Part shown: positions 1-64,000 of the stretch, one piece after another
Position numbering within the stretch: the stretch's first letter is position 1
Layout: each line of letters starts with the position of its first letter
NCBI GenBank assembly: GCA_024640315.1
Contig: JAHEFF010000011.1
Coordinates: 1 to 64,000, forward strand
Origin: Woeseiaceae bacterium
GTDB lineage: Bacteria; Pseudomonadota; Gammaproteobacteria; Steroidobacterales; Woeseiaceae
DNA length: 64,000 bases
Reading direction: 5' to 3'
The notes under the pieces: model-generated
Told to the model about the DNA's origin: nothing
Database searches by the model: none
The model's input: only the letters and a program-made list of their open reading frames with translations
Made by a program: the position numbers and the translations under genes

Positions 1-220
1 CCGCCATGCGGGCGTGAAACACAACCTGGAATAGCAGGTCACCCAGTTCATCCCGGAGTCCGTCCATATCCTCGCGGTTTATCGCATCCGCTACCTCGTA
101 GGCCTCCTCGATCGTATACGGAGCAATCGTCGAGAAATTCTGTTCGACGTCCCACGGGCAGCCGTTCTCCCTGCTCCGGAGGCGAGCCATAACTTCAAGT
201 AATTCCTCTATAGCTTTCAT
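1..220 (-). CDS. mazG: MazG nucleoside triphosphate pyrophosphohydrolase (3' part outside window)
   Basis: Only the N-terminal 73 codons are present; the gene runs off the left edge. The start codon is at 220. The translated N-terminus contains RENGCPWD, then [17 protein letters not shown] and [17 protein letters not shown]. These are the hallmark MazG motifs, with EExxE (residues about 38-42) and the ExxD pair binding Mg2+. MazG hydrolyses NTPs and dNTPs to monophosphate and pyrophosphate, cleaning up non-canonical nucleotides and limiting (p)ppGpp-dependent effects. It lies 16 bases downstream of a Nudix hydrolase gene on the same strand, so the two housecleaning enzymes are probably co-transcribed. 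No good Shine-Dalgarno is visible before the ATG, and the short spacer is very AT-rich. Confidence 0.93.
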
Positions 221-236
221 AAATTATTGTTTTTAT

Positions 237-875
237 TTAAATAAATAAGACTCGTCTAAGCGTTACGAGCATCCCCGCAGTCGCACCCCAGATCCTATGA
301 CCCTCAAAATGAAAGGTCACAACCGGAAAGGTGCTGCCGCCGAACTCGCGCTCCGAGTGCTCCTCGTTGCGTTCATCCAGCAGAAACTCAAGTGGCACTT
401 CGAAGGCCATATCCACTTCAACCGGGTCAACGATGATTTCCACCGATTCAGGAACGAAGCCGATCACTGGCGTGACAGCATACCCTGTGATCGTAGCGGT
501 CGGCTGCAAAAACCCCGCAATATCGACGTCGGCAGGATGAATACCGACCTCCTCGTATGTCTCACGCAGCGCCGTGGCGCCGATGTCGGCGTCATGGTCT
601 TCCATTGCGCCGCCCGGGAAGCTGACCTGGCCCGCGTGGTGTTTCAGGTCGTGTGAGCGTTGTGTGAGGAGCACAGACAGCTCTGTCCCACGGTCGATAA
701 TCGGTATCAGGACGCCCGCGGGACGGAGCTTTTGCCTCAGGCGCTGTGCGAGCTGATCCGGCATCCGTTCATGGATGCCGGTAAAGTCCACCGCGAGCGG
801 GTCAGCAGGCAGGCGCGTTCCGGCCAGTCGCGCCCGGACCTGGCCGGCCGTGATGGCCTTCTTCGCTTCCGGCAT
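237..875 (-). CDS. CoA-type Nudix hydrolase (NudL-like)
   Basis: A 212-residue Nudix hydrolase. LLTQRSHDLKHHAGQVSFPGG (residues about 69-89) carries the UPF0035/CoA-pyrophosphatase extension. The Nudix box follows (GGAMEDHD, then RETYEEVGI at 104-112), with the Asp variant of the first acidic position seen in NudL-type enzymes. Family members cleave CoA, acyl-CoA or dephospho-CoA to 3',5'-ADP and phosphopantetheine; the exact substrate here is inferred. The start ATG (873-875) overlaps the fumC stop codon by one base (TAATG), so translation is probably coupled to fumC. mazG follows 16 bases further on. The length is about that of E. coli NudL (192 aa). Confidence 0.88.
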   Translation of the reverse strand: MPEAKKAITAGQVRARLAGTRLPADPLAVDFTGIHERMPDQLAQRLRQKLRPAGVLIPIIDRGTELSVLLTQRSHDLKHHAGQVSFPGGAMEDHDADIGATALRETYEEVGIHPADVDIAGFLQPTATITGYAVTPVIGFVPESVEIIVDPVEVDMAFEVPLEFLLDERNEEHSEREFGGSTFPVVTFHFEGHRIWGATAGMLVTLRRVLFI

Positions 876-2263
876 TAGTGCTTTATGCCGCCTTTTGCAA
901 GGTCTGCGGGATCCAGCAGGCGGTCCAGCTCTTCGTCAGTCAGGTCGGTTTCCTCGCGCGCAATATCCTTGATCGGCCGTCCTTCCGCGTAGGCCTTTTT
1001 GGCCACCGCTGCACCTTTTTCGTAGCCGATGACAGGATTCAGTGCCGTCACCAGGATGGGATTCCGATCCAGCGCCCGGTTGATGTTGTCCAAATTGACT
1101 GTGAAACCGCTAATGGCGGAATCAGCGAGACAGACCGAGGCATTTGCCAGGATCTCGATGCTCTGCAACAGGTTATGCGCCACTACCGGCAGCATGACAT
1201 TGAGCTGAAAGTTACCCGATTGCCCGGCCATGGCGATCGTGGCGTCATTCCCGACGACCTGCGCACACACCATGGCAACCGCTTCCGGTATGACCGGATT
1301 CACCTTGCCGGGCATGATGCTGGACCCGGGCTGCAGCGCCGGTAGCGCAATTTCTCCAATTCCCGCCAATGGCCCGGAATTCATCCAGCGCAGGTCGTTG
1401 GCGATCTTGGTGAGGCTTACCGCGAGCGCACGCAGTTGCCCGGATGTTTCCACCGCGGCATCCTGACTGCTCAGGCCCTCAAACAACGAATCCGCCTGAG
1501 TGAACGGCACGCCGGTCCTTTCTGCGAGCAACGTAGCAACCTTTGCGCCAAACCTCGGATGCGCATTGATACCGGTGCCGACGGCTGTACCGCCCTGCGC
1601 CAACCCGGTGAGGCGTTTCATTGTGTCTTCAAGCCTTGCCGACGCGTGTTCTACCTGTGATCGCCACCCGTCGAGTTCCTGGCCCAGCGTGACCGGCATA
1701 GCATCCATGAGGTGCGTGCGGCCCGTCTTGACCACATCGTCAGTTTCCCGCGCTTTCTTTGCGAGCACCTTTGACAGGTGTTTCAGTGCGGGCAGCAGCT
1801 TGTCCTGAATACCGAGCGCTGCGCTGACATGGACGCAGGTCGGAATGACATCGTTGCTGCTCTGGCTCATATTCACGTGGTCGTTGGGATGCACCTCTTT
1901 CCCAAGATGCTCGCTTGCCAGTGTGGCAATAACCTCGTTTGCGTTCATGTTTGAACTGGTGCCGGAACCGGTCTGAAATACGTCGATCGGGAAATGAGCG
2001 TCGTGCGCTCCCTCTGCGACGGCCAAAGCCGATCTTTGAATCGACACGGCCTTGTCCGATGTCAGTAGTCCGAGTTCGGCATTGGCGCCCGCAGCGGCCC
2101 ACTTGACCAGGCCGAGTGCCGCAATGAATTGCCGCGGCATCGGCATGCCGGAAATCGGAAAGTTGTCAACCGCCCTTTGTGTTTGCGCTCCCCAAAGCGC
2201 GTCCTCTGGCACCTTCAATTTGCCCATGCTGTCATGCACGGTACGGAAATTCTTCTTGCTCAT
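875..2263 (-). CDS. fumC: class II fumarate hydratase FumC
   Basis: A 462-residue fumarase of the aspartase/fumarase superfamily, close in length to E. coli FumC (467 aa). It converts fumarate to L-malate in the TCA cycle without an Fe-S cluster. Visible motifs are QTGSGTSSNMNANEV (about 97-111), SQSSNDVIPT (133-142), GRTHLMDAMP (181-190, general-acid histidine H184) and the superfamily signature GSSIMPGKVNP (313-323), whose serine is the catalytic base region. It is the first gene of a minus-strand unit with the Nudix gene and mazG. Its start lies 107 bp from the divergent purB start, so the gap must hold both promoters. Confidence 0.96.
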   Translation of the reverse strand: MSKKNFRTVHDSMGKLKVPEDALWGAQTQRAVDNFPISGMPMPRQFIAALGLVKWAAAGANAELGLLTSDKAVSIQRSALAVAEGAHDAHFPIDVFQTGSGTSSNMNANEVIATLASEHLGKEVHPNDHVNMSQSSNDVIPTCVHVSAALGIQDKLLPALKHLSKVLAKKARETDDVVKTGRTHLMDAMPVTLGQELDGWRSQVEHASARLEDTMKRLTGLAQGGTAVGTGINAHPRFGAKVATLLAERTGVPFTQADSLFEGLSSQDAAVETSGQLRALAVSLTKIANDLRWMNSGPLAGIGEIALPALQPGSSIMPGKVNPVIPEAVAMVCAQVVGNDATIAMAGQSGNFQLNVMLPVVAHNLLQSIEILANASVCLADSAISGFTVNLDNINRALDRNPILVTALNPVIGYEKGAAVAKKAYAEGRPIKDIAREETDLTDEELDRLLDPADLAKGGIKH

Positions 2264-2370
2264 TGGTTCTTTAACTCCCGGCGAACCAGGACCGGTTCAC
2301 CGTCTGATGTGTTGTCTACTTTGGTGTATGATTCGCGCTTTCCGCGCCCAAGTCCAGAGCTTATCCCAGG

Positions 2371-3741
2371 ATGGAACGTCATAAACTGAGAGCCTTGTCC
2401 CCTGCCGACGGGCGTTATGCCAACAAAGTCGACGGCCTCCGCGACATACTCAGCGAATACGGCCTGATCCGCTATCGCATCCTGGTCGAGGTGCGTTGGT
2501 TGCAGTGTCTGGCCGATGAACCGACTGTCACCGAACTACCGCCCCTGTCCTCGGTTATGAAGGACGTCCTCAATGATATCGTCGATAAATTCACGGCCGA
2601 CGACGCCGAACGGGTGAAGGCCATCGAGGCAACGACCAATCACGACGTCAAAGCGGTTGAGTATTTCATACGTGAGAAAATCGGCACAGGGTCGGAATCG
2701 GCGAGCCTCAGCGAATTCATACATTTCGGCTGTACGTCCGAGGACATCAATAACCTGGCTTACGCCCTGATGCTCCGGGCCGCCCGGGACGATGTGCTTC
2801 ACCCGCAGATGAGAGAATTGACTGCCAAGCTGCGCTCAATGAGCGCGGATTATGCCAGTACACCGATGTTATCCCGAACACACGGGCAGACGGCCAGTCC
2901 GACAACGGTTGGTAAGGAGTTTGCGAATGTTGTCGAACGGCTTGCGCGTGCACGGCAGCAACTTGCAGCTGTTGAGATTCGTGGCAAGTTCAACGGTGCT
3001 GTCGGCAATTTCAATGCTCATGTCGCGGCATATCCCGATACTGACTGGTTGAAAATCAGCAATGGTTTCGTAAGGTCTCTCGGGCTGGACCCGAATACGC
3101 ATACGACACAGATCGAGCCGCATGACTGGACGGCCGAATACGCCCACGCATTGATTAGATTCAACACGATACTCGTAGATTTTTGCCGCGATATCTGGGG
3201 CTACATCTCGCTGGGGTATTTCAAGCAGAAAGTTTCTGCCAATGAAGTTGGCTCGTCGACAATGCCGCACAAAGTGAATCCGATCGACTTCGAAAATGCC
3301 GAAGGCAATCTCGGACTCGCGAATGCAATGCTGGACCACTTTGCGCTCAAGCTACCCATTTCCCGCTGGCAACGTGACCTTACTGATTCCACGGTACAGC
3401 GAAACTTTGGCGTCGCGCTTGCGTACGTCATGATTGCGGTGAACAGCACCCTGAAGGGGCTGGGCAAGTTGCAGGCCAATCCGGAAACGATCGCTCGGGA
3501 CATTGACAATGCCTGGGAGGTGCTCGCCGAACCCATCCAGACCGTGATGCGGCGATACTCTGTACCGGAACCTTACGAAAAATTAAAGGCGCTGACACGC
3601 GGGCAGGCGGTGACCAAAGAACTGCTTCACGAATTCATCAGCACCCTGGAAATTCCGGAAGAGGAAAAATCGCGTCTTCTGCAGATGACGCCGTCAAACT
3701 ACCTCGGTATTGCGGAGCATCTGACCAGGAACCTGAGCTGA
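2371..3741 (+). CDS. purB: adenylosuccinate lyase PurB
   Basis: A 456-residue protein collinear with E. coli PurB (456 aa). It catalyses two steps of purine synthesis: SAICAR to AICAR plus fumarate, and adenylosuccinate to AMP plus fumarate. Key motifs are SPADGRYANKV (10-20), TTNHDVKAVEYF (88-99), TSEDINN (122-128), SRTHGQ (168-173, catalytic His) and the signature GSSTMPHKVNP (294-304). The product fumarate is the substrate of the divergently encoded FumC. The start was chosen because MERHKLRALSPADGRY aligns with the E. coli N-terminus, although no clear Shine-Dalgarno precedes it. A possible -10 hexamer (TATGAT, 2327-2332) lies about 40 bp upstream, without a convincing -35. Confidence 0.97.
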   Translation: MERHKLRALSPADGRYANKVDGLRDILSEYGLIRYRILVEVRWLQCLADEPTVTELPPLSSVMKDVLNDIVDKFTADDAERVKAIEATTNHDVKAVEYFIREKIGTGSESASLSEFIHFGCTSEDINNLAYALMLRAARDDVLHPQMRELTAKLRSMSADYASTPMLSRTHGQTASPTTVGKEFANVVERLARARQQLAAVEIRGKFNGAVGNFNAHVAAYPDTDWLKISNGFVRSLGLDPNTHTTQIEPHDWTAEYAHALIRFNTILVDFCRDIWGYISLGYFKQKVSANEVGSSTMPHKVNPIDFENAEGNLGLANAMLDHFALKLPISRWQRDLTDSTVQRNFGVALAYVMIAVNSTLKGLGKLQANPETIARDIDNAWEVLAEPIQTVMRRYSVPEPYEKLKALTRGQAVTKELLHEFISTLEIPEEEKSRLLQMTPSNYLGIAEHLTRNLS

Positions 3742-3781
3742 CCTGTCGGCTCCCGACACAGCAACTTAACGTCTCTGTTAG

Positions 3782-4135
3782 CTACTCTTCGACGATCATC
3801 TCGAAGCTCCCAAAGATCATGCGAGCCCCATCGAAAGGCATGGGATTGTGCTCGGGATTCAGCCGCGGGTCATCGCCGGCTCTTGCCATGGATTTGTTAC
3901 GAATCTCTTTCGAAGGCCACACAATCCATGAGACCGCAACCGTCTCCCCCTCCTCGCACCCGACCGACCCAGGGAAGGAAGTCATGCCGCTGTCCACGAG
4001 GTCGTCGCCCCAGCAAGCCACCACACTGAGCGCGCCCAGCGCCCTGAATGCCTGGGCGGCTTCTTTGGCGTGGTGTTGGTATGTGTCGCGATTTTCGCTG
4101 GCGACTGCCGCGACAAAAATGTCGACATAGCTCAT
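3782..4135 (-). CDS. DUF1428 family protein (YbaA-like)
   Basis: A 117-residue protein beginning MSYVDIFVAAV. It contains FRALGALSVVACWGDD and ends DGARMIFGSFEMIVEE, the pattern of the DUF1428 family (E. coli YbaA). Members adopt a dimeric alpha/beta-barrel (ferredoxin-like) fold and have no established reaction. It is the only minus-strand gene between purB and mnmA: convergent with purB (40 bp apart) and divergent from roxA (98 bp between starts). It therefore looks like an insertion into an otherwise conserved purB-roxA neighbourhood. No signal peptide or membrane segment is seen. Confidence 0.82.
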   Translation of the reverse strand: MSYVDIFVAAVASENRDTYQHHAKEAAQAFRALGALSVVACWGDDLVDSGMTSFPGSVGCEEGETVAVSWIVWPSKEIRNKSMARAGDDPRLNPEHNPMPFDGARMIFGSFEMIVEE

Positions 4136-4233
4136 TTCTGATCTCCTTGCTGGCCGGTTTTCTCACGGGGCAGGATTATTGCGCCTCGGGCATACTCCGC
4201 TGTACAACCAATTTCGGCCTGGCCCAAGAGTAC

Positions 4234-5406
4234 ATGTTGATTCCGATTTCGCCGAGCGACTTTCTTGAGACGTACTGGCAGAGGCGCCCTCTTTTCATGC
4301 CCGGCGCCATAAAGAATGTCATGCCGGCTTTAAGTCCTGATGAGCTGGCATGGTTGGCCACCCTGCCTGATGTCGAATCACGCCTGGTGTTCACAGATCG
4401 GGTTGGTGACAAACTCAGCTACCGACTTCTGCATGGGCCATTTGCCGAATCCGATCTGCAGTCACTGGCGGAAAAAGACTGGACTTTGCTGGTTCAGGAT
4501 GTCGATAAGCACCTGCCTGATTTTCGCGACTGGTTTGCGCAAGTTAACTTCATTCCTGACTGGCGAATCGATGACCTGATGATCAGTTTTGCGGCTCCCG
4601 GCGGAAGTGTTGGCCCGCACCAGGACAACTATGATGTCTTTCTTTGCCAGGGCGATGGGCAGCGCGACTGGTTAGTGGGCAGTCCGGACAGCATGCAGCC
4701 AGACGAGGCGTCCACTGAACTTTCCCTTCTGCTTCCCTTTGCCGCAACTGAGTCTTATAAGGCCGCACCCGGTGACGTTCTTTACCTGCCGCCGGGCGTG
4801 CCACACTGGGGCGTCGCTAGCGATTTTTGTACGACTTACTCGATCGGTTTCCGCGCGCCGACGAAATCGGAACTGATCGCCGGAGCCGGACGCGTCCTCC
4901 GACAGCACGAGGAGCCCGAATTAGCATGTGGTAACGACGAATTCTACAAAGATCCGGATCTGCAAGCCGCTGAGGCGGACGGTGGCCAATTGTCACCAAT
5001 GACGATTGAGCGCGTGCGCGAGCAGAAGCTCCTCGAGACCTCGCTGGGTGACGACGAAATCGCGCTTGTGTTCGGCTCGGTTGTCACCGATCCAAAGGCC
5101 TGGCTGATGCCAGAGCCTGCCGAAAAGTCGTGGCTGGAAAATATTCTGCCGGGTAACGTCGACGTCTCTGTGCATGGTATGGCTCGCATCGCCTGGTACG
5201 AAGGCGATTCCTCCCGTTTCTTTTTTGCGAACGGGCTGGCCACGGCCGTACCGCCGGCCTGCATCGATTTCATACGGCAACTGTGCGCAGCCCGGGTCGT
5301 CAATTCTTCCGCTATCAGGGACTTATGTGCAGCTGAGGACGGCCGTGAGTTCATGGATTGGCTGTGCGCACAGGGCATATTTGATGCCGATCACGATGCC
5401 GAATGA
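4234..5406 (+). CDS. roxA: RoxA/YcfD-type cupin ribosomal oxygenase
   Basis: A 390-residue JmjC-like 2-oxoglutarate/Fe(II) oxygenase. E. coli YcfD (RoxA) hydroxylates an arginine of ribosomal protein L16 and the family is strongly conserved. The Fe ligands are visible as PHQDNYDVF (H129, D131) and PPGVPHWG (H191). The N-terminal SPSDFLETYWQRRPLFMPGA is the typical opening of this family. The reading frame is open from 4048, but the start at 4234 is preferred: family homology begins there and AAGAG lies just upstream. It lies near purB, as in many gammaproteobacteria, and starts the run roxA, PLD-like gene, nudJ, mnmA. Confidence 0.88.
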   Translation: MLIPISPSDFLETYWQRRPLFMPGAIKNVMPALSPDELAWLATLPDVESRLVFTDRVGDKLSYRLLHGPFAESDLQSLAEKDWTLLVQDVDKHLPDFRDWFAQVNFIPDWRIDDLMISFAAPGGSVGPHQDNYDVFLCQGDGQRDWLVGSPDSMQPDEASTELSLLLPFAATESYKAAPGDVLYLPPGVPHWGVASDFCTTYSIGFRAPTKSELIAGAGRVLRQHEEPELACGNDEFYKDPDLQAAEADGGQLSPMTIERVREQKLLETSLGDDEIALVFGSVVTDPKAWLMPEPAEKSWLENILPGNVDVSVHGMARIAWYEGDSSRFFFANGLATAVPPACIDFIRQLCAARVVNSSAIRDLCAAEDGREFMDWLCAQGIFDADHDAE

Positions 5407-5521
5407 GAACTGTTCGCAGCTATACAGGTCGTCAAAACGTGACACAGTTGGCACGTCCCGTACAGTGCGGCCGGTAAACTTTCCCGACCAGCAGCCGCTA
5501 AGCACAAAAACCTGACAGAAC

Positions 5522-6019
5522 ATGGACTCAGCTCGAAAAAAAGGTCGTCGATGGGTTATTTCGACGAAGGACGAAATGCGCCAGGCGGTCATCGATGTCG
5601 CAGGCGAGGCGTCCCGTAAACTCTCGATCTTCAGTCACGATCTTGATCCGGGCATCTATGACGATCTGGATTTTTTGGAAATCGTAAAACGGCTTGTCCT
5701 GTCGCAAGCCTATGCTCGCATCCGGGTGCTGATCGCTGATCCGTCACGTGCAATCAAGAATGGCAATGCATTCGTGAACCTCGGCCGCAGACTCAACACC
5801 TACATTGAGTTTCGGCATGTTCGCGAGGACCTGCGGACGCACGCAGAGTCATTTTGCATCGCGGATGAGACCGCACTTGTTTACCGTCTGCAACATCAGC
5901 GCTGGGAAGGCATCGCCGATACCTATGAACCCGCAGTCGCCAAGCTCTACGGAAAGATGTTTGACGAAATCTGGCAAGCGAGCGAAGTCGAAATAGAGTT
6001 CCGTCAGCTAGGCATTTGA
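5522..6019 (+). CDS. DUF7931-type (PLD-like) small protein
   Basis: A 165-residue cytosolic protein. It starts with a basic stretch, then ISTKDEMRQAVIDVA, LSIFSHDLDPGIYDDLDFLEIVK and RIRVLIADPSRAIKNGN, and ends EIWQASEVEIEFRQLGI. The pattern resembles half of a phospholipase D/transphosphatidylase-like fold as annotated for DUF7931 proteins. No complete HKD catalytic motif is present, so enzymatic activity is doubtful. It lies between roxA (115 bp) and nudJ (18 bp), a position where homologues of this family are common in gammaproteobacteria. I infer co-transcription with nudJ and mnmA. No function is proposed. Confidence 0.7.
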   Translation: MDSARKKGRRWVISTKDEMRQAVIDVAGEASRKLSIFSHDLDPGIYDDLDFLEIVKRLVLSQAYARIRVLIADPSRAIKNGNAFVNLGRRLNTYIEFRHVREDLRTHAESFCIADETALVYRLQHQRWEGIADTYEPAVAKLYGKMFDEIWQASEVEIEFRQLGI

Positions 6020-6037
6020 CAGGAAGTTGAATCTGCC

Positions 6038-6529
6038 GTGTTACCTACTGATCTGACCGTATCAGCCGTCGTTGAGAATGACGGCAAGTTTCTGCTTGTC
6101 GAAGAGCGCTCGTCCGGAGTGGTGGTTGTCAATCAACCGGGTGGCCACATCGAGGCTGGCGAATCGCCGGAACAGGCAGCCGCACGGGAAGTTCTCGAAG
6201 AGGCTGGCTGCGTTGTCAACGTTACTGACCTGCTGGGCGTTTACCTCTGGATTCATCCGCAAACCCGCCAAAACCATTTGCGCATTGCCTATGTTGCCGA
6301 CTTTGTCTCGCAGGATCGGAAGCGAGCCCTGGACGATGGGGTCTTTGCCGTTCACTGGTACACGTTAAGCGACTTAATGCATCGCCGCCGGGATCTGCGA
6401 ACGCCAGTGGTCCTGCGATCTGTCGAAGACTACCTGGCAGGTAAACGTCAGCCTGCGGGGCTGCTGGACAACATGATGCCCATTCAGCAAAACGTACATC
6501 AGGTGATTGCCAGCGCCCACCTGGTCTGA
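6038..6529 (+). CDS. nudJ: Nudix hydrolase NudJ-like
   Basis: A 163-residue Nudix protein beginning with a GTG codon at 6038, preceded by AGGAAG at 6021-6026. The Nudix box is complete: GGHIEAGESPEQAAAREVLEEAGC (G36, E42, R50, E51, E54, E55, G57). NudJ enzymes dephosphorylate HMP-pyrophosphate, a thiamine intermediate, and NTPs. The identification also rests on gene order, because nudJ lies directly before mnmA in E. coli and many relatives, as it does here (37 bp apart). The C-terminal half (LRSVEDYLAGKRQP) matches the NudJ pattern. Confidence 0.83.
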   Translation: MLPTDLTVSAVVENDGKFLLVEERSSGVVVVNQPGGHIEAGESPEQAAAREVLEEAGCVVNVTDLLGVYLWIHPQTRQNHLRIAYVADFVSQDRKRALDDGVFAVHWYTLSDLMHRRRDLRTPVVLRSVEDYLAGKRQPAGLLDNMMPIQQNVHQVIASAHLV

Positions 6530-6566
6530 ATCCATTCGGCTGTTGCCGGTGATAGAATGACCGGCT

Positions 6567-7706
6567 ATGCACGAGAGCGGCCAATCACTCAAAAACAAGC
6601 GCGTCATCCTCGGTTTATCCGGCGGTGTCGACTCCGCTGTGGCCGCGATACTGTTGAAGGAACGTGGAGCCGAGGTTCATGCACTGCACATGACGAACTG
6701 GGAGGACGATGACGGTTATTGCACAGCCGCTGACGACCTTCAGGATGCAAGAAGGATCTGTGAGCAACTGGACATCACCCTGCATCATGTCAACTTTGCC
6801 CGGCAGTACCGCGAACAGGTGTTTTCCTGTTTTCTTGATGAATATCGTGCCGGGCGCACGCCGAATCCCGACGTGCTCTGCAACCGCGAAATCAAGTTCG
6901 GCGTCTTCAGGGACTATGCAAAACGCCTCGGCGGAGACCTGATTGCTACCGGGCATTACGCACGTACCCGGGACATTGACGGCCATACCACCCTATTGAA
7001 AGCAAAAGATCTTGCCAAGGATCAGAGCTATTTTCTGCATGCGGTGAGCGAAGCGGCACTGGCGGAAACGGTTTTCCCGCTCGGTGAGCTTCTGAAAGCA
7101 GACGTCCGGGATATTGCCCGCGATCATGCGCTCGATGTACACGACAAAAAAGACAGCACGGGCATCTGCTTCATTGGGGAACGCCCGTTTCGCGAATTCC
7201 TGGCAACCTGGTTGCCGGCCAATCCTGGTCCCATGCGCACGCCCGACGGACAGGTTGTAGGTGAGCATCATGGTCTCATGTATTACACCCTCGGACAGCG
7301 CCAGGGCCTGGGTATTGGCGGACGCCAAGATGCCGGTGACGATCCCTGGTATGTTGCGGCGAAAGACCCCGGCACCAATGCCCTGATCGTGGTGCAGGGC
7401 AACCATCCCCTGCGTTACAGCGTGGCGCTTGAAGCAATCAGGGCCAGCTGGATCAACGGGCAGCCGAAGGCACTTGCCGGGGATGGAACGATGCGTTGCG
7501 GGGTCAAAATTCGATATCGGCAGGAAGATCAGGGAGCCACTGTCGAATCCACGGCCGCGGACAGGCTGACGGTCGGTTTCGATGCTCGGCAGGCTGCGGT
7601 CGCGCCGGGTCAGTTTGCAGTCTTTTACGAAGGCGAGCGGTGCCTGGGCGGCGCCGTTATCGACAGTGCAACGAGTGCCTCCGAGGCACTGCTAAAAACC
7701 GGCTAA
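6567..7706 (+). CDS. mnmA: tRNA-specific 2-thiouridylase MnmA
   Basis: A 379-residue PP-loop enzyme that installs the 2-thio group of (c)mnm5s2U34 in tRNA-Lys, Glu and Gln, taking persulfide sulfur from the TusE relay. Visible features are the PP-loop SGGVDS (18-23), NPDVLCN with catalytic C105, QSYFL (153-157) and [12 protein letters not shown] with the second catalytic cysteine C201. The C-terminal beta-barrel domain is present. The length is normal (E. coli 368). A substrate of this enzyme, tRNA-Lys(TTT), is encoded in the same window. The start [20 protein letters not shown] gives a short N-terminal extension; a downstream start is not excluded. Confidence 0.96.
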
Positions 7707-7711
7707 GGCGC

Positions 7712-7717
7712 TATAAT
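7712..7717 (+). promoter_or_regulatory. candidate -10 element of acnA
   Basis: A perfect TATAAT lies just after the mnmA stop codon and 55 bp before the acnA start. The region 17-18 bp upstream (around 7688-7694) has only a weak match to a -35 box, so this is a candidate rather than a firm promoter. Confidence 0.35.
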
Positions 7718-7772
7718 GCCGCCCCGCGACGGCCTTGAGCTGTCGCAATCCATCAATCCCGGAGAATAAAAC

Positions 7773-10442
7773 ATGACGGACAGCTTCGGCGCTCGTTCTA
7801 CAATAAACGTGGGCGACAGGGAATATGAGATCTTCAGGCTTGACGCGGTCAAGGAAGGTCATGTGGGGCGGCTCCCCTACTCCCTGAAAATTCTTCTCGA
7901 GAATTTGCTCAGATTCGAAGATGGTCGCGATGTAACCCGGGACAATATCCTCGCACTGGCAAACTGGGATCCCGATGCGGCGCCAGACACCGAAATCTCG
8001 TTTACGCCGAGTCGCGTCATCCTGCAGGATTTCACAGGCGTGCCTGCGGTTGTCGACCTTGCTGCCATGCGCGACGCGGTCGTCAAACTTGGTGGTAGTG
8101 CGGACAGCATTAACCCGCTCTCTCCCGCCGAATTGGTCATCGACCATTCAGTGCAGATCGACCGTTACGGCAGCGCTGACGCGCTCGACCTGAATAACAA
8201 AATCGAATTCCAGCGCAACCGGGAGCGTTATTCTTTCCTGAGGTGGGGCCAGGGCGCGTTCGAAAACTTCCGCGTTGTACCACCCAATACCGGCATTGTT
8301 CACCAGGTTAACCTCGAGTATCTCGCACGTGTGGTATTCGATACCGAAAAAGACGGTGTTCGACGCGCCTATCCCGACACGGTTGTGGGAACAGACTCAC
8401 ATACGACAATGATCAATGGCATTGGCGTACTGGGCTGGGGTGTCGGTGGCATCGAGGCGGAGGCGGCAATGCTGGGACAGCCCATCACGATGCTCATCCC
8501 CAACGTCATTGGGTTCAAGCTGACTGGCGCTCTGAGAGAAGGCACGACCGCAACCGATCTTGTGCTGACGGTGACCGAGATGCTGCGAGAGAAAGGCGTC
8601 GTCGGAAAGTTCGTCGAATTTTACGGCGACGGGCTCGATACATTGCCACTCGCGGACCGGGCCACGCTTGGCAATATGTCGCCGGAATTCGGCAGCACCT
8701 GCGCAATCTTTCCCATCGACGCTGAGACGCTACGTTACCTCGAGCTTTCAGGCCGTGAACCGGGGCATATCGAGTTGATCGAGGAATATGCCAGGGTGCA
8801 GGGATTGTGGCGTGAAACCGGTCAGGATGATCCGCTGTATTCCGATACGCTGGAACTCGATATGGGCACCGTAGAACCGAGCCTGGCCGGACCCAAGCGT
8901 CCCCAGGATCGCATTCCGTTGAGTAAAGCGGACAGCATTTTTGGTCAGCACCTGATAACGATGACCAGCGGTCGCGATTCCGGGGGCTCGGCGACAATCA
9001 GTCTCGATGGCGAATCGGTCGAACTGAAAGATGGTGCGGTGCTTATCGCCGCGATCACAAGCTGCACCAATACATCCAATCCGGCCGTCATGTTGGCCGC
9101 CGGCCTCCTGGCGCGAAATGCCCGGGCCAAGGGGCTCACCAGCAAACCGTGGGTCAAAACCAGCCTTGCACCGGGATCCAAAGTGGTTACGGATTACCTG
9201 GAAAAATCGGGCCTTGACGACGATCTCGATGCACTGGGCTTTTATACCGTAGGGTATGGCTGCACCACTTGCATTGGCAACTCGGGTCCGCTGTTGCCGG
9301 AAATCGCAAAGGGCGTTCAGGACGGCAAAATCGTTGGCTGCAGCGTGTTGTCGGGCAACCGCAACTTCGAGGGCCGCATCCACCCGCTGGTACAGATGAA
9401 TTTCCTGGCATCTCCGCCCTTGGTCGTGGCTTATGCGCTGGCCGGATCGATGGACGTTAACGTCATGAACGGCTCGCTGGGCAACGACCCGGATGGCAAT
9501 CCGGTTTACCTGCGCGATATCTGGCCGAGTCAAAGGGAAATCCAGGACGCAGTTCTGGCGAATATCAATTCAGCCATGTTCAAACACAGCTACGACGGCG
9601 TGTTCGACGGCGACGCGAACTGGACCAGTATCGATTCGCCAACGGGCGAAATCTATGCATGGGCCGAGGACTCCACCTACGTCAGGAACCCGCCCTATTT
9701 CGAGGGAATGACGCTGGAAATTGGCACCGTGTCCAGGATCAAAGGCGCCAGGGTCCTTGCGTTGCTGGGTGACTCTGTCACGACCGACCACATCTCCCCG
9801 GCGGGAAGCATTTCTGCCGATAGCCCGGCTGCGCGCTATCTCGAAGCGCATGGCGTCAAGCCGTCGGAATTCAATTCCTACGGTTCACGACGCGGCAACC
9901 ACGAAGTCATGATGCGCGGCACGTTTGCGAACATCCGCCTCAGGAACCAGCTGGCACCCGGCACTGAAGGCGGCTGGACGACGCATCAGCCGGATGGGGA
10001 GCAGATGTCGATCTATGATGCAGCGCTCAAGTACCAGGAAGAAGGCACGCCACTCGTTGTGCTGGCCGGTACGGAATACGGCACAGGATCATCGCGTGAC
10101 TGGGCTGCGAAGGGAACGATGTTGCTGGGCGTCAAAGCAGTCATAGCGAAGAGTTACGAACGTATCCATCGCTCGAATCTGATCGGCATGGGCGTGCTGC
10201 CGCTGCAATTCATGGATGGCGAAGGCGCCGATACGCTCGGCCTGACCGGTAAAGAAGTTTTTGCTATTGAAGGCCAGTCGGACCCGGCAGCGAAGACTGT
10301 CACTGTCACAGCAACGCCGGAACACGGCAAGCCGGTGACCTTCCAGGCCAGGGTTCGGATCGATACGCCGAAAGAGCGCGACTATTTCGAGCATGGCGGC
10401 ATTCTCCATTATGTCCTGAGGCAGTTAGCAACCGCAGCGTAG
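7773..10442 (+). CDS. acnA: aconitate hydratase AcnA
   Basis: An 889-residue monomeric aconitase of the IRP1/AcnA type (E. coli AcnA 891 aa), interconverting citrate and isocitrate. The three [4Fe-4S] ligands are visible as SCTNTSNP (C431) and [10 protein letters not shown] (C497 and C500). Other landmarks are [14 protein letters not shown] (about 205-218) and the swivelling domain 4 with [16 protein letters not shown] (about 769-784). A good Shine-Dalgarno (CCCGGAG) precedes the ATG. The stop codon is followed with no spacer by the start of a sirtuin gene. AcnA-type enzymes are usually the stress-resistant form; no acnB is in this window. Confidence 0.97.
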
Positions 10443-11177
10443 ATGAGTATTCCCGAAGCGGTAGTCGAGGCAGTTCGGGCCGCTCGCCACATTCTCGTTG
10501 TGACCGGCGCCGGGGTGTCCGCCGAAAGCGGGGTGCCGACATTTCGCGAGGCGCAGACCGGCCTTTGGGAACAGTTCGATCCACACGAGCTGGCAACGCC
10601 AGAGGCTTTTCTGCGCGATCCCGAGCTAATCTGGCGCTGGTATCACTGGCGCAGGGAACTCGTCTCCCGGGTCCGGCCCAATCCCGGTCATTATGCGCTG
10701 GCAGAGCTTGCCCGCCTGGTTCCCGGCCTCACGCTCATTACCCAGAATGTAGACGGTCTGCACCAGCGTGCCGGCAGCGAGGATGTTGTCGAGTTTCACG
10801 GTAATCTGTTCGAAGACCGCTGTTTTGCGGAAGGCTGTGTGGTCACGAATGGCGATATGGACGCACCGGCTCCGCACTGTCCGGGCTGTGGTGGCTTGCT
10901 GCGCCCCGGCGTCGTCTGGTTTGGCGAGGCGATTCCCCCTCAGGCGCTGCATACTGCCGGCCAGGCGGCGGCAAAATGCGACGTTTTCCTCTCTGTCGGC
11001 ACATCTTCGCTTGTCTGGCCGGCCGCAGGCCTCGGGGATGCCGCGCGTGAATCGGGTGCTATGCTGATTGAAATAAACCCGGATGCCACAACCTTAACGG
11101 ATCGTGTGCACCATTATTTACAGGGAAAGTCCGGCGAAGTCTTGCCCGAACTGATAAGTTCAATTGCCCGTGATTGA
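10443..11177 (+). CDS. cobB: NAD-dependent protein deacylase (sirtuin, CobB-like)
   Basis: A 244-residue Sir2 protein that removes acyl groups from lysines using NAD+. The NAD-binding motifs [14 protein letters not shown] (22-35) and [12 protein letters not shown] (100-111), catalytic H119 (EFHGNLF) and a zinc site (C127, C132, C146, C149) are all present. Y67 and R70 (WYHWRRE) match the Tyr-x-x-Arg pair that lets CobB and SIRT5 accept succinyl-lysine, so desuccinylase activity is likely by family knowledge. The ATG follows directly on the acnA stop codon, so translation is probably coupled to aconitase. Length matches the family. Confidence 0.92.
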
Positions 11178-11234
11178 GATGGGCTCAGCCGAATACCCGA
11201 TCTTTTCCGTCATTTTGCGGTCCAAGGACGAGTA

Positions 11235-12245
11235 ATGATTTTCAAACGAAACAAAACCCCCAACGACATGCTCGGTCGTCCCGTTTGGCAGAAGATAACG
11301 GGAGCAGTCCTGGTCGTCGTTCTCATCCTCAATATCGGCTTTGCCTGGTATTGGTCGCGCATGCCCGACATCTTCTGGGTCAACGAGAATACAAGCGGCG
11401 AGAACAACGTCATTGGTTACGCAACCGCCGACACGCTGGTGCGGGTCGCCGAGACCTTGCTCGACAAGCCAGGAGGCTACCTGAGCAATGACGTCATGCC
11501 TCCCAGCGTATTCCTCGATAACATTCCAAACTGGGAACTGGGGGTTCTGCAGCAGGTTCGTGACCTGGCGCGCGTCACCCGCAATGATTACAGTCGCAGC
11601 CAGTCTCAATCGGCAGAAGATCCGGACCTCGCTGTCGCTGAGCCAAAGATCTTTTTTGATAACGACTCCTGGATCCTGCCGCCAACCGAGTCCGAATATC
11701 GAGACGCCATCAGGGGCTTCACCAGCTACCGCGACCGGATGGCCGGCAGAGGCGAACCGGATGCACAGTTCTTTGCCCGCGCAGACAATCTCAGGGAGTG
11801 GCTGGCTCAGGTAGAAAAAAGGCTCGGAAGCCTGTCGCGCCGTCTGGGCGATAGCGTTGCTACCGATGTCATCAACACCGACCTTGCCGGGGACCGCGCA
11901 GCCGAATCCAGCTCCCAGTTGCCGGATCGCGTCCCCGTCCGGACATCATGGTTCGAACTGGACGACGTTTTCTTCGAGGCGCGCGGTACTGCCTGGGCGC
12001 TGGTGCACTTCTTTCGCGCAGCACAATTCGATTTCGAACAGGTATTGGCGGACAAGAATGCGGAAGCCAGCGTACGGCAAATTATTCGTGAGCTGGAGGC
12101 AAGCCTGCAGCCGATCAGCTCCCCAATGATTTTGAATGGTGGTGGCTATGGCTTGTTTGCGAACCACTCACTGGTCATGGCAAATTATCTTGCCAGGGCC
12201 AACGCGGCGGTCATTAACCTGCGTGAGTTGCTCGACCAAGGGTAA
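11235..12245 (+). CDS. DUF2333 family membrane-anchored protein
   Basis: A 336-residue protein with an N-terminal cytosolic stretch, one membrane helix (about 22-43, TGAVLVVVLILNIGFAWYW region) and a periplasmic domain. GYATADTLVRVAETLLDKPGGYLSNDV, with GTAWALVHFFRAAQFDF towards the C-terminus, is the DUF2333 pattern. This family is widespread in gammaproteobacteria and has no known function. It is preceded by AAGGACGAG (11223-11231) as ribosome site. It lies 57 bp behind the sirtuin gene and ends in an AT-rich convergent gap facing a metalloprotease gene. Confidence 0.8.
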   Translation: MIFKRNKTPNDMLGRPVWQKITGAVLVVVLILNIGFAWYWSRMPDIFWVNENTSGENNVIGYATADTLVRVAETLLDKPGGYLSNDVMPPSVFLDNIPNWELGVLQQVRDLARVTRNDYSRSQSQSAEDPDLAVAEPKIFFDNDSWILPPTESEYRDAIRGFTSYRDRMAGRGEPDAQFFARADNLREWLAQVEKRLGSLSRRLGDSVATDVINTDLAGDRAAESSSQLPDRVPVRTSWFELDDVFFEARGTAWALVHFFRAAQFDFEQVLADKNAEASVRQIIRELEASLQPISSPMILNGGGYGLFANHSLVMANYLARANAAVINLRELLDQG

Positions 12246-12284
12246 TATTTAACTTCAATTAGTTACTATAAATAATTGATTTAT

Positions 12285-13043
12285 CTAATAAATTCCTAGC
12301 CAAGCGGGCACATCTCGCCACGACTCTCCGAGCCGTCGATCGAGCTTTCGATAGCCCGGTTCAAAGCGGGATACGAGCTTCCAGAAGCGTTTCGAATGAT
12401 TCATATGCCGACCGTGACAGAGTTCGTGCACCATCAGGTAGCGCAACAATGCCGGGTCGAGGAACAGCAGGCACAGATTCAGGCTGATTGTGCCGCTCGA
12501 ACTTCTGCTGCCCCAGCACGTTCTCTGCATACGAATGTGCATTTTGCTGAAGGGCGTTTCAGTCACCAGTGAAAGCGCCCGCAAACGCGTCTCAAATTCC
12601 TTCCTTGCGATGCCGGACAACCATCGTCTGAGTGCGTCCACACAATGTTTTTCACTGCCCGTATTCCCCCTGAGATTCAGGATCCCGTTGGCATAGCGGA
12701 ACCGCACAGAGCTCGCATCCCGTTCGGGTCTGTACCGCACGATGACCTGCCGGTCGACAGCGGGCAGGCGAATAATGTCCGGTAAGACGAAGGATTCCGG
12801 GGTGAAGTGCTCGGCGAAAGATTCGCGGGCACGGCCTATCCATTCCCGGTTCTCTTCGACGAACGCCCTGACGGAACGGGCGCTGGTTCGTTTCGGTACG
12901 ACGACTTCGACGCGGCCGCGCGGAAAGACCTTTATGGACAGTCGCTTGGCGCGCGAACTTTGGCGCACAGAAAAGCCCGGCGCCTGGCCGGGCTGGTCGT
13001 GTTCGGCTTCGAATAACGGCAATTGTTGCGCTGTGTCTCCCAC
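12285..13043 (-). CDS. YgjP-like M48-type metallopeptidase
   Basis: A 252-residue cytosolic protein with the YgjP/SprT-like fold (DUF45). The zinc site is VHELCHGRHMNHSKRFW, with HELCH at 206-210 and the third histidine at 216. Upstream, WGSRSSSGTISLNLCLLFL (178-196) is the typical YgjP segment. The family is predicted to contain zinc proteases; substrates are unknown. The only in-frame start near the N-terminus is GTG at 13043, because an in-frame stop lies 9 bases upstream. That GTG sits inside a perfect 9-bp hairpin (13041-13065), which is unusual and may affect its translation. Confidence 0.82.
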   Translation of the reverse strand: MGDTAQQLPLFEAEHDQPGQAPGFSVRQSSRAKRLSIKVFPRGRVEVVVPKRTSARSVRAFVEENREWIGRARESFAEHFTPESFVLPDIIRLPAVDRQVIVRYRPERDASSVRFRYANGILNLRGNTGSEKHCVDALRRWLSGIARKEFETRLRALSLVTETPFSKMHIRMQRTCWGSRSSSGTISLNLCLLFLDPALLRYLMVHELCHGRHMNHSKRFWKLVSRFEPGYRKLDRRLGESWRDVPAWLGIY

Positions 13044-13065
13044 AGCCGGATATTAACCGGCTGTG
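13041..13065. promoter_or_regulatory. perfect 9-bp hairpin covering a start codon
   Basis: CACAGCCGG (13041-13049) and its exact complement CCGGCTGTG (13057-13065) flank a 7-base AT-rich loop. On the minus strand the hairpin lies between the VNG-repeat gene and the metallopeptidase gene, and its last bases are the GTG start of the latter. There is no T-run, so a simple intrinsic terminator is not supported. Occlusion of the start codon is possible. Confidence 0.5.
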
Positions 13066-13096
13066 GCGCCCTTCTCCATCTCTCTATACGTGCAAA

Positions 13097-13816
13097 TCAG
13101 GGGCGATTGCCGCTGAATCGAACCGCGTCATCCATACTCATCTCACCACTTACGCCGCCGACCTCGGCAGAATCGCTAATGAACAGCTCAACTTCACGTT
13201 CAAGGCGAATTTCGCCCAGCACTTTTGACCCCGGTCCGATGACAATTTTGGGTTCGCGCTGCTTGTTTTTGTTGCCCCAACCGCCCGGCTTTTCAACCAC
13301 CAGGTTGCCTCCTAAAGTTGACCCCTCGTTGAGCCATATATCGCCACTAACGGTTGAAATATCGCCACCCACATCGGCGCCGGACAGTGTGATTTCGCCA
13401 TTGACGTTTTCGAGGTCGTTCTTAACGGAAGCGCCCCGCTCGAGCGTGATTTTTCCATTTACAACCGCCACTCCGCCGTCAACGGTGACATTTTCACCCA
13501 GCTGAATCGAGCCATTTACGCTATCAACGTCTTCTGTCATTGACCCGTTTCCGATGCGAATGCTGCCATTCACCGTCTCCACGTCACCGGTCCTGGAATT
13601 TTCTCCAACACGAATGGTGCCGTTGACCGTGCTCAGGGAGCCGTCAATAGTGGAGCCGGAACCGACCGAGATGCTGCCATTGACAGTCGACTCGCTGCCG
13701 GCTTCGGTATTGTCCCCAATGGAAATGCTCTTGTTCACGCTGGCGCAGGCCGGGGCGATCAAAATGAGTGTCAGGAATCCCGCTCCCAGCGATGAAAGTT
13801 TTCGTTTTTGCAGCAT
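13097..13816 (-). CDS. exported VNG-repeat (beta-solenoid/bactofilin-like) protein
   Basis: A 239-residue protein with a signal peptide (basic MLQKRKL, hydrophobic core, cleavage likely at ACA-S near residue 26; a lipobox reading IAPAC is weaker). The body consists of short repeats of about 18-20 residues with a recurring VNGSI.(V/L)G core: VNGSISVG, VNGTIRVG, VNGSIRIG, VNGSIQLG, VNGKITL, VNGEITL and VSGDIWL. Such a ladder is expected for a right-handed beta-solenoid, as in bactofilins, although bactofilins are cytosolic. The family is a conserved exported protein without known role. It is divergent from the ABC transporter genes. Confidence 0.75.
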   Translation of the reverse strand: MLQKRKLSSLGAGFLTLILIAPACASVNKSISIGDNTEAGSESTVNGSISVGSGSTIDGSLSTVNGTIRVGENSRTGDVETVNGSIRIGNGSMTEDVDSVNGSIQLGENVTVDGGVAVVNGKITLERGASVKNDLENVNGEITLSGADVGGDISTVSGDIWLNEGSTLGGNLVVEKPGGWGNKNKQREPKIVIGPGSKVLGEIRLEREVELFISDSAEVGGVSGEMSMDDAVRFSGNRP

Positions 13817-13987
13817 TTTTTCGGCCCTCAGGAAACAATAACAAGGTGTTTGTATCTATTCGATACCGCTCGCCGGGAAATGGTTGCAAGGCGCGCCGGG
13901 AATCTGCAGGCGCCAGTCGGTTCGGGCTATGAGAACTGCATGGCACAAGGTACTCTAACGACCTTTTCAGGCCGGAATTTCCAGCGC

Positions 13988-14872
13988 ATGCAGATCGCCC
14001 TAGAGGCAAAGAATCTCGTCAAACAGTATCCGGGTGTCCTTGCCGTGGACGACGTGTCCTTTGCCGTGCGCGAAGGAATCTGTTTCGGGCTGCTCGGCCC
14101 TAATGGGGCCGGCAAAACCACGACCGTAGAGATTATGGAGGGCGTCACGCCCGCCACCTCCGGCGATGTCTGGTATTACGGCTCACCGGCCGGTACCCGC
14201 TTTCGGGAAGAAGCAGGTATACAGTTTCAGAATACAGCCTTGCAGGATTTCATCACCGTCAGGGAGACGCTGGAGATGTTCCAGAGTCTTTATGATCGCA
14301 AGGCGGACATCAACCACATCATCGAACAGTGCTCGTTGCAGGGACTCCTGAAACGCGACAATCGCAAACTCTCCGGGGGGCAGCGGCAACGCCTTCTGCT
14401 GGCGGTCGCATTGGTCAACAAGCCGCGACTCGTTTTCCTGGATGAACCTACTACCGGACTCGACCCACAGGCCAGGCGAAACTTCTGGGATCTCGTCAAG
14501 AATATTCGTGCCGAAGGCACCACGGTCATCCTGACAACACATTACATGGAGGAAGCGGAGATTCTGTGTGACGAGATTGCGATCATGGATGCCGGCAAGA
14601 TCATTATCCAGGGCTCGCCGGACGATTTGCTGAAAAAACACTACAAGAACACGATCATTGAGCTGCCACTCAACGACTTTACGGGAGACCTTGCCACGCT
14701 CGATCACCGGGTAATCGAATCGCTGGGTCTGATCGAAATTGAAACGAATGATGTGAATGACAGCTTGCGCAAGCTTGCGGCAGCGACGAGCGGGCTGAAT
14801 CGCATGAAGATTCGCCAGCCAAACCTGGAAGACCTGTTCCTCGATCTTACCGGGCATTCGCTGCGAGCCTGA
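13988..14872 (+). CDS. ABC-2 type exporter ATP-binding protein
   Basis: A 294-residue ABC ATPase. Walker A is GPNGAGKT (37-44), the Q-loop is QFQNTAL (79-85), the signature is LSGGQ (128-132), Walker B is LVFLDEP (148-154) and the H-loop is TTHYMEEAE. The C-terminal extension is typical of drug/polysaccharide/NodI-type exporters. The frame is open from 13808. I chose MQIALEAKNLVKQYPG at 13988 because family homology starts there; an ATG at 13940 is the alternative. The permease gene follows 2 bases after the stop. The substrate cannot be read from the sequence. Confidence 0.88.
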   Translation: MQIALEAKNLVKQYPGVLAVDDVSFAVREGICFGLLGPNGAGKTTTVEIMEGVTPATSGDVWYYGSPAGTRFREEAGIQFQNTALQDFITVRETLEMFQSLYDRKADINHIIEQCSLQGLLKRDNRKLSGGQRQRLLLAVALVNKPRLVFLDEPTTGLDPQARRNFWDLVKNIRAEGTTVILTTHYMEEAEILCDEIAIMDAGKIIIQGSPDDLLKKHYKNTIIELPLNDFTGDLATLDHRVIESLGLIEIETNDVNDSLRKLAAATSGLNRMKIRQPNLEDLFLDLTGHSLRA

Positions 14873-14874
14873 CT

Positions 14875-15897
14875 ATGCTGAAACGAATTTACGCCATTTT
14901 CAGAGCCCGCAACCTCGAATTTATCCGGGATCGGGGCACTCTGAGCTGGAACATCATACTGCCGGTGTCGCTGATGTTCGGCCTGTCATTTATCTTCAGT
15001 TCCGATCGCGCCGAGTACACCGTTGGTGTACTCCAGAATGACCCGGTCATTGACGCATCGGCGCATCCGTTTCTCGAGTCGCGCTATATTGATTTCGTCG
15101 CGGTCACAGAGCGGCAAGGCGGTCTTCGCAGGGTTCAAAGACATCAGCTTGACCTGCTGGTCGAGTTCGGCGATCAACCGCAATACTGGATTAATCCGGA
15201 CTCACCTAAAGGGTACTTTGTCGAATTCGCCCTGCTCCAGGCAGACGAAGCGGCGGGTGGCAATATTACCAAGTCGCAGGTAACCGGGGACGCGGTGCGC
15301 TATGTGGATTGGGTATTGCCCGGGATCCTGGGCATGAACGTGATGTTCAGCAGTCTTTTTGGTGTCGGCTACGTTGTTGTGAGATACCGCAAGAACGGAT
15401 TCCTGAAGCGTCTGCGTGCAACGCCATTGCGAGCAATAGAGTTCGTCATCGCCCAGGTCGCGTCGCGGTTGCTCCTGATCCTGGTAATTACGTCATTTGT
15501 CTACGCGGGGACCAATTACTTTTTACAAACCCGAATGGACGGGAGCTACCTGGTCCTTCTGATTGTGCTCCTTGTCGGTTCGATCTCCATGATATCGATG
15601 GGCTTGATGGTTGCGGCGCGGGTAACCAGCGAGGAACTGGCAGGCGGTCTGTTGAACATGGTGACCTGGCCTATGATGATGCTGTCGGGCGTCTGGTTTT
15701 CACTCGAAGCTACCAATGCCTGGATTCAGAAAATTGCAGCAATATTCCCGCTCACCCATATGCTCGGTGCTGCGCGCGCCGTGATGCTGGATGGCGCAGG
15801 CGTAGCTGAAATCATGCCGCAGCTTACGACGTTGCTCGCCATGAGCGCTGTGTTTCTGGCATTCGGCGCCTTCACTTTTCGCTGGCACCCAAGGTAG
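14875..15897 (+). CDS. ABC-2 type exporter permease
   Basis: A 340-residue membrane protein with one N-terminal membrane helix (about 25-43), a periplasmic domain of about 120 residues and five C-terminal helices. It has the ABC-2 pattern RLRATPLRAIEFVIAQVASRL and a late SGVWFSLEATNAWIQKIAAIFPLTH segment. It starts 2 bases after the ATPase stop, so the two form one transport unit (ATPase dimer plus permease dimer). tatD follows 9 bases downstream, so all three may be co-transcribed. Substrate unknown; related systems export drugs, lipids or polysaccharides. Confidence 0.87.
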   Translation: MLKRIYAIFRARNLEFIRDRGTLSWNIILPVSLMFGLSFIFSSDRAEYTVGVLQNDPVIDASAHPFLESRYIDFVAVTERQGGLRRVQRHQLDLLVEFGDQPQYWINPDSPKGYFVEFALLQADEAAGGNITKSQVTGDAVRYVDWVLPGILGMNVMFSSLFGVGYVVVRYRKNGFLKRLRATPLRAIEFVIAQVASRLLLILVITSFVYAGTNYFLQTRMDGSYLVLLIVLLVGSISMISMGLMVAARVTSEELAGGLLNMVTWPMMMLSGVWFSLEATNAWIQKIAAIFPLTHMLGAARAVMLDGAGVAEIMPQLTTLLAMSAVFLAFGAFTFRWHPR

Positions 15898-15906
15898 TCG
15901 CCCGCT

Positions 15907-16698
15907 ATGGAGCTCATTGATGTTGGTGCCAACCTGGCCCACGATAGTTTTGACGATGACAGGGACGCCGTTCTCAGCCGCGCTGCTGCCGCAGGTGTCA
16001 CACGGCTGGTACTCACCGGCAGCAGCATACAGAGTAACCAGGATGCTTTGCTGCTTGCCCGGTCGAGACCAGGGCAGCTGTGGTCTACTGCCGGAATGCA
16101 TCCGCACCACGCAAGCGAATACACCGATGAAGTTCACGATGCTATTCGCAAAATGCTGGCTGAGGACGAGGTTGTCGCTGTAGGTGAATGCGGCCTGGAC
16201 TATTTTCGCGACTTTTCTCCGCGAGACGCGCAGCGCGAAGCATTTGAGCGTCAGCTTTCACTGGCAACGGAATCGGGCCTGCCTGTATTTTTGCATCAAC
16301 GCGATGCGCACGAAGAATTCTTGGAAATACTCAAACCTGTCCTGCCGAACATTTCGAAAGCGGTTGCCCATTGTTTTACGGGTGATGAAGCGCAGCTCCG
16401 GGAATACCTCGATCTGGATCTCTACATAGGCATTACAGGATGGATCTGCGACGAGCGCCGCGGTTCTCACCTGCAGGATATCGTTGGCCTGATTCCGGAC
16501 GAGCGCCTGTTGCTCGAAACGGATGCTCCCTACCTGTTGCCACGAAGCCTGTCGCCCAGGCCAAAGTCGCGGCGGAATGAGCCGGCCCACCTGCGGGAGG
16601 TACTCAGGGTCGTTGCCGAGTCTCGCGGACAGAGCGAGGAACAGGTCGCGGCATTGACCACCAGGGCCGCTGAATCGTTTTTCGGGCTCAGCGACTAG
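15907..16698 (+). CDS. tatD: TatD family metal-dependent hydrolase
   Basis: A 263-residue TIM-barrel hydrolase that matches E. coli TatD in detail. It opens with DVGANLAHDSF (Asn instead of the second His of YcfH-type enzymes), then STAGMHPHHAS, AVGECGLDYFRDFSPRD, HQRDAHEEF, AHCFTG and LLETDAPYLLPRSLSPRPKSRRNEP. TatD is a Mg2+-dependent 3'-5' DNA/RNA exonuclease linked to DNA repair; it is not needed for Tat export. Its stop codon overlaps the stop of the convergent cyclase gene (16695-16698). Confidence 0.93.
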   Translation: MELIDVGANLAHDSFDDDRDAVLSRAAAAGVTRLVLTGSSIQSNQDALLLARSRPGQLWSTAGMHPHHASEYTDEVHDAIRKMLAEDEVVAVGECGLDYFRDFSPRDAQREAFERQLSLATESGLPVFLHQRDAHEEFLEILKPVLPNISKAVAHCFTGDEAQLREYLDLDLYIGITGWICDERRGSHLQDIVGLIPDERLLLETDAPYLLPRSLSPRPKSRRNEPAHLREVLRVVAESRGQSEEQVAALTTRAAESFFGLSD

Positions 16699-17480
16699 CG
16701 AGGAACAAGCGCCACAACCCGCACGGGCCCGCCTGACCCGCCTTCGATCTTCATTGGCAGCGCCATGAGCAGGCTGCCGGTCGCAGGTAGAGACTGCAGA
16801 TTGGTGAGGTTTTCCAGGTTCGCAACGCCCTGCGCAGCACCAATACGGTGAGCGATAAAATCTTGTGACTTCCCGTAGTCGATTGATGCTGTGTCGATAC
16901 CGATCATGGCAACACCACGCTCTTCTGCCAGTATGCGTGTCGCCTCGGCTCCGTAACCGGGAAACTGCAGCTTACTGGCGTCGCCAGGCGTATCGTCCCC
17001 CAGGTACGCCAGCGCATCCGGCCAGTGCCTGCTCCACCCGGTTCGCACCAAAACAATCGATCCTGCTGCAATATCGCCATATTCCTGCTCGAAGGCCCGA
17101 ACGTCCTCGGCGCTGAGTCGATAGTTACGATCGGCATTGGCTTTTTGTGTGACATCGATGACTACAGCGGGAGCAATCAGGTTTTCAAGAGGAATCTGCT
17201 CGGTAGAAATACCGCCATCGGCGAAGTGAATCGGCGCATCGATATGTGTGCCACCATGTTCCGGCGTGCAGACCGAGTAAGCCGAATAGAAATAACCCGC
17301 ACCGGAATCTCCGTAAGCGAGCGTCTCTTTTTCAAACGCCGTTGGTGACGTTGGCCAGTAGAGGGTGTCTTCGCCGTAACTATGACTCAGATCGACGATA
17401 CGGTAGTCGGACAGTTCCAGGGCGGATGCATTGAAGGAAAGGAGCGCAATGAAGAAGGTGACAATTGAATGGCGTTGCAT
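16695..17480 (-). CDS. exported cyclase-family (kynurenine formamidase-like) hydrolase
   Basis: A 261-residue protein with a signal peptide (MQRHSIVTFFIALLSFNASA, cleavage near 20) followed by the cyclase/KynB fold. RIVDLSHSYGEDTLYWP (27-43), the metal-binding HGGTHIDAPIHF (75-86) and GIDTASIDYG (about 192-201) are present. Family members are Mn/Zn-dependent amidases such as arylformamidase and isatin hydrolase; the substrate here is unknown and periplasmic localisation is inferred. A strong ribosome site (GAGGGAG) precedes the ATG. The gene lies 27 bp after the NERD gene and is convergent with tatD. Confidence 0.86.
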   Translation of the reverse strand: MQRHSIVTFFIALLSFNASALELSDYRIVDLSHSYGEDTLYWPTSPTAFEKETLAYGDSGAGYFYSAYSVCTPEHGGTHIDAPIHFADGGISTEQIPLENLIAPAVVIDVTQKANADRNYRLSAEDVRAFEQEYGDIAAGSIVLVRTGWSRHWPDALAYLGDDTPGDASKLQFPGYGAEATRILAEERGVAMIGIDTASIDYGKSQDFIAHRIGAAQGVANLENLTNLQSLPATGSLLMALPMKIEGGSGGPVRVVALVPR

Positions 17481-17507
17481 GGGTTTGCTCCCTCATATAT
17501 GACGTAG

Positions 17508-18077
17508 TTATTGTTCCGCCCTGGCTTTGATCTGCGCCCAGTGAGGAATAAACGCTTCTATCTTGACCTTGGCGGAGTCCTTGTCGGGATCGCCGAATTG
17601 TTCCTGTAATTGGTCCAGGTCGCAGACCAGGCTTGGAACGCCTTTGGTGAATGTCGCTCCATCGAGAAAGACAACCCGTCCCGCGACAGGCACCTGTCGC
17701 ACGATTTGGCGAACTGCTGCGACACGGTCGTAAAGCGCCGGTTGTGGATTGTTGAACGTGAAGCGTTTGTCATCGCTGATCACCGTCCACTGCTCCATCT
17801 TGTCGCTGCCGAATACAGCGCCGTTGACGTCCTTTATCTCAATAATGAGCAGGCCCTCTGCGGTCAGAATCAGGTGATCAATCTGTATTTCGCCTTCATC
17901 CGCCTTCGGAATGATGAGCCCTTCCAAACGTTCATAGGCAATGTTATTCAGAACGCTCGCAAGCGTCCGGACTGCGCCTCGTCGACGCCGAATCAAAAAG
18001 ACGACCAACGCCACAAGCACTGCTGCGACCAGCGAGAGCTGCATCACAGAGATGTTTGCGGGGAGTAAATCGTTCAT
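17508..18077 (-). CDS. NERD domain membrane-anchored protein
   Basis: A 189-residue protein with an N-terminal membrane helix (about 11-27) and basic residues after it (RRRRG), then a NERD domain. The core is GEIQIDHLILTAEGLLIIEIKDVNGAVFGS (about 61-90), containing the D...EIK triad of the nuclease-related fold, followed by YDRVAAVRQIVRQ. NERD proteins are predicted nucleases or nuclease-derived domains; no reaction is proven for this type. It lies between thrC and the cyclase-family gene on the same strand. Confidence 0.8.
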   Translation of the reverse strand: MNDLLPANISVMQLSLVAAVLVALVVFLIRRRRGAVRTLASVLNNIAYERLEGLIIPKADEGEIQIDHLILTAEGLLIIEIKDVNGAVFGSDKMEQWTVISDDKRFTFNNPQPALYDRVAAVRQIVRQVPVAGRVVFLDGATFTKGVPSLVCDLDQLQEQFGDPDKDSAKVKIEAFIPHWAQIKARAEQ

Positions 18078-18134
18078 TGACGCGTTTCCGTACCGGTTGT
18101 CAGGAAATATACATGACGCGGCGGATCAACGGCA

Positions 18135-19445
18135 TCAGTTTGAGAATCCGTCGGCGAGCGCCGCGGCCAGCGCGCCCATGTTGGGCTCAATATCCACATA
18201 GCGCCGCTCACGCGACAGAATTTCTCTCAGCTCTTGTGGAATCGGGACCGGCTCGCCGATGATGGGCTCGACGATCTGTTCGAATTTGGCCGCATGTGCC
18301 GTCGCGACCAGGATCCAGTCCTTGTCGCGCCGCTCCTGCGCATCAAGTTGTCGCCAAACGAATGTTGCGGTTGCCGTATGGGGGCAGGTAGCGAGCCCGA
18401 AATCGGCAAAATTCCGCCTGATTTCGGCGGAGATCTGCTCGTCGGACACGGATTCTGCGCGCACTCTTGCCTGCAGTTCGTCGCCTTCTCCACCCCGCGA
18501 TCGGAGGCGTTCCATGTTGCTCGGATTGCCAACGTCCATGGCTGATGCCAGCGTCTGGATGCTCGCACGCGGGGCCCACTCCGCACCATCGAGATAATCG
18601 ACAACGAGGCGGTTCGCATTCGTGGCAAGCACAATGTCTCCAATCGGCAAGCCTGCCTCGCGAGCGAGATAACAGGCGAATGCGTTCCCCAGATTGCCAG
18701 TAGGCACAATGAATGAAGGCTTTCGACCAGTTTCCCGCCAATGTAAAAGACTTGCGTGGGCATAGTAAATTGCCTGTGGCAGCAGTCGGCCAATGTTAAT
18801 ACTGTTGGCGGAACTGAATCGATGCTTCGCTGACAGCGCCTCATCGGCCATCGCCCCTTTAACGAGCGCCTGGCAGTCATCAAACGAACCGTTGACCGCC
18901 AGGGAAAGGACGTTATCGCCCCAACAGGTGAGCTGATGAGCCTGCCGTTCGGATACACGGCCGTCGGGATACAGAACGGCAACACGCATTCCCGGTCGCT
19001 CGTTGAATGCGGCGGCAACCGCGCCACCGGTATCACCCGATGTTGCGACGAGAATAGTCAACGGGTTGTCCGGATTTCCCTCGAGCCGGGTCAAACAAGC
19101 GGCGAGGAAACCCGCGCCCACGTCTTTAAACGCCGCAGTCGGACCGTGATAGAGCTCGAGAAGACCGCAATATCCCGTTTCAACCGGCAACCGCGATACC
19201 GGAATGTCGAAACTGAACGTTTCAGCGATGATGTGATCCAGCTCCGTTGCCAGCGACGATCCTGCAAAGAATGGGGTGAGCAGAGTACGCGCGACATCGT
19301 TGATCCGATCACAGGCGGCAAAGTCGCCCGGATCGAACTCAGGTATCGTCTCCGGCAGAAACAATCCGCCATCCGGTGCAATACCCAGCACCAGGGCATC
19401 ATCTAGCGAGACCGCCGGCGCTCCCCTGGTGCTTTGATACATCAT
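18135..19445 (-). CDS. thrC: threonine synthase ThrC
   Basis: A 436-residue PLP enzyme converting O-phosphohomoserine to threonine. The N-terminal YQSTRGAPAVSLDDALVLGIAPDGGLFLPE and the PLP-lysine motif TAAFKDVGAGF (K107) identify the E. coli-type subgroup (428 aa). ATSGDTGGAVAAAF (about 134-147) binds the PLP phosphate. The start is one of two adjacent ATG codons (19445 or 19442). Only 4 bases separate it from the thrB stop. It is the last gene of the thrABC operon. Confidence 0.95.
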   Translation of the reverse strand: MMYQSTRGAPAVSLDDALVLGIAPDGGLFLPETIPEFDPGDFAACDRINDVARTLLTPFFAGSSLATELDHIIAETFSFDIPVSRLPVETGYCGLLELYHGPTAAFKDVGAGFLAACLTRLEGNPDNPLTILVATSGDTGGAVAAAFNERPGMRVAVLYPDGRVSERQAHQLTCWGDNVLSLAVNGSFDDCQALVKGAMADEALSAKHRFSSANSINIGRLLPQAIYYAHASLLHWRETGRKPSFIVPTGNLGNAFACYLAREAGLPIGDIVLATNANRLVVDYLDGAEWAPRASIQTLASAMDVGNPSNMERLRSRGGEGDELQARVRAESVSDEQISAEIRRNFADFGLATCPHTATATFVWRQLDAQERRDKDWILVATAHAAKFEQIVEPIIGEPVPIPQELREILSRERRYVDIEPNMGALAAALADGFSN

Positions 19446-19449
19446 CGAC

Positions 19450-20394
19450 CTACTCTACTCTCGCGCCCGGCGCGTTCAGCGGGCTGATCCAGCTTTGACA
19501 TTCAATTCCCAGCTTGCGACAGGCCTGCTCCATCGCCGTTGCCAGGTTCGGCGCAGACTTGTCGCGGCACAGCGCGAAAATACTCGGGCCGCTTCCGGAC
19601 AGAGAGCAGCCGAGTGCGTCGGCCTTCAGTGCGGCTTTTTTGACTTCATCGAAACACGGCACCGACGCTGCGCGTTGCGGTTCGATAAGCTCATCGCGCA
19701 GGCAGCGACTCAGGAGCTCGATATCGTTGTGTTCGCAGGCCGCAATGAACCCGGCAAGATAACCTTGCTGCGTGAGCCACTGATCCATCGAATAACCACG
19801 CGCAAGTCCCCGTCTGGATTCCGCGGTGTTGACCTGTAGCTCCGGATGTACGAGAACACTGCTGACACCTTCCGGGACTGCCAGCTGAATCATGTCCGGC
19901 AAAAGTATCTGCGGGCAAAGAATCAATCCGCCCATCAGGCTCGGCGCTACGTTGTCCGCGTGCAGTCCGCCGCTGGCAAATTTCTCGCCGGCAAGGGCGT
20001 GTACCAGTAGCTCCGATTTTGGCAGCGGCTCATCCAGCAGAGCATTAACGGCAACCACTGCTGCCACGGCCGACGCAGCCGAACTGCCCATGCCGGATTG
20101 CAGCGGAATCCCTTTCCGGACAATAAGTTCCAGGCCGCAGTGATTGCTCGTCGCATTCCAAAGAGAATGGGCAGCGATCGACGCAGTGTTTTCGTCGGCA
20201 TTGGTCGAAAGAAAAGGATGCACCTCGCCGTTCATTTCCTGCACTTCGATAATCCTGACGCCGCTTGCGTCGGATTTTCGCGCCGAGACCCAGTCACCGG
20301 TTCCTGCGATTGCCAGGCCAAGCATGTCAAAGCCGACCCCCAGGTTACCGATGGACGCGGGCGCAAATGCCGTTACAAAATCCGTATCGTTCAT
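19450..20394 (-). CDS. thrB: homoserine kinase ThrB
   Basis: A 314-residue GHMP kinase that phosphorylates homoserine. The opening FAPASIGNLGVGFDMLGLA (about 10-28) is typical of ThrB and the phosphate-binding loop is GIPLQSGMGSSAASAVAAV (95-113). LSGSGPSIFALC near residue 270 is GHMP motif 3. The length matches E. coli ThrB (310). Its ATG overlaps the thrA stop by 4 bases (ATGA), so translation is coupled. Confidence 0.95.
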   Translation of the reverse strand: MNDTDFVTAFAPASIGNLGVGFDMLGLAIAGTGDWVSARKSDASGVRIIEVQEMNGEVHPFLSTNADENTASIAAHSLWNATSNHCGLELIVRKGIPLQSGMGSSAASAVAAVVAVNALLDEPLPKSELLVHALAGEKFASGGLHADNVAPSLMGGLILCPQILLPDMIQLAVPEGVSSVLVHPELQVNTAESRRGLARGYSMDQWLTQQGYLAGFIAACEHNDIELLSRCLRDELIEPQRAASVPCFDEVKKAALKADALGCSLSGSGPSIFALCRDKSAPNLATAMEQACRKLGIECQSWISPLNAPGARVE

Positions 20395-22913
20395 ATCAGT
20401 GTTCCATCACCAAGGAAATTTGCCAGTTTTAGCACGTCGCCGAAGACGCCGCCCGCTGTCACTTCAGGACCGGCTCCGGGTCCCTGGATAACCAGCGGGT
20501 TATTCGCATAACGGTCGGTCGTGAACTGAACCAGGTTGTCTGTCAGTTGCATATTGCTGAAGGAGTCATCTGCAGACACCTGTTGAAGACCAACAGCCGC
20601 CTTGCCGGACTCGTCAAGTGTCGCAATGTACCGAAGTGACCTGCCCTTTGCTTGTGCTTCCTTGTAGAGCGAGAGCATTGCATCGTCATAACGGGCCAGT
20701 TCAGTAAGGAAATCGTCCACGCTCAATTCCCGCAAATCCTCAGGAACCAGGCTCTGGACCGGAAAGTCACCAATTTCGATTGTTTGTCCGAGCTCCCGAG
20801 CAAGGATCGTCAGCTTCCGTGCCACGTCCATTCCTGACAGGTCATCGCGGGGATCCGGCTCGGTAAATCCGTTTTCCTTTGCCTCTGCGACGATTTGGGA
20901 GAAAGGCGTCGATCCGTCATAGACATTGAAGAGATATGCCAGCGTGCCTGACAGTATGCCCTTGATGGAATGCACCCGATCACCGGTGTCCACCAGGTCG
21001 CGAATCGTCCTGATTATCGGCAATGCAGCACCAACGGTCGTTTCGTACAGGTAATGGGTTCCGCCATTGGCCGCACTTTGGCGCAACGTATCGTAATACG
21101 CCTGGGCTCCGCTAAACGCCTTCTTATTCGGCGTCACGACGTTGATACCGCGCGCTAGCCAACCCGCATATCGACCTGCAATATCTTCATCGGCAGTGCA
21201 GTCGATAATGACTGCGTGTGGCAAATGATCTGCGTGGACGTGGCGCTCGAATGCATCGAGATCGACCGGCGTGTCGCTGGCTGTCAGTTCCTCGCGCCAC
21301 TTTTCCAGATCGATTCGGCCATCGCCAAGCAACATACGACTCGATCGGGCAATAGCCCGTACACGCAAATCAATGCTGAACTTATCGTGCAGTCGTTTAC
21401 TTTGACCGTGGATCTGGTCAAGCAGCGTAGCGCCGACTACTCCTGCCCCGATAACGCCAACGGATATTGTCTTGTCAGACAAATAGAATCCGGAATGCAC
21501 AGCCCTCAAAGCCTTCGTGACGTCATCAGAATCAATGACCGCGGAAATGTTCCGCTCGGAGGAGCCCTGCGCAATTGCGCGGACGTTAATTCCGGCGCGA
21601 GCGAGATTCGTGAAGAATTTTGCCGCGATTCCCGGAGAGCCCGCCATGCCGTCGCCCACCACAGCGACAATGCTCTGGTCCGGGGTGATGTCCACGCTTT
21701 GAATCTGGCCGCCGGCCAGTTCATCGGTGAATGCGTCGGAAATGACATTTCTCGCACGTTCCGCGAGTTCTGCCGGCACCGCGATGCAGATCGAATGCTC
21801 CGAACTCGCCTGAGATATCAGGGTTACCGAGACGCCCGCCTCTTTAAGTGCTGCGAACAGCCTGTCAGCCGTACCTGGCACACCGATCATGCCAGCACCT
21901 TCCAGGTTGACCAGCGCCATGTCGCTGACGGAGGTAATGCCTTTGATTTGCCCGTCGGGCTCATCGATCAGGCTGATTCTGCTGCCCGGATGTTGCGGAT
22001 TAAAGCTGTTGCGAATTACCACAGCAATATCGTTATCGATGGCCGGGCCGAGCGTTTGCGGGTGGATAACCTTGGCACCGAAATAGGCGAGCTCCATCGC
22101 CTCGTTGAATGAGAGCGAATGGATGATCTGCGCATCCGGAACTCGATTCGGATCGGCGCTCATTACGCCGTCAACATCCGTCCAGATATCCAGCTCGTCC
22201 GCGCCAGTCAGTGCTGCGAATATGGCAGCTGAAAAATCGCTGCCGTTTCTACCAAGCGTGGTTTGCTGGCCTTCATCATCGACGGCAATAAACCCGGTCA
22301 TGACGGCGATGCCGGTGAAATCGGGGTCGAGCACAGCTGCGAGCTTCGCTCTTGATTCCTCCCAGAGGACCGCCGGTCCGAGCTCGCTGTGCCGTACGGT
22401 AATGACATTGCGTGCATCGACCCAGGTTCCGGCACGCTCGCTGCCGGCCTTTTGTTGCAGATAGGCGGCAAGCATTCTCGCTGACCAGATTTCGCCATAT
22501 CCAGCCACAATATCCCGGCTGCGCCGGGGTGCCGATCTGACGCTCGCCACGGCGCGCAGAATGTTCTGTATGTCGCCTGCTTCCTCATGCCAGCGATCAA
22601 GCAGGTCCACCAGCAACGCCCCGTCAACCAGCGCCTTTGCCGTATCAGCGTAGCGGCGTCCGATCTCGTTGAGTTCGTCTTCGCACGAGGCATCTGCCTG
22701 TTCGGCCAGGGCGGTCAGATTGAGCAGCTGGTTGGTCATTCCACCCATGGCAGAAACAACCACACCAATACGAGGCTGCGCCATCGAAAGCACGAGATTT
22801 GCAACACGCTCGAAGCAGTCAGCGTCAGCCAGGCTGCTGCCACCAAACTTGTGAATTTTCCAGTTATCGCCAGACACGTTTTTCAATCGCCCAAGGTTTG
22901 CGCAAAGCCGCAT
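20391..22913 (-). CDS. thrA: bifunctional aspartokinase/homoserine dehydrogenase ThrA
   Basis: An 840-residue fusion (E. coli ThrA 820 aa). The aspartokinase begins at HKFGGSSLADADCFERVANL (about 21-40). Two ACT domains lie in the middle (ALVNLEGAGMIGVPGTADRLF, then SIVAVVGDGMAGSPGIAAKFF). The homoserine dehydrogenase begins with the NAD(P) motif GVIGAGVVGATLL and carries TVGAALPIIRTIRDL and GILSGTLAYLFN. It catalyses the first and third steps from aspartate to homoserine and is expected to be threonine-inhibited through the ACT domains. The start is uncertain: ATG 22913 coincides with a TATGAT hexamer, and GTG 22877 (VSGDNWKIHKFGG) is a real alternative. Confidence 0.94.
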   Translation of the reverse strand: MRLCANLGRLKNVSGDNWKIHKFGGSSLADADCFERVANLVLSMAQPRIGVVVSAMGGMTNQLLNLTALAEQADASCEDELNEIGRRYADTAKALVDGALLVDLLDRWHEEAGDIQNILRAVASVRSAPRRSRDIVAGYGEIWSARMLAAYLQQKAGSERAGTWVDARNVITVRHSELGPAVLWEESRAKLAAVLDPDFTGIAVMTGFIAVDDEGQQTTLGRNGSDFSAAIFAALTGADELDIWTDVDGVMSADPNRVPDAQIIHSLSFNEAMELAYFGAKVIHPQTLGPAIDNDIAVVIRNSFNPQHPGSRISLIDEPDGQIKGITSVSDMALVNLEGAGMIGVPGTADRLFAALKEAGVSVTLISQASSEHSICIAVPAELAERARNVISDAFTDELAGGQIQSVDITPDQSIVAVVGDGMAGSPGIAAKFFTNLARAGINVRAIAQGSSERNISAVIDSDDVTKALRAVHSGFYLSDKTISVGVIGAGVVGATLLDQIHGQSKRLHDKFSIDLRVRAIARSSRMLLGDGRIDLEKWREELTASDTPVDLDAFERHVHADHLPHAVIIDCTADEDIAGRYAGWLARGINVVTPNKKAFSGAQAYYDTLRQSAANGGTHYLYETTVGAALPIIRTIRDLVDTGDRVHSIKGILSGTLAYLFNVYDGSTPFSQIVAEAKENGFTEPDPRDDLSGMDVARKLTILARELGQTIEIGDFPVQSLVPEDLRELSVDDFLTELARYDDAMLSLYKEAQAKGRSLRYIATLDESGKAAVGLQQVSADDSFSNMQLTDNLVQFTTDRYANNPLVIQGPGAGPEVTAGGVFGDVLKLANFLGDGTLI

Positions 22914-22984
22914 ATCATAGCGGCAGAATTCAGGGTCGTCTGCTGTTTTATGCGAAACGAGTTGCGGTGCGAGACAAGGAAAAA

Positions 22985-23059
22985 TGGTGGGGCGTGTAGG
23001 GATCGAACCTACGACCAGTCGGTTAAAAGCCGAATGCTCTACCTCTGAGCTAACGCCCC
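22985..23059 (-). tRNA. tRNA-Lys (anticodon TTT)
   Basis: A 75-base tRNA with encoded CCA end. The acceptor arms GGGGCG and CGCCCC pair, the D-arm is AGCTC...GAGC, the anticodon loop is CTTTTAA with anticodon TTT, and the T-arm carries GGTTCGATCC. The D-loop is one base shorter than in E. coli tRNA-Lys. The wobble U34 is a target of the MnmA encoded at 6567-7706. A T-run follows the 3' end on the transcribed strand. Confidence 0.95.
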
Positions 23060-23098
23060 TTTCGGGTCCCGCCGGAGATGGCAGAAATGCCGGGCGGC

Positions 23099-23126
23099 AT
23101 CATACCTCACCACCCGCCAATATCAA
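23099..23126 (-). promoter_or_regulatory. promoter of tRNA-Lys
   Basis: Read on the minus strand: TTGATA (23121-23126), a 16-bp spacer, and TATGAT (23099-23104), each one base off consensus. A GC-rich stretch (GCCGCCC) follows the -10 box, the type of discriminator found at stringently controlled stable-RNA promoters. The tRNA 5' end lies about 33 bases from the expected start. Confidence 0.6.
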
Positions 23127-23138
23127 GCCGCTCCGTGA

Positions 23139-23909
23139 TCAGTGACCTTCATCGTCCATGCGCTTCAGCCTTTGTTCCGCCAGCCTGGCGGCTGTCGAGT
23201 CCGGATGTTCATCGCGGACTGTTTCCAGGGCAGAGCGCGCACCATCCCACTGCTCGAGTTCGTAGTAGCTATAGCCTATTTTCAGCAACGCGTCCGGAAT
23301 CTTGCGCGAACGCGGGTAGCCACTAAGGACGACCTGGAACTGCGCCAGCGCCTCCTCGAACTGATCGGTTACGTAGGATGCCTCTGCGAGCCAGTACTGT
23401 GCGTTATCGGCAAGCTGGCTATCGGGGAAAGTGGCAAGGAATTGCGTGAATGCGGCTCCGGCTGCCTCATAGCGTTGCTGCTTCAGGAGTTCGAAAGCCG
23501 CTTCGTAATTCGCCCGGTCGTTGCCACCCGGAACCGGCAACGCGGCCATGCCGGCAACCGGAGCAGGACTGACCGCTCGCGACTGCAGGTTCTGTTCGAG
23601 ACTCTGAATACGGCTGTCGAGATCGACATACAGGTCTCTCTGCCGGCTTGCCGTCCCCTGGGCGTCGTGCTCCAGCGACTCGGTACGACCACGGAGGTCC
23701 GCATTTTCCCGCTGCAGCTCGTCTACCTGCACCGTGAGCTCCGTCAGCGCTCCGCTTGCCAGGACGCGCTCCAGCGCAGCGAGTCGGCGATCGAGTTGCT
23801 CGAGCTTTTCGATTGTCGGATCGGGCTGCGGTGGCTCCATCATCGTGCAGCCACCGAAAGCCAGAAGTATTGCCAGCAAATTCAGGCTGGCCAAATGTTT
23901 CGTGATCAT
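23139..23909 (-). CDS. cpoB: Tol-Pal system protein CpoB (YbgF)
   Basis: A 256-residue envelope protein. The start at 23909 (MITKHLASLN) is preferred over 23945 because it gives a proper signal peptide and lies 10 bases after pal. The signal peptide ends AFGGC, a lipobox-like site, so this may be a lipoprotein unlike E. coli CpoB. A trimerising coiled coil (about 25-120) is followed by TPR repeats (ANYEAAFELLKQQRYEAAG, then YWLAEASYV, then ALLKIGYSYYELEQWDGA). CpoB coordinates outer-membrane constriction with PBP1B during division. It is the last gene of the tol-pal operon. Confidence 0.92.
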   Translation of the reverse strand: MITKHLASLNLLAILLAFGGCTMMEPPQPDPTIEKLEQLDRRLAALERVLASGALTELTVQVDELQRENADLRGRTESLEHDAQGTASRQRDLYVDLDSRIQSLEQNLQSRAVSPAPVAGMAALPVPGGNDRANYEAAFELLKQQRYEAAGAAFTQFLATFPDSQLADNAQYWLAEASYVTDQFEEALAQFQVVLSGYPRSRKIPDALLKIGYSYYELEQWDGARSALETVRDEHPDSTAARLAEQRLKRMDDEGH

Positions 23910-23919
23910 GGCGATTCGA

Positions 23920-24450
23920 TCAGTTGAGGTACTTGATCTCAACACGACGATTCAGCTGGTATGCCTCTTCGTCACTGCCGAAAGCAGCAGGTCGCTCTTC
24001 GCCAAAGCTGACCGTCGAAATCTGGTCTGCGGAAGCACCCTGAATAAGCAGCAAACGGCGCACTGACTGGGAGCGCCGTTCACCCAGGCCAATGTTGTAT
24101 TCGCGCGAACCACGTTCGTCCGCGTGTCCCTCCAGCCGAATTTGTGCCCGGCCGTCATTGGCCAGGTTGTTGGCGTGCCGCTGTAACAGGTCGGCGTACT
24201 CGGCACGAAGCTCGGACTGGTCGAAGTCGAAATAGATCACCATAGTCAGCTCGCTGTCGCCGCCAAACTCGGCATCGATAAACTCGCCATCGCCCATGCC
24301 ATCATCATCGAAGCCATCCGTGTCCGCCATGCTGCCATCGTCGACCATCATGCCGTCGCTGTCGGGATCCGGGTCCGGAATGTTCTGGGAACCACAACCA
24401 GCGAGAATCAACGCTGCCAGGCCCATCAAGATCAGGTGCTTAAATTTCAT
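23920..24450 (-). CDS. pal: peptidoglycan-associated lipoprotein Pal
   Basis: A 176-residue outer-membrane lipoprotein. The signal peptide ends LILAGC with a good lipobox. An acidic, Asp/Gly-rich linker (about 28-65, DPDPDSDGMMVDDGSMAD region) is much more acidic than in E. coli Pal. The OmpA-like peptidoglycan-binding domain follows: VIYFDFDQSELRAEYADLL, LEGHADERGSREYNIGLGERR. Pal anchors the outer membrane to the cell wall and cycles with TolB. A 99-bp AT-rich gap separates it from tolB, the only long gap inside the tol genes, so it may have its own promoter. Confidence 0.95.
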   Translation of the reverse strand: MKFKHLILMGLAALILAGCGSQNIPDPDPDSDGMMVDDGSMADTDGFDDDGMGDGEFIDAEFGGDSELTMVIYFDFDQSELRAEYADLLQRHANNLANDGRAQIRLEGHADERGSREYNIGLGERRSQSVRRLLLIQGASADQISTVSFGEERPAAFGSDEEAYQLNRRVEIKYLN

Positions 24451-24549
24451 GTCGTTTCCTTCATTGAATTGCCCAAACGATAAGGAATTAATGTTCTAAA
24501 ACAATGATTTAAAAAGTATTTCTAACGTATTTTCTGAAACAATTTCCGC

Positions 24550-25860
24550 CTAGTAGCGAGGAAACGGCGACCACACCGGTTCCCTGATATCACCACGCCC
24601 CGACCCCAGGCGCTGACGCACCAGGCCATCGGCCGACACCATCTCCAGAACGCCATTCCGGCCCTGACGCGTCGCATAGATAAGCGAATCGCTGTTCGGC
24701 GCAAAGCTCGGAGACTCATCCTGCTGGCCAACCGACAGTACCAGGAGCTCCTGGTCCTCCAGATCGAAAACCCCGACGCGATAGTTGCCGCGATCAAGTG
24801 TAACGAGCGCCAGCTTGCTTCCGTCCGGCGATAACCTTGGTCGCGCATTATAACTGCCTTCGAACGTTACGCGCTCAGGAGATCCGCCGTTGACGTTGAT
24901 TCGGTATACCTGCGGCCCACCGCTCCGGTCAGATGTAAAGAAGATCGTTTGTCCGTCCGGTGACCAGGTACCCTCGGTATCGATGGCGCGATTCGTCGTC
25001 AGCCGCGTGAGTTCACGAGTACCCAGGTCAAGAATGTGAATGTCGAGATTGCCATCGACGCCACCCAGCGTCAGAACAAGCTTGCGACCATCCGGCGAGA
25101 ACGAGGGCGCGCCGTTGATTCCCGCACGGCTGGATACTTTGATTCTGTTTCCTGTCCGGAGCGTCTGCACGAAAATCGTTGAGACACCATTTTCGAACGA
25201 AACATAGGCCAACTGGCGGCTGTCAGGAGACCATGCCGGTGACATGATCGGGTCGGTCGATTCCATGATTGTGAACTGATTCTCACCATCCATATCGGAC
25301 ACGATCAGGGCGAAATTGCGTGCGGTCTCGGACCCTTCTGCGCTGACGTAGGCTACTTTCGTCCCAAATACACCGGGAATGCCGGTCAGCTTCTCATAGA
25401 TCATATCCGCAGCCCGATGCGCAACCTGGCGCATGGTTCCGCGACTCGCCGGCATCCGGTAGCCGACCAGTTGCTCGCGCTTGAACACGTCGAATGCCTG
25501 AAACTGGACGCTAAAGGCGTTGGCACCTGTCTGTGTGATTTTGCCGATGACGACTGCCTCCACTCCCAGAATCGACCAGTCATCGAAGTCCACGTCGACG
25601 CTGGCGATCGGCTTTTGCAGCATATCGGTCTCGGGTATCGGGCGGAATCGCCCGCTGCGGTTCAAATCCGCCGCAATAACGTCGTCTATATCAAACGGGG
25701 CTGCCGGCGTTTCGCCTTCAAAGCCGAAAGGCACTATCGCCACAGGCGTGCGCTTCCCGACAAAGTCAGTGATTTCGAATTCCAGCTGCGCGTCAGCAGT
25801 ACCCGTCAATGCGACGAGCAACGCGAACACGACAAGCCACCGGACAAGCAAATCTTTCAT
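24550..25860 (-). CDS. tolB: Tol-Pal system beta-propeller TolB
   Basis: A 436-residue periplasmic protein with a signal peptide ending TADA (about residue 24). An N-terminal alpha/beta domain (VAIVPFGFEGETPAAPFDIDDVI...DLNRSGRFRPI) is followed by a six-bladed beta-propeller. The blades show PD40-type repeats such as SPDSRQLAYVSFENG, SPDGRKLVLTLGG, SPDGQTIFFTSDRSGGPQVYRI and SPDGSKLALVTLD. TolB shuttles between Pal and TolA to drive outer-membrane constriction. It ends GDIREPVWSPFPRY, close to the E. coli end. It lies 30 bases after tolA. Confidence 0.96.
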   Translation of the reverse strand: MKDLLVRWLVVFALLVALTGTADAQLEFEITDFVGKRTPVAIVPFGFEGETPAAPFDIDDVIAADLNRSGRFRPIPETDMLQKPIASVDVDFDDWSILGVEAVVIGKITQTGANAFSVQFQAFDVFKREQLVGYRMPASRGTMRQVAHRAADMIYEKLTGIPGVFGTKVAYVSAEGSETARNFALIVSDMDGENQFTIMESTDPIMSPAWSPDSRQLAYVSFENGVSTIFVQTLRTGNRIKVSSRAGINGAPSFSPDGRKLVLTLGGVDGNLDIHILDLGTRELTRLTTNRAIDTEGTWSPDGQTIFFTSDRSGGPQVYRINVNGGSPERVTFEGSYNARPRLSPDGSKLALVTLDRGNYRVGVFDLEDQELLVLSVGQQDESPSFAPNSDSLIYATRQGRNGVLEMVSADGLVRQRLGSGRGDIREPVWSPFPRY

Positions 25861-25890
25861 GATTTTGGCCCAAGCTTTCCAGAGGTACGC

Positions 25891-26718
25891 TTATTGTTCA
25901 GGTTTGAACGTGATACGCAAGTCCCGTTCGAATATTCTGGGGTTATCAGGCTGCGGCAATGGCGAAGCTTTGAAGACGGCAGCCTCGATTGCGCGCCGGA
26001 CGGCTTCGTCGCCGTTGCACCTGCCGATACTGACATTAGTGACCGTTCCGCCCTGCACCTGGCGGACATCGACCACACATTCGAGATCGATCGGGGCTGA
26101 CGCCGGAAGGATGAAATTTCGATAGATTTGCTGCTGCAGGGCATAGACCCAGCGCGACATGTCATCGGCCTCAAGCGCCTGCAGACGTTTATCTTCCGCT
26201 TCTATTTCCTGTTGCTGCCGCCGCCTCATTTCGGTTTCCTCCGCCTCCCGCCTGAGCCTTTCGTTCTCCAGCCGTTGCCGTTCAAGGTCCTCCAGCCGTT
26301 TGCGTTCAGCTTCGGCGCGCAGCCGTTCGGTTTCCTCTTCCTTGCGCCGCTTCCGATCGGCCTCCTCCTGCTCCCGGCGCTTGCGATCTTCGTCCTGCTG
26401 CAGCCTGATCCTCTCCTGCTCGGCCCTGAGATCCGCCTGCCGCTTCTCCTCTTCCTGCTGCAGACGCTCCGCCTCACTATTGTCCGGCTCGGGCTCGGGC
26501 TCCGGCTCTGGTTCCGGTTCCGGTTCCGGTTCCGGTTCTTTCACCACGGGCGGCGGCGGCAGGTCTGCCTCGGTGACCAGGGTGGCCTCAATTGCCAGGG
26601 GCACCGTGGGCTGCACCGGTCTGGCGAAATCAAACGCGACAAACAGCCCGCCGAACACCAGCACATGAGTCAGTAACGACATAGTCGTGGGAATGATGTT
26701 GTACCGGTCGCGAATCAC
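25891..26718 (-). CDS. tolA: cell envelope integrity protein TolA (short form)
   Basis: A 275-residue inner-membrane protein, shorter than E. coli TolA (421 aa). It has one N-terminal membrane helix (about 11-27), a Pro-Glu repeat (about 62-80, the codons forming a DNA repeat at 26484-26538), a charged helical region rich in Glu, Arg and Gln (about 82-190) and a C-terminal domain with one Cys pair region (LECVVDVRQVQGGTVTNVSIGRCNG) resembling TolA domain III. TolA is energised by TolQR and contacts TolB/Pal. The shortening is confined to the periplasm-spanning helix. Context between tolR and tolB makes the assignment secure. Confidence 0.92.
   Translation of the reverse strand: MIRDRYNIIPTTMSLLTHVLVFGGLFVAFDFARPVQPTVPLAIEATLVTEADLPPPPVVKEPEPEPEPEPEPEPEPEPDNSEAERLQQEEEKRQADLRAEQERIRLQQDEDRKRREQEEADRKRRKEEETERLRAEAERKRLEDLERQRLENERLRREAEETEMRRRQQQEIEAEDKRLQALEADDMSRWVYALQQQIYRNFILPASAPIDLECVVDVRQVQGGTVTNVSIGRCNGDEAVRRAIEAAVFKASPLPQPDNPRIFERDLRITFKPEQ
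26484..26538. repeat. hexamer microsatellite encoding (Pro-Glu)n in tolA
   Basis: About nine tandem copies of a six-base unit (GGCTCG, GGCTCC and GGTTCC variants on the plus strand) encode the Pro-Glu linker of TolA. Being in multiples of six, unit gain or loss would keep the frame and only change linker length. Confidence 0.85.
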
Positions 26719-26733
26719 GTGTGTGCCGCCAGT

Positions 26734-27177
26734 CTATTCAGGTACCGGGTAGGTATCGAGCGGATCGGTGACGAAACCGACCTTGTCTGCGCCAGCCTGT
26801 TGCAACAGGACCATGGCGCCTACCACGTTGCCATAGGGTACTGCCCGATCCGCTTTCACGAGTACCGCGACCCCGGGCCGGTTATTCATGACGCTGCGCG
26901 TCCTGGCAATAATTTCCTGGCTGCTCTGCGGTGCGTCTTCATCGTCGCCGATGTTGATATACAGGTTGCCGGCGGCATCGACACTCAGAACGATCGGCAC
27001 CTCGTTCGGCTCGCTCTCTATGGGTTCGGCACCGGCCTCGGGCAGCTCTACCTCGATTCCCTGCGTCAGCAATGGTGCGGTGACCATGAATATGATCAAC
27101 AGGACGAGCATAACGTCGATATAAGGCACGACGTTGATCTCGGCCATCAATTTGCGTTTCTTTAGCGGGGATGCCAT
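26734..27177 (-). CDS. tolR: Tol-Pal system protein TolR
   Basis: A 147-residue ExbD/TolR protein. The start at 27177 (MASPLKKRKLMAEINVVPYIDVMLV) is chosen over the upstream in-frame codon at 27249, because it lies one base after the tolQ stop and matches family N-termini. One membrane helix (about 18-40) carries the proton-channel aspartate in NVVPYIDVMLVLLIIFMV. The periplasmic domain ends VGFVTDPLDTYPVPE. TolR pairs with TolQ to couple proton flow to TolA movement. tolA follows 15 bases downstream. Confidence 0.94.
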   Translation of the reverse strand: MASPLKKRKLMAEINVVPYIDVMLVLLIIFMVTAPLLTQGIEVELPEAGAEPIESEPNEVPIVLSVDAAGNLYINIGDDEDAPQSSQEIIARTRSVMNNRPGVAVLVKADRAVPYGNVVGAMVLLQQAGADKVGFVTDPLDTYPVPE

Positions 27178-27178
27178 G

Positions 27179-27868
27179 TCACACCTTCCGTGATTTAGCG
27201 CGGGCGTGCCGTTGCAGGATGCTGGAAAATTCCTCGGTGAAACCGTCATAGCGAATTTCCAGCCGGATCACTTTATCGGCATAGCGGTTGTAGGCGATGA
27301 CGGCGGGAATGGCGGCAAAAAGCCCCATCGCTGTTGCGATCAGCGCCTCGGCAATCGGCCCGGCGACGGTCGCCAGTGTGACGGACTGCATATTGCCGAT
27401 TTGCATGAACGCGCTCATGATTCCCCACACCGTACCGAACAAACCAACATAAGGACTGGTGGAGCCAATAGTGGCCAGCGTCGCCAGTCCTTGCTCGAGA
27501 CGATCGACCTCGCGCATCTGCGACACTCTCATCGCGCGCCGGCATTCATCGACGATCTTTTCCGCCGTGACATCGCCGGCCTGAGCCAGACGGTTAAACT
27601 CGCGGAAACCCGCCTCGAAAATGCTGGACATGCCCTTGCTGCCACCCTTCACGCGCGTTGCACTGCGGTAAAGGGTATTGAGATCGCCACCGGACCAGAA
27701 GCTTGTTTCAAAATCGTCTGATGCGCTTTTGGTGCCCTGGATCAGCCCCCGTTTCTGGAAGATGATTCGCCACGATACAAAGGAAGCCGCCAAAAGCAGT
27801 AGCATGACCACCTGCACCGGCCAGCTTGCATCCAGTACCAGGCGCATTACGTCCATATTCATGTTCAT
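27179..27868 (-). CDS. tolQ: Tol-Pal system protein TolQ
   Basis: A 229-residue ExbB/TolQ family protein with three membrane helices (about 15-33, 135-157 and 170-190). LATIGSTSPYVGLFGTVWGIMSAF is the conserved second-helix segment and GPIAEALIATAMGLFAAIPAVIAYN the third, with the Thr/Pro residues of the proton path. The N-terminus MNMNMDVMRL is plausible; the ATG overlaps the ybgC stop by one base (TAATG). TolQ forms a pentamer around a TolR dimer. Confidence 0.95.
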   Translation of the reverse strand: MNMNMDVMRLVLDASWPVQVVMLLLLAASFVSWRIIFQKRGLIQGTKSASDDFETSFWSGGDLNTLYRSATRVKGGSKGMSSIFEAGFREFNRLAQAGDVTAEKIVDECRRAMRVSQMREVDRLEQGLATLATIGSTSPYVGLFGTVWGIMSAFMQIGNMQSVTLATVAGPIAEALIATAMGLFAAIPAVIAYNRYADKVIRLEIRYDGFTEEFSSILQRHARAKSRKV

Positions 27869-28290
27869 TACTTCTTGCCCTCAAAAATTGACGCGGGTAC
27901 GCGAAGCGGTTTTTGTGTTTCCGCATTGACGTAGGCCGCTTTGGTCATGCCTTTACAGAGCAATTCGCCGTCAAGACCATCTCTGTAGATATTCTGCTCA
28001 ATCAAAAAAGTCGCACGGGTCAAGTCAACGAGACGGGCTGTCGCAACCAGCTCATCGTTGAAGCGTGCAGGTTTAATAAATTCGGCGTTCGTGTCCACGA
28101 CAACAAAATATTTACGCTCTTCATGAAAAAGCTTGTCCTGTTCGACACCTAACGAGCGCAACCATTCCGTCCTGGCTCGTTCCATGTACTTGAAGTAATT
28201 CGCAAAGTACACGACGCCCTGGAGATCCGTGTCCTCGTAATACACGCGTATTGGCCACTCGAAAGGCTTTTCAGCAATTTCCCGGTTCAT
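27868..28290 (-). CDS. ybgC: Tol-Pal associated acyl-CoA thioesterase YbgC
   Basis: A 140-residue hot-dog-fold thioesterase, first gene of the tol-pal genes as in E. coli. The active-site segment VYYEDTDLQGVVYFANYFKYMERAR (16-40) contains catalytic Asp22, equivalent to D18 of E. coli YbgC. The enzyme hydrolyses short- and medium-chain acyl-CoA or acyl-ACP and has been linked to phospholipid synthesis. It starts 16 bases after ruvB and overlaps tolQ, so ruv and tol genes may share transcripts. Confidence 0.94.
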   Translation of the reverse strand: MNREIAEKPFEWPIRVYYEDTDLQGVVYFANYFKYMERARTEWLRSLGVEQDKLFHEERKYFVVVDTNAEFIKPARFNDELVATARLVDLTRATFLIEQNIYRDGLDGELLCKGMTKAAYVNAETQKPLRVPASIFEGKK

Positions 28291-28306
28291 ATTTCAGGGG
28301 CGCCGG

Positions 28307-29356
28307 TCAGGTTTTGTCGAACAACGGCAATTCGGGACTGGCTTGCTTCGTCGGCGACTTCAGCCCGAAATGAAGATAGGCGTTACTTGTTGCCACACGG
28401 CCTCTCGCTGTCCTCATCACAAAGCCCTGCTGAATCAGGTAGGGCTCGATGACGTCTTCGATCGTACCGCGCTCTTCGCCGACGGCAGCTGACAATGACT
28501 CGACGCCAACGGGCCCGCCATCGAACTTTTCGATGATGGTTTGCAGCAACCGGCGATCCATTGCATCAAAGCCATTGGGGTCCACCTCAAGCATGTCCAT
28601 GGCTTTGATGGCAACAGATTTTGTCACAACACCATCGGCCTCGACCTCGGCAAAGTCCCTAACACGCCGAAGAAGCCGGTTGACAATACGCGGCGTGCCG
28701 CGGGCGCGGCTCGCCAGTTGTTTTGCGCCTTCATCTTCAATGGGCAAATTCAGTATGCCGGCCGATCTGCAGGCAATATCGTGAAGTTCCGCCTCGGAAT
28801 AGAATTCCAGGCGTTGCACGATGCCAAAACGATCACGCAACGGTGACGTGAGAAGCCCGGCCCTGGTAGTGGCGCCAACCAGCGTGAATGGTGGAAGGTC
28901 CAGCTTGATTGATCGGGCTGCAGGCCCTTCGCCGATCATGATATCCAATTGAAAGTCTTCCATCGCCGGGTACAGAACCTCCTCGACGATCGGACTCAGC
29001 CGATGAATCTCGTCAACGAACAATACATCGTGGGGTTCAAGGTTGGTCAGAATCGCAGCGAGATCTCCCGGACGCTCAAGTACCGGGCCGGAGGTTTGAC
29101 GCAGCCCCACGTTCATTTCATTGGCGACGATATGAGCCAGCGTGGTCTTGCCAAGACCGGGCGGCCCAAATATCAAAACATGATCAAGCGACTCGCCGCG
29201 ATTCCTTGCCGCGGTAATAAAAATATTCATTTGCTGCTTGACGCTCGGCTGACCGACGTAATCTTCCAAACGCTTTGGCCGGATGGCGCGATCAAAGGCG
29301 CGATCCTCCTCGCGGGGAACGGCGCTTGTCAGGCGGTCATGCTCAATACTGCTCAT
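28307..29356 (-). CDS. ruvB: Holliday junction branch-migration helicase RuvB
   Basis: A 349-residue AAA+ motor. [19 protein letters not shown] (about 26-44), Walker [13 protein letters not shown] (about 64-75), Walker [10 protein letters not shown] and sensor [18 protein letters not shown] are all present. The C-terminal winged helix ends [14 protein letters not shown], after which 20 residues follow. RuvB hexamers pump DNA through RuvA-bound junctions. The gene order ruvC-ruvA-ruvB is the usual one; ruvA ends 16 bases upstream. Confidence 0.97.
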
Positions 29357-29372
29357 AGTTAGTCAGCCATCC

Positions 29373-29963
29373 CTAATTCACCGCCTGACGCAATGCGAGA
29401 CGAATGATGTCTTCTGCGGATTTGTCCGCGACGTCTATGCTCGCAAGGAGCCGTTTCACTTCCGCAGGCTTATAGCCAAGAGAGACGAGCGCGTCTATCG
29501 CTTCGCTCCTGGAATCCGACACGAGCCGCGGCGCGCCCGGTACTGCTGCAATTTGCGGTGTCTTGTCGATCTTGTCACGCATCTCAATGATCAGGCGCTC
29601 CGCCGTCTTCTTGCCCACACCCGGGATTTTGACCAGCATTGCAGTGTCCTCAAGCTGCACACACCGCTCGAAGTCAGTCGCTGACATGCCCGACAATATA
29701 GCAAGGCCCATCTTCGCGCCTACGCCGCTGACGCTCAGTAGCGTGCGAAACAACGTTTTTTCATCTTCGGTGGCAAAGCCATAAAGTGAATGGGCATTCT
29801 CGCGAACGACCAGGTGCGTGTGCAGGAACAGCTCTGAACCAACGGGCGGCAATTCGAGGAAAGTTAACATCGGGGTGTCAAGCTCATAACCGACGCCGCC
29901 GCACTCGATAATGATGCCCGGCGCTTGTTTGAAAGTCAGCCGACCACGAAGGGAGCCGATCAT
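29373..29963 (-). CDS. ruvA: Holliday junction DNA helicase subunit RuvA
   Basis: A 196-residue protein. The start at 29963 (MIGSLRGRLTFKQAPGIIIE) is chosen over an in-frame upstream codon at 30029 because it matches all RuvA N-termini and overlaps the ruvC stop by 4 bases (ATGA). Domain I (OB fold) is followed by two HhH motifs (LLSVSGVGAKMGLAIL and LVKIPGVGKKTAERLI) and the C-terminal RuvB-binding domain (EAIDALVSLGYKPAEVKRLL). RuvA tetramers bind Holliday junctions. Confidence 0.96.
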   Translation of the reverse strand: MIGSLRGRLTFKQAPGIIIECGGVGYELDTPMLTFLELPPVGSELFLHTHLVVRENAHSLYGFATEDEKTLFRTLLSVSGVGAKMGLAILSGMSATDFERCVQLEDTAMLVKIPGVGKKTAERLIIEMRDKIDKTPQIAAVPGAPRLVSDSRSEAIDALVSLGYKPAEVKRLLASIDVADKSAEDIIRLALRQAVN

Positions 29964-30481
29964 TTCAGTGCCGCAACCGCTGCAGCGCTTCCCACCACGC
30001 TTTCGAGTCGCCGCCGGTTCGCATGACACAAGGCCGCCGCAAGCGCGTCGGCTGCATCAGGCGACGGATCTCCTTCAAGCCGCAACAGATGCCGGATCAT
30101 ATGCTGTACCTGTTCTTTCGTGGCCGAGCCTGTACCAACAATCGCCTGCTTGATCTCACGCGGCGCATACTCGAAAACGTCGATCTCCAGATCAAAGGTT
30201 GCGCAAATTGCGGCGGACCGCGCGTGGCCCAGCTTGAGCGCACTCGATGGATTGCGGTGCATAAAAACGCTTTCGACAGCGACAACATCCGGTCGATACT
30301 CGCCCACGATCTCGCTTACAGCCCGAAAAATCAGCTTCAGTCGCTCCGGGAAACTGCCTTTGAGACTGTTGACTGATCCGCTGGCAACATAAACCGCCCG
30401 GTCCGCTTCGCAGTCAAGGATGCCGAAACCGGTTAGCCGGGAACCAGGATCAATCCCGAGAATCCGCTGGCGGTTAGTCAA
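29960..30481 (-). CDS. ruvC: crossover junction endodeoxyribonuclease RuvC
   Basis: A 173-residue resolvase (E. coli 173 aa). The first catalytic Asp is in LGIDPGSRLTGFG (about 8-20), Glu in VVAVESVFM and the last acidic pair in SPDAADALAAALCHA. YAPREIKQAIVGTGSATKEQVQHM is the family's DNA-binding stretch. It cuts Holliday junctions symmetrically. It begins 8 bases after yebC, the classic yebC-ruvC-ruvA-ruvB order. Confidence 0.96.
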   Translation of the reverse strand: MTNRQRILGIDPGSRLTGFGILDCEADRAVYVASGSVNSLKGSFPERLKLIFRAVSEIVGEYRPDVVAVESVFMHRNPSSALKLGHARSAAICATFDLEIDVFEYAPREIKQAIVGTGSATKEQVQHMIRHLLRLEGDPSPDAADALAAALCHANRRRLESVVGSAAAVAALK

Positions 30482-30489
30482 CTTTCATC

Positions 30490-31233
30490 TCAAAGTTCCG
30501 CCAGGACATCGTCGGGAATGTCGGCATTGCTATAGACATTTTGAACATCATCAAGATCTTCCAGGGTGTCGATCAGCTTGACCATGGTACTCGCTTTGTC
30601 GAGATCCAGTTCGGTGCTGGTATCCGCCCGCATTGTCAGCTCGGCATTTTCGGGTTCCTGACCGCTCTCGATCATCGCATCGCGAACGCATTCAAATTCC
30701 GACGGCGACGTCAGAACTTCGATGGCACCATCGTCATCCACAATGACATCCTCGGCACCGGCTTCGATTGCCGCCTCCATAACCGTGTCTTCCTCGCTAC
30801 TAGCAGGGAAACTGAGGCTCCCTACGTGCTGGAACATGTAACTCACGGAGCCATCCGCACCGAGATTGCCGCCAAATTTGGTAAACGCGTGCCGAACTTC
30901 CGCAACGGTGCGGTTCCTGTTGTCCGTCATGCAATCCACTATGACTGCGGTTCCACCGGGCCCGTAACCCTCATAACGGATTTCCTGAAAATCGTCGCCG
31001 TCCAGATCGCCTGAGCCCTTCTTGATCGCCCGCTCGATGTTGTCTTTTGGCATGCTCCTGGCTTTCGCCTTGTCGACAGCAAGTCTGAGCCGCGGATTGG
31101 ACATCAGATCGCCGCCGCCCATGCGGGCCGCAACGGTGATCTCGCGAATGAGCTTGGTGAACAGCTTGCCACGTTTCTTGTCCTGGGCGCCCTTCCTGTG
31201 CTGGATGTTCGCCCACTTGCTATGTCCTGCCAT
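30490..31233 (-). CDS. yebC: YebC/PmpR family regulatory/translation protein
   Basis: A 247-residue YebC protein. The start at 31233 ([21 protein letters not shown]) matches the invariant family N-terminus; the frame is open further upstream but without homology. Conserved blocks are [20 protein letters not shown] and [13 protein letters not shown]. YebC-family proteins bind DNA in some bacteria, and more recent work ties members to ribosome progression at proline stretches. It heads the ruv genes and lies 157 bp from the divergent relA start. Confidence 0.95.
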
Positions 31234-31389
31234 ATGGTTACCAATTCCTGCGATTCGTCGTGATTCAACCTGCACGGGTGCGGCTGCGCCATCTGTGTCG
31301 CGCCATTCACGAGAATGTCATGTTTAGCCCAAAATCATGCGTATGATAACGGTTCTGAGATTTCCGCACACCACCTAAACCCGTTCCAA

Positions 31390-33522
31390 ATGTCTGTAAT
31401 CGAAGATGAATCCCGGAATCCCAACCCCGGACAGCCGGAGGTTGTTGCAGAAGCGCGAAAAATCCTCGATGCCCTGCCAGATCAGGCGTCCATGGCGGCG
31501 GTACGGCGAGAAGGCGAGGAAATCTGTGCGATTCTGAAGCCGCTGGGCCTGCCGCCGGTCCTCGATGCAGCCGTCCAACTTTATCCGCTTGCCCGCGATG
31601 GGTATCTCGATGAGAAGTCGCTGCAAAAGAGTCGCTTCCCGGAACTCGGTGAACTGGTCGCGGGACTGGTTCAGCTTGGACGCTTTGAACTGCCACCCGA
31701 CTGGACGCCGGGAGAGTCGCTGGCTGTGCAGCAATCGGAAGCCTTGCGCAAAATGCTGCTGGCCGTTGTTTCCGATGCCCGCCTTGTTGTCGCAAGAATC
31801 GGGGAGCAGCTTTATCGGTTGCGGCATGCAAAGACCGCATCGGCGGCGGCTCAGCAGGCCATTGCGATCGAAACGCAGGAAATCTACGCGCCATTGGCCA
31901 ACCGACTCGGTATCTGGCAGCTCAAATGGGAGCTCGAAGATCTGGCGTTTCGCTTTGTCGATCCGGTTACGTACAGGGACATTGCCAAAGCCCTGAAGGA
32001 AAAACGCGCCGAGCGTGAGGAGTTCATCGAGGAGGTCAAATCGACCCTGCAGAAAGAGCTATGGAATAACGGTATTCACGCGACTATTGCCGGCCGCCCG
32101 AAACATATTTTCAGCATCTGGCGAAAGATGCGGCGCAAGAATAAACCGCTTGAGCAGATATTTGATATCCGTGCAATTCGTGTCCTGGTGAACGATGTGG
32201 CCGAGTGTTACGCAGCCCTCGGCATCGTGCACAACATATGGGCCTATCTGCCGGGCGAGTTTGACGATTACATCGCGAACCCCAAAGACAACGACTATCA
32301 GTCGCTGCACACCGCGCTAATTGGTCCGGAAGGCCAGACCATTGAAATACAGATTCGCACCCACGACATGCATCGACACGCCGAGCTTGGTGTCGCCGCG
32401 CACTGGCGATACAAGGAAGGAGGTGGAAACAAGGCGGGATTTGAGCGAAAGATCCGACTGCTGCGGCACCTGCTCGAACCCACGTCGAATGACAGCGATT
32501 TGCTCGATCAAATTCGTGGCGACGTTTTTGAGGACAGGGTTTACGCGGTCAGCCCTCGCGGGGATGTTGTGGAGATGCCGGCGGATGCCACACCGCTGGA
32601 TTTTGCTTATCACGTTCACACACAGATCGGCCATCGTTGTCGCGGCGCTAAAGTGAATGGTCGCATAGTTCCCTTGACCTACAAGGTACAAAACGGCGAC
32701 AAGATAGAAATCATTACCGGTAAACTCGAGCAACCGAGCCGGGATTGGTTGAGTCCACAGCTCGGCTACCTTGCGGCGACCCGAAGCCGGACCAAGGTTC
32801 GCAACTGGTTCAGGCAGCGCGACAAGGAGCAGAACAAAAGACACGGCCGCGAAATACTGGATCGGGAATTGTCGCGCCTGAACGTGCGTGACATACCGGT
32901 AGATACCATCGCGAAACAACTCAAACTGAAAGATGCCGATGCAATGTGCATTGCCCTGGGTGCCGGCGACATTACCTCCTCCGCCATTGCCTCTGCGCTG
33001 CAGAACCTTCGCAAGGATGATCCTAAGGATGTCATCCGGAAAAGCCCTCAGCGCAAGAAGAAGGACACGAAAGGCGGCAGTATCGCTATCAGTGGCGTTG
33101 GCGACCTGTTGTATAACTTCGCGCGTTGCTGCCATCCGGTTCCTCCTGAGGACATCGCTGGCTACATAACGATCGGCAGGGGCGTAAGCATCCATCGGCA
33201 GGATTGCGGTAACTTTCTCAACCTGAGAGTGAAACACGGCGAACGAGTGATTGAGGTGGATTGGGGCGACGAATCCGACGCGATTTATCCGGCTGAGCTG
33301 CTACTGCAGGCATTTGATCGCCACGGACTGCTGCGGGACATCAGTACGATTCTGGCGGACGAACATGTGAGCGTCGACGGTGTGCAGACGGAGACCAACA
33401 AGCAAACCATGCAGGTCGAGATGAGACTGTCGATCTCGGTTCCCGGGCTGCCAACCCTGAGCAGGGTCATCGGCAGACTGGAGCAATTGCCTAATGTAAC
33501 TTCCGTCAGGCGAAACTCGTAG
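31390..33522 (+). CDS. relA: GTP pyrophosphokinase RelA
   Basis: A 710-residue long RSH protein. The hydrolase domain is degenerate (LYPLARDGYLDEKSL in place of the HD motif), so this is a synthetase-only RelA rather than SpoT. The synthetase domain runs from about 215, with GRPKHIFSIWRKMRRKN, FDIRAIRVLV and NDYQSLHTAL. A TGS domain (VYAVSPRGDVVEMPADATPLDFAYHVHTQIG), a zinc-finger/CC region (YNFARCCHPVPPEDIAGY) and a C-terminal ACT domain follow. It makes (p)ppGpp on stalled ribosomes. The start at 31390 (MSVIEDESRN) is preferred to the codon at 31315. A TATGAT hexamer lies at 31342-31347. Confidence 0.94.
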   Translation: MSVIEDESRNPNPGQPEVVAEARKILDALPDQASMAAVRREGEEICAILKPLGLPPVLDAAVQLYPLARDGYLDEKSLQKSRFPELGELVAGLVQLGRFELPPDWTPGESLAVQQSEALRKMLLAVVSDARLVVARIGEQLYRLRHAKTASAAAQQAIAIETQEIYAPLANRLGIWQLKWELEDLAFRFVDPVTYRDIAKALKEKRAEREEFIEEVKSTLQKELWNNGIHATIAGRPKHIFSIWRKMRRKNKPLEQIFDIRAIRVLVNDVAECYAALGIVHNIWAYLPGEFDDYIANPKDNDYQSLHTALIGPEGQTIEIQIRTHDMHRHAELGVAAHWRYKEGGGNKAGFERKIRLLRHLLEPTSNDSDLLDQIRGDVFEDRVYAVSPRGDVVEMPADATPLDFAYHVHTQIGHRCRGAKVNGRIVPLTYKVQNGDKIEIITGKLEQPSRDWLSPQLGYLAATRSRTKVRNWFRQRDKEQNKRHGREILDRELSRLNVRDIPVDTIAKQLKLKDADAMCIALGAGDITSSAIASALQNLRKDDPKDVIRKSPQRKKKDTKGGSIAISGVGDLLYNFARCCHPVPPEDIAGYITIGRGVSIHRQDCGNFLNLRVKHGERVIEVDWGDESDAIYPAELLLQAFDRHGLLRDISTILADEHVSVDGVQTETNKQTMQVEMRLSISVPGLPTLSRVIGRLEQLPNVTSVRRNS

Positions 33523-33529
33523 CCTGAAT

Positions 33530-34957
33530 TTATTTATTCGGAAAATTCAGTGCTTTGTTGTCAACCGCGAGCGATGCTTCGTGAACCGCTTCGGCCAGGC
33601 TTGGGTGTGCGTGAATCGTTCGTTGAATGTCCTCGGTGCTGGCCTGAAATTCCATCGCGAGCACTGCCTCCGAGATGAGTTCGCCCGCCATCGGGCCAAT
33701 GATGTGTACGCCGAGAACCTCATCGTCATCCTGTGCTGAGATGATTTTGACCATGCCAGCGGTTTGCTCCATCGCCTTGGCCCGACCACTGGCGGCAAAC
33801 GGAAATGAGCCGGTTTTGTAGGCGCGACCACTTGCCTTGACCTCTTCCTCTGTCTTTCCGACCCAGGCAATTTCCGGCGAGGTGTAGATCACGGAAGGGA
33901 TGGCGTTGTAGTTCACCTCCGCGATCTCTCCGGCGATCAGGTCAGCCGCCATAACCCCCTCCTCCGAACCTTTGTGCGCCAGCATAGGGCCACGCACGCA
34001 ATCACCAACCGCGAATACATTCTTGACTCTTGTGCGACATTCGTCATCAACGACAATAAAACCACGCTCATCCAGTTCAACGCCGCTATCGTCTGCAAAC
34101 AAGCCTTCGGTAAACGGCCGGCGCCCCACGGCAACGACGAGCTTATCAACCTCGACCTGTTGATCGCCGGAAGCATCCGTGTAATTCACAACAACGGTCT
34201 CACCTTTGCGGCTGGCCGAGGTAACGCTGGCGCCAAGATGAACAGTTAAACCCTGTTTACTGAATTGCTTTTGCGCTTCCTTGCCGATTTGCCGGTCTGC
34301 CATGAACAGAAAATCTTCCATGGCCTCAAGGACAACGACTTCAGAGCCCAGGCGGCTCCAGACGCTTCCCAACTCGAGCCCGATAACCCCGGCGCCGACG
34401 ACGCCTAATCTTCCCGGTGCCTCTTCGAAATCAAGCGCTCCCCAGGAATCGACTATCCGTTCACCGTCAAACGGCGCAATTTTCAGCTCAACTGGCGTTG
34501 AACCGGTCGCGAGTATGACGAAACGTGCTTCGAGAGTTTCTGCATCGCCATCTACCGGCGTGAATTCGACCTTCCGCCCGGCCAGTAACTTGCCATGGCC
34601 GACCAGACCTTCAACTTTGGCCGCCTTGAACAGACCAGCGATGCCGCCCGTCAGCTGCCGGACGATCGATGCCTTGCGTTTCTGCATTTTTGAAACGTCG
34701 ATGCTGACATCGCTGGCAGAAATACCGTGCTTGTTGAATTCGTGGTTGGCCCGGTGAAAAAGTTCGGACGACTCCAGCAGCGCCTTCGACGGAATGCAGC
34801 CGGCATTCAGGCAGGTACCGCCAAACGCATTCTTGCCATCCCGGTTTTGCCATTCATCAATACACGCGACACTCAGGCCGTGCTGTGCTGCGCGAATCGC
34901 GCCTATGTAGCCGGCCGGTCCCGCACCGATGACAATTACATCAAATGATCTGCTCAT
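33530..34957 (-). CDS. lpdA: dihydrolipoyl dehydrogenase (E3)
   Basis: A 475-residue flavoprotein reoxidising dihydrolipoyl groups with NAD+. The FAD motif GAGPAGYIGA (11-20), redox disulfide GGTCLNAGCIPSK (C49, C54), NAD motif GAGVIGLELGSVWSRLG and C-terminal HAHPSLAEAVHEA with the active-site His-Glu pair are present. It is the last gene of sucA-sucB-lpdA, 24 bp after sucB, so it serves the 2-oxoglutarate dehydrogenase complex at least. It converges on relA, with only 7 bp between stops. Confidence 0.96.
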   Translation of the reverse strand: MSRSFDVIVIGAGPAGYIGAIRAAQHGLSVACIDEWQNRDGKNAFGGTCLNAGCIPSKALLESSELFHRANHEFNKHGISASDVSIDVSKMQKRKASIVRQLTGGIAGLFKAAKVEGLVGHGKLLAGRKVEFTPVDGDAETLEARFVILATGSTPVELKIAPFDGERIVDSWGALDFEEAPGRLGVVGAGVIGLELGSVWSRLGSEVVVLEAMEDFLFMADRQIGKEAQKQFSKQGLTVHLGASVTSASRKGETVVVNYTDASGDQQVEVDKLVVAVGRRPFTEGLFADDSGVELDERGFIVVDDECRTRVKNVFAVGDCVRGPMLAHKGSEEGVMAADLIAGEIAEVNYNAIPSVIYTSPEIAWVGKTEEEVKASGRAYKTGSFPFAASGRAKAMEQTAGMVKIISAQDDDEVLGVHIIGPMAGELISEAVLAMEFQASTEDIQRTIHAHPSLAEAVHEASLAVDNKALNFPNK

Positions 34958-34981
34958 AAATCTCTGCCCAAAAAAATGCGT

Positions 34982-36196
34982 TCAGACCTGCAGCAGCAAG
35001 CGGCCCGGGTCCTCGAGCGAATTCTTTATACTGACGAGAAACTGTACTGCTTCCCTGCCATCAATGATGCGGTGATCGTAAGTCATGGCAAGATACATCA
35101 TCGGCCGCACGACAATCTCGCCATCAACAACCATGGGTCTCTGTTGGATAGCATGCATGCCGAGAATCGCACTTTGCGGCGGGTTCAGGATCGGCGTTGA
35201 CATCATCGAACCGAAGACGCCTCCATTGGTAATCGTAAAGGTTCCACCGGTCAGATCTTCCATGCCAATCGAACCCTCACGAACCTTTGCGGCGAACGCG
35301 TTAATTCCGCTTTCAATCTGCGCGAAGCTGAGTTGATCGACATTACGCAGGACCGGAACCATCAATCCTTTCTCTGAAGAAACCGCAACACCCAGGTCGA
35401 TGTAGTCATGATAGATAACGTCATTACCTTCAATAGAAGCGTTGACGGCGGGAAACTTTTTCAGCGCCTCAACCGCCGCTTTGGCGAAGAACGACATGAA
35501 GCCGAGTCGCACGCTGTGTTCTTTTTCGAAGGCGTCTTTATAACGGCTGCGAAGTGACATCACCTTGGTCAAATCCACTTCATTAAATGTGGTCAGCATC
35601 GCGGCGGTGTGTTGCGCCTCAACCATGCGCTCGGCAATCCGCGCCCTGAGCCTCGTCATTGGCACCCGTTGTTCATTGCGGGATGGCCCGGCGGATATCG
35701 CTCCAACCTCTAACTCTGGTGCAGGATCACCCGGCGCCACGTTTTCATCGCTGTGGCTCTTCATGTAGTCCATCACATCGGATTTCGTGATCCTGCCTTC
35801 CTTGCCCGAGCCGATAATGATCGTTGCATCCAGGTCGTGCTCCTCCAGAAGCCTGCGCACTGCAGGGCTCATTTTCGGCGCTGCCCCGCCTTCCACGACT
35901 ACTTCTGCTGGAACCGCGGCTTCCTTTTGTGCAACCGGTGCGACCGATGCAACGACATCGCCCGCCTCCAGTATGGCCAGCACGTCGCCAGCAGTGACGG
36001 TCGCGCCGTCTTTAATACGGATCTCAACAAGCGTCCCGTTTGCAGGCGCCGGAACCTCAAGCACCACTTTGTCTGTTTCCAGGTCAACCAGGTTCTCATC
36101 GCGCGAGACAGATTCACCGGGCTTCTTGTGCCAGGAAACCAGGGTTGCGTCGGTGACTGATTCCGGTAGCTGCGGAACTTTGATTTCAATTGTCAT
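34982..36196 (-). CDS. sucB: dihydrolipoyllysine-residue succinyltransferase (E2, OdhB)
   Basis: A 404-residue E2 subunit (E. coli SucB 405). One lipoyl domain with the lipoylated lysine in [13 protein letters not shown] (K43), an Ala/Val/Glu-rich linker, an E3/E1-binding domain ([34 protein letters not shown]) and the catalytic domain ending [18 protein letters not shown] with the active-site His. It forms the 24-mer core of the complex. Its ATG overlaps the sucA stop by 4 bases. Confidence 0.97.
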
Positions 36197-39072
36197 TTAG
36201 TTTTCCGATTGCTCGCAGGCCGCTTAACGGATTGGCTTGCTTTGGGCTGCACGTTCAGTGCGGCTTCGACAAGCGCCTGCTGCTGTTGAAGATGTAATTT
36301 GAAAACGCCGGACGCCGGCGCTGCTGCACCGGGTCGGCCGGCATAGAAAAGTTGTTGTTGTTCGCCAAGCGGTTCCTGCAAGCGATGTCGGATCTGGTAC
36401 CAGGCACCCTGGTTTTCAGGCTCCTCCTGGCACCAGACGATCTCACTGGCGTTGGGAAACGAGGCGATCAGTTCGGCGAACTGCTCAATGGGGAACGGAT
36501 AAAGTTGTTCTATTCGAATGATTGCCGTGTTGCTGACATTGTGAACCTGTCGACCCTCTGCCAGGTCGTAGTAAACTTTGCCGCTACAGAAGACAATTCG
36601 ACTTACTTTGTCTGGATCGATATCGCTGTCGTCTGCAATGATCAATTCAAAGCCGCCATCCGACAGCGAAGTCAGTGGCGATACCGAGAACTTATGTCGC
36701 AAAAGACTTTTCGGTGTCATGACGATAAGCGGCTTGCGGAATGACCTGAGCAACTGGCGCCTGATCATGTGGAACATCTGCGAAGGTGTTGAAGGTACAC
36801 ATACCTGCATATTGTGCTCGGCACAGAGTTGCAGGAAACGTTCGAGACGCGCGGACGAGTGCTCCGGCCCCTGACCTTCGTAACCGTGAGGCAGGAACAA
36901 AGTCAGCCCGCACAGCCTTCCCCATTTGGCTTCTCCCGAGCTGATGAACTGGTCGATGACGACCTGGGCACCATTCGCAAAATCCCCGAACTGCCCCTCC
37001 CAGACAACCAGCGTATTCGGATCCGTTGTGGCGTAGCCGTATTCAAAGCCCATGACAGCCTCTTCGGATAGCAATGAATCGATCACCCGAAAAGCGTCTG
37101 GCCGGTCGGACACTGTCTTCAGCGGGGTGTATTCCTGGCGATTCGCCTGGTTGTGCAACACCGCATGCCGGTGGAAAAATGTGCCACGCCCACTGTCCTG
37201 GCCGACGACTCTGCAGGCGAATCCGGCGTCGATGAGACCGGCATAGGCCATGGTCTCCGCGAAGCCCCAGTCCATGTCGATCTCGCCTGCAGCCATACGC
37301 TGGCGTTCCGACATGATTCGCTGGACGCGACCGTGCAGCGAAAAGCCCGCCGGCACTGTCGTGACTTTTTCGGCCAGCTCGGCAATTTTAGCCGGACTGA
37401 GCGTAGTCTGGACCTCTTCGTTCCAGACCGCATTTTGATAGGGGCTCCAGTCGACGGTGAATTCATTCCCGATCATTCCGAGCGAAGAAGCCGGCACCGG
37501 TTCACCGCGATCAAGGCGATCGCGATAAGCATCCTGAAGCTTGTCTATCTCTGCCGGTTCGACAACGCCAGCACTGACCAGGCGCTCCGCATACAAAGCA
37601 CGAGTCGTTTCCTGGTTCCTGATTTGCGAGTACATCACAGGTTGTGTCGCACTCGGCTCGTCGGCCTCGTTGTGGCCATGGCGGCGGTAACAAACCAGGT
37701 CGATGACAACGTCCTTCCTGAACTTCTGCCGGTAGTCGAGCGCCAGGCGCGTCACAAACACCACCGCCTCCGGATCATCGCCATTCACATGAAAAACCGG
37801 CGCCTCGATCATTTTGGCGACATCACTGCAGTACGGCGTCGAACGTGCGTCCGATGGCCGGCTCGTCGTAAAGCCAATTTGATTGTTGACAACGATGTGT
37901 ATGGTGCCGCCGGTGCGAAACCCGTTCGTCTGTGACATCTGGAAGGTTTCTGTAACCACGCCCTGGCCCGAGAATGCCGCATCACCATGCACGAGTACCG
38001 GCAATACCTCCTGACGCTCCGTATCGCCCCGGCGCTGTTGCCGGGCACGAACGGACCCCTCGACCACCGGGTTGACGATCTCGAGGTGGGATGGGTTGAA
38101 CGCCAGCGCGATATGTACATTGCCGCCCGGCGTTTTCATATCGGCTGAAAAGCCCTTGTGATACTTGACGTCGCCGGAGCCCTGCATGTCAGCGGGATCA
38201 ACATTTCCTTCGAATTCCTCGAACAATTCCTCCGGCGATTTGCCGAGAACATTGACCAGAACGTTGATGCGCCCCCTGTGGGCCATACCGATGACGAGCT
38301 CCTTGATTCCCGACTTCCCGCCGCGCTGAATCAGGTCATCGAGCATCGGGATCAGGCTCTCGCCACCCTCGAGCGAAAATCGTTTCTGCCCAACGAAGCG
38401 GGTATGCAGGTAGCGCTCAATCCCTTCCGCAGCCGTCAATTGCCCGAGCAACCAGCGCCGCTCGCCCGCATCGAGTCCACCGGACACCATGCCGATTTCG
38501 AAGTGCTTGCGAAGCCAGAGTCTCTCCCTGGCGCGGGATACATGAGCGAATTCGGCGCCGACTTTGCCGCAATAGATCTTTTTAAGCAGATCAATGATGT
38601 CCCGCAGCTTCATGCGCCGGTCGCCGGTCCCCGCAAAACCGCCGGTTACAAATTCGGTGTCCATGTCCGCGTCGGTGAGCCCGAGGTAATCGAGCTTCAG
38701 AACGCCTGGAACGTGACGCTCAGTCAGGCGCAAGGGATCAAGGTCGGCAATCTGGTGTCCCCGGAGGCAGTACACCTGGATCATTCGTGAAACAGCCGCC
38801 TGCTTCTCGTTAGCGGCCACACCACCCTTCTGCCGCACCATTACGGTAGCCCCGTTGCTCCGCTCGGCGCGCGCAGTATCGATCAGCCGCTGGCGAATCG
38901 GCGAATGCAGCACCTCGGTCTGGTCGCTACCCAGCGTCCGGAAGTACCGTCGCCAGCCCTCGGGTACCGAGTCCGGATTCCGGATAAATTGCTCATACAG
39001 CGCTTCTACAGCAGCTGCATTGCTGCCGTATAGCGGTGAGGACGCGTATTGCTCTTTTAGCGAATTGCTCAT
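36193..39072 (-). CDS. sucA: 2-oxoglutarate dehydrogenase E1 component
   Basis: A 959-residue thiamine-diphosphate enzyme (E. coli 933). The start at 39072 ([29 protein letters not shown]) matches the family; a codon at 39120 in frame would add an unrelated leader. [30 protein letters not shown] and [12 protein letters not shown] (ThDP/Mg site) are visible, with the transketolase-type domain [29 protein letters not shown]. It decarboxylates 2-oxoglutarate and succinylates SucB. A TATAAA -10-like hexamer lies at 39136-39141 on the minus strand. Confidence 0.97.
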
Positions 39073-39188
39073 TGGGCCGCCTGAAATCCCGACAAACGGG
39101 ACAATCCGGCTGATGCTCAAAAAAAGGGGCGCTAGTTTATATCAAGCCTATCGCCGAGGGAATGCGCCAGTCAGGATACGAGTGAGCG

Positions 39189-39677
39189 CTACAGGCGATT
39201 GACCAGGTTGACGAACTCGTAACAAATCAGCGCGGCGTAAACGCTGAAAAAGCAGGTCAGGAAAATGCCTGTTCGCACGCGGTTAAAAAACATGGATTTG
39301 GCGAGAAAGACGAGTGCGAGGGTGCCGAATCCGGTCAGCAGCATCTTGCTCGCGGCAAAGCTCGCTGTGCTGTGCCCCATGACCGCCGCCATCACCGGAT
39401 TTGCCTCGTAGGCTCCGTGCTCCAGCAACTGCAATGTAAAGAAGGCGTCCAGCGAGCTCATCAGCATGATGCCGGTGGCCAGGAAAAACAGCCAGGGATG
39501 ATGCCAGTCGGTGAATACGGGATCCGGTTCGCCATCGCGTCGCGTCGCGTGACGACGGGATCGCGCAAAGCCATACAAGACTGTCCGCCAGGAGAATCCG
39601 CGGCGATCCACTTCCGCCCGGCTCATGACCACTTCGTTATTATTGTTGAGGCCGCTCAACGCTCCCCCCTTATACAT
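39189..39677 (-). CDS. DUF5658 family membrane protein
   Basis: A protein of up to 162 residues with four predicted membrane helices. WLFFLATGIMLMSSLDAFFTLQLLEHGAYEANPVMAAVM (about 63-101) is the DUF5658 signature, with the invariant Asp and E-x-NP. Function unknown. The start is ambiguous. The first ATG is at 39677, but a strong purine-rich ribosome site (AAGGGGGGAG) lies inside the first codons and fits a TTG start at codon 7, and an ATG at 39626 (MSRAEVDRRG) is a third choice. It stands alone between sucA and alkB. Confidence 0.72.
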   Translation of the reverse strand: MYKGGALSGLNNNNEVVMSRAEVDRRGFSWRTVLYGFARSRRHATRRDGEPDPVFTDWHHPWLFFLATGIMLMSSLDAFFTLQLLEHGAYEANPVMAAVMGHSTASFAASKMLLTGFGTLALVFLAKSMFFNRVRTGIFLTCFFSVYAALICYEFVNLVNRL

Positions 39678-39919
39678 AAATCATTCCGACCTGATTTCCC
39701 TGCGACAGCCTTTTAGTAAATCAGAGCAATTTGCGTGCCACGCTGGTAAGCCGCGGATTTAAAGCAAGTTTTTGTTAGCCTACCGAGCCGGTTCGTCGCG
39801 GTCTGTATAAGTTTCCGACACTTTTGCCATCAAATCCGCGCCCACGGGCGGACCCACGGATTGAATACCGGATGAAATCGACCATAATCGTGGTCCTGAC
39901 GATGCACACGGCGCTCTGA

Positions 39920-41113
39920 ATGAAAGGTTACACGGCGACCCTCCCTGGCGGCGAAGCGATCTATTACGTGGACAGGAAGCGATATCTCTGGACGCTGTCG
40001 GTCCTTTATCCTTTGCAGCCGTTCATTGGCATCTGGCTCCACGCCGAAACAGGCAATCAAGCCTGGTTGTTGCTGCCCATATTTCTCGGCTATGTCGTCA
40101 ACCCGCTACTCGACTGGGTTCTCGGCGAGGATGAAAATAATCCGCCCGAAGAAGTGCTCCTGAAGCTCGATCGCGACCCCTTCTACAGGATCCTGACCTA
40201 CCTGGTCGTGCCGTTGCATTTCGTCTCCCTGATCGGCGCCGCCTGGTGGGCTGGAACGCAATCGCTGAGCTGGTGGGCGTTTTTGGGCCTGGCCGCTGTC
40301 GCCGGCATCACCAGCGGTCTCGGCATCAATACCGGGCACGAGCTGGGGCACAAGAAGTCGAAAATTGAGCGCAGACTCGCAAAGATCGTTCTGGCGGTCC
40401 CCGTATACGGGCATTTCTGGATTGAGCACAACCGCGGCCATCACCGGGATGTGTCAACGCCCGAAGATCCGGCAAGCTCGCGGATGGGTGAAAGCATCTA
40501 CCGCTTCGCCACGCGCGAGATTCCGGGCGCATTCAAGCGCGCATGGGCGATTGAAAAGGAGCGCCTCGAACGGCGCGACAAGTCAGCGTGGGATATGAAC
40601 AACCAGATTCTGCAATCGATGTCCCTGTCACTCGTGTTACAAGTCGGGCTACTGCTGGCCTTTGGCTGGAAGATGATCCCTTTCCTGCTGGTGCACAACG
40701 TGCTCGCCTGGTGGCAGCTGACCAGCGCCAACTATGTTGAGCACTATGGGCTATTGCGGCTCAAGGACGATAAAGGGCGTTACGAAAGATGCCAGCCACA
40801 CCATTCCTGGAACAGCAATCACGTCTTCAGCAACCTGGTTCTATTCCACCTCGAGCGGCATTCAGATCATCACGCCCATCCGCTACGGCGTTATCAGTCC
40901 TTGCGCCACTTTGACAACCTGCCGACGCTGCCAAGCGGTTACTTTGGCGCTTATCTGCTTGCATGGATTCCGCCTCTTTGGTTCCGCGTCATGGACAAGG
41001 CGTTGCTTGCGTTACCGCATGTCAATCATGATCTGACCAGGGTGAACATCGAGCCTGCAAAACGGGCAGCGATCGTACAAAAGTATGGCCGCCGGCCGGG
41101 TGAATCCTCGTGA
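39920..41113 (+). CDS. alkB: alkane 1-monooxygenase AlkB
   Basis: A 397-residue membrane diiron hydroxylase oxidising the terminal methyl of medium-chain n-alkanes. Eight histidines in three boxes are intact: HELGH (140-144), EHNRGHH (169-175) and HSDHH (314-318). The AlkB-specific NYVEHYGLLR (271-280) separates it from fatty-acid desaturases. Six membrane helices are apparent. A rubredoxin gene overlaps its stop codon (GTGA), giving the electron donor in the same transcript. No rubredoxin reductase or AlkS-type regulator is adjacent. Confidence 0.95.
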   Translation: MKGYTATLPGGEAIYYVDRKRYLWTLSVLYPLQPFIGIWLHAETGNQAWLLLPIFLGYVVNPLLDWVLGEDENNPPEEVLLKLDRDPFYRILTYLVVPLHFVSLIGAAWWAGTQSLSWWAFLGLAAVAGITSGLGINTGHELGHKKSKIERRLAKIVLAVPVYGHFWIEHNRGHHRDVSTPEDPASSRMGESIYRFATREIPGAFKRAWAIEKERLERRDKSAWDMNNQILQSMSLSLVLQVGLLLAFGWKMIPFLLVHNVLAWWQLTSANYVEHYGLLRLKDDKGRYERCQPHHSWNSNHVFSNLVLFHLERHSDHHAHPLRRYQSLRHFDNLPTLPSGYFGAYLLAWIPPLWFRVMDKALLALPHVNHDLTRVNIEPAKRAAIVQKYGRRPGESS

Positions 41114-41271
41114 GTGCGTATCGTTGCCCTGAATGCGGCTACCTCTTTGACGAAGACGAGGGTGACGAGCACGAAGGCTACCGGCCGGGCACGCCGTTTG
41201 CCAAACTTCCCGACGATTTTGCCTGCCCGGACTGCTCGGTCAGATTCAAGGACGACTTTGAAAAAGTCTGA
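41110..41271 (+). CDS. rubredoxin, electron donor to AlkB
   Basis: A 53-residue protein with GTG start at 41110 overlapping the alkB stop by 4 bases (GTGA), hence translationally coupled. The two iron-binding knuckles are CPECGYLFDE (C6, C9) and CPDCSVRF (C39, C42). GYRPGTPFAKLPDDFACPDC is the classic rubredoxin core, and the glycine after the first CxxC fits AlkG2-type (electron-transferring) rubredoxins. It carries electrons from rubredoxin reductase to the AlkB diiron site. Confidence 0.95.
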   Translation: MSAYRCPECGYLFDEDEGDEHEGYRPGTPFAKLPDDFACPDCSVRFKDDFEKV

Positions 41272-41373
41272 CTGACCGCAACGCTTGAATCTCCCGGATA
41301 CAGCTTAAAAACCGGCCCGAATTCCAGACAGTGACGATTATTCTCTGGTGACTGCGGGCTGGAGTAATTCTTC

Positions 41374-42204
41374 GTGGCAAAAATCCGTACGCCCGCTGGT
41401 CGGGTGTCCATTCCACTGTTAATGCTGTTCCAGGTCGCGGCGCTCGCCCTTCGGGAGCTCGTTCGCCTGAAATTGACGGAAACGGGCATCAACAGCGAAG
41501 TCGCACAGCACTGCAGCACGCTGATTGGTTTTGGGGTGCTCGGCGTATTGATTTGGCCGCTGTTACGTGGACGCACGACGGCAGCTCTCGGGATGTTCCA
41601 CAAACCCCGCTCGTGGTGGCCCCTGGTGGCCTGCTCACTTGGCATTGGTCTCTCATTGCGGTTGGGCAGCTGGGCTTTTCTCGTTGCACCGAGATCTTTC
41701 GACTTCGTCGGTTCGGGGAATACTCCCCAGGCAATCGGACCACTACTGTCGCGGACCTGTCCGCCCATGTCTGGTGTCCTTTCCGGCGTCGCTGTAATGG
41801 CAATACTGACGCCGACGATCGAGGAGTTCATTCATCGCGGGCTGATTCTCGATTCACTGAAGAATTACACCAGGCTCATCCAGATTGTGGCGTCCGCATT
41901 GTTATTCGCTGTGTTGCACGTTTTTGACAATATTCCAAATGCTTTCATCTTTGGAGTGATTGCCGCGGTACAGATGCAGAATTGCCGAACTCTTTGGGGT
42001 CCCCTTATCTCCCATGCGACCTACAACTTGTTAGCCACTTTGGATCAGCACTGTCTAATGGTCATCTGGGTTCCGCAAACAACCTCCACCACCAGGGGAA
42101 CAGCCATCATCTTGCTGGGCATAGCGCTTTATCTTGTAGCGATCGGGCTGGCACAGCAAGTCAGCGCCGGGGGACATAACGCCCCCGGCACCAGGTCCCG
42201 CTAG
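41374..42204 (+). CDS. CPBP family intramembrane metalloprotease
   Basis: A 276-residue membrane protein with about seven helices, GTG start with GGAG 9 bases upstream. The CPBP (Abi/Rce1) motifs are complete: EEFIHRG (E150, E151, R155), FAVLHVF (H182) and SHATYN (H214, N218). Family members include eukaryotic CAAX proteases and many bacterial proteins next to bacteriocin genes, where several act in immunity or peptide handling. Here the gene converges with, and overlaps by 4 bases at the stop, a small double-glycine-leader peptide gene. A link between them is inference. Confidence 0.88.
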   Translation: MAKIRTPAGRVSIPLLMLFQVAALALRELVRLKLTETGINSEVAQHCSTLIGFGVLGVLIWPLLRGRTTAALGMFHKPRSWWPLVACSLGIGLSLRLGSWAFLVAPRSFDFVGSGNTPQAIGPLLSRTCPPMSGVLSGVAVMAILTPTIEEFIHRGLILDSLKNYTRLIQIVASALLFAVLHVFDNIPNAFIFGVIAAVQMQNCRTLWGPLISHATYNLLATLDQHCLMVIWVPQTTSTTRGTAIILLGIALYLVAIGLAQQVSAGGHNAPGTRSR

Positions 42205-42407
42205 TTTTTTAGTGCGTCTGCTACCCGTTCAATCATATGAGACATGGCCGCGACGGCACCTTCATAGATATTGATCAGGTCACTCCCAAAATTGCCTGAA
42301 TTTGAGATGCCGCCAATGTCATTAAAAGTGCTCCCCTCCGTACAAACCTGGTGATTTTCACGACCACCCGATACCAACGCCAGTTCTTCGATCCTCAGTT
42401 CTCTCAT
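42201..42407 (-). CDS. small peptide with double-glycine leader (microcin/bacteriocin-like precursor)
   Basis: A 68-residue precursor, MRELRIEELALVSGG followed by a 53-residue core. The leader has the conserved pattern of double-glycine peptides cleaved by peptidase-containing ABC transporters (compare microcin V, MRTLTLNELDSVSGG). The start at 42407 is decided by a near-perfect ribosome site (GGAGGA, 7 bases upstream); the longer open frame lacks one. The core has one Cys (VCTEG), a Gly/Ser/Asn-rich middle (IGGISNSGNFGS) and a C-terminal amphipathic helix (IYEGAVAAMSHMIERVADAL). No dedicated transporter is in the window. The stop overlaps that of the CPBP gene. Confidence 0.72.
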   Translation of the reverse strand: MRELRIEELALVSGGRENHQVCTEGSTFNDIGGISNSGNFGSDLINIYEGAVAAMSHMIERVADALKN

Positions 42408-42646
42408 GATTTCATCCTCCATGATGATATTGCTCCAATAGTCTGTCCCGCTTCCTGCGGAATTTGACAATAAGCCGAATGAGCCCGAAACACAGGCCCC
42501 AAAACCAGGCCAAAAAGACAGAAATACCAGGCACCTCAGGGGACTTTGTGCCCCCTGTGATCCACCGCACACTCCCTGCCGAGCACTGTGACTACCCTTT
42601 ACAACTCGGCAATGGACAGCCGACCTGGGCAACCTGGAGAACCGAA

Positions 42647-43315
42647 ATGAAATTCCTGCACACGAAATTCGTCGTCCTGATCACGGCGCTGACACTGTCC
42701 GGAACGGCATCGGCAAATGACAACCTCTGGTTCGGCGTCAAGGCCGGAACACTGGGTTTCGGCGGCGAGGTCGCGTGGCGTCCGATCGAATGGCTGGATC
42801 TCAGGGCTGGCGCCAACTTCTACGATTACGATGAATCGGGTGGGCAGGCCGGAATCGATTATGACGGCACGCTCTCACTGAATACCTATTACCTGACCGG
42901 CAACTTCCGCTTTCCTCTGAGCCCGTTTCGCCTGACTGTCGGTGCACATGCAAACAACAACGAAGTTCAGCTGGTGAGCCAGGACATGGCCTCGTACATG
43001 GTTGGCAACAACCCGATACCCTACACCCCGACCGAAGTTGGCACGCTTCGAAGCACTGCCAGCTTTGACAGCATTGCGCCTTATCTCGGTGCCGGTTTCG
43101 ACTTTGACATCCTCGATCGCCTTGGCTTGTCGCTGGACTTCGGTGTTCTCTTGCAGGGAGAACCCACGATTGCGATGACCGCGGATGGATTGCTGGGAAG
43201 CGACCCTGCATTCCTGACAGACCTGAATGCAGAAATTGCAGAACTCCAGGGCGAAGTCAGCAACCTGAAGGCCTACCCGGTGGTCAGCATCGGACTGAAC
43301 TTCAACTTCTTCTGA
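42647..43315 (+). CDS. outer-membrane beta-barrel protein
   Basis: A 222-residue protein with a clear signal peptide (MKFLHTKFVVLITALTLSGTASA, cleavage near 23) and alternating strands typical of a small barrel (FGVKAGTLGFGGEVAWRPIEWLDLRAGANFY...). It ends SIGLNFNFF with the C-terminal Phe recognised by the BAM complex. GGAGA precedes the ATG at 42647; the frame is open from 42464 but the upstream part has no signal character. Function is unknown (OmpW-sized porin-like). An intrinsic terminator follows directly. Confidence 0.8.
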   Translation: MKFLHTKFVVLITALTLSGTASANDNLWFGVKAGTLGFGGEVAWRPIEWLDLRAGANFYDYDESGGQAGIDYDGTLSLNTYYLTGNFRFPLSPFRLTVGAHANNNEVQLVSQDMASYMVGNNPIPYTPTEVGTLRSTASFDSIAPYLGAGFDFDILDRLGLSLDFGVLLQGEPTIAMTADGLLGSDPAFLTDLNAEIAELQGEVSNLKAYPVVSIGLNFNFF

Positions 43316-43336
43316 GAAACAATCACAGGGTTCAAC

Positions 43337-43372
43337 AAAAGGCCGGGACCAGGGATGGACCCGGCCTTTTTT
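43337..43372. terminator. bidirectional intrinsic terminator
   Basis: A GGCCGGG/CCCGGCC stem (43341-43347 and 43360-43366) is flanked by AAAA on the left and TTTTTT on the right, giving a T-run in both directions. It serves the outer-membrane protein gene on the plus strand and the convergent FAD oxidoreductase gene on the minus strand. Confidence 0.88.
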
Positions 43373-43373
43373 C

Positions 43374-44738
43374 TTAGCTCAGCCTGTCTATCAACCGCAA
43401 CATGTTGATGACACCCTGAATATACTGCAGCCGAAACCGGGCGAAGGGAAAGTCGCGGGGCATTCCATGCACGACCGAAGGAAGCCATTCGGGCGCCGTG
43501 TTCAAGCCGTTGGCAGCGGTACCCAGCCAGTCTGCGATCTGCTTGCCCGCCCAGGTCGCGGTGTTGACACCGTTGCCATGATACCCAAAGGCAAAGAAAA
43601 CGGATGGATCGTCTTCCAGGCGACCAATCGCTGGCGTCAATCGCCTGGTCATACAGACCAGCCCATGCCATCGATAGTCGATATCCACGTCACGCCAGGC
43701 GGGGAATAGCTCATGCATTCTCGCGATGAGTTTTGCGTAGTTTTTCGCGGCACTTTGAGCGCTGCCGTTTGCGCTGCCACGCCCGCCGAACATCAGTCTC
43801 TGATCCGGAAGGATCCGAAAATAGTTGAGGAGATTCAGCGCCGTTATCGAGGGTGATTCTGTCTGCCAGCACTGCTCCGCGAGTTCATCAGCGGCAAGCG
43901 GCCGCGTTACAACAATTGAACTGATCATCGGCATGGTCTTGGCGGCAATCTGCCGGTTCAGGTGTTCTGGCGCGAAGCCATTCGTCGCCAGGACAACGTT
44001 CCTGGCACGCACCAGTCCATCACGGGTTCGCAGGAAATGCGTCCCGCCTTCCGACTTCCATTCAATAACCTCACTCCTGCAGTGGACAGTCGCTCCACGC
44101 TTTTCAGCGGCTGCGGCGAGACCCCGCACATAGCGTAACGGGTGAAGCCCAAAAGTTGGCCGCAGGGTTACGGCACCATGCTGTATGGGTGAGTCAAAAA
44201 ATCGCTCCCGGAATTCGTCTGGCGTGACGACCGCGGTATCGAGACCGAGGACGCGAAACTGAAATTCGGCATGCGCTTTCAGATGCTGAAAACCGCGTGC
44301 AGAACAGGCGATAGCGACTTCACTGTTGCCCTGCCGTTGGGCATCAATATCCTCAGCGACGATGATGTCGCGAACCAGCTCGATCGCAGCGACCTGGGCC
44401 CGGTAATAGTCCCGGGTATTTTCCAGCCCGAACTTCCTGATCATCTTCTCGCCGCCGATCGCGTCACCACCGACGCTGCAGAAACCGCCGTTCCTTCCCG
44501 ATGCGCCCCAACCGATGTGCCCGGCCTCGAGTACTCTCACGTCAAGTTGATGGTCTTTGCAGAGATGATAAGCCGCAGAAAGACCCGTGTAGCCGCCGCC
44601 AATGATGGCCACATCACAGGATTCTTCCGTTGACAGGGGCACAGATGACAAGGTCCGATCCCCTTGCGTCGCCTCCCAATAGGAGGGTTCCGGTGAATCG
44701 AATCGATACATTGCTTCGTCGTAAAGCCATTTAGTCAT
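43374..44738 (-). CDS. FAD-dependent amino acid/amine oxidoreductase (DAO family)
   Basis: A 454-residue flavoenzyme. The FAD motif is VAIIGGGYTGLSAAYHLC (43-60), followed by LEAGHIGWGASGRNGGFCSVGG, the pattern of the PuuB/OrdL (gamma-glutamylputrescine oxidase-like) branch. WHGLVCMTRRLTPAIGRL and FAFGYHGNGVNTATWAGKQIADWLG near the C-terminus belong to the DAO fold. The substrate is probably an amino acid or polyamine derivative; this is family inference. An MFS transporter gene ends 12 bases upstream on the same strand, so uptake plus oxidation of one compound is a plausible unit. Confidence 0.88.
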   Translation of the reverse strand: MTKWLYDEAMYRFDSPEPSYWEATQGDRTLSSVPLSTEESCDVAIIGGGYTGLSAAYHLCKDHQLDVRVLEAGHIGWGASGRNGGFCSVGGDAIGGEKMIRKFGLENTRDYYRAQVAAIELVRDIIVAEDIDAQRQGNSEVAIACSARGFQHLKAHAEFQFRVLGLDTAVVTPDEFRERFFDSPIQHGAVTLRPTFGLHPLRYVRGLAAAAEKRGATVHCRSEVIEWKSEGGTHFLRTRDGLVRARNVVLATNGFAPEHLNRQIAAKTMPMISSIVVTRPLAADELAEQCWQTESPSITALNLLNYFRILPDQRLMFGGRGSANGSAQSAAKNYAKLIARMHELFPAWRDVDIDYRWHGLVCMTRRLTPAIGRLEDDPSVFFAFGYHGNGVNTATWAGKQIADWLGTAANGLNTAPEWLPSVVHGMPRDFPFARFRLQYIQGVINMLRLIDRLS

Positions 44739-44750
44739 GGAGCATTCCCA

Positions 44751-45944
44751 TCAGGCAATTCCGGGCTGAAGCCGGGCAACCAGCGGATCCCTGCGGACGT
44801 AGTACAGGCCTGCAAGGGTGATGACCAGCAGTGGAAACGGCACAACGACCAATGTGTACCAGCCATAAAGATGAATAATAGTGCCTGCGAGAAGTGACGC
44901 CGCCGCAGACGTACCGAAGATGCTGAATTCGTTCACAGCCTGGGCACGAAAGCGCTCCTCAATGGCATAGGTCAGCGTCACCATTGTGGTGCCGCCAACG
45001 TAGAGGAAATTCCAACCGATACCAAGCAACACGAGCGCGTACCAGTAATGCATGTAGGTGTGGCCCTGCAATCCGATCAGGCAGGCCGCCACGAGCGCGA
45101 GCCCACCAATGGCCATCATTCGTATAACGCCAAAGCGTTGGATCAAATGTCCGGCAAACAGTGACGGCACGTACATTCCGAGAACATGACTGCGGATGAC
45201 CTGCGCCGTTTCATCGAGCGCGAAGCCATCATGGACATGCATGCTCAATGGCGTAGCCGTCATGATGAACGTCATCACACCATAGGCGGTGGCGCCGCCG
45301 AGAACGGCAATGATGAATATCGGTTGCCTTGCAATTTCTCCCAGGCGCCGCGGTTGCCTGTCTGAGGCGTCGGATCCTTCGCCGCGTAGCGGATCAAGCG
45401 CAAAAAAGAGCATGGACTGGACGATGTACAGACCGACCAGTGCAACCAGTGAGCCGAGGTACTGCACTTCGGGAATCACATATTGCCCGTATTTGACGAG
45501 TTCCGGACCGACCATTGCGCCACCAATCGCACCGAGCAGAACATAGGAAATGGCCCGCGGCGAATACTCAGGCGCCACACTTTCCGCGGCCGCATAGCGA
45601 TACTGCTGCGTGAACGCCATGTTGATTCCAAATACTCCACCGGCAACCACAAACAGGCCAAAACTCTGGTAATAGAGTGCGCCACCAGCAATACAGGATC
45701 CCAGGGCGGCACAAACCGAAGCCAGCGAAAAACCTCGCCGGCGGCCGATTTTCCGCATGAGCACTGTGGCAGGAATCGTCGTCGTCGCGACCGCCAGCAC
45801 CATGATTGATATGGGCAGGGTCGCAAGGGTCGGGTCGCTCGCCAGTTTCGAACCGATGATTCCGCCGAGCGTCACCATGATAATGGCACCCGTTGCCGAA
45901 ATAAGCTGGCACAGCGTCAGGATGATAATGTTACGAAGCGGCAT
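44751..45944 (-). CDS. major facilitator superfamily transporter
   Basis: A 397-residue MFS protein with about twelve membrane helices. The cytosolic loop VLMRKIGRRRGFSLAS between helices 2 and 3 is the MFS signature region, and the halves are separated by a charged loop (DPLRGEGSDASDRQPRRLGE). The start at 45944 (MPLRNIIILTLCQL) is an ATG; a TTG at 45965 in frame is an alternative. Substrate unknown. It is the first gene of a pair with the FAD oxidoreductase and divergent from arfB. Confidence 0.85.
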   Translation of the reverse strand: MPLRNIIILTLCQLISATGAIIMVTLGGIIGSKLASDPTLATLPISIMVLAVATTTIPATVLMRKIGRRRGFSLASVCAALGSCIAGGALYYQSFGLFVVAGGVFGINMAFTQQYRYAAAESVAPEYSPRAISYVLLGAIGGAMVGPELVKYGQYVIPEVQYLGSLVALVGLYIVQSMLFFALDPLRGEGSDASDRQPRRLGEIARQPIFIIAVLGGATAYGVMTFIMTATPLSMHVHDGFALDETAQVIRSHVLGMYVPSLFAGHLIQRFGVIRMMAIGGLALVAACLIGLQGHTYMHYWYALVLLGIGWNFLYVGGTTMVTLTYAIEERFRAQAVNEFSIFGTSAAASLLAGTIIHLYGWYTLVVVPFPLLVITLAGLYYVRRDPLVARLQPGIA

Positions 45945-46028
45945 TGAGTTTTCGCGGTACTGCAAACCAGCGCATTCTCACATATTCTGCGTCATGAGTA
46001 CGATTCAAAAAGCCTTCAGGAAAGCCCG

Positions 46029-46448
46029 ATGCTGCGCATCAGTGAAAAGATCCTTATTCCGGAATCGGAGATAGAGTTGACGGCAATCAGGGCACGGGGG
46101 CCGGGCGGCCAAAACGTCAACAAGGTTTCCACGGCGATTCACCTCCGCTTTGATATCAACGCATCGTCGGCGCTGCCGCTTGACGTCAAACAGCGCCTGC
46201 TTGACCTGAGAGACAGGCGCATTTCAGCAGATGGCATCGTCAATCTGAAAGCGCAGCGCTCGCGCAGCCAGGACAAGAACAAAGCAGACGCATTGCAACG
46301 TCTCGCGGAAATTATTGAACCTGCGCTGATTCAGCCAAAGCAACGAAAGAAGACAAAGCCGGGCCGAAAGGCCAAGGAAAAACGGCTCGACGAAAAAGCG
46401 AAGCGTGCGAGGCTCAAACAGTCCCGCGGTAAAATAATTGATGACTAA
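46029..46448 (+). CDS. arfB: alternative ribosome-rescue factor ArfB
   Basis: A 139-residue peptidyl-tRNA hydrolase of the YaeJ/ICT1 family. It has the catalytic GGQ (26-28, ARGPGGQNVNKVST) and a basic C-terminal tail (KKTKPGRKAKEKRLDEKAKRAR) that enters the empty mRNA channel. It releases nascent chains from ribosomes stalled without a stop codon. The length equals E. coli ArfB (140). Its stop overlaps that of the convergent regulator gene by 4 bases. Confidence 0.94.
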   Translation: MLRISEKILIPESEIELTAIRARGPGGQNVNKVSTAIHLRFDINASSALPLDVKQRLLDLRDRRISADGIVNLKAQRSRSQDKNKADALQRLAEIIEPALIQPKQRKKTKPGRKAKEKRLDEKAKRARLKQSRGKIIDD

Positions 46449-48325
46449 TCAGTGCAAGTAATCTTGTCGTCCGCCCAGGTGCAGCCGGCGCTGTCCCAGT
46501 ATTCGGTGAGTCCAATACTCGTGACAAAATCCATAAACTGTGGGTGCTGACGAAATTCCCGGAACTCCTCGATGTAGATGATTTCGACCTCAAACTGACT
46601 GACGCCGCCTTCAAAATGGCGCGCAATTGACATCGCCCGGTCAGCATTGCCGAGGAGCACCCATAGCGTGATCGCGACGTTGTCAGGCATCGCACCCGAT
46701 GCATATACCTGCTCAAGCATTTCGATCGCGCCGGGCCGCTTGTCGATAGCTGCGATCCCATCAAAAATCGGACCTACCCAGGCCGATTCAAGATTGTTCT
46801 CCTCGAGCCCTTCGGCTGCCCGAAGTTTTGCGGCTTCAATTTCACCGGTGCGAATCAGGAACAACGAATAAGCAAGCGAGTGAATCGCCGCCTCGTAATG
46901 CATCCGCTCTGCAACCTCGAAATAGCGTGCAGCGTTTTCCAGATCGTTAACCCAAAAACTTGCGATCGCAACCCGGTCAATAATGGCGGGGTCTTCGGGA
47001 TCAAGCTCGGCCCCTGTTTGTGCAAACCGGAGCGACTCTTCAAGCCGTCCAACACTGGCAAGAACGCGGGAATGCCAGTTGTAATCATCGGCACCGGCTG
47101 ACTCCGCATTGACCGCCATGCGCGTATTTTCCATCGCTTCTATCCACTGGTCTTTTTTCAGGTAGATATAACCGTAGACCGTTCCGGCGGCTTCGCGAAT
47201 AGTAGGGTCTGCTTCAACGCCCTGACTGACAATCTCAAGCGCCCTGTCGAACGTTGCCCACCGATCTATGTTGAGGTCGTAGTCCGGCCAAATGCAGTAA
47301 GTGTAGGCAAGCCCGAGCCAGGCCGGTCCGTAGGTCGGGTCCAGACGAATGGCGGCCTCGAAATGCCTGATCGCGTCTACGATTGACTGGTGATCCCGCT
47401 TTTCGAAAAGATACCGTCCGAGTGCATAGGCTTCAGCAGCTGCATAGCTCGAAGGTTCCCGACGGCCGGTGGTTGCCGCATTGAAATTCGGCTCCAAGGC
47501 GGAACGCAGCCCGTTCGCGACCTGACGCTGTAAATCAAAAATCCCGGACTTGTCTGAATCGAAGGTATCCGACCAGATCACCACGCCGCTTCGTGAATCT
47601 TCAAGCTGCGCCGCGATCTTCACCTGGTCAGCAATGATCTGCACGCTTCCGGTCACGATGCTGTCGGCTTCCCCTGGTTCACCCGTGCCAAATGCACTTC
47701 GCTTCCTGACAATCTGCATGTTGTCGATCTGGTTCAGGCTGGTGATCGCCTCTTCGGCAAAGCCAAAACACAGGTGCGCGCCGAACTCGCGCGAATCCTG
47801 CCGGCATTCGAACGGATAAACCGCGACCGAAGAAAGGCCTGCTGCAGGCCCGGTCCCCCGGCCGCTGAGCGCAAACCAGGCAATACCGGCAACCGCGATC
47901 AATCCCACCACAATCATCCAAAGGTCCGGCAGGACGGAGGCTTTGGCGGCATCCGGCAGTTGGGGAGCTGTATCGGGAACCGTGACGGGAAGCATGACCC
48001 GATAGCCGCGTCGTTGCACTGTCTCTATGTAACGGGGCGCTTTGGCATCGTCAGTAAGCGCCCGTCGCAGTGCTGATATACAGCGGGTAATGACGTCGTC
48101 GGTCTGCGGCCGTCCTTCCCACACTTCATCAATCAGCTGGTCCTTCGTCACCACCTCGCCATGGTGGCTGGCCAGGACGACGAATACGTCCATCACCAGG
48201 GGCTCGATGTGGCGCTCGTCCTCCCCGTCACGAATAAGCCCGCGCTCCGGAATGACTCTCCATGGTCCGAATTCGAAGCCCCGCATGAGCTCTGTGTAGG
48301 TTGGCACTGACCGTTCGCCTCGCAT
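46445..48325 (-). CDS. CadC/ToxR-like winged-helix regulator with TPR sensor domain
   Basis: A 626-residue one-component regulator. An OmpR-type winged helix (about 15-112, GFEFGPWRVIPERGLIRDG ... TDDVITRCISALRRAL ... YIETVQRRGYRV), a proline-rich linker, one membrane helix (about 135-153), then a periplasmic part. The latter starts with a FlgO/adenylate-cyclase-associated-like domain (VAVYPFECRQDSREFG) and continues with TPR repeats, ending in a Cys pair (AGCTWADDKITCTD). A start at 48286 (MRGFEFGPW) is also possible. It probably responds to an envelope signal; the target genes are unknown. Confidence 0.85.
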   Translation of the reverse strand: MRGERSVPTYTELMRGFEFGPWRVIPERGLIRDGEDERHIEPLVMDVFVVLASHHGEVVTKDQLIDEVWEGRPQTDDVITRCISALRRALTDDAKAPRYIETVQRRGYRVMLPVTVPDTAPQLPDAAKASVLPDLWMIVVGLIAVAGIAWFALSGRGTGPAAGLSSVAVYPFECRQDSREFGAHLCFGFAEEAITSLNQIDNMQIVRKRSAFGTGEPGEADSIVTGSVQIIADQVKIAAQLEDSRSGVVIWSDTFDSDKSGIFDLQRQVANGLRSALEPNFNAATTGRREPSSYAAAEAYALGRYLFEKRDHQSIVDAIRHFEAAIRLDPTYGPAWLGLAYTYCIWPDYDLNIDRWATFDRALEIVSQGVEADPTIREAAGTVYGYIYLKKDQWIEAMENTRMAVNAESAGADDYNWHSRVLASVGRLEESLRFAQTGAELDPEDPAIIDRVAIASFWVNDLENAARYFEVAERMHYEAAIHSLAYSLFLIRTGEIEAAKLRAAEGLEENNLESAWVGPIFDGIAAIDKRPGAIEMLEQVYASGAMPDNVAITLWVLLGNADRAMSIARHFEGGVSQFEVEIIYIEEFREFRQHPQFMDFVTSIGLTEYWDSAGCTWADDKITCTD

Positions 48326-48487
48326 CTGGTCTCGTTGTACAGCCGATCTGATGACGCCCGATTGTACTTGAGTGTGACGGGTTTAAAGCTCCAATTTTGT
48401 TCAATCCGGGGAGCTCCTTTGGCTTCCACCAGACGGCAATACCGTGTTACCTTGTTATTTTATTACCAATATAATGGAGCAATCAGA

Positions 48488-48742
48488 ATGCCTGCAAAAC
48501 TTGTCAAACGCACCCAGACCGGCGTCAGGCTTGAAAAGACCCTGCTGAAAGTGCTGAAGGGACTCGCCGAGTACTGCGATCTCACCCTCGGTGATCTCCT
48601 TGAAGGCATCGTCTTGCACGCGTTCGAGGGCAAAGCTCCGTTCTCCGCGGAGACTCAGGCTGCCATCAGCGAGCTCAAGAAAGTCTATGGATGCGAACTG
48701 ACTGCAGCAGACAGCCATCGCATGAAGGAGTCCGGCGAGTGA
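48488..48742 (+). CDS. small ribbon-helix-helix-like protein
   Basis: An 84-residue basic protein, MPAKLVKRTQTGVRLEKTLLKVLKG..., with a predicted short strand (TQTGVRLE) followed by two helices (KTLLKVLKGLAEYCDL and TLGDLLEGIVLHAFEG). This layout resembles the ribbon-helix-helix/CopG fold, but the match is by pattern only. GGAGC lies 7 bases upstream of the ATG, and a TATAAT hexamer (48470-48475) overlaps the region. Its stop overlaps the GTG start of the next gene (GTGA), so the two form a coupled pair. Confidence 0.65.
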   Translation: MPAKLVKRTQTGVRLEKTLLKVLKGLAEYCDLTLGDLLEGIVLHAFEGKAPFSAETQAAISELKKVYGCELTAADSHRMKESGE

Positions 48743-49170
48743 AGTGGCGATTAAAATCGAACCAAACCCCAGGCCCCACGATCGGGGAATTCGAAGCACT
48801 CGAATTCGATCCGGAGCGATTTGATCACGAGGCACATGTCTTCGTGGCCTGGAGCTACCTGAGCGAGTTTGACCTGCTCGAATCTATCTCGCGCTACCGG
48901 GAGACCCTCAGGCGACTAACGGCAATGCTCGGTGTACCCGGCAAGTATCACGAGACGATCACCTGGTTTTACATGATCGCTGTCGCCGAACATGCAGATG
49001 CAAACAAAGTGACAGACTGGGCCAGCTTTAAACGCGCAAGTCCTGAGCTGTTCCGGCGCAATCCCGGCATCATTAGCGACTACTACTCCAGGTCACGCCT
49101 GATGTCGGAGATGGCGAGAAAAAAATTCATATTACCTGATATAAAACAAAGATCTAGCAATCTTAATTAA
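48739..49170 (+). CDS. conserved hypothetical protein coupled to RHH-like gene
   Basis: A 143-residue cytosolic protein with GTG start at 48739, overlapping the stop of the preceding gene. It is largely helical: FDPERFDHEAHVFVAWSYLSEFDLLESISRYRETLRRL, then KYHETITWFYMIAVAEHAD, ending in a basic AT-rich-encoded tail. I do not recognise the family with certainty. The His/Glu-rich helices (FDHEAHVF, YHETITWF) could bind metal. Coupling to an RHH-like gene gives the layout of a two-gene regulator/effector module, but no toxin motif is visible. Confidence 0.6.
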   Translation: MKWRLKSNQTPGPTIGEFEALEFDPERFDHEAHVFVAWSYLSEFDLLESISRYRETLRRLTAMLGVPGKYHETITWFYMIAVAEHADANKVTDWASFKRASPELFRRNPGIISDYYSRSRLMSEMARKKFILPDIKQRSSNLN

Positions 49171-49286
49171 ATTGTTTTCTAGGTAATAAATCCGCAGGCA
49201 AACGGGCTACAGCGGTGCGCCCCATCTGTCCGAGCCGCGCTTTGCACGGGGTCCCATTCACAGAGCCTTTGCGCTAGGGTAGCGCC

Positions 49287-51230
49287 ATGCCAATGCACTC
49301 GCACATAACAGTCTGGCTCGGGTTGGCTTCGTGCGTCGTCACCGCCTGGGCCACAGGCCTCGCTGCCCAGGAGCCTGACGTCCTGGAGATCGTCGGCGCG
49401 CGGGAAACCAAAGGGGCGGCGGCCGGTTACGTCGACGACACGGTTTGTGGCAGATGCCACGCGGACATGTATGCGACATACCAGGGCGTCGGAATGGCGC
49501 AGTCATTCAAGCGGCCCGGGTCGGCAACACGGATCGAAGACTTTGGACAAGAGTTCTTTCACGCCCCCTCACAGCGTTACTACCAGATCATTGAGCGTGG
49601 CGAAGACCTGATATTTCGTCGTTACCAGCGCGACAAGAACGGCGCCGAAATCAACGCACTCGAAATCCCGGTCAACTGGATCCTGGGCTCGGGAAACCGT
49701 GCAAGAAGCTACCTGTATCAGACAGACTGGGGAGAGATGTTCATGTTGCCCGTCGGTTGGTATTCGGAGGACCGGCGCTGGGACATGTCTCCCGGTTTCG
49801 AGGCAGCTGACCATCCCGGCATACACCGGCAGGCTTCCCGCCCCTGCCTTTTTTGCCACAACGCCTTTCCGGAGGTGCCGGAGGGAAGCGACCGCCACTG
49901 GGAGGTCGAAACATTTCCACACGAACTCCCCGAGGGAACCGGATGCCAGCGTTGTCACGGGCCAGGAGCAGAACACATCCGGACTGTATTGACCGGTCAG
50001 GAGATTGATGAAATTCGCGCGGCGATTACCAATCCGGCACGCCTGCCTGCAGAGCTGAGAGATTCTGTTTGTTTCCAGTGCCATATGCTTCCATCCGCGT
50101 CACTGACAGGCGCTCGTCGGGTCGGCACGGACATTTATTCGTTTCGGCCAGGTCAGCAACTCTCCGACTACCTGGTCCATGTGGATGTGGTCGAGCAAGG
50201 CGTGAAACCGGAGGATCGTTTTGAGATTAATCACCACGGCTATCGTTTAATGCAGAGCAGTTGTTACCGCGAAAGCGAGGGGGAGCTCTCGTGTATCAGC
50301 TGTCATGATCCTCACGTCAAACCCGAGTCCAGCTCATTCAGAATGACCGTTGGCGCCGTGTGTGAAGGCTGTCACGAGGATGCAGTCGAACAGCACAATC
50401 CCGAAACCGAGCTGTCAGATGGCGCTTGTGTAACTTGCCACATGCCGCGCAGACGCACGAGTGACGTGATTCACGTGACGATGACTGATCATCGGATTGC
50501 CACAGGGCCTTTTGACCTTGCCGGGTTGGTTAAACCGGTCGACAAGGAGAATCGGACGATTACCTCCGTTGCCATTCTGGACCTCGGAGAGCCACCAACA
50601 GGCGGCGAGGCGGACGCCTATCGCTCGGTTGCGGCGCTACGATCGGGTCGCAACACGCAGGTGGCTCTGCAAGAGCTGATGCCGGCTCTGCAGGACCTGG
50701 AGCTCGAGGCAAACGATCCGTACGTCGACCTGGCGACAATGCAATTCACCGCCGGGCGTTATCGCGAGGCGGAGGCCACTGCGCGGCAACTTATTGATGA
50801 GGGGCAGAATCTGCGACCGGCCTACTCCATACTTGGGACATCATTGCTTGGGCAGGGGAAACAGGAAGAGGCGATTCGCATGCTGCAGCAATCGATCGCC
50901 GTTCAACCCCATCCGGAAACGCACTTCAATCTTGCCGCTGCCTATCTCGGCACAGGGGACTACCCGAACGCGGAAACGCAAATTGACGCTGCGATCGAGA
51001 TGCGCCCTTACATGCCTGCGGCATGGAAGTACAAGGCGAAATTGCTGGTCGCGAGAAACGAGCCCGAAAAAGCCCGCGACGCATTCGTACGAGCACTGCA
51101 ACTGCAGCCTTTCGATTTGTCGCTGTACGGGGAGCTGATCGATCTGCTGCGGGCGTTAGGTGAGTCCGACGAGGCAGAGCGTTACCTGGAGCTCGGACTA
51201 CGCATGTCCCGGACCCAGGCTGACAGATAA
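49287..51230 (+). CDS. periplasmic seven-heme cytochrome c with TPR domain
   Basis: A 647-residue exported protein (signal peptide ending GLAAQ, about residue 27). It has seven CxxCH heme sites: CGRCH (54), CLFCH, CQRCH, CFQCH, CISCH, CEGCH and CVTCH, within roughly residues 54-390. From about 440 onwards are TPR repeats (DLATMQFTAGRYREAEATARQL, AYSILGTSLLGQGKQEEAIRML, HFNLAAAYLGTGDYPNAE). The heme part resembles cytochrome c3/NrfA-like families; no catalytic CxxCK is present. It stands alone, without quinol oxidase or reductase genes nearby. Its redox partner is unknown. Confidence 0.87.
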   Translation: MPMHSHITVWLGLASCVVTAWATGLAAQEPDVLEIVGARETKGAAAGYVDDTVCGRCHADMYATYQGVGMAQSFKRPGSATRIEDFGQEFFHAPSQRYYQIIERGEDLIFRRYQRDKNGAEINALEIPVNWILGSGNRARSYLYQTDWGEMFMLPVGWYSEDRRWDMSPGFEAADHPGIHRQASRPCLFCHNAFPEVPEGSDRHWEVETFPHELPEGTGCQRCHGPGAEHIRTVLTGQEIDEIRAAITNPARLPAELRDSVCFQCHMLPSASLTGARRVGTDIYSFRPGQQLSDYLVHVDVVEQGVKPEDRFEINHHGYRLMQSSCYRESEGELSCISCHDPHVKPESSSFRMTVGAVCEGCHEDAVEQHNPETELSDGACVTCHMPRRRTSDVIHVTMTDHRIATGPFDLAGLVKPVDKENRTITSVAILDLGEPPTGGEADAYRSVAALRSGRNTQVALQELMPALQDLELEANDPYVDLATMQFTAGRYREAEATARQLIDEGQNLRPAYSILGTSLLGQGKQEEAIRMLQQSIAVQPHPETHFNLAAAYLGTGDYPNAETQIDAAIEMRPYMPAAWKYKAKLLVARNEPEKARDAFVRALQLQPFDLSLYGELIDLLRALGESDEAERYLELGLRMSRTQADR

Positions 51231-51325
51231 GGTGCAATCAGTTTGCTTCGAAAGTCGCTGCACTGAACAGGCTTTTCTCCAACCGTCATTCACGGGTTAG
51301 AATTCAAAAAAACAAGGAGCTCGGC

Positions 51326-52633
51326 ATGAAAAGACTCGGATACATCATCCCTGCAGTGGCCCTCGCCATTTCCGGCAACGCACTGGCGCAAGATGCGAAA
51401 ACCAATCTCGAAGATGCGTTGGCGGCAGTCGAATCAAAAGTGATCGAATGGCGTCACGACCTGCACGAACACCCCGAGCTTTCGAACCGGGAGTTCAGAA
51501 CCTCCGCACTGGTAGCCGAACATCTTCGCAACCTGAATTTTGACGAGGTGAAGACCGGGGTTGCCCACACCGGCGTGGTTGGCACCTTGATTGGTGGTAA
51601 GCCGGGGCCGGTTGTGGCGCTCAGAGCGGACATGGACGGGCTGCCTGTCCTCGAACAAACCGGTTCTCCCTTCGCCTCGAAAGCACGTGGCGAATACAAC
51701 GGTCAGGACGTGCCGGTGATGCATGCCTGTGGCCACGACACGCATGTCGCGATGCTCATGGGCGCCGCACAGGTGTTGGCCGATAACCGCGATCAGCTGC
51801 CGGGTACCGTACGCTTCATCTTTCAGCCTGCGGAAGAAGGACCGCCCGCCGGCGAGGACGGTGGCGCAAAAATGATGGTCGCAGAAGGCGTGCTGGATGG
51901 GCCGAACCCGCCCGAGGCGATCCTCGGCTTGCACGCATGGCCCGGAGACTCCGGAACGCTGCTGTACAAACCGAATGGATTCATGGCGGCAGCAGACGGA
52001 TTGCAGATCAATATCAAAGGAAAGCAGACTCACGGCTCATCGCCCTGGCTGGGCGTCGATCCGATCTACGTTGCGGCCCAGGTTGCCACTGCGATCCAGG
52101 GTATTCCTTCCCGCCATCTTGATGTGACGAACAGCCCTGCCGTCATTACTATCGGCAGCATTCATGGTGGTGTCCGGGGCAATATCATTCCGGACGAAGT
52201 GGAGATGCAGGGGACGATTCGGACTTTTGACGCCGGTGTCCGTGAGACGCTGCATGCGAAACTCCGTAGCATCGTTAATGCCATCGCCGACGCGAACGGG
52301 GCTACCGCAACCATCTCGATCGAGGGTTACGCGCCGGTGACCGGCAATGATCCCGAGCTGCTCGGCAAGATGTTGCCGACACTGAATTGGGCGGCGGGTC
52401 AAGGCAACGTGAACGAAGGCACACTGATCACCGGCGCCGAGGACTTTTCGTTCTACCAGGAGCACATTCCCGGCCTGTTCCTGCTGCTTGGGATCAATGA
52501 TCCTGCATTGCCGCGCGCCGAACGTGCCTCCAATCACTCGCCGTTTTTTATCGCTGAGGACAGCGCCATGATGACGGGTGTCCGGGCCCTGGTTGGCTTT
52601 GCCATGGATTACGCGGCGGTCAGCGCGAAATAG
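51326..52633 (+). CDS. exported M20 family amidohydrolase
   Basis: A 435-residue protein with a signal peptide (MKRLGYIIPAVALAISGNALAQ). The fold is the M20/AbgB-HipO type: WRHDLHEHPELSNREF (44-59), LRADMDGLP, HACGHDTHVAMLMGAA (metal ligands Cys/His), FQPAEEGPPAGEDGG (Glu pair), and a late ITGAEDFSFYQEHIPG. Such enzymes deacylate N-acyl amino acids or related amides; periplasmic location is inferred from the signal. AAGGAGC at about 51313-51319 is the ribosome site. It is a single gene followed by the long regulatory gap before fic. Confidence 0.92.
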   Translation: MKRLGYIIPAVALAISGNALAQDAKTNLEDALAAVESKVIEWRHDLHEHPELSNREFRTSALVAEHLRNLNFDEVKTGVAHTGVVGTLIGGKPGPVVALRADMDGLPVLEQTGSPFASKARGEYNGQDVPVMHACGHDTHVAMLMGAAQVLADNRDQLPGTVRFIFQPAEEGPPAGEDGGAKMMVAEGVLDGPNPPEAILGLHAWPGDSGTLLYKPNGFMAAADGLQINIKGKQTHGSSPWLGVDPIYVAAQVATAIQGIPSRHLDVTNSPAVITIGSIHGGVRGNIIPDEVEMQGTIRTFDAGVRETLHAKLRSIVNAIADANGATATISIEGYAPVTGNDPELLGKMLPTLNWAAGQGNVNEGTLITGAEDFSFYQEHIPGLFLLLGINDPALPRAERASNHSPFFIAEDSAMMTGVRALVGFAMDYAAVSAK

Positions 52634-52803
52634 CCGCCCGGGATGGAAATGCCGGCGGCCCGGACATAATGCGGCGCCGGCGCCCCGTCTGGCCACGCCG
52701 GTTTGGGGTGTCGCTTCTGTAAGTGAATGATCAGGTGTCGATTTAACGCAATCCAGGCGCCCATTTCCCGGTCCCGGACGTGGATCACACTTCTGTCAGC
52801 CAC
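52634..52803. other. intergenic stretch before the fic repeat array
   Basis: No convincing gene is present. A weak minus-strand frame of 64 codons (52609-52803) has no ribosome site or family features. One isolated TGTCGAT lies at 52736-52742, 61 bp before the array and two bases off its 10-bp register. The rest is GC-rich non-coding sequence. Confidence 0.5.
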
Positions 52804-53090
52804 ATCGACATATACTCCCGATCTGTCGATAAACTACTAAAAAATCGACATATCGCTCGGACCTGTCGATTCAATCGACACATCCTGGTGACATGTCGAT
52901 AAAATGGTGTTTTTTCGACATGTCTCGCCCACCTGTCGATCTGATCGACCTGCGAGATGAACATGTCGATAGAATGTTAATTTTTCGACATATTGGGGAT
53001 ATCTGTCGATATGATCGACAGATGAGATAAAAATGTCGATGAAATCGACTTTTATCGACACATTGGTCCAACCTGTCGATGGGTTGGACA
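52804..53090. repeat. phased array of 18 TGTCGAT/ATCGACA sites, four 70-bp units, upstream of fic
   Basis: Forward TGTCGAT begins at 52824, 52864, 52894, 52934, 52964, 53004, 53034 and 53074, all exact. The inverted form ATCGACA begins at 52804, 52844, 52874, 53014 and 53054 (exact), at 52914, 52944, 52984 and 53044 (one mismatch) and at 53084 (two mismatches). Every site is a multiple of 10 bp from the others. Units start at 52804, 52874, 52944 and 53014. Within each unit sites lie at offsets 0, 20, 40 and 60 with alternating orientation, so each contains a TGTCGAT-N13-ATCGACA inverted repeat and shares a compact TGTCGAT-N3-ATCGACA palindrome with its neighbour. The extra site at 53044 breaks the pattern once. 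Spacers are divergent, so the sites, not the whole unit, are conserved. The array ends 20 bp before the fic ATG. Confidence 0.95.
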
Positions 53091-53110
53091 CGTTGCCGGA
53101 GCGCCGCTAA

Positions 53111-54259
53111 ATGTCTGATTTTGATGCAAACAAACCCTATAACGACCTGCCCTTGCTGCCACCACCAGCGGACTTGATCGAAACCACGGAAATTCTCAAA
53201 AAATGCATCAGCGCCAGGGTCTCCCTCGCCGAACTCAAGCAGGCGGCGGAGCTGATCCCCAACGCTGCCGTGCTGGTCAACGCCCTGCCCCTGCTCGAGG
53301 CACGCGCCAGTTCGGAGATCGAGAACATCGTCACGACCACGGACAAACTGTTCGAATTTGTCGACATGGCGGAGGACAAAGCAGACGCCGCCACGAAGGA
53401 AGCGCTGCGTTACCGCACGGCCCTGTTCGAGGGCACCAAGATGGTTCGACGAGGAATGCTTACCACCGATATGGCGATCCAGATATGCAGTACTATCAAA
53501 GACGTAGAGCTTGATATTCGAGATGATTCTGGAACCAGATTGACCAATCGGGCGACCGGCGAAGTGATCTACACGCCGCCGGTTGGCCAGGAACTGCTGC
53601 AGCAGAAACTCCAGAACTGGGCCGACTTCATGCAGCAAACCCTGGACACTGACCCCCTGGTGCGCATGGCCATACAGCATTACCAGTTTGAGGCCATTCA
53701 CCCTTTTACGGACGGTAACGGCCGCACGGGTCGCATTATGAATATCCTTTTCCTGGTCCAGCAGGGCCTTCTGGATACACCCATCCTCTATCTAAGCCGC
53801 CACATCATCCAGCATAAAGGTGAGTACTACCGGCTCCTGAATGAGGTGACACAGAAGCAGTCCTGGGGGCCGTGGATCATGTACATGCTGAACGGTGTCG
53901 AGGAAACCTGCTCCTGGACCACCGACAAGATCAAGGCAATTCGCGAGCTCATGCAGCACACGAGTCAGTTCGTACATAAACAGCTGCCGAAGACCTACTC
54001 ATGGGAACTGGTCGAGGCATTGTTCAAGCAGCCCTACTGTCGTATCAACAACCTCGTGTCGACCGGCATTGCGAAGAGACAGACCGCATCCGTGTACCTC
54101 AAACAGCTTTGCGATATCGGCGTGCTGAAGGAAGTCAAATCCGGACGCGAGACGCTTTTCGTCCATCCAAAGTACATTGAGTTGCTCACGGGCGAGGAAA
54201 ATGTCTGGGTCTATTACGCCGGCGTCGAAACCGAAGCCGCCGCAGCCAACGCGAGCTAG
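53111..54259 (+). CDS. fic: Fic family AMP-transferase (class II, autoinhibited) with C-terminal winged helix
   Basis: A 382-residue protein of the SoFic type. The Fic_N segment (LPLLPPPADLIETTEILKK) leads to the inhibitory motif (S/T)xxxE(G/N), here SSEIEN with E71 as the residue expected to clamp ATP. The catalytic loop HPFTDGNGRTGR (197-208) is intact, with H197 as base. A C-terminal region (about 298-360, LVSTGIAKRQTASVYLKQLCDIGVLKEV then ETLFVHPKY) looks like a winged helix. Fic enzymes AMPylate Ser/Thr/Tyr of target proteins, often themselves. GGAG (53098-53101) is the ribosome site, squeezed between the repeat array and the ATG. It converges on the next gene. Confidence 0.93.
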   Translation: MSDFDANKPYNDLPLLPPPADLIETTEILKKCISARVSLAELKQAAELIPNAAVLVNALPLLEARASSEIENIVTTTDKLFEFVDMAEDKADAATKEALRYRTALFEGTKMVRRGMLTTDMAIQICSTIKDVELDIRDDSGTRLTNRATGEVIYTPPVGQELLQQKLQNWADFMQQTLDTDPLVRMAIQHYQFEAIHPFTDGNGRTGRIMNILFLVQQGLLDTPILYLSRHIIQHKGEYYRLLNEVTQKQSWGPWIMYMLNGVEETCSWTTDKIKAIRELMQHTSQFVHKQLPKTYSWELVEALFKQPYCRINNLVSTGIAKRQTASVYLKQLCDIGVLKEVKSGRETLFVHPKYIELLTGEENVWVYYAGVETEAAAANAS

Positions 54260-55002
54260 TCGGGACTAACCACGCGTGTCCGGGATGTGTCTGGCGAGCA
54301 GTCCTTCATTCTGCGGTGAAGCAAGCCAAAGGCACTCTGCATCAACGAGTCCTCGATGATTCCGTCGACATCGCAGTTTTTCGCGAGGCGGCACAAGCGT
54401 TCAAATGTACGCATGAAATTGCGGGTGTGCCTGCAACGAAGCTCGGTGCCGTAGAAGAATTCAGCCAGGTCACCCTCCCCGAGCATGCCAATACTGAGAA
54501 ACATCCGGGCAAAGATCTCGCAGTCCCCGTCAGCAACATGCTTGAAATTCTCATCCATTTCTTCGCGGCTCATGGTGCCGCTTCCGGGCGGTCCGCTTGA
54601 AGACGAATAGAGCATTCCGGCAATACCACCAAGTTGCTGATAGACATTCTCCTTGATCTTGAAGAAGGTCTCCTGGCGCGCATTCATTTCGGTTGCGGCA
54701 ATGGCCTGCGTCTGTTTTTCTGATTGCTCAGATGTCTTGCGTAGTGCTGCGGAATTGTTCGCCAGCTCTCGTTGCTGAATAAACAATCCTATTACGAGCC
54801 AGAGAAATGCCAGGGGCGCAAATGCTCCCTCGAGGAAACTACCGATCACTTCGAGCGAGAACTCCTGATCCGGAGTCGATCGCGTCACTTCGATTACGTA
54901 CCACAGGCCGCCGGAAATCCAGACTACGGTGACCGCGACGCCGAACCAGATGCGCCAGTCGCGACTGCGAATAAACTTTACTACTGCATTTTCAGAGGCC
55001 AT
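54256..55002 (-). CDS. unknown membrane protein with coiled coil
   Basis: A 248-residue protein with two membrane helices (about 18-40 and 58-76), a polar Gln/Glu-rich helix likely to form a coiled coil (QQRELANNSAALRKTSEQSEKQTQAI, 76-101) and a cytosolic helical domain with several Cys. The pattern of two helices plus coiled coil recalls small phage-defence and regulatory membrane proteins, but no family is recognised with confidence. Its start overlaps the ligase gene by 22 bases with AAGG as ribosome site, so it is probably the last gene of that operon. Its stop overlaps the fic stop by 4 bases. Confidence 0.65.
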   Translation of the reverse strand: MASENAVVKFIRSRDWRIWFGVAVTVVWISGGLWYVIEVTRSTPDQEFSLEVIGSFLEGAFAPLAFLWLVIGLFIQQRELANNSAALRKTSEQSEKQTQAIAATEMNARQETFFKIKENVYQQLGGIAGMLYSSSSGPPGSGTMSREEMDENFKHVADGDCEIFARMFLSIGMLGEGDLAEFFYGTELRCRHTRNFMRTFERLCRLAKNCDVDGIIEDSLMQSAFGLLHRRMKDCSPDTSRTRVVSPD

Positions 55003-56699
55003 TGATCAACCTTAGACTCTGCTCTTCCGTATTTACAGTAGCAAATGATTTTTCGAGACAAACCGCGGCTAAAGCGGAACACCCTTGATACGGTCTCGAC
55101 GAGGCCAAGCCTGAGCCTGGTCCAGCGACCATCGAGTAAGCGCTCCAGCGCCGGGTAGTCGATCTTGGCATCGTGACGCTTGTCCACAGGGATACGCCTG
55201 ACCGTGACGATACTGTCTATATGATTGTCGGCAACGCATCTTGCGGCGCCGGCACAATCCGATCGAAACGCTCGCCCGGCCGGCTCGATCACAAGGACAC
55301 GCCTTTCGTTTCGTGATATCAATGCGGCGCGTCTAACGCCGTTTATTCCTGTTAGCGCGAACTCGACCTGGAAAGGATAGACCGTCCCGCGACTGTCGCT
55401 AATTGCCGCGGCGCATCGACCGACCAGCCAAAGCTGCCCGGCCTCATCGAAATAGCCGGCATCCCCGGTTCGATGCCAGGTGCGCCCGTCCACTGCGATT
55501 TTCGTTGCGGCGTTTCGCGACGTATCGGCGTAGCTGTTCAACACGTGCTTGCCACTGACGGTGATCTCGCCTACCCGGCCACCCGGCATTTTCAGCGCCT
55601 TGAAAGATCGATCCGTGCAGGGGCCCAGTGCGGCGCCCGGTTGACTGCGAATCACGCTCACATCACATCCCTGTACGGGTTTGCCCACCAGCAGACCAGC
55701 GCCGGCGCGCATCCGTCTCCCGGCCGTTACGGAGATCTCCCTGTCGTCAATGCAGGCAATCGGCTCCGCCTCCGTGCTGCCATAGACCATTCGCACCAGC
55801 GCCTGCGGGGCAATACGCTTCAACCTGCCAGGAAGGTCGGGACTGACAGGTCCGCCCCCGGTTGATACGCAAGTCAGATCCGGAAGTGTCAGACGATGAC
55901 GCAAACAATAATCTGCGAGCCTGGCCAGCAATGCGGGAGAGGCAACCATTCGGTTCGCCCTTTCAACACAGAGTTGTTCGAAGACAACGCGTGGATTTGC
56001 CCGCCCCAGTTTTTTCATATCACAGGCCGGTACGACACTGGTCACGCCGTTCGCGAGATTAAAAAGAACAAACATTGGCATGGCCACGAAATCCACATCG
56101 CAGGGATCGGTATCCGCGACTCGATTTAACATCTTCAGTTGCTGTCGCAGAAAGCCGTGCGTACGTACGACGGGTTTTGGTTCACCGGTGCTGCCACTGG
56201 TGAATGAAAGCAACGCTGAGTCGGCATCCGAGCGGGATTGTGTTGCCACCCGCCGCTGCCCGGAGGCATTCCGGAAAAGTGCGGTGGCTCCGGCTGAATG
56301 CCCATCGACCACGAAACGGCGGGGAATTCTCCTCAGTTCCGGCGCGATAAATCTGAGCAAGAGTACAGACTGGGTTGCAACAATTGCCTCCGGCGGCCAG
56401 GATCGCAGGATCCGCGCCACCTGCCGCGCGCTGTGAGCCGGCTCGATAAACATGATGACCATGCCGGCTTTCAGCAGGGCAAGCATTATGGTGTAGGTCT
56501 CCACAGACACCGGAACCGCAAGCAGGACCCTGTCGCCGGCCTTAAGTCCGCTTTCCAGCAGTTGAACGGCAACTGAATTCACGTTCCGATCAAGGTCGCG
56601 GTATGACAGCGCCACGCGTGCATTGCCCGTGCCACAAATCAATGCGACATGATTTTCGGCACCGCGCATCGACTCCTGAAATTTACCGAAAGCGTTCAC
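54981..56699 (-). CDS. AMP-forming acyl-CoA/acyl ligase
   Basis: A 572-residue ANL-superfamily adenylating enzyme. The P-loop SFTSGSTGEPK (165-175), the A5-like VRMVYGSTEAEP, the A7/A8 region TWHRTGDAGYFDEAGQLWLVGR and the catalytic-lysine motif RHDAKIDYPAL near residue 520 are present. The last two resemble the OleC-like and long-chain fatty-acid ligase branch. It activates a carboxylate, probably a fatty acid, as acyl-AMP. Its ATG overlaps the GNAT gene stop by 4 bases. The C-terminal tail is basic (RFSRGLSRKIICYCKYGR) and longer than usual. Confidence 0.86.
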   Translation of the reverse strand: MNAFGKFQESMRGAENHVALICGTGNARVALSYRDLDRNVNSVAVQLLESGLKAGDRVLLAVPVSVETYTIMLALLKAGMVIMFIEPAHSARQVARILRSWPPEAIVATQSVLLLRFIAPELRRIPRRFVVDGHSAGATALFRNASGQRRVATQSRSDADSALLSFTSGSTGEPKPVVRTHGFLRQQLKMLNRVADTDPCDVDFVAMPMFVLFNLANGVTSVVPACDMKKLGRANPRVVFEQLCVERANRMVASPALLARLADYCLRHRLTLPDLTCVSTGGGPVSPDLPGRLKRIAPQALVRMVYGSTEAEPIACIDDREISVTAGRRMRAGAGLLVGKPVQGCDVSVIRSQPGAALGPCTDRSFKALKMPGGRVGEITVSGKHVLNSYADTSRNAATKIAVDGRTWHRTGDAGYFDEAGQLWLVGRCAAAISDSRGTVYPFQVEFALTGINGVRRAALISRNERRVLVIEPAGRAFRSDCAGAARCVADNHIDSIVTVRRIPVDKRHDAKIDYPALERLLDGRWTRLRLGLVETVSRVFRFSRGLSRKIICYCKYGRAESKVDQWPLKMQ

Positions 56700-57682
56700 G
56701 AGCGGAGCTCCCTGGCGAATAGTGAGTATCGACGCATGGGTCCGGCGCAGTTACTGCTGATCTTCTGACTGCGATTGTCCGTGTGCATCAGTGCGCTGAT
56801 TGCTGTGGTGAAACCCATGTCCAGAGCGTTCTTCAGCAAATCGACGATCAACACTCGCCCAAGGCCGGACAATTCTTTGCGCGGCAGAATTGCGATCGTT
56901 TTGATGACAATGGCGTCGACCTGGTCCTGGTAGGACTTCTGCAACAGGTCGGGCGGCGAAAATACAAATCCGACCACCTCTCCCTCCTGCCTGGCCACCA
57001 GGAGAAGGCGCGGATCAACTTCACGCAGCAATGGCGCGTACATTTGCCGGTAATTGTCACGATCCAGCGGCGTATACATGAAAGCATCCTTGAAGCTCTG
57101 GCAAACCACCGCGTAGATGCCATCCAGATCGTTATCCGGATTGACCACATCGAGCGACGTAATGCTGATGTTCTGTGCCGCCATCTTCTCTCGTAAATTC
57201 CCGATATCAGGCTGCCGGGAAGCCATGGCCGGATTGATTTCCGATACGTAGCTGGCGATTGGACCGAAGCCGTGACGGTTAAAATGAATGGGATATTCAT
57301 CGGGGTTGTCGGGCTCGAGGAAGAACGGCTTACAGGTTCCCCGCTCGGTAATAAACCGATATCGCCGCCAGGTATTGCCATCCATCGGGCCAACGGCCAG
57401 TTCGCAACCGCGGTTTTTCAGCTCGCGACACGCATGTTCAAGTGCTGCAGCGCCGAATGACTCGTCTGTGGCCGCGTAATGGCCAATGGTTCCGGTCGGG
57501 ATACCATTGACTCTTGCCGCGTCGCGCCACCATATCGAACAGCGTGCCCTGATCTGTTTCCTGTAATCAAGCACGGCGAAATGCTGGTCGCAATCCTCCG
57601 CGTCAATTCGATCTGGATCAAAACCGGTTCGGTCAATGACCGATTCGTAATCTGTGGGCTGCATATCAAAAATGTCATTCAT
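56696..57682 (-). CDS. GNAT family acyltransferase
   Basis: A 328-residue protein. The start at 57682 (MNDIFDMQPTDYESVID) has GGAG 7 bases upstream and follows the preceding stop by 2 bases; a longer frame to 57781 has none. The N-terminal half is unusual, with GAAALEHACRELKNRGCELAVGPMDGNTWRRYRF like the FemX/DUF-type N-acyltransferases. The C-terminal half carries the GNAT core (LLLVARQEGEVVGFVFSPPDLLQ ... IKTIAILPRKELSGLGRVLIVDLL). It probably acylates an amine with acyl-CoA; the substrate is unknown. Context: between the kinase-like and ligase genes of one operon. Confidence 0.75.
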   Translation of the reverse strand: MNDIFDMQPTDYESVIDRTGFDPDRIDAEDCDQHFAVLDYRKQIRARCSIWWRDAARVNGIPTGTIGHYAATDESFGAAALEHACRELKNRGCELAVGPMDGNTWRRYRFITERGTCKPFFLEPDNPDEYPIHFNRHGFGPIASYVSEINPAMASRQPDIGNLREKMAAQNISITSLDVVNPDNDLDGIYAVVCQSFKDAFMYTPLDRDNYRQMYAPLLREVDPRLLLVARQEGEVVGFVFSPPDLLQKSYQDQVDAIVIKTIAILPRKELSGLGRVLIVDLLKNALDMGFTTAISALMHTDNRSQKISSNCAGPMRRYSLFARELRS

Positions 57683-57684
57683 GT

Positions 57685-58365
57685 TTACACTCCGCCGATG
57701 GTCAGGTGGAGCACCAGCCAGGCAACGGCTGGCACCGCAATGTTGTCGAAACCACGTGAGCTGATGGCTTCGACAAGGCACGTTAGTAGGGCCATCGACA
57801 AGGCGACAGCGAAGATTTCGGGGAAGGCCAGTGTCGTGTAACTCGCAAGGAAGGCGCTCGCAACCAGGTACGCGCAGCCGGCGAAAGCAGCAGACCCTGA
57901 AATCGTTTTTCCTTTGGCCAGGCCACCAAGTATTCCCACCGGGAATGCACGGCCAACCACGGCGGCCGCTGCATCCGCAAGCGTAAGGATCAGCAGCGGC
58001 ACCACGTAGAACACCGGGTTTTCCTGCGGCAGCAGAAGGAGCCCGGCGACGGCAAAAGCGAAGTACAGCTCACCATATGATTTTCGTCCGGTATCGTGGA
58101 GCACACAACCGAACCGCGTTGACAGAAACGGAACGGCGCGTACCGCCAGCATCCAGCCTGTTACCAGGGCGAGCGCCGCCACGACCAGCCAGGGCCCGGT
58201 CAGGAAAATCGGAAAGCTTAACGAAGCCAGGCCAGTACCAAGATGTAATGCCTTGCGACGCAATTCGCTTGAAACCGCATTGTGACTGCGAACAAGTGAT
58301 AGCAATCCCATTGCGGGAACGATCAGCAGTGACGGCAGAAGCAACGCGAGCACTGGACTGTCCAT
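57685..58365 (-). CDS. phytol/dolichol-kinase-like membrane protein
   Basis: A 226-residue protein with about seven membrane helices. The family motifs are RRKALHLGTGLASL (about 36-49), LADAAAAVVGRAF (about 129-141), GKTISGSAAFAGCAYLVAS and the C-terminal EAISSRGFDNIAVP. These are typical of CTP-dependent polyprenol kinases (VTE5, SEC59) and related CDP-lipid synthetases. Phosphorylation of a lipid alcohol is the likely reaction. The ATG overlaps the stop of the BtaA-like gene by one base. Confidence 0.84.
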   Translation of the reverse strand: MDSPVLALLLPSLLIVPAMGLLSLVRSHNAVSSELRRKALHLGTGLASLSFPIFLTGPWLVVAALALVTGWMLAVRAVPFLSTRFGCVLHDTGRKSYGELYFAFAVAGLLLLPQENPVFYVVPLLILTLADAAAAVVGRAFPVGILGGLAKGKTISGSAAFAGCAYLVASAFLASYTTLAFPEIFAVALSMALLTCLVEAISSRGFDNIAVPAVAWLVLHLTIGGV

Positions 58366-59468
58366 TATGCGACCTCTTCTATAACAAGGTTTCGGTAGAA
58401 AAACGCTTTGTCTTTTTGATGCAGCGATGCGGCGAGTGATTTAAGCGACACCAGGTACCGTGAAAACATGTCCGGCCGGCTGCGCTCGACAACGACATTC
58501 CAGTACACAAGCCGGCAACCAGGCGCGCCGACGCGAATGAATTCATAAAGCAATGCACGATAAGTCCGACCGGACATGTATTCGAAAACGTCGCTTAGAT
58601 TGCAGCCATTCAGTGTGCCGGAGGGCAGATCTGCCAGTACCTTTTCGAGAGGCTCGCAACGCAACTCGATCGAGTCGACGTTGTCGCGAATTTTTTCGAA
58701 ATTCTCTTCCCGCCAGGACCACGGCAAGGCAGTCTCATAGCGACCCTTCAGTATCCACTGGAGATACGGATTATCAGCCGGCGTTTGCGTAACCAACGCA
58801 TCCGGAATGCGCCGTTCGAGGCTGCTCCAGACCGTTTCATCTGCATAGTCGGTGAACCTGGGGTCGCGGCCGAAGCGACCAAGGGATGCACGGCCAAAAA
58901 ACAACCGGCAAAGCAGGCGCCACCGCCTGTTGTTCCAGCGCGCATCATAGAAATCCCGACGCTCCTTTTCCGAACCCAGGCTAAATAGCGTTTCGATGTT
59001 TCTGTTGCCCTCCACAACCGGCAACAGGTAACGTCTGAAGCAACGCAGGAAGCGCTCAAATTTGCCAACCTGCGCGAAACCGCGATCGATCAGGTCGGGC
59101 CGCGCGTCCCAGAATGAACGGGCTGTCGCCGAAAGCCGGACTCTGCAGCGCCGGTAGAGTTGCCCGCGACGGTTGCAATCGGTGTGCCCGACCATGCGCA
59201 GGAAATCCTGGTAATTCAATACCCGGTAGGCTGCGATACGCAGTTCAAGACAGGCAATTTGAGCCCTGCTGAGGTCCACCGCAATGACCCGGTTTGCACC
59301 TGCGCCCGCAAGTGCCAGAGTGTTGTCGCCGGCCGAAGCAATCGACAGGCAGATATCGCCGGGTTTGACCTGCAGCGCCTCCAGGAGAACATCGGCATCC
59401 TCCCAGCACTGGGCATAGCGAATCCGGTCGAAACTGGCTTTTTGCAGAATCTCTGTAGAAATGCTCAT
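58365..59468 (-). CDS. DUF3419/BtaA-like 3-amino-3-carboxypropyl transferase
   Basis: A 367-residue SAM-dependent enzyme. The BtaA pattern RIRYAQCWEDADVLLEAL (16-33) and the SAM site ICLSIASAGDNTLALAGAGANRVIAVDLSRAQIACLELRI (about 39-78) are clear; NLSDVFEYMS (about 291-300) belongs to the same family. BtaA moves the 3-amino-3-carboxypropyl group of SAM to diacylglycerol, giving the homoserine ether precursor of betaine lipids. No BtaB-like methyltransferase is in the window, so the acceptor and end product may differ. First gene of a tightly packed four-gene block. Confidence 0.83.
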   Translation of the reverse strand: MSISTEILQKASFDRIRYAQCWEDADVLLEALQVKPGDICLSIASAGDNTLALAGAGANRVIAVDLSRAQIACLELRIAAYRVLNYQDFLRMVGHTDCNRRGQLYRRCRVRLSATARSFWDARPDLIDRGFAQVGKFERFLRCFRRYLLPVVEGNRNIETLFSLGSEKERRDFYDARWNNRRWRLLCRLFFGRASLGRFGRDPRFTDYADETVWSSLERRIPDALVTQTPADNPYLQWILKGRYETALPWSWREENFEKIRDNVDSIELRCEPLEKVLADLPSGTLNGCNLSDVFEYMSGRTYRALLYEFIRVGAPGCRLVYWNVVVERSRPDMFSRYLVSLKSLAASLHQKDKAFFYRNLVIEEVA

Positions 59469-59605
59469 TGTGGGCCTCGCTTTCGTTTACCGAGGCTCAA
59501 CAATCGGCGAATGGGAGTCGAATTTCCTGATTAACGGCTGATGATTGCCTGTTGAATTCCTGAGGTCCCTCATCAGGCGTTTTATGCAATAAAAACAATG
59601 CTTTA

Positions 59606-61741
59606 CTATCTTCCCTGCGTAGCCCTGGCGGGGTTTCTGCCGCCCATTCCGAGCCTGGAGAGTGCGGGCAGCAACGTCAGGTCACTGACAATGGCAGCAG
59701 TTACCGCAAAACTGGTGAGGACGCCGAACCAGGCAATGGAACGTATCTCAGCCAGGCCCAGAACCAGGAAGCCCCCTGCCAATACGATTGAAGTCATGAT
59801 GAGCGTCCCGCCGGATTTCCCGGCTGAAATCTTCAGCGACTCAGAAATACCGGCCGGCCGGTGTGGCCGCAGGAGATGAACGGTGTCATCCACGACGAGT
59901 CCCAGTATCACACTTGCAATCGTGGCCGAAGCGACATCGAGCGGGATACCGGTAAGGCCCATCAGGCCCAGCGTTAGCCCCACGGGCACGGCGTTTGCCG
60001 GCAGTGCCAGCAGGATGCGACGCCAGGACCTCATTGCCAGCCCCAGCAGAACGACGATCATCATGATGGCGGACGTAAATCCGTGAAGCTGGGAGGTTAC
60101 GATTTCGTCCACGATACGAGTATAGAGCGGCGAGTAACCCGCCGGACGCAGTAGCAGACCGGGGGGCAACGCCGCTTTGCTGGTAATTGTGTCGATGAGC
60201 GATTGCACGGATCGCGCGGACTGAATTGGCGCGCCAAATGAAATTCTGAGTTCGCTGTCGCCAGACATCATTGCCCGCACGGTTGCAGGTGAAAATCTCC
60301 GCATCCTGTTCAGGCGCGTGAGCAGATTGTCCATGCCGGCTTCGGATGGACGCGAACCGGCCGGCAAATCGAAGGCGCTGACCAGCGACCAGCTCCAGCC
60401 AATTTCGTCGGCTTGGGTAACAAGATTCTGCCATTCCCAGATGGCATCAAGGTTTTGTGGCGTGAACAGCTCGCCAGCGGCAGTCACCGTAAACTCAATG
60501 GGCACATACGGTCCTATTTCGGCTTCGATAAAGTCGGAATCCTGACGGACGACATGCGATTTCTTCAGGTAGCCGATGGAATCGGTATCACTGTTCAACT
60601 GAGTAACGCCGTAAGCCGAAATCAGGCCGAGCAACAGGAACAGACCGACCGTGGTGCGCGGCCGCCTTGATGCCGCATCAAATAGTCTTAGCGCCGCACT
60701 ATCCAGTCCGGAACGCTGCCTGACCGGCTCGAAGATGCGCCAGGATAGCCCAGCTGTGACCAGGACAACCGACGAAATAAACGCCGCCAGCACGCCGGTG
60801 GCGCCGAACCAGCCAAGTTGCTGGACAACCGGTAGCCCCGATGCTGTCAGCCCCAGGAATCCTGCGGCAGTCGTGATAGTCATCAGGAAGCACGGCCCGA
60901 TGACCTCCGCCAGACCGGCCTTTACCCTGCTCTCCTGATCCAGGTCCCGATCGACCGAAGCGACACTTCGCAGAATGTGCAAACAATCCGCAATGCCAAT
61001 GACCAGCACCAGTGTCGGCAGGACCATGGTTACCATGTTCAGCTGATGCCCGGTCGATGCATAGAGCCCCATGGTCCACAGCGTGGCGACGCCTACCGCA
61101 ACGAGAGTCAGCAGTACCGGCAAAGGACGGCGAAAGAAGATAAGCAGTAAAATCACCATCAACAGGTGCGCGCTGACGATGAGCGTAGTCGCCCCTGTCG
61201 TCGACGCTTCGTTGAGCCCGTCAAATACGACCCCGTAGCCGCCGAGGTAGCTCTCAAGCCCGAAATCGGCAACGACACCCCGTATCTCTGTGAACAGGCC
61301 GTGGCGGCGGGCCTCGATCTCCTCGCCAACCAGCATTTGCACAACCAAAGCCGTTGTTAGCCCGTCCGCACTCAACAGGCGTCCGCGTGCAGCGGCCAGC
61401 GACTCCGGCACTGTCACCAGGGATGTCACTGTCGCAACGCCATCGATTGCAAACAGGCGGTCCGTCAGCGCGGCAACCAGCTCGATGCTCTCTTCCGAGT
61501 TAAACGGCACCTCGCCCCTTACTGCGACGACAATAATTTCGTCACTGCCATAGGTGTCTTGAAACTTTCGGTAGCTAAGGAGTTCCGGGTCGTCTCGCGG
61601 ATACCAGATCTCGAGCGAATTGGAGACACTCAGGGTTTCGAGTTCCCGGACAGCCAAAAGGGCGACCAGCAGAATTACTGCCGATAACAGGAAGCGGTAC
61701 TTCCAGAGGAAACCGGTGGTTCTGTCGGCGACGGTTGTCAC
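59606..61741 (-). CDS. MMPL/RND superfamily lipid-type exporter
   Basis: A 711-residue RND permease with two six-helix halves and two periplasmic loops. NSLEIWYPRDDPELLSYRKFQDTYGSDE (36-63) is the usual first-loop motif. GIADCLHILRSVA and GLVVDDTVHLLRPHR are the helix-4/10 segments with the proton-relay Asp residues. Such single-component RND proteins (MmpL, HpnN types) move lipids or hydrophobic compounds out of the inner membrane. Its ATG overlaps the PEP-utilising enzyme gene stop by 4 bases. A 137-bp gap without a clear terminator separates it from the BtaA-like gene. Confidence 0.87.
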   Translation of the reverse strand: MTTVADRTTGFLWKYRFLLSAVILLVALLAVRELETLSVSNSLEIWYPRDDPELLSYRKFQDTYGSDEIIVVAVRGEVPFNSEESIELVAALTDRLFAIDGVATVTSLVTVPESLAAARGRLLSADGLTTALVVQMLVGEEIEARRHGLFTEIRGVVADFGLESYLGGYGVVFDGLNEASTTGATTLIVSAHLLMVILLLIFFRRPLPVLLTLVAVGVATLWTMGLYASTGHQLNMVTMVLPTLVLVIGIADCLHILRSVASVDRDLDQESRVKAGLAEVIGPCFLMTITTAAGFLGLTASGLPVVQQLGWFGATGVLAAFISSVVLVTAGLSWRIFEPVRQRSGLDSAALRLFDAASRRPRTTVGLFLLLGLISAYGVTQLNSDTDSIGYLKKSHVVRQDSDFIEAEIGPYVPIEFTVTAAGELFTPQNLDAIWEWQNLVTQADEIGWSWSLVSAFDLPAGSRPSEAGMDNLLTRLNRMRRFSPATVRAMMSGDSELRISFGAPIQSARSVQSLIDTITSKAALPPGLLLRPAGYSPLYTRIVDEIVTSQLHGFTSAIMMIVVLLGLAMRSWRRILLALPANAVPVGLTLGLMGLTGIPLDVASATIASVILGLVVDDTVHLLRPHRPAGISESLKISAGKSGGTLIMTSIVLAGGFLVLGLAEIRSIAWFGVLTSFAVTAAIVSDLTLLPALSRLGMGGRNPARATQGR

Positions 61742-64000
61742 GCCGCCCGATCTGCCTGTTCGAGTCGACGAATGTTCCCCGTTTCGCCATCAAGTTCGAC
61801 CCAGTCGCCGTCACGCAACCACTGACACGCGTTCTCCACGCCGACGACCGCCGGTATTCCAAGCTCACGGGCAACAATGGCCGAATGTGACAACAGGCTT
61901 CCCCGCTCCATGATCATGCCGGTCACCAACGGGAAAATGGTGACCCAGCCCGGATCGGTGCGTTGTGCGACAAGTATCTCGCCATCCCGGATGTCGGACT
62001 TGCGTGGATCGCGTACGATCCGTACCGGCCCGCGCACCAGCCCCGGCGAACACGCCTGCCCGCTTCGAAAATCGGCGTGCTCACTGGCTCCGGATTGCGG
62101 CAGGTCACGCATCGAAGAGGCCAGCTGCGGCGGTCCACAAGTTACGAACCGCCGTGGAGGATCGTCACTACGCGAATAGGCATCGAATTCCTTGCGGCGA
62201 GATTCGGTAAGTGCCGACAGCCGGCTGCTAATCCCGGTTCCCCGGATAAAGCCGGTCACTTCCGCGACATCCAGGTAGAAGATGTCGTCGACATTAGTAA
62301 TGACGTTCTGCCGATGCAGCCGCCTGCCGATTTCGAGAAAGATTGCCCGAACACGACCATACACGCGGGTCCTTTCAAAGCGCAGGTTTTCCCTGTCCCG
62401 AACGCGGGCCCTCGCCAGGCGCAATACCGTTTGGAAAATCAGGCGCCGTACCGGTTTGCCATGTAGCGCAGTTGCAAGCTTCTGTTCTGCTGCGCTTCGT
62501 GAGCCGTCGGCGACACTACGCCTGCGGGGGGCCCGGGCGAGTTGCCCAATACTGCGCAACAGCGGCAGCGGATCGTCACCCAGGGTCCGACTCTCAAGTT
62601 TAAGCTCGTCGAGGCAGCGATCACCGAACTTGTCGAGGTAGCCCGAGTAGATCTCGTAAAACGCAACATGTTCTTTTATGCGGCTTTCAGCGATATCGGC
62701 CGGCGCGTCACAAAGAACCTTGACCAGCTCTTGATCCCCTGACGCGATGACAGCCATCTCCATCATCCTCCTCACTGGCTCGAGACTGATAATACCGGCT
62801 TCGCCCGCAACGAGATCATTGTGAATATCGACAAGATCATTCTCCAGCCAACGTGCACTGAGTTGCCGCAATGCGCCATGAAAGATCATGCAGTAAAGAT
62901 CGTTAACCAGCGGTGTATCCCACGCGGGAATTACCTCTGCCTGCAATGATTCATAGTAGTCAATGAGCTGGTCCAGTGACTTCCCTGGCAGATCCACTGG
63001 AAGCATCAGGCTGTCGAGCGTCCTGTGAAAACCTCGAACCGCCCGGTTGTGCGTAAGCAGTTTTGTCAGCAAGCGTTTTGCGACGCGAGCCAGCCCGAAC
63101 GATGCGCGCAAGCCCGCAAAGCGCTGATCGTCAGCCGGTCGCGGTACGGCTTCGGCCGGAAGGCTCTCCGTTACGCCCATCATCTGCTCCATAAACCGGC
63201 GATTGAATCGAAATCCCGGCGTCAACATCAGCAGCCGATACCAGTTAAGCAGGTTGTAATAGACGCGCCCCTGAATCAGTCCAATCATCTGTTCGTAGGC
63301 CCGTTCATTCTGCTGAATTGCCTTGTCACTGACACCAAGGACACGTCCCAGGTGCCGATAAGCTTCCTGGTAAGCCGAACGCGCGACCGAAAAAGTTAAC
63401 GGAGTGGTCACACCACCATAGCTCTCCACAATGTTGCTGTTGTCCCAAAGAGCATAAGCCCCGCCAGGCGTTTTGCCGCTGATTGCAGTGATATCTCTGC
63501 TTTGCAACAGGTACAGGCGGCCGCGTTCAATTGCCCATTCAATATCCTGTGGACGACCCAGATGGTCGCTTACCGCGCGAGCGAGAGCCGCTACTTGCTT
63601 AACCTGCCTGTCGCTAAGGCTGGCCTGCTCATTTTCCAGTTCACGCGCAATGATCTTTCCTTTTCTGCTGACGCGCCAGGTGTCGCCCTGCGACTCGCCG
63701 CTCACCAATGAATCGCCGGTGCCGATTGTCGCGGCGACAATCGCACAATCTCTGTCGCCGGTTACCGGATCTGCAGCAAAGGCGACGCCGGCCGAGTCTG
63801 CCTTGACCATGGATTGGACGAGCACGGCAGGAGTCGCACCGCTGCCACTTTGACCAATCGATTGCCGATATTTGTCGATGTGCTCACTTCGAGCCGAATC
63901 AACCACTTTCAGGGCGAATTCCGGAACTCTGTGCTGCTCGACCCAGAGATAACTCACAAATTGGCCGGCAAAAGACGATTGGTGGCCGTCTTCCTCCGTC
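61738..64000 (-). CDS. PEP synthase/rifampicin-phosphotransferase-like enzyme (5' end outside window)
   Basis: At least 753 residues; the frame is open to the window edge, so the N-terminus is missing. The visible part begins in the ATP-binding (PPDK_N) domain: SSFAGQFVSYLWV, VQSMVKADSAGVAFAADPVTG, QDIEWAIERGRLYLLQSRDI. A long central domain follows. The end is the swivelling phosphohistidine domain, GSLLSHSAIVARELGIPAVVGVENA, with catalytic His in SHSAIV. There is no PEP/pyruvate-binding TIM barrel, so this resembles rifampicin phosphotransferase and related antibiotic- or metabolite-phosphorylating enzymes rather than true PEP synthase. It heads the cluster. Confidence 0.85.
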   Translation of the reverse strand, partial: TEEDGHQSSFAGQFVSYLWVEQHRVPEFALKVVDSARSEHIDKYRQSIGQSGSGATPAVLVQSMVKADSAGVAFAADPVTGDRDCAIVAATIGTGDSLVSGESQGDTWRVSRKGKIIARELENEQASLSDRQVKQVAALARAVSDHLGRPQDIEWAIERGRLYLLQSRDITAISGKTPGGAYALWDNSNIVESYGGVTTPLTFSVARSAYQEAYRHLGRVLGVSDKAIQQNERAYEQMIGLIQGRVYYNLLNWYRLLMLTPGFRFNRRFMEQMMGVTESLPAEAVPRPADDQRFAGLRASFGLARVAKRLLTKLLTHNRAVRGFHRTLDSLMLPVDLPGKSLDQLIDYYESLQAEVIPAWDTPLVNDLYCMIFHGALRQLSARWLENDLVDIHNDLVAGEAGIISLEPVRRMMEMAVIASGDQELVKVLCDAPADIAESRIKEHVAFYEIYSGYLDKFGDRCLDELKLESRTLGDDPLPLLRSIGQLARAPRRRSVADGSRSAAEQKLATALHGKPVRRLIFQTVLRLARARVRDRENLRFERTRVYGRVRAIFLEIGRRLHRQNVITNVDDIFYLDVAEVTGFIRGTGISSRLSALTESRRKEFDAYSRSDDPPRRFVTCGPPQLASSMRDLPQSGASEHADFRSGQACSPGLVRGPVRIVRDPRKSDIRDGEILVAQRTDPGWVTIFPLVTGMIMERGSLLSHSAIVARELGIPAVVGVENACQWLRDGDWVELDGETGNIRRLEQADRAA

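What the first reader, a model, noticed from the sequence alone, without database searches (positions are those of the whole stretch)
52804..53090. Strictly phased 18-site palindromic array upstream of an autoinhibited Fic AMPylase
Seen directly: 18 copies of TGTCGAT/ATCGACA (13 exact) fill 287 bp as four 70-bp units with sites at 0, 20, 40 and 60. All site-to-site distances are multiples of 10 bp, so they lie on roughly one face of the helix. By chance about 8 exact sites are expected in 64 kb. All eight forward copies are perfect, while inverted copies drift. This is far more than a normal autoregulatory operator. Inference: a cooperative, filament-like nucleoprotein complex, perhaps formed by the Fic protein through its C-terminal winged helix, controls fic and may sense Fic oligomer or AMPylation state. 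I know of no described precedent, but I cannot search.
Basis: partly seen in the sequence, partly recalled or inferred. Interest (0 to 1): 0.93.

Follow-up and report, generated by a model that had tools for sequence, protein, structure and literature searches.

The report
Self-regulating switch of a Fic toxin
The repeated DNA motif in front of this toxic defence-enzyme gene is very probably the landing strip for the enzyme itself: related genes across several bacterial phyla carry motifs laid out on the same 70-base grid, and the motif's letters change in step with the part of the enzyme that reads DNA, so the gene probably controls its own dose.

Summary
The array is real: 18 half-sites TGTCGAT/ATCGACA (13 exact) lie at 52804-53090, all on multiples of 10 bp (P about 2e-27). 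It is not a one-off. SoFic-type fic genes in Woeseiaceae, other proteobacteria and a few other phyla carry half-sites on one conserved 70-bp lattice (+0, -10, +30, -50), that is, alternating 17-bp and 27-bp dyads. Convergent spacings of exactly 10 and 20 bp hold almost without exception. A sequence-blind fit finds the lattice in 84 of 95 distant loci, even where the half-site sequence differs. Half-site letters covary with the Fic winged-helix recognition helix (partial r 0.64; 0 of 2000 matched control sets; best window in the protein). No conserved neighbouring gene or second Fic gene explains it. The array is therefore most likely SoFic's own autoregulatory operator, overlapping its promoter and, in Woeseiaceae, expanded downstream of it in 70-bp steps. 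Fic-wHTH autorepression has a precedent (Yersinia CccR, a single spaced palindrome); the lattice and the recognition covariation appear undescribed in the literature I could search. Binding, repression, filament formation and sensing of AMPylation state are untested; 'one helical face' needs correction, because strict 10.0-bp steps drift against 10.5-bp DNA.

The parts
52804..53090 (.). SoFic operator array: 18 half-sites TGTCGAT/ATCGACA in 10-bp register, four 70-bp units
52794..52816 (+). Upstream-edge 17-bp dyad (first half degenerate, second half exact at 52804-52810) followed flush by the -10-like hexamer TATACT (52811-52816); probable promoter core
   Evidence: TATACT flush to a dyad in 31 of 37 Woeseiaceae loci
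52774..52789 (+). Conserved Woeseiaceae element (ccGGA-N6-TCACa) about 23-37 bp upstream of TATACT; CRP-like class II placement, unproven
52824..52850 (.). 27-bp dyad (TGTCGAT-N13-ATCGACA)
52864..52880 (.). 17-bp dyad (TGTCGAT-N3-ATCGACA), exact
52894..52920 (.). 27-bp dyad
52934..52950 (.). 17-bp dyad
52964..52990 (.). 27-bp dyad
53004..53020 (.). 17-bp dyad, exact
53034..53060 (.). 27-bp dyad (with an extra off-lattice half-site ATCGACT at 53044-53050)
53074..53090 (.). 17-bp dyad, second half degenerate (TTGGACA)
53111..54259 (+). fic: SoFic-type class II Fic AMPylase, 382 aa (PF13784, PF02661, PF21248); inhibitory motif S67-S-E-I-E71-N72, catalytic H197PFTDGNGRTGR
54002..54163 (+). C-terminal winged helix-turn-helix (residues 298-351); recognition helix about 321-335 (54071-54115) carries the covarying residues 322, 324, 325, 328; 344 is in the wing

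Best explanation
The array is the autoregulatory operator of the SoFic-type Fic protein encoded immediately downstream. Fic dimers read 7-bp half-sites with their C-terminal winged helix. The half-sites are set on a fixed 70-bp lattice of alternating 17-bp and 27-bp dyads, so several dimers dock side by side (probably cooperatively) over and downstream of the promoter and shut down transcription of fic, keeping a toxic AMPylase at low dose. In most relatives one module (27-bp dyad + 17-bp dyad, often with one more half-site) lies over the promoter, the 17-bp dyad apparently filling the -35/-10 spacer. In Woeseiaceae, as in the window, the lattice has been multiplied in 70-bp steps between promoter and start codon. 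Shown computationally: conservation, geometry, selection on sites, covariation with the recognition helix, absence of another candidate regulator among neighbours. Inferred: physical binding, repression, cooperativity.
For: Same half-site upstream of homologues at 55-94% protein identity: 13.2 sites (<=1 mismatch) per 450 bp in 37 Woeseiaceae and 6.1 in 62 distant loci, against 2.6 and 1.6 in Markov nulls. The lattice (70 bp; +0,-10,+30,-50) is the best of all enumerated lattices in both sets and holds in 31 further loci fetched afterwards (140 of 388 pairs exactly on predicted distances, about 17 expected), including E. coli SoFic. Convergent pairs are rigid: 10 bp 152 vs 11 bp 0; 20 bp 172 vs 21 bp 1. 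Sequence-blind lattice fit z>2.5 in 84 of 95 loci, including loci with other half-sites. Scan of all Fic columns: half-site bases 4-5 best with residue 324, base 6 best with 325, 328, 344, 322; half-site distance against recognition-helix distance, corrected for catalytic-domain distance, r=0.64, 0 of 2000 controls, best window of the protein; these residues sit on the recognition helix and wing of the model. Sites 90% vs spacers 42% identical between window units, 81% vs 54% between orthologues. One Fic gene found in the genome; no conserved neighbour; strong matches elsewhere almost absent. Precedent: CccR autorepression through its wHTH (PMC9755527).
Against: No direct binding or expression data; PMC10628234 states that DNA binding by SoFic had not been shown. 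Two dyad spacings (10 and 20 bp) are hard to reconcile with one rigid dimer. The known CccR operator (10-bp boxes, 26-bp spacer) does not have this geometry. Some homologues (e.g. L059, L129, L151, L128) show no detectable lattice. In the window most of the array lies downstream of the likely -10 element, so its role there may be roadblock or leader-based rather than promoter occlusion. The sigma-70 register is ambiguous: an alternative offset of +17 bp scores equally well or better.
Confidence: 0.82

Rival explanations
1. The array is bound by a different regulator (a stand-alone transcription factor or a fic-linked antitoxin) that controls fic.
For: E. coli SoFic has a proposed separate small antitoxin, AS1 (PMC12249575); direct binding by SoFic is unproven.
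Against: The regulator would have to accompany fic across phyla, but no neighbouring gene is conserved (best: type I restriction genes in about 7 of 62 loci); half-site letters covary with the Fic recognition helix after correcting for the rest of Fic.
Confidence: 0.07
2. The element acts as leader RNA: in Woeseiaceae a 150-450-nt transcribed leader rich in UGUCGAU/AUCGACA hairpins controls translation or termination.
For: TATACT follows a dyad at the upstream side of the array in 31 of 37 Woeseiaceae loci, so most of the array is probably transcribed; two terminator-like matches are reported over one dyad region, one per strand.
Against: Strict 10-bp register, direct as well as inverted copies, conserved letters rather than compensatory pairs, one lattice shared by sites on both sides of the promoter in different species, covariation with a DNA-binding helix; no Rfam family reaches its gathering score.
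Confidence: 0.05
3. Neutral tandem duplication of a 70-bp unit around an ordinary single operator.
For: Leader lengths in Woeseiaceae step by about 70 bp and one locus (L020) has near-identical units, so units do multiply by duplication.
Against: Spacers have diverged to 42% while sites stay 90% identical in the window; the single-unit lattice itself is conserved in distant species.
Confidence: 0.06

Closest known systems
CccR of Yersinia pseudotuberculosis (Fic + C-terminal wHTH, autorepressor; PMC9755527)
   Same: Class II Fic AMPylase with C-terminal wHTH that binds inverted repeats in its own promoter near -35/-10 and represses itself as a dimer; autoregulation independent of toxicity.
   Different: One pair of 10-bp boxes (AGATAATCAT) 26 bp apart; no array, no 70-bp lattice, different half-site; also a T6SS effector.
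SoFic / EcSofic (Shewanella 3EQX/3ZCN; E. coli 9VJC, PMC12249575)
   Same: Direct homologue of the window protein (E 2e-147 to 3EQX, 1e-128 to 9VJC); SoFic-type loci in two E. coli genomes carry the same lattice.
   Different: Neither the operator nor DNA binding has been described in the papers found; PMC10628234 notes DNA binding of SoFic was not shown.
Phd-Doc conditional cooperativity (Fic-fold toxin Doc; reviewed in PMC4803016, found, not read)
   Same: Fic-fold toxin module autoregulated through cooperative multi-site operator binding (own knowledge).
   Different: DNA binding is by a separate antitoxin Phd, not by the Fic protein.
MraZ and BldC operators (own knowledge, not checked here)
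   Same: Autoregulators binding several short repeats at about one helical turn, forming cooperative multimers.
   Different: Direct repeats, few copies, unrelated proteins, no alternating-dyad lattice.

Membership tests
SoFic-type class II Fic AMPylase | Fic core motif HPFx[D/E]GN[G/K]R | tested here: met
   H197PFTDGNGRTGR; PF02661 E 7e-15
SoFic-type class II Fic AMPylase | N-terminal inhibitory helix motif [S/T]xxxE[G/N] | tested here: met
   S67SEIE71N72; S67, E71, N72 invariant in 24 homologues
SoFic-type class II Fic AMPylase | SoFic-like C-terminal winged helix | tested here: met
   PF21248 E 1e-35; H312-317, H323-335, wing strands 340-344/347-351 in the model
SoFic-type class II Fic AMPylase | AMPylation activity and anti-phage protection | not testable with these tools
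   needs bench work; reported for the E. coli homologue (PMC12249575)
CccR-like Fic autorepressor | C-terminal wHTH binds inverted repeats in its own promoter | tested here: inconclusive
   Inverted repeats present and covary with the recognition helix; binding itself not tested
CccR-like Fic autorepressor | Operator = two 10-bp inverted boxes with 26-bp spacer | tested here: not met
   Half-sites 10 or 20 bp apart on a 70-bp lattice
Type II toxin-antitoxin with conditional cooperativity | Separate antitoxin gene next to the toxin that binds the operator | tested here: inconclusive
   Next gene is convergent (54256-55002, 248 aa, no Pfam hit); no conserved neighbour in 62 homologous loci, but ORFs under 70 aa (AS1 is 47 aa) were not screened

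The most novel reading that the evidence does not exclude
The lattice is a regulated depot as well as a promoter operator: by holding many Fic dimers on DNA through the C-terminal domain, whose contact with the AMPylase domain is needed for toxicity in E. coli SoFic (PMC12249575), the array keeps the enzyme inactive and senses damage to host DNA or nucleoid during phage infection, releasing a burst of active Fic and derepressing fic at the same time. The Woeseiaceae arrays would be enlarged depots.
Probability: 0.15. Interest if true: 0.88.

Novelty: new variant of a known kind. Interest (0 to 1): 0.7.

Why it matters
SoFic-type Fic enzymes are single-gene anti-phage toxins whose control is an open question, and DNA binding by SoFic had not been shown (PMC10628234). 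A family-wide operator lattice whose letters track the recognition helix gives a specific prediction: which protein binds, where, with which residues, in which geometry. It can be tested in E. coli, whose own SoFic loci carry the lattice. It would also give a natural series of 2- to 6-unit arrays for studying cooperative assembly by an enzyme that doubles as its own repressor.

Tried and rejected
Chance clustering (P 2e-27). Neutral tandem repeat. Rfam RNA element: no family at gathering score. Regulator encoded next to fic: none conserved (the first version of this screen, only picked up antisense frames of fic). Dispersed regulon: whole-genome pattern searches find strong multi-site matches almost only upstream of fic; exceptions are an orphan operator (G079:C19, L120, no fic remnant by tblastn) and a repeated sequence in G065. 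Same motif upstream of more distant Fic paralogues (about 41% identity): absent. Canonical sigma-70 promoter in the window: the tool's scan found none on the + strand, so the promoter call rests on TATACT conservation. Promoter-register test was ambiguous (offset 0 and +17 both score high). Covariation on the small held-out set alone was too weak to replicate on its own (12 usable loci). Literature: no paper found on a SoFic operator; the library holds only open-licence PMC papers and no preprints.

Full report
OBSERVATION. Between 52804 and 53090 there are 18 copies of TGTCGAT or its complement, 13 exact, every start a multiple of 10 bp from 52804. In the whole 64-kb window 36 exact copies occur against 11.5 expected, so 13 exact in the array has a Poisson probability of about 2e-27. 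Read with strand, the pattern is a 70-bp unit with half-sites at +0, -10, +30, -50: a 17-bp dyad (TGTCGAT-N3-ATCGACA) alternating with a 27-bp dyad (TGTCGAT-N13-ATCGACA), 35 bp between centres. One copy (53044) is off this lattice. The four units are 90% identical at half-sites and 42% in spacers (positions were defined by the lattice, so this is partly circular, but the low spacer identity rules out recent duplication).

SURROUNDINGS. The array ends 20 bp before a 382-aa gene that is a SoFic-type class II Fic AMPylase: Fic_N, Fic and SoFic-like C-terminal domain, E about 1e-147 to Shewanella SoFic structures and 1e-128 to E. coli SoFic 9VJC, inhibitory motif S67xxxE71N72 and catalytic H197PFTDGNGR. 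It is the only Fic gene found in the genome (the assembly is 85% complete). The upstream gene (M20 peptidase) is co-oriented and ends at 52633; the downstream gene is convergent. Relatives suggest the genome is Woeseiaceae (inference from record titles).

RELATIVES. Upstream of homologous fic genes the same half-site recurs: 37 non-redundant Woeseiaceae loci average 13.2 sites (<=1 mismatch) per 450 bp, and 62 distant loci (55-62% protein identity; other proteobacteria plus records titled Acidobacteria, Verrucomicrobia and others) average 6.1, against 2.6 and 1.6 in Markov resamples. Pair distances fall on ++ 30, 40, 70, 100, 110; +- 10, 20, 50, 80, 90; -+ 20, 50, 60, 90, exactly those of the 70-bp lattice; among all enumerated 3- and 4-site lattices with periods 50-90 bp this one scored best in both sets. 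In 31 further loci fetched afterwards (E. coli, plasmid, viral-contig and other genome loci) 140 of 388 pairs lie exactly on predicted distances, about 17 expected if uniform. Convergent spacings are rigid (10: 152, 11: 0; 20: 172, 21: 1), divergent ones slightly loose (20: 270, 21: 23). A fit that ignores sequence and asks only that four lattice positions resemble each other is significant (z>2.5 against shuffles) in 84 of 95 distant loci, including loci whose half-sites are unlike TGTCGAT, e.g. TGTTCA, TGGCRCA, TGCACTA. Geometry is thus more conserved than sequence.

WHO READS IT. I scanned every Fic alignment column for association with half-site letters. Bases 4-5 (CG) are best associated with residue 324; base 6 with 325, 328, 344 and 322. 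In an AlphaFold2 model (mean pLDDT 86) these lie at the start of the recognition helix (323-335) and in the wing (340-351). To guard against shared ancestry I correlated half-site distance with recognition-helix distance while holding catalytic-domain distance constant: partial r 0.64 for residues 321-331; 0 of 2000 entropy-matched column sets from residues 1-280 reached it; and the best sliding 11-residue windows all start at 315-324, i.e. on the recognition helix. Pairwise distances are not independent, so this is strong but not a formal phylogenetic test. No neighbouring gene is conserved, and in 60 related genomes matches to a three-half-site pattern with two or fewer mismatches lie almost only upstream of fic in the rows listed (the list was truncated). 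More distant Fic paralogues (about 41% identity) lack the motif.

PROMOTER. In distant loci the sequence flush against the 17-bp dyad resembles -35 and -10 boxes: TTGACA-[17-bp dyad]-TAagCT, so the dyad would fill the spacer. A second register, +17 bp, scores as well because the half-site itself resembles a -35 box, so the exact register is not settled. In Woeseiaceae the hexamer TATACT follows flush on a 17-bp dyad in 31 of 37 loci, the most upstream one in 26 of them (window 52811-52816), and the distance from TATACT to the start codon clusters near 165, 235, 300, 355 and 440, i.e. in steps of about 70 bp. There the array has grown downstream of the promoter. A conserved block GGA-N6-TCAC sits where a class II activator would bind; its identity is unknown.

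MECHANISM. Most likely Fic dimers bind the dyads through their winged helices and repress fic. Fixed convergent spacing suggests direct contacts between neighbouring wHTH domains. Whether one dimer sits on each convergent dyad or bridges divergent pairs cannot be decided here. 'Filament' and 'senses AMPylation' are possible but untested.

KNOWN. CccR of Yersinia is a Fic-wHTH autorepressor with a single operator AGATAATCAT-N26-ATGATAATCT (PMC9755527), so self-repression by a Fic protein is not new. SoFic DNA binding had not been demonstrated (PMC10628234), and E. coli SoFic toxicity depends on its C-terminal domain (PMC12249575). I found no paper on the lattice, within an open-licence library.

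VERDICT. Real, conserved, and very probably SoFic's own operator: a new variant of a known kind, with an unusually explicit set of testable predictions.

Noticed in passing
L066, L067, L070, L076, L081, L095, L113: fic sits inside what look like type I restriction-modification loci (ORFs related to hsdR upstream, hsdM/hsdS downstream, judged from sequence by eye) in about 7 of 62 distant loci, fitting a defence role.
   Followed up: partly
L120 (G079:C19, about 40760-40820): An orphan operator with at least four half-sites on the lattice but no fic gene or remnant nearby.
   Followed up: partly
L117, L118, L119: More distant Fic paralogues (about 41% identity) lack TGTCGA but carry a different imperfect palindrome in a -35/-10-like frame, e.g. 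TTGACATGAAGAGAACATCATGTATAG; other Fic subfamilies may have their own operators.
   Followed up: no
window 52774-52789: Block GGA-N6-TCAC conserved in Woeseiaceae upstream of TATACT, placed like a class II CRP-family activator site.
   Followed up: partly
L080 upstream of fic: Hydrogenovibrio locus has a long near-identical tandem array with half-site TGTTTA and the same 27-bp dyad: an apparently independent expansion.
   Followed up: no
window 26483-26538: Tandem TCCGGT hexamer repeat, about 9 copies.
   Followed up: no
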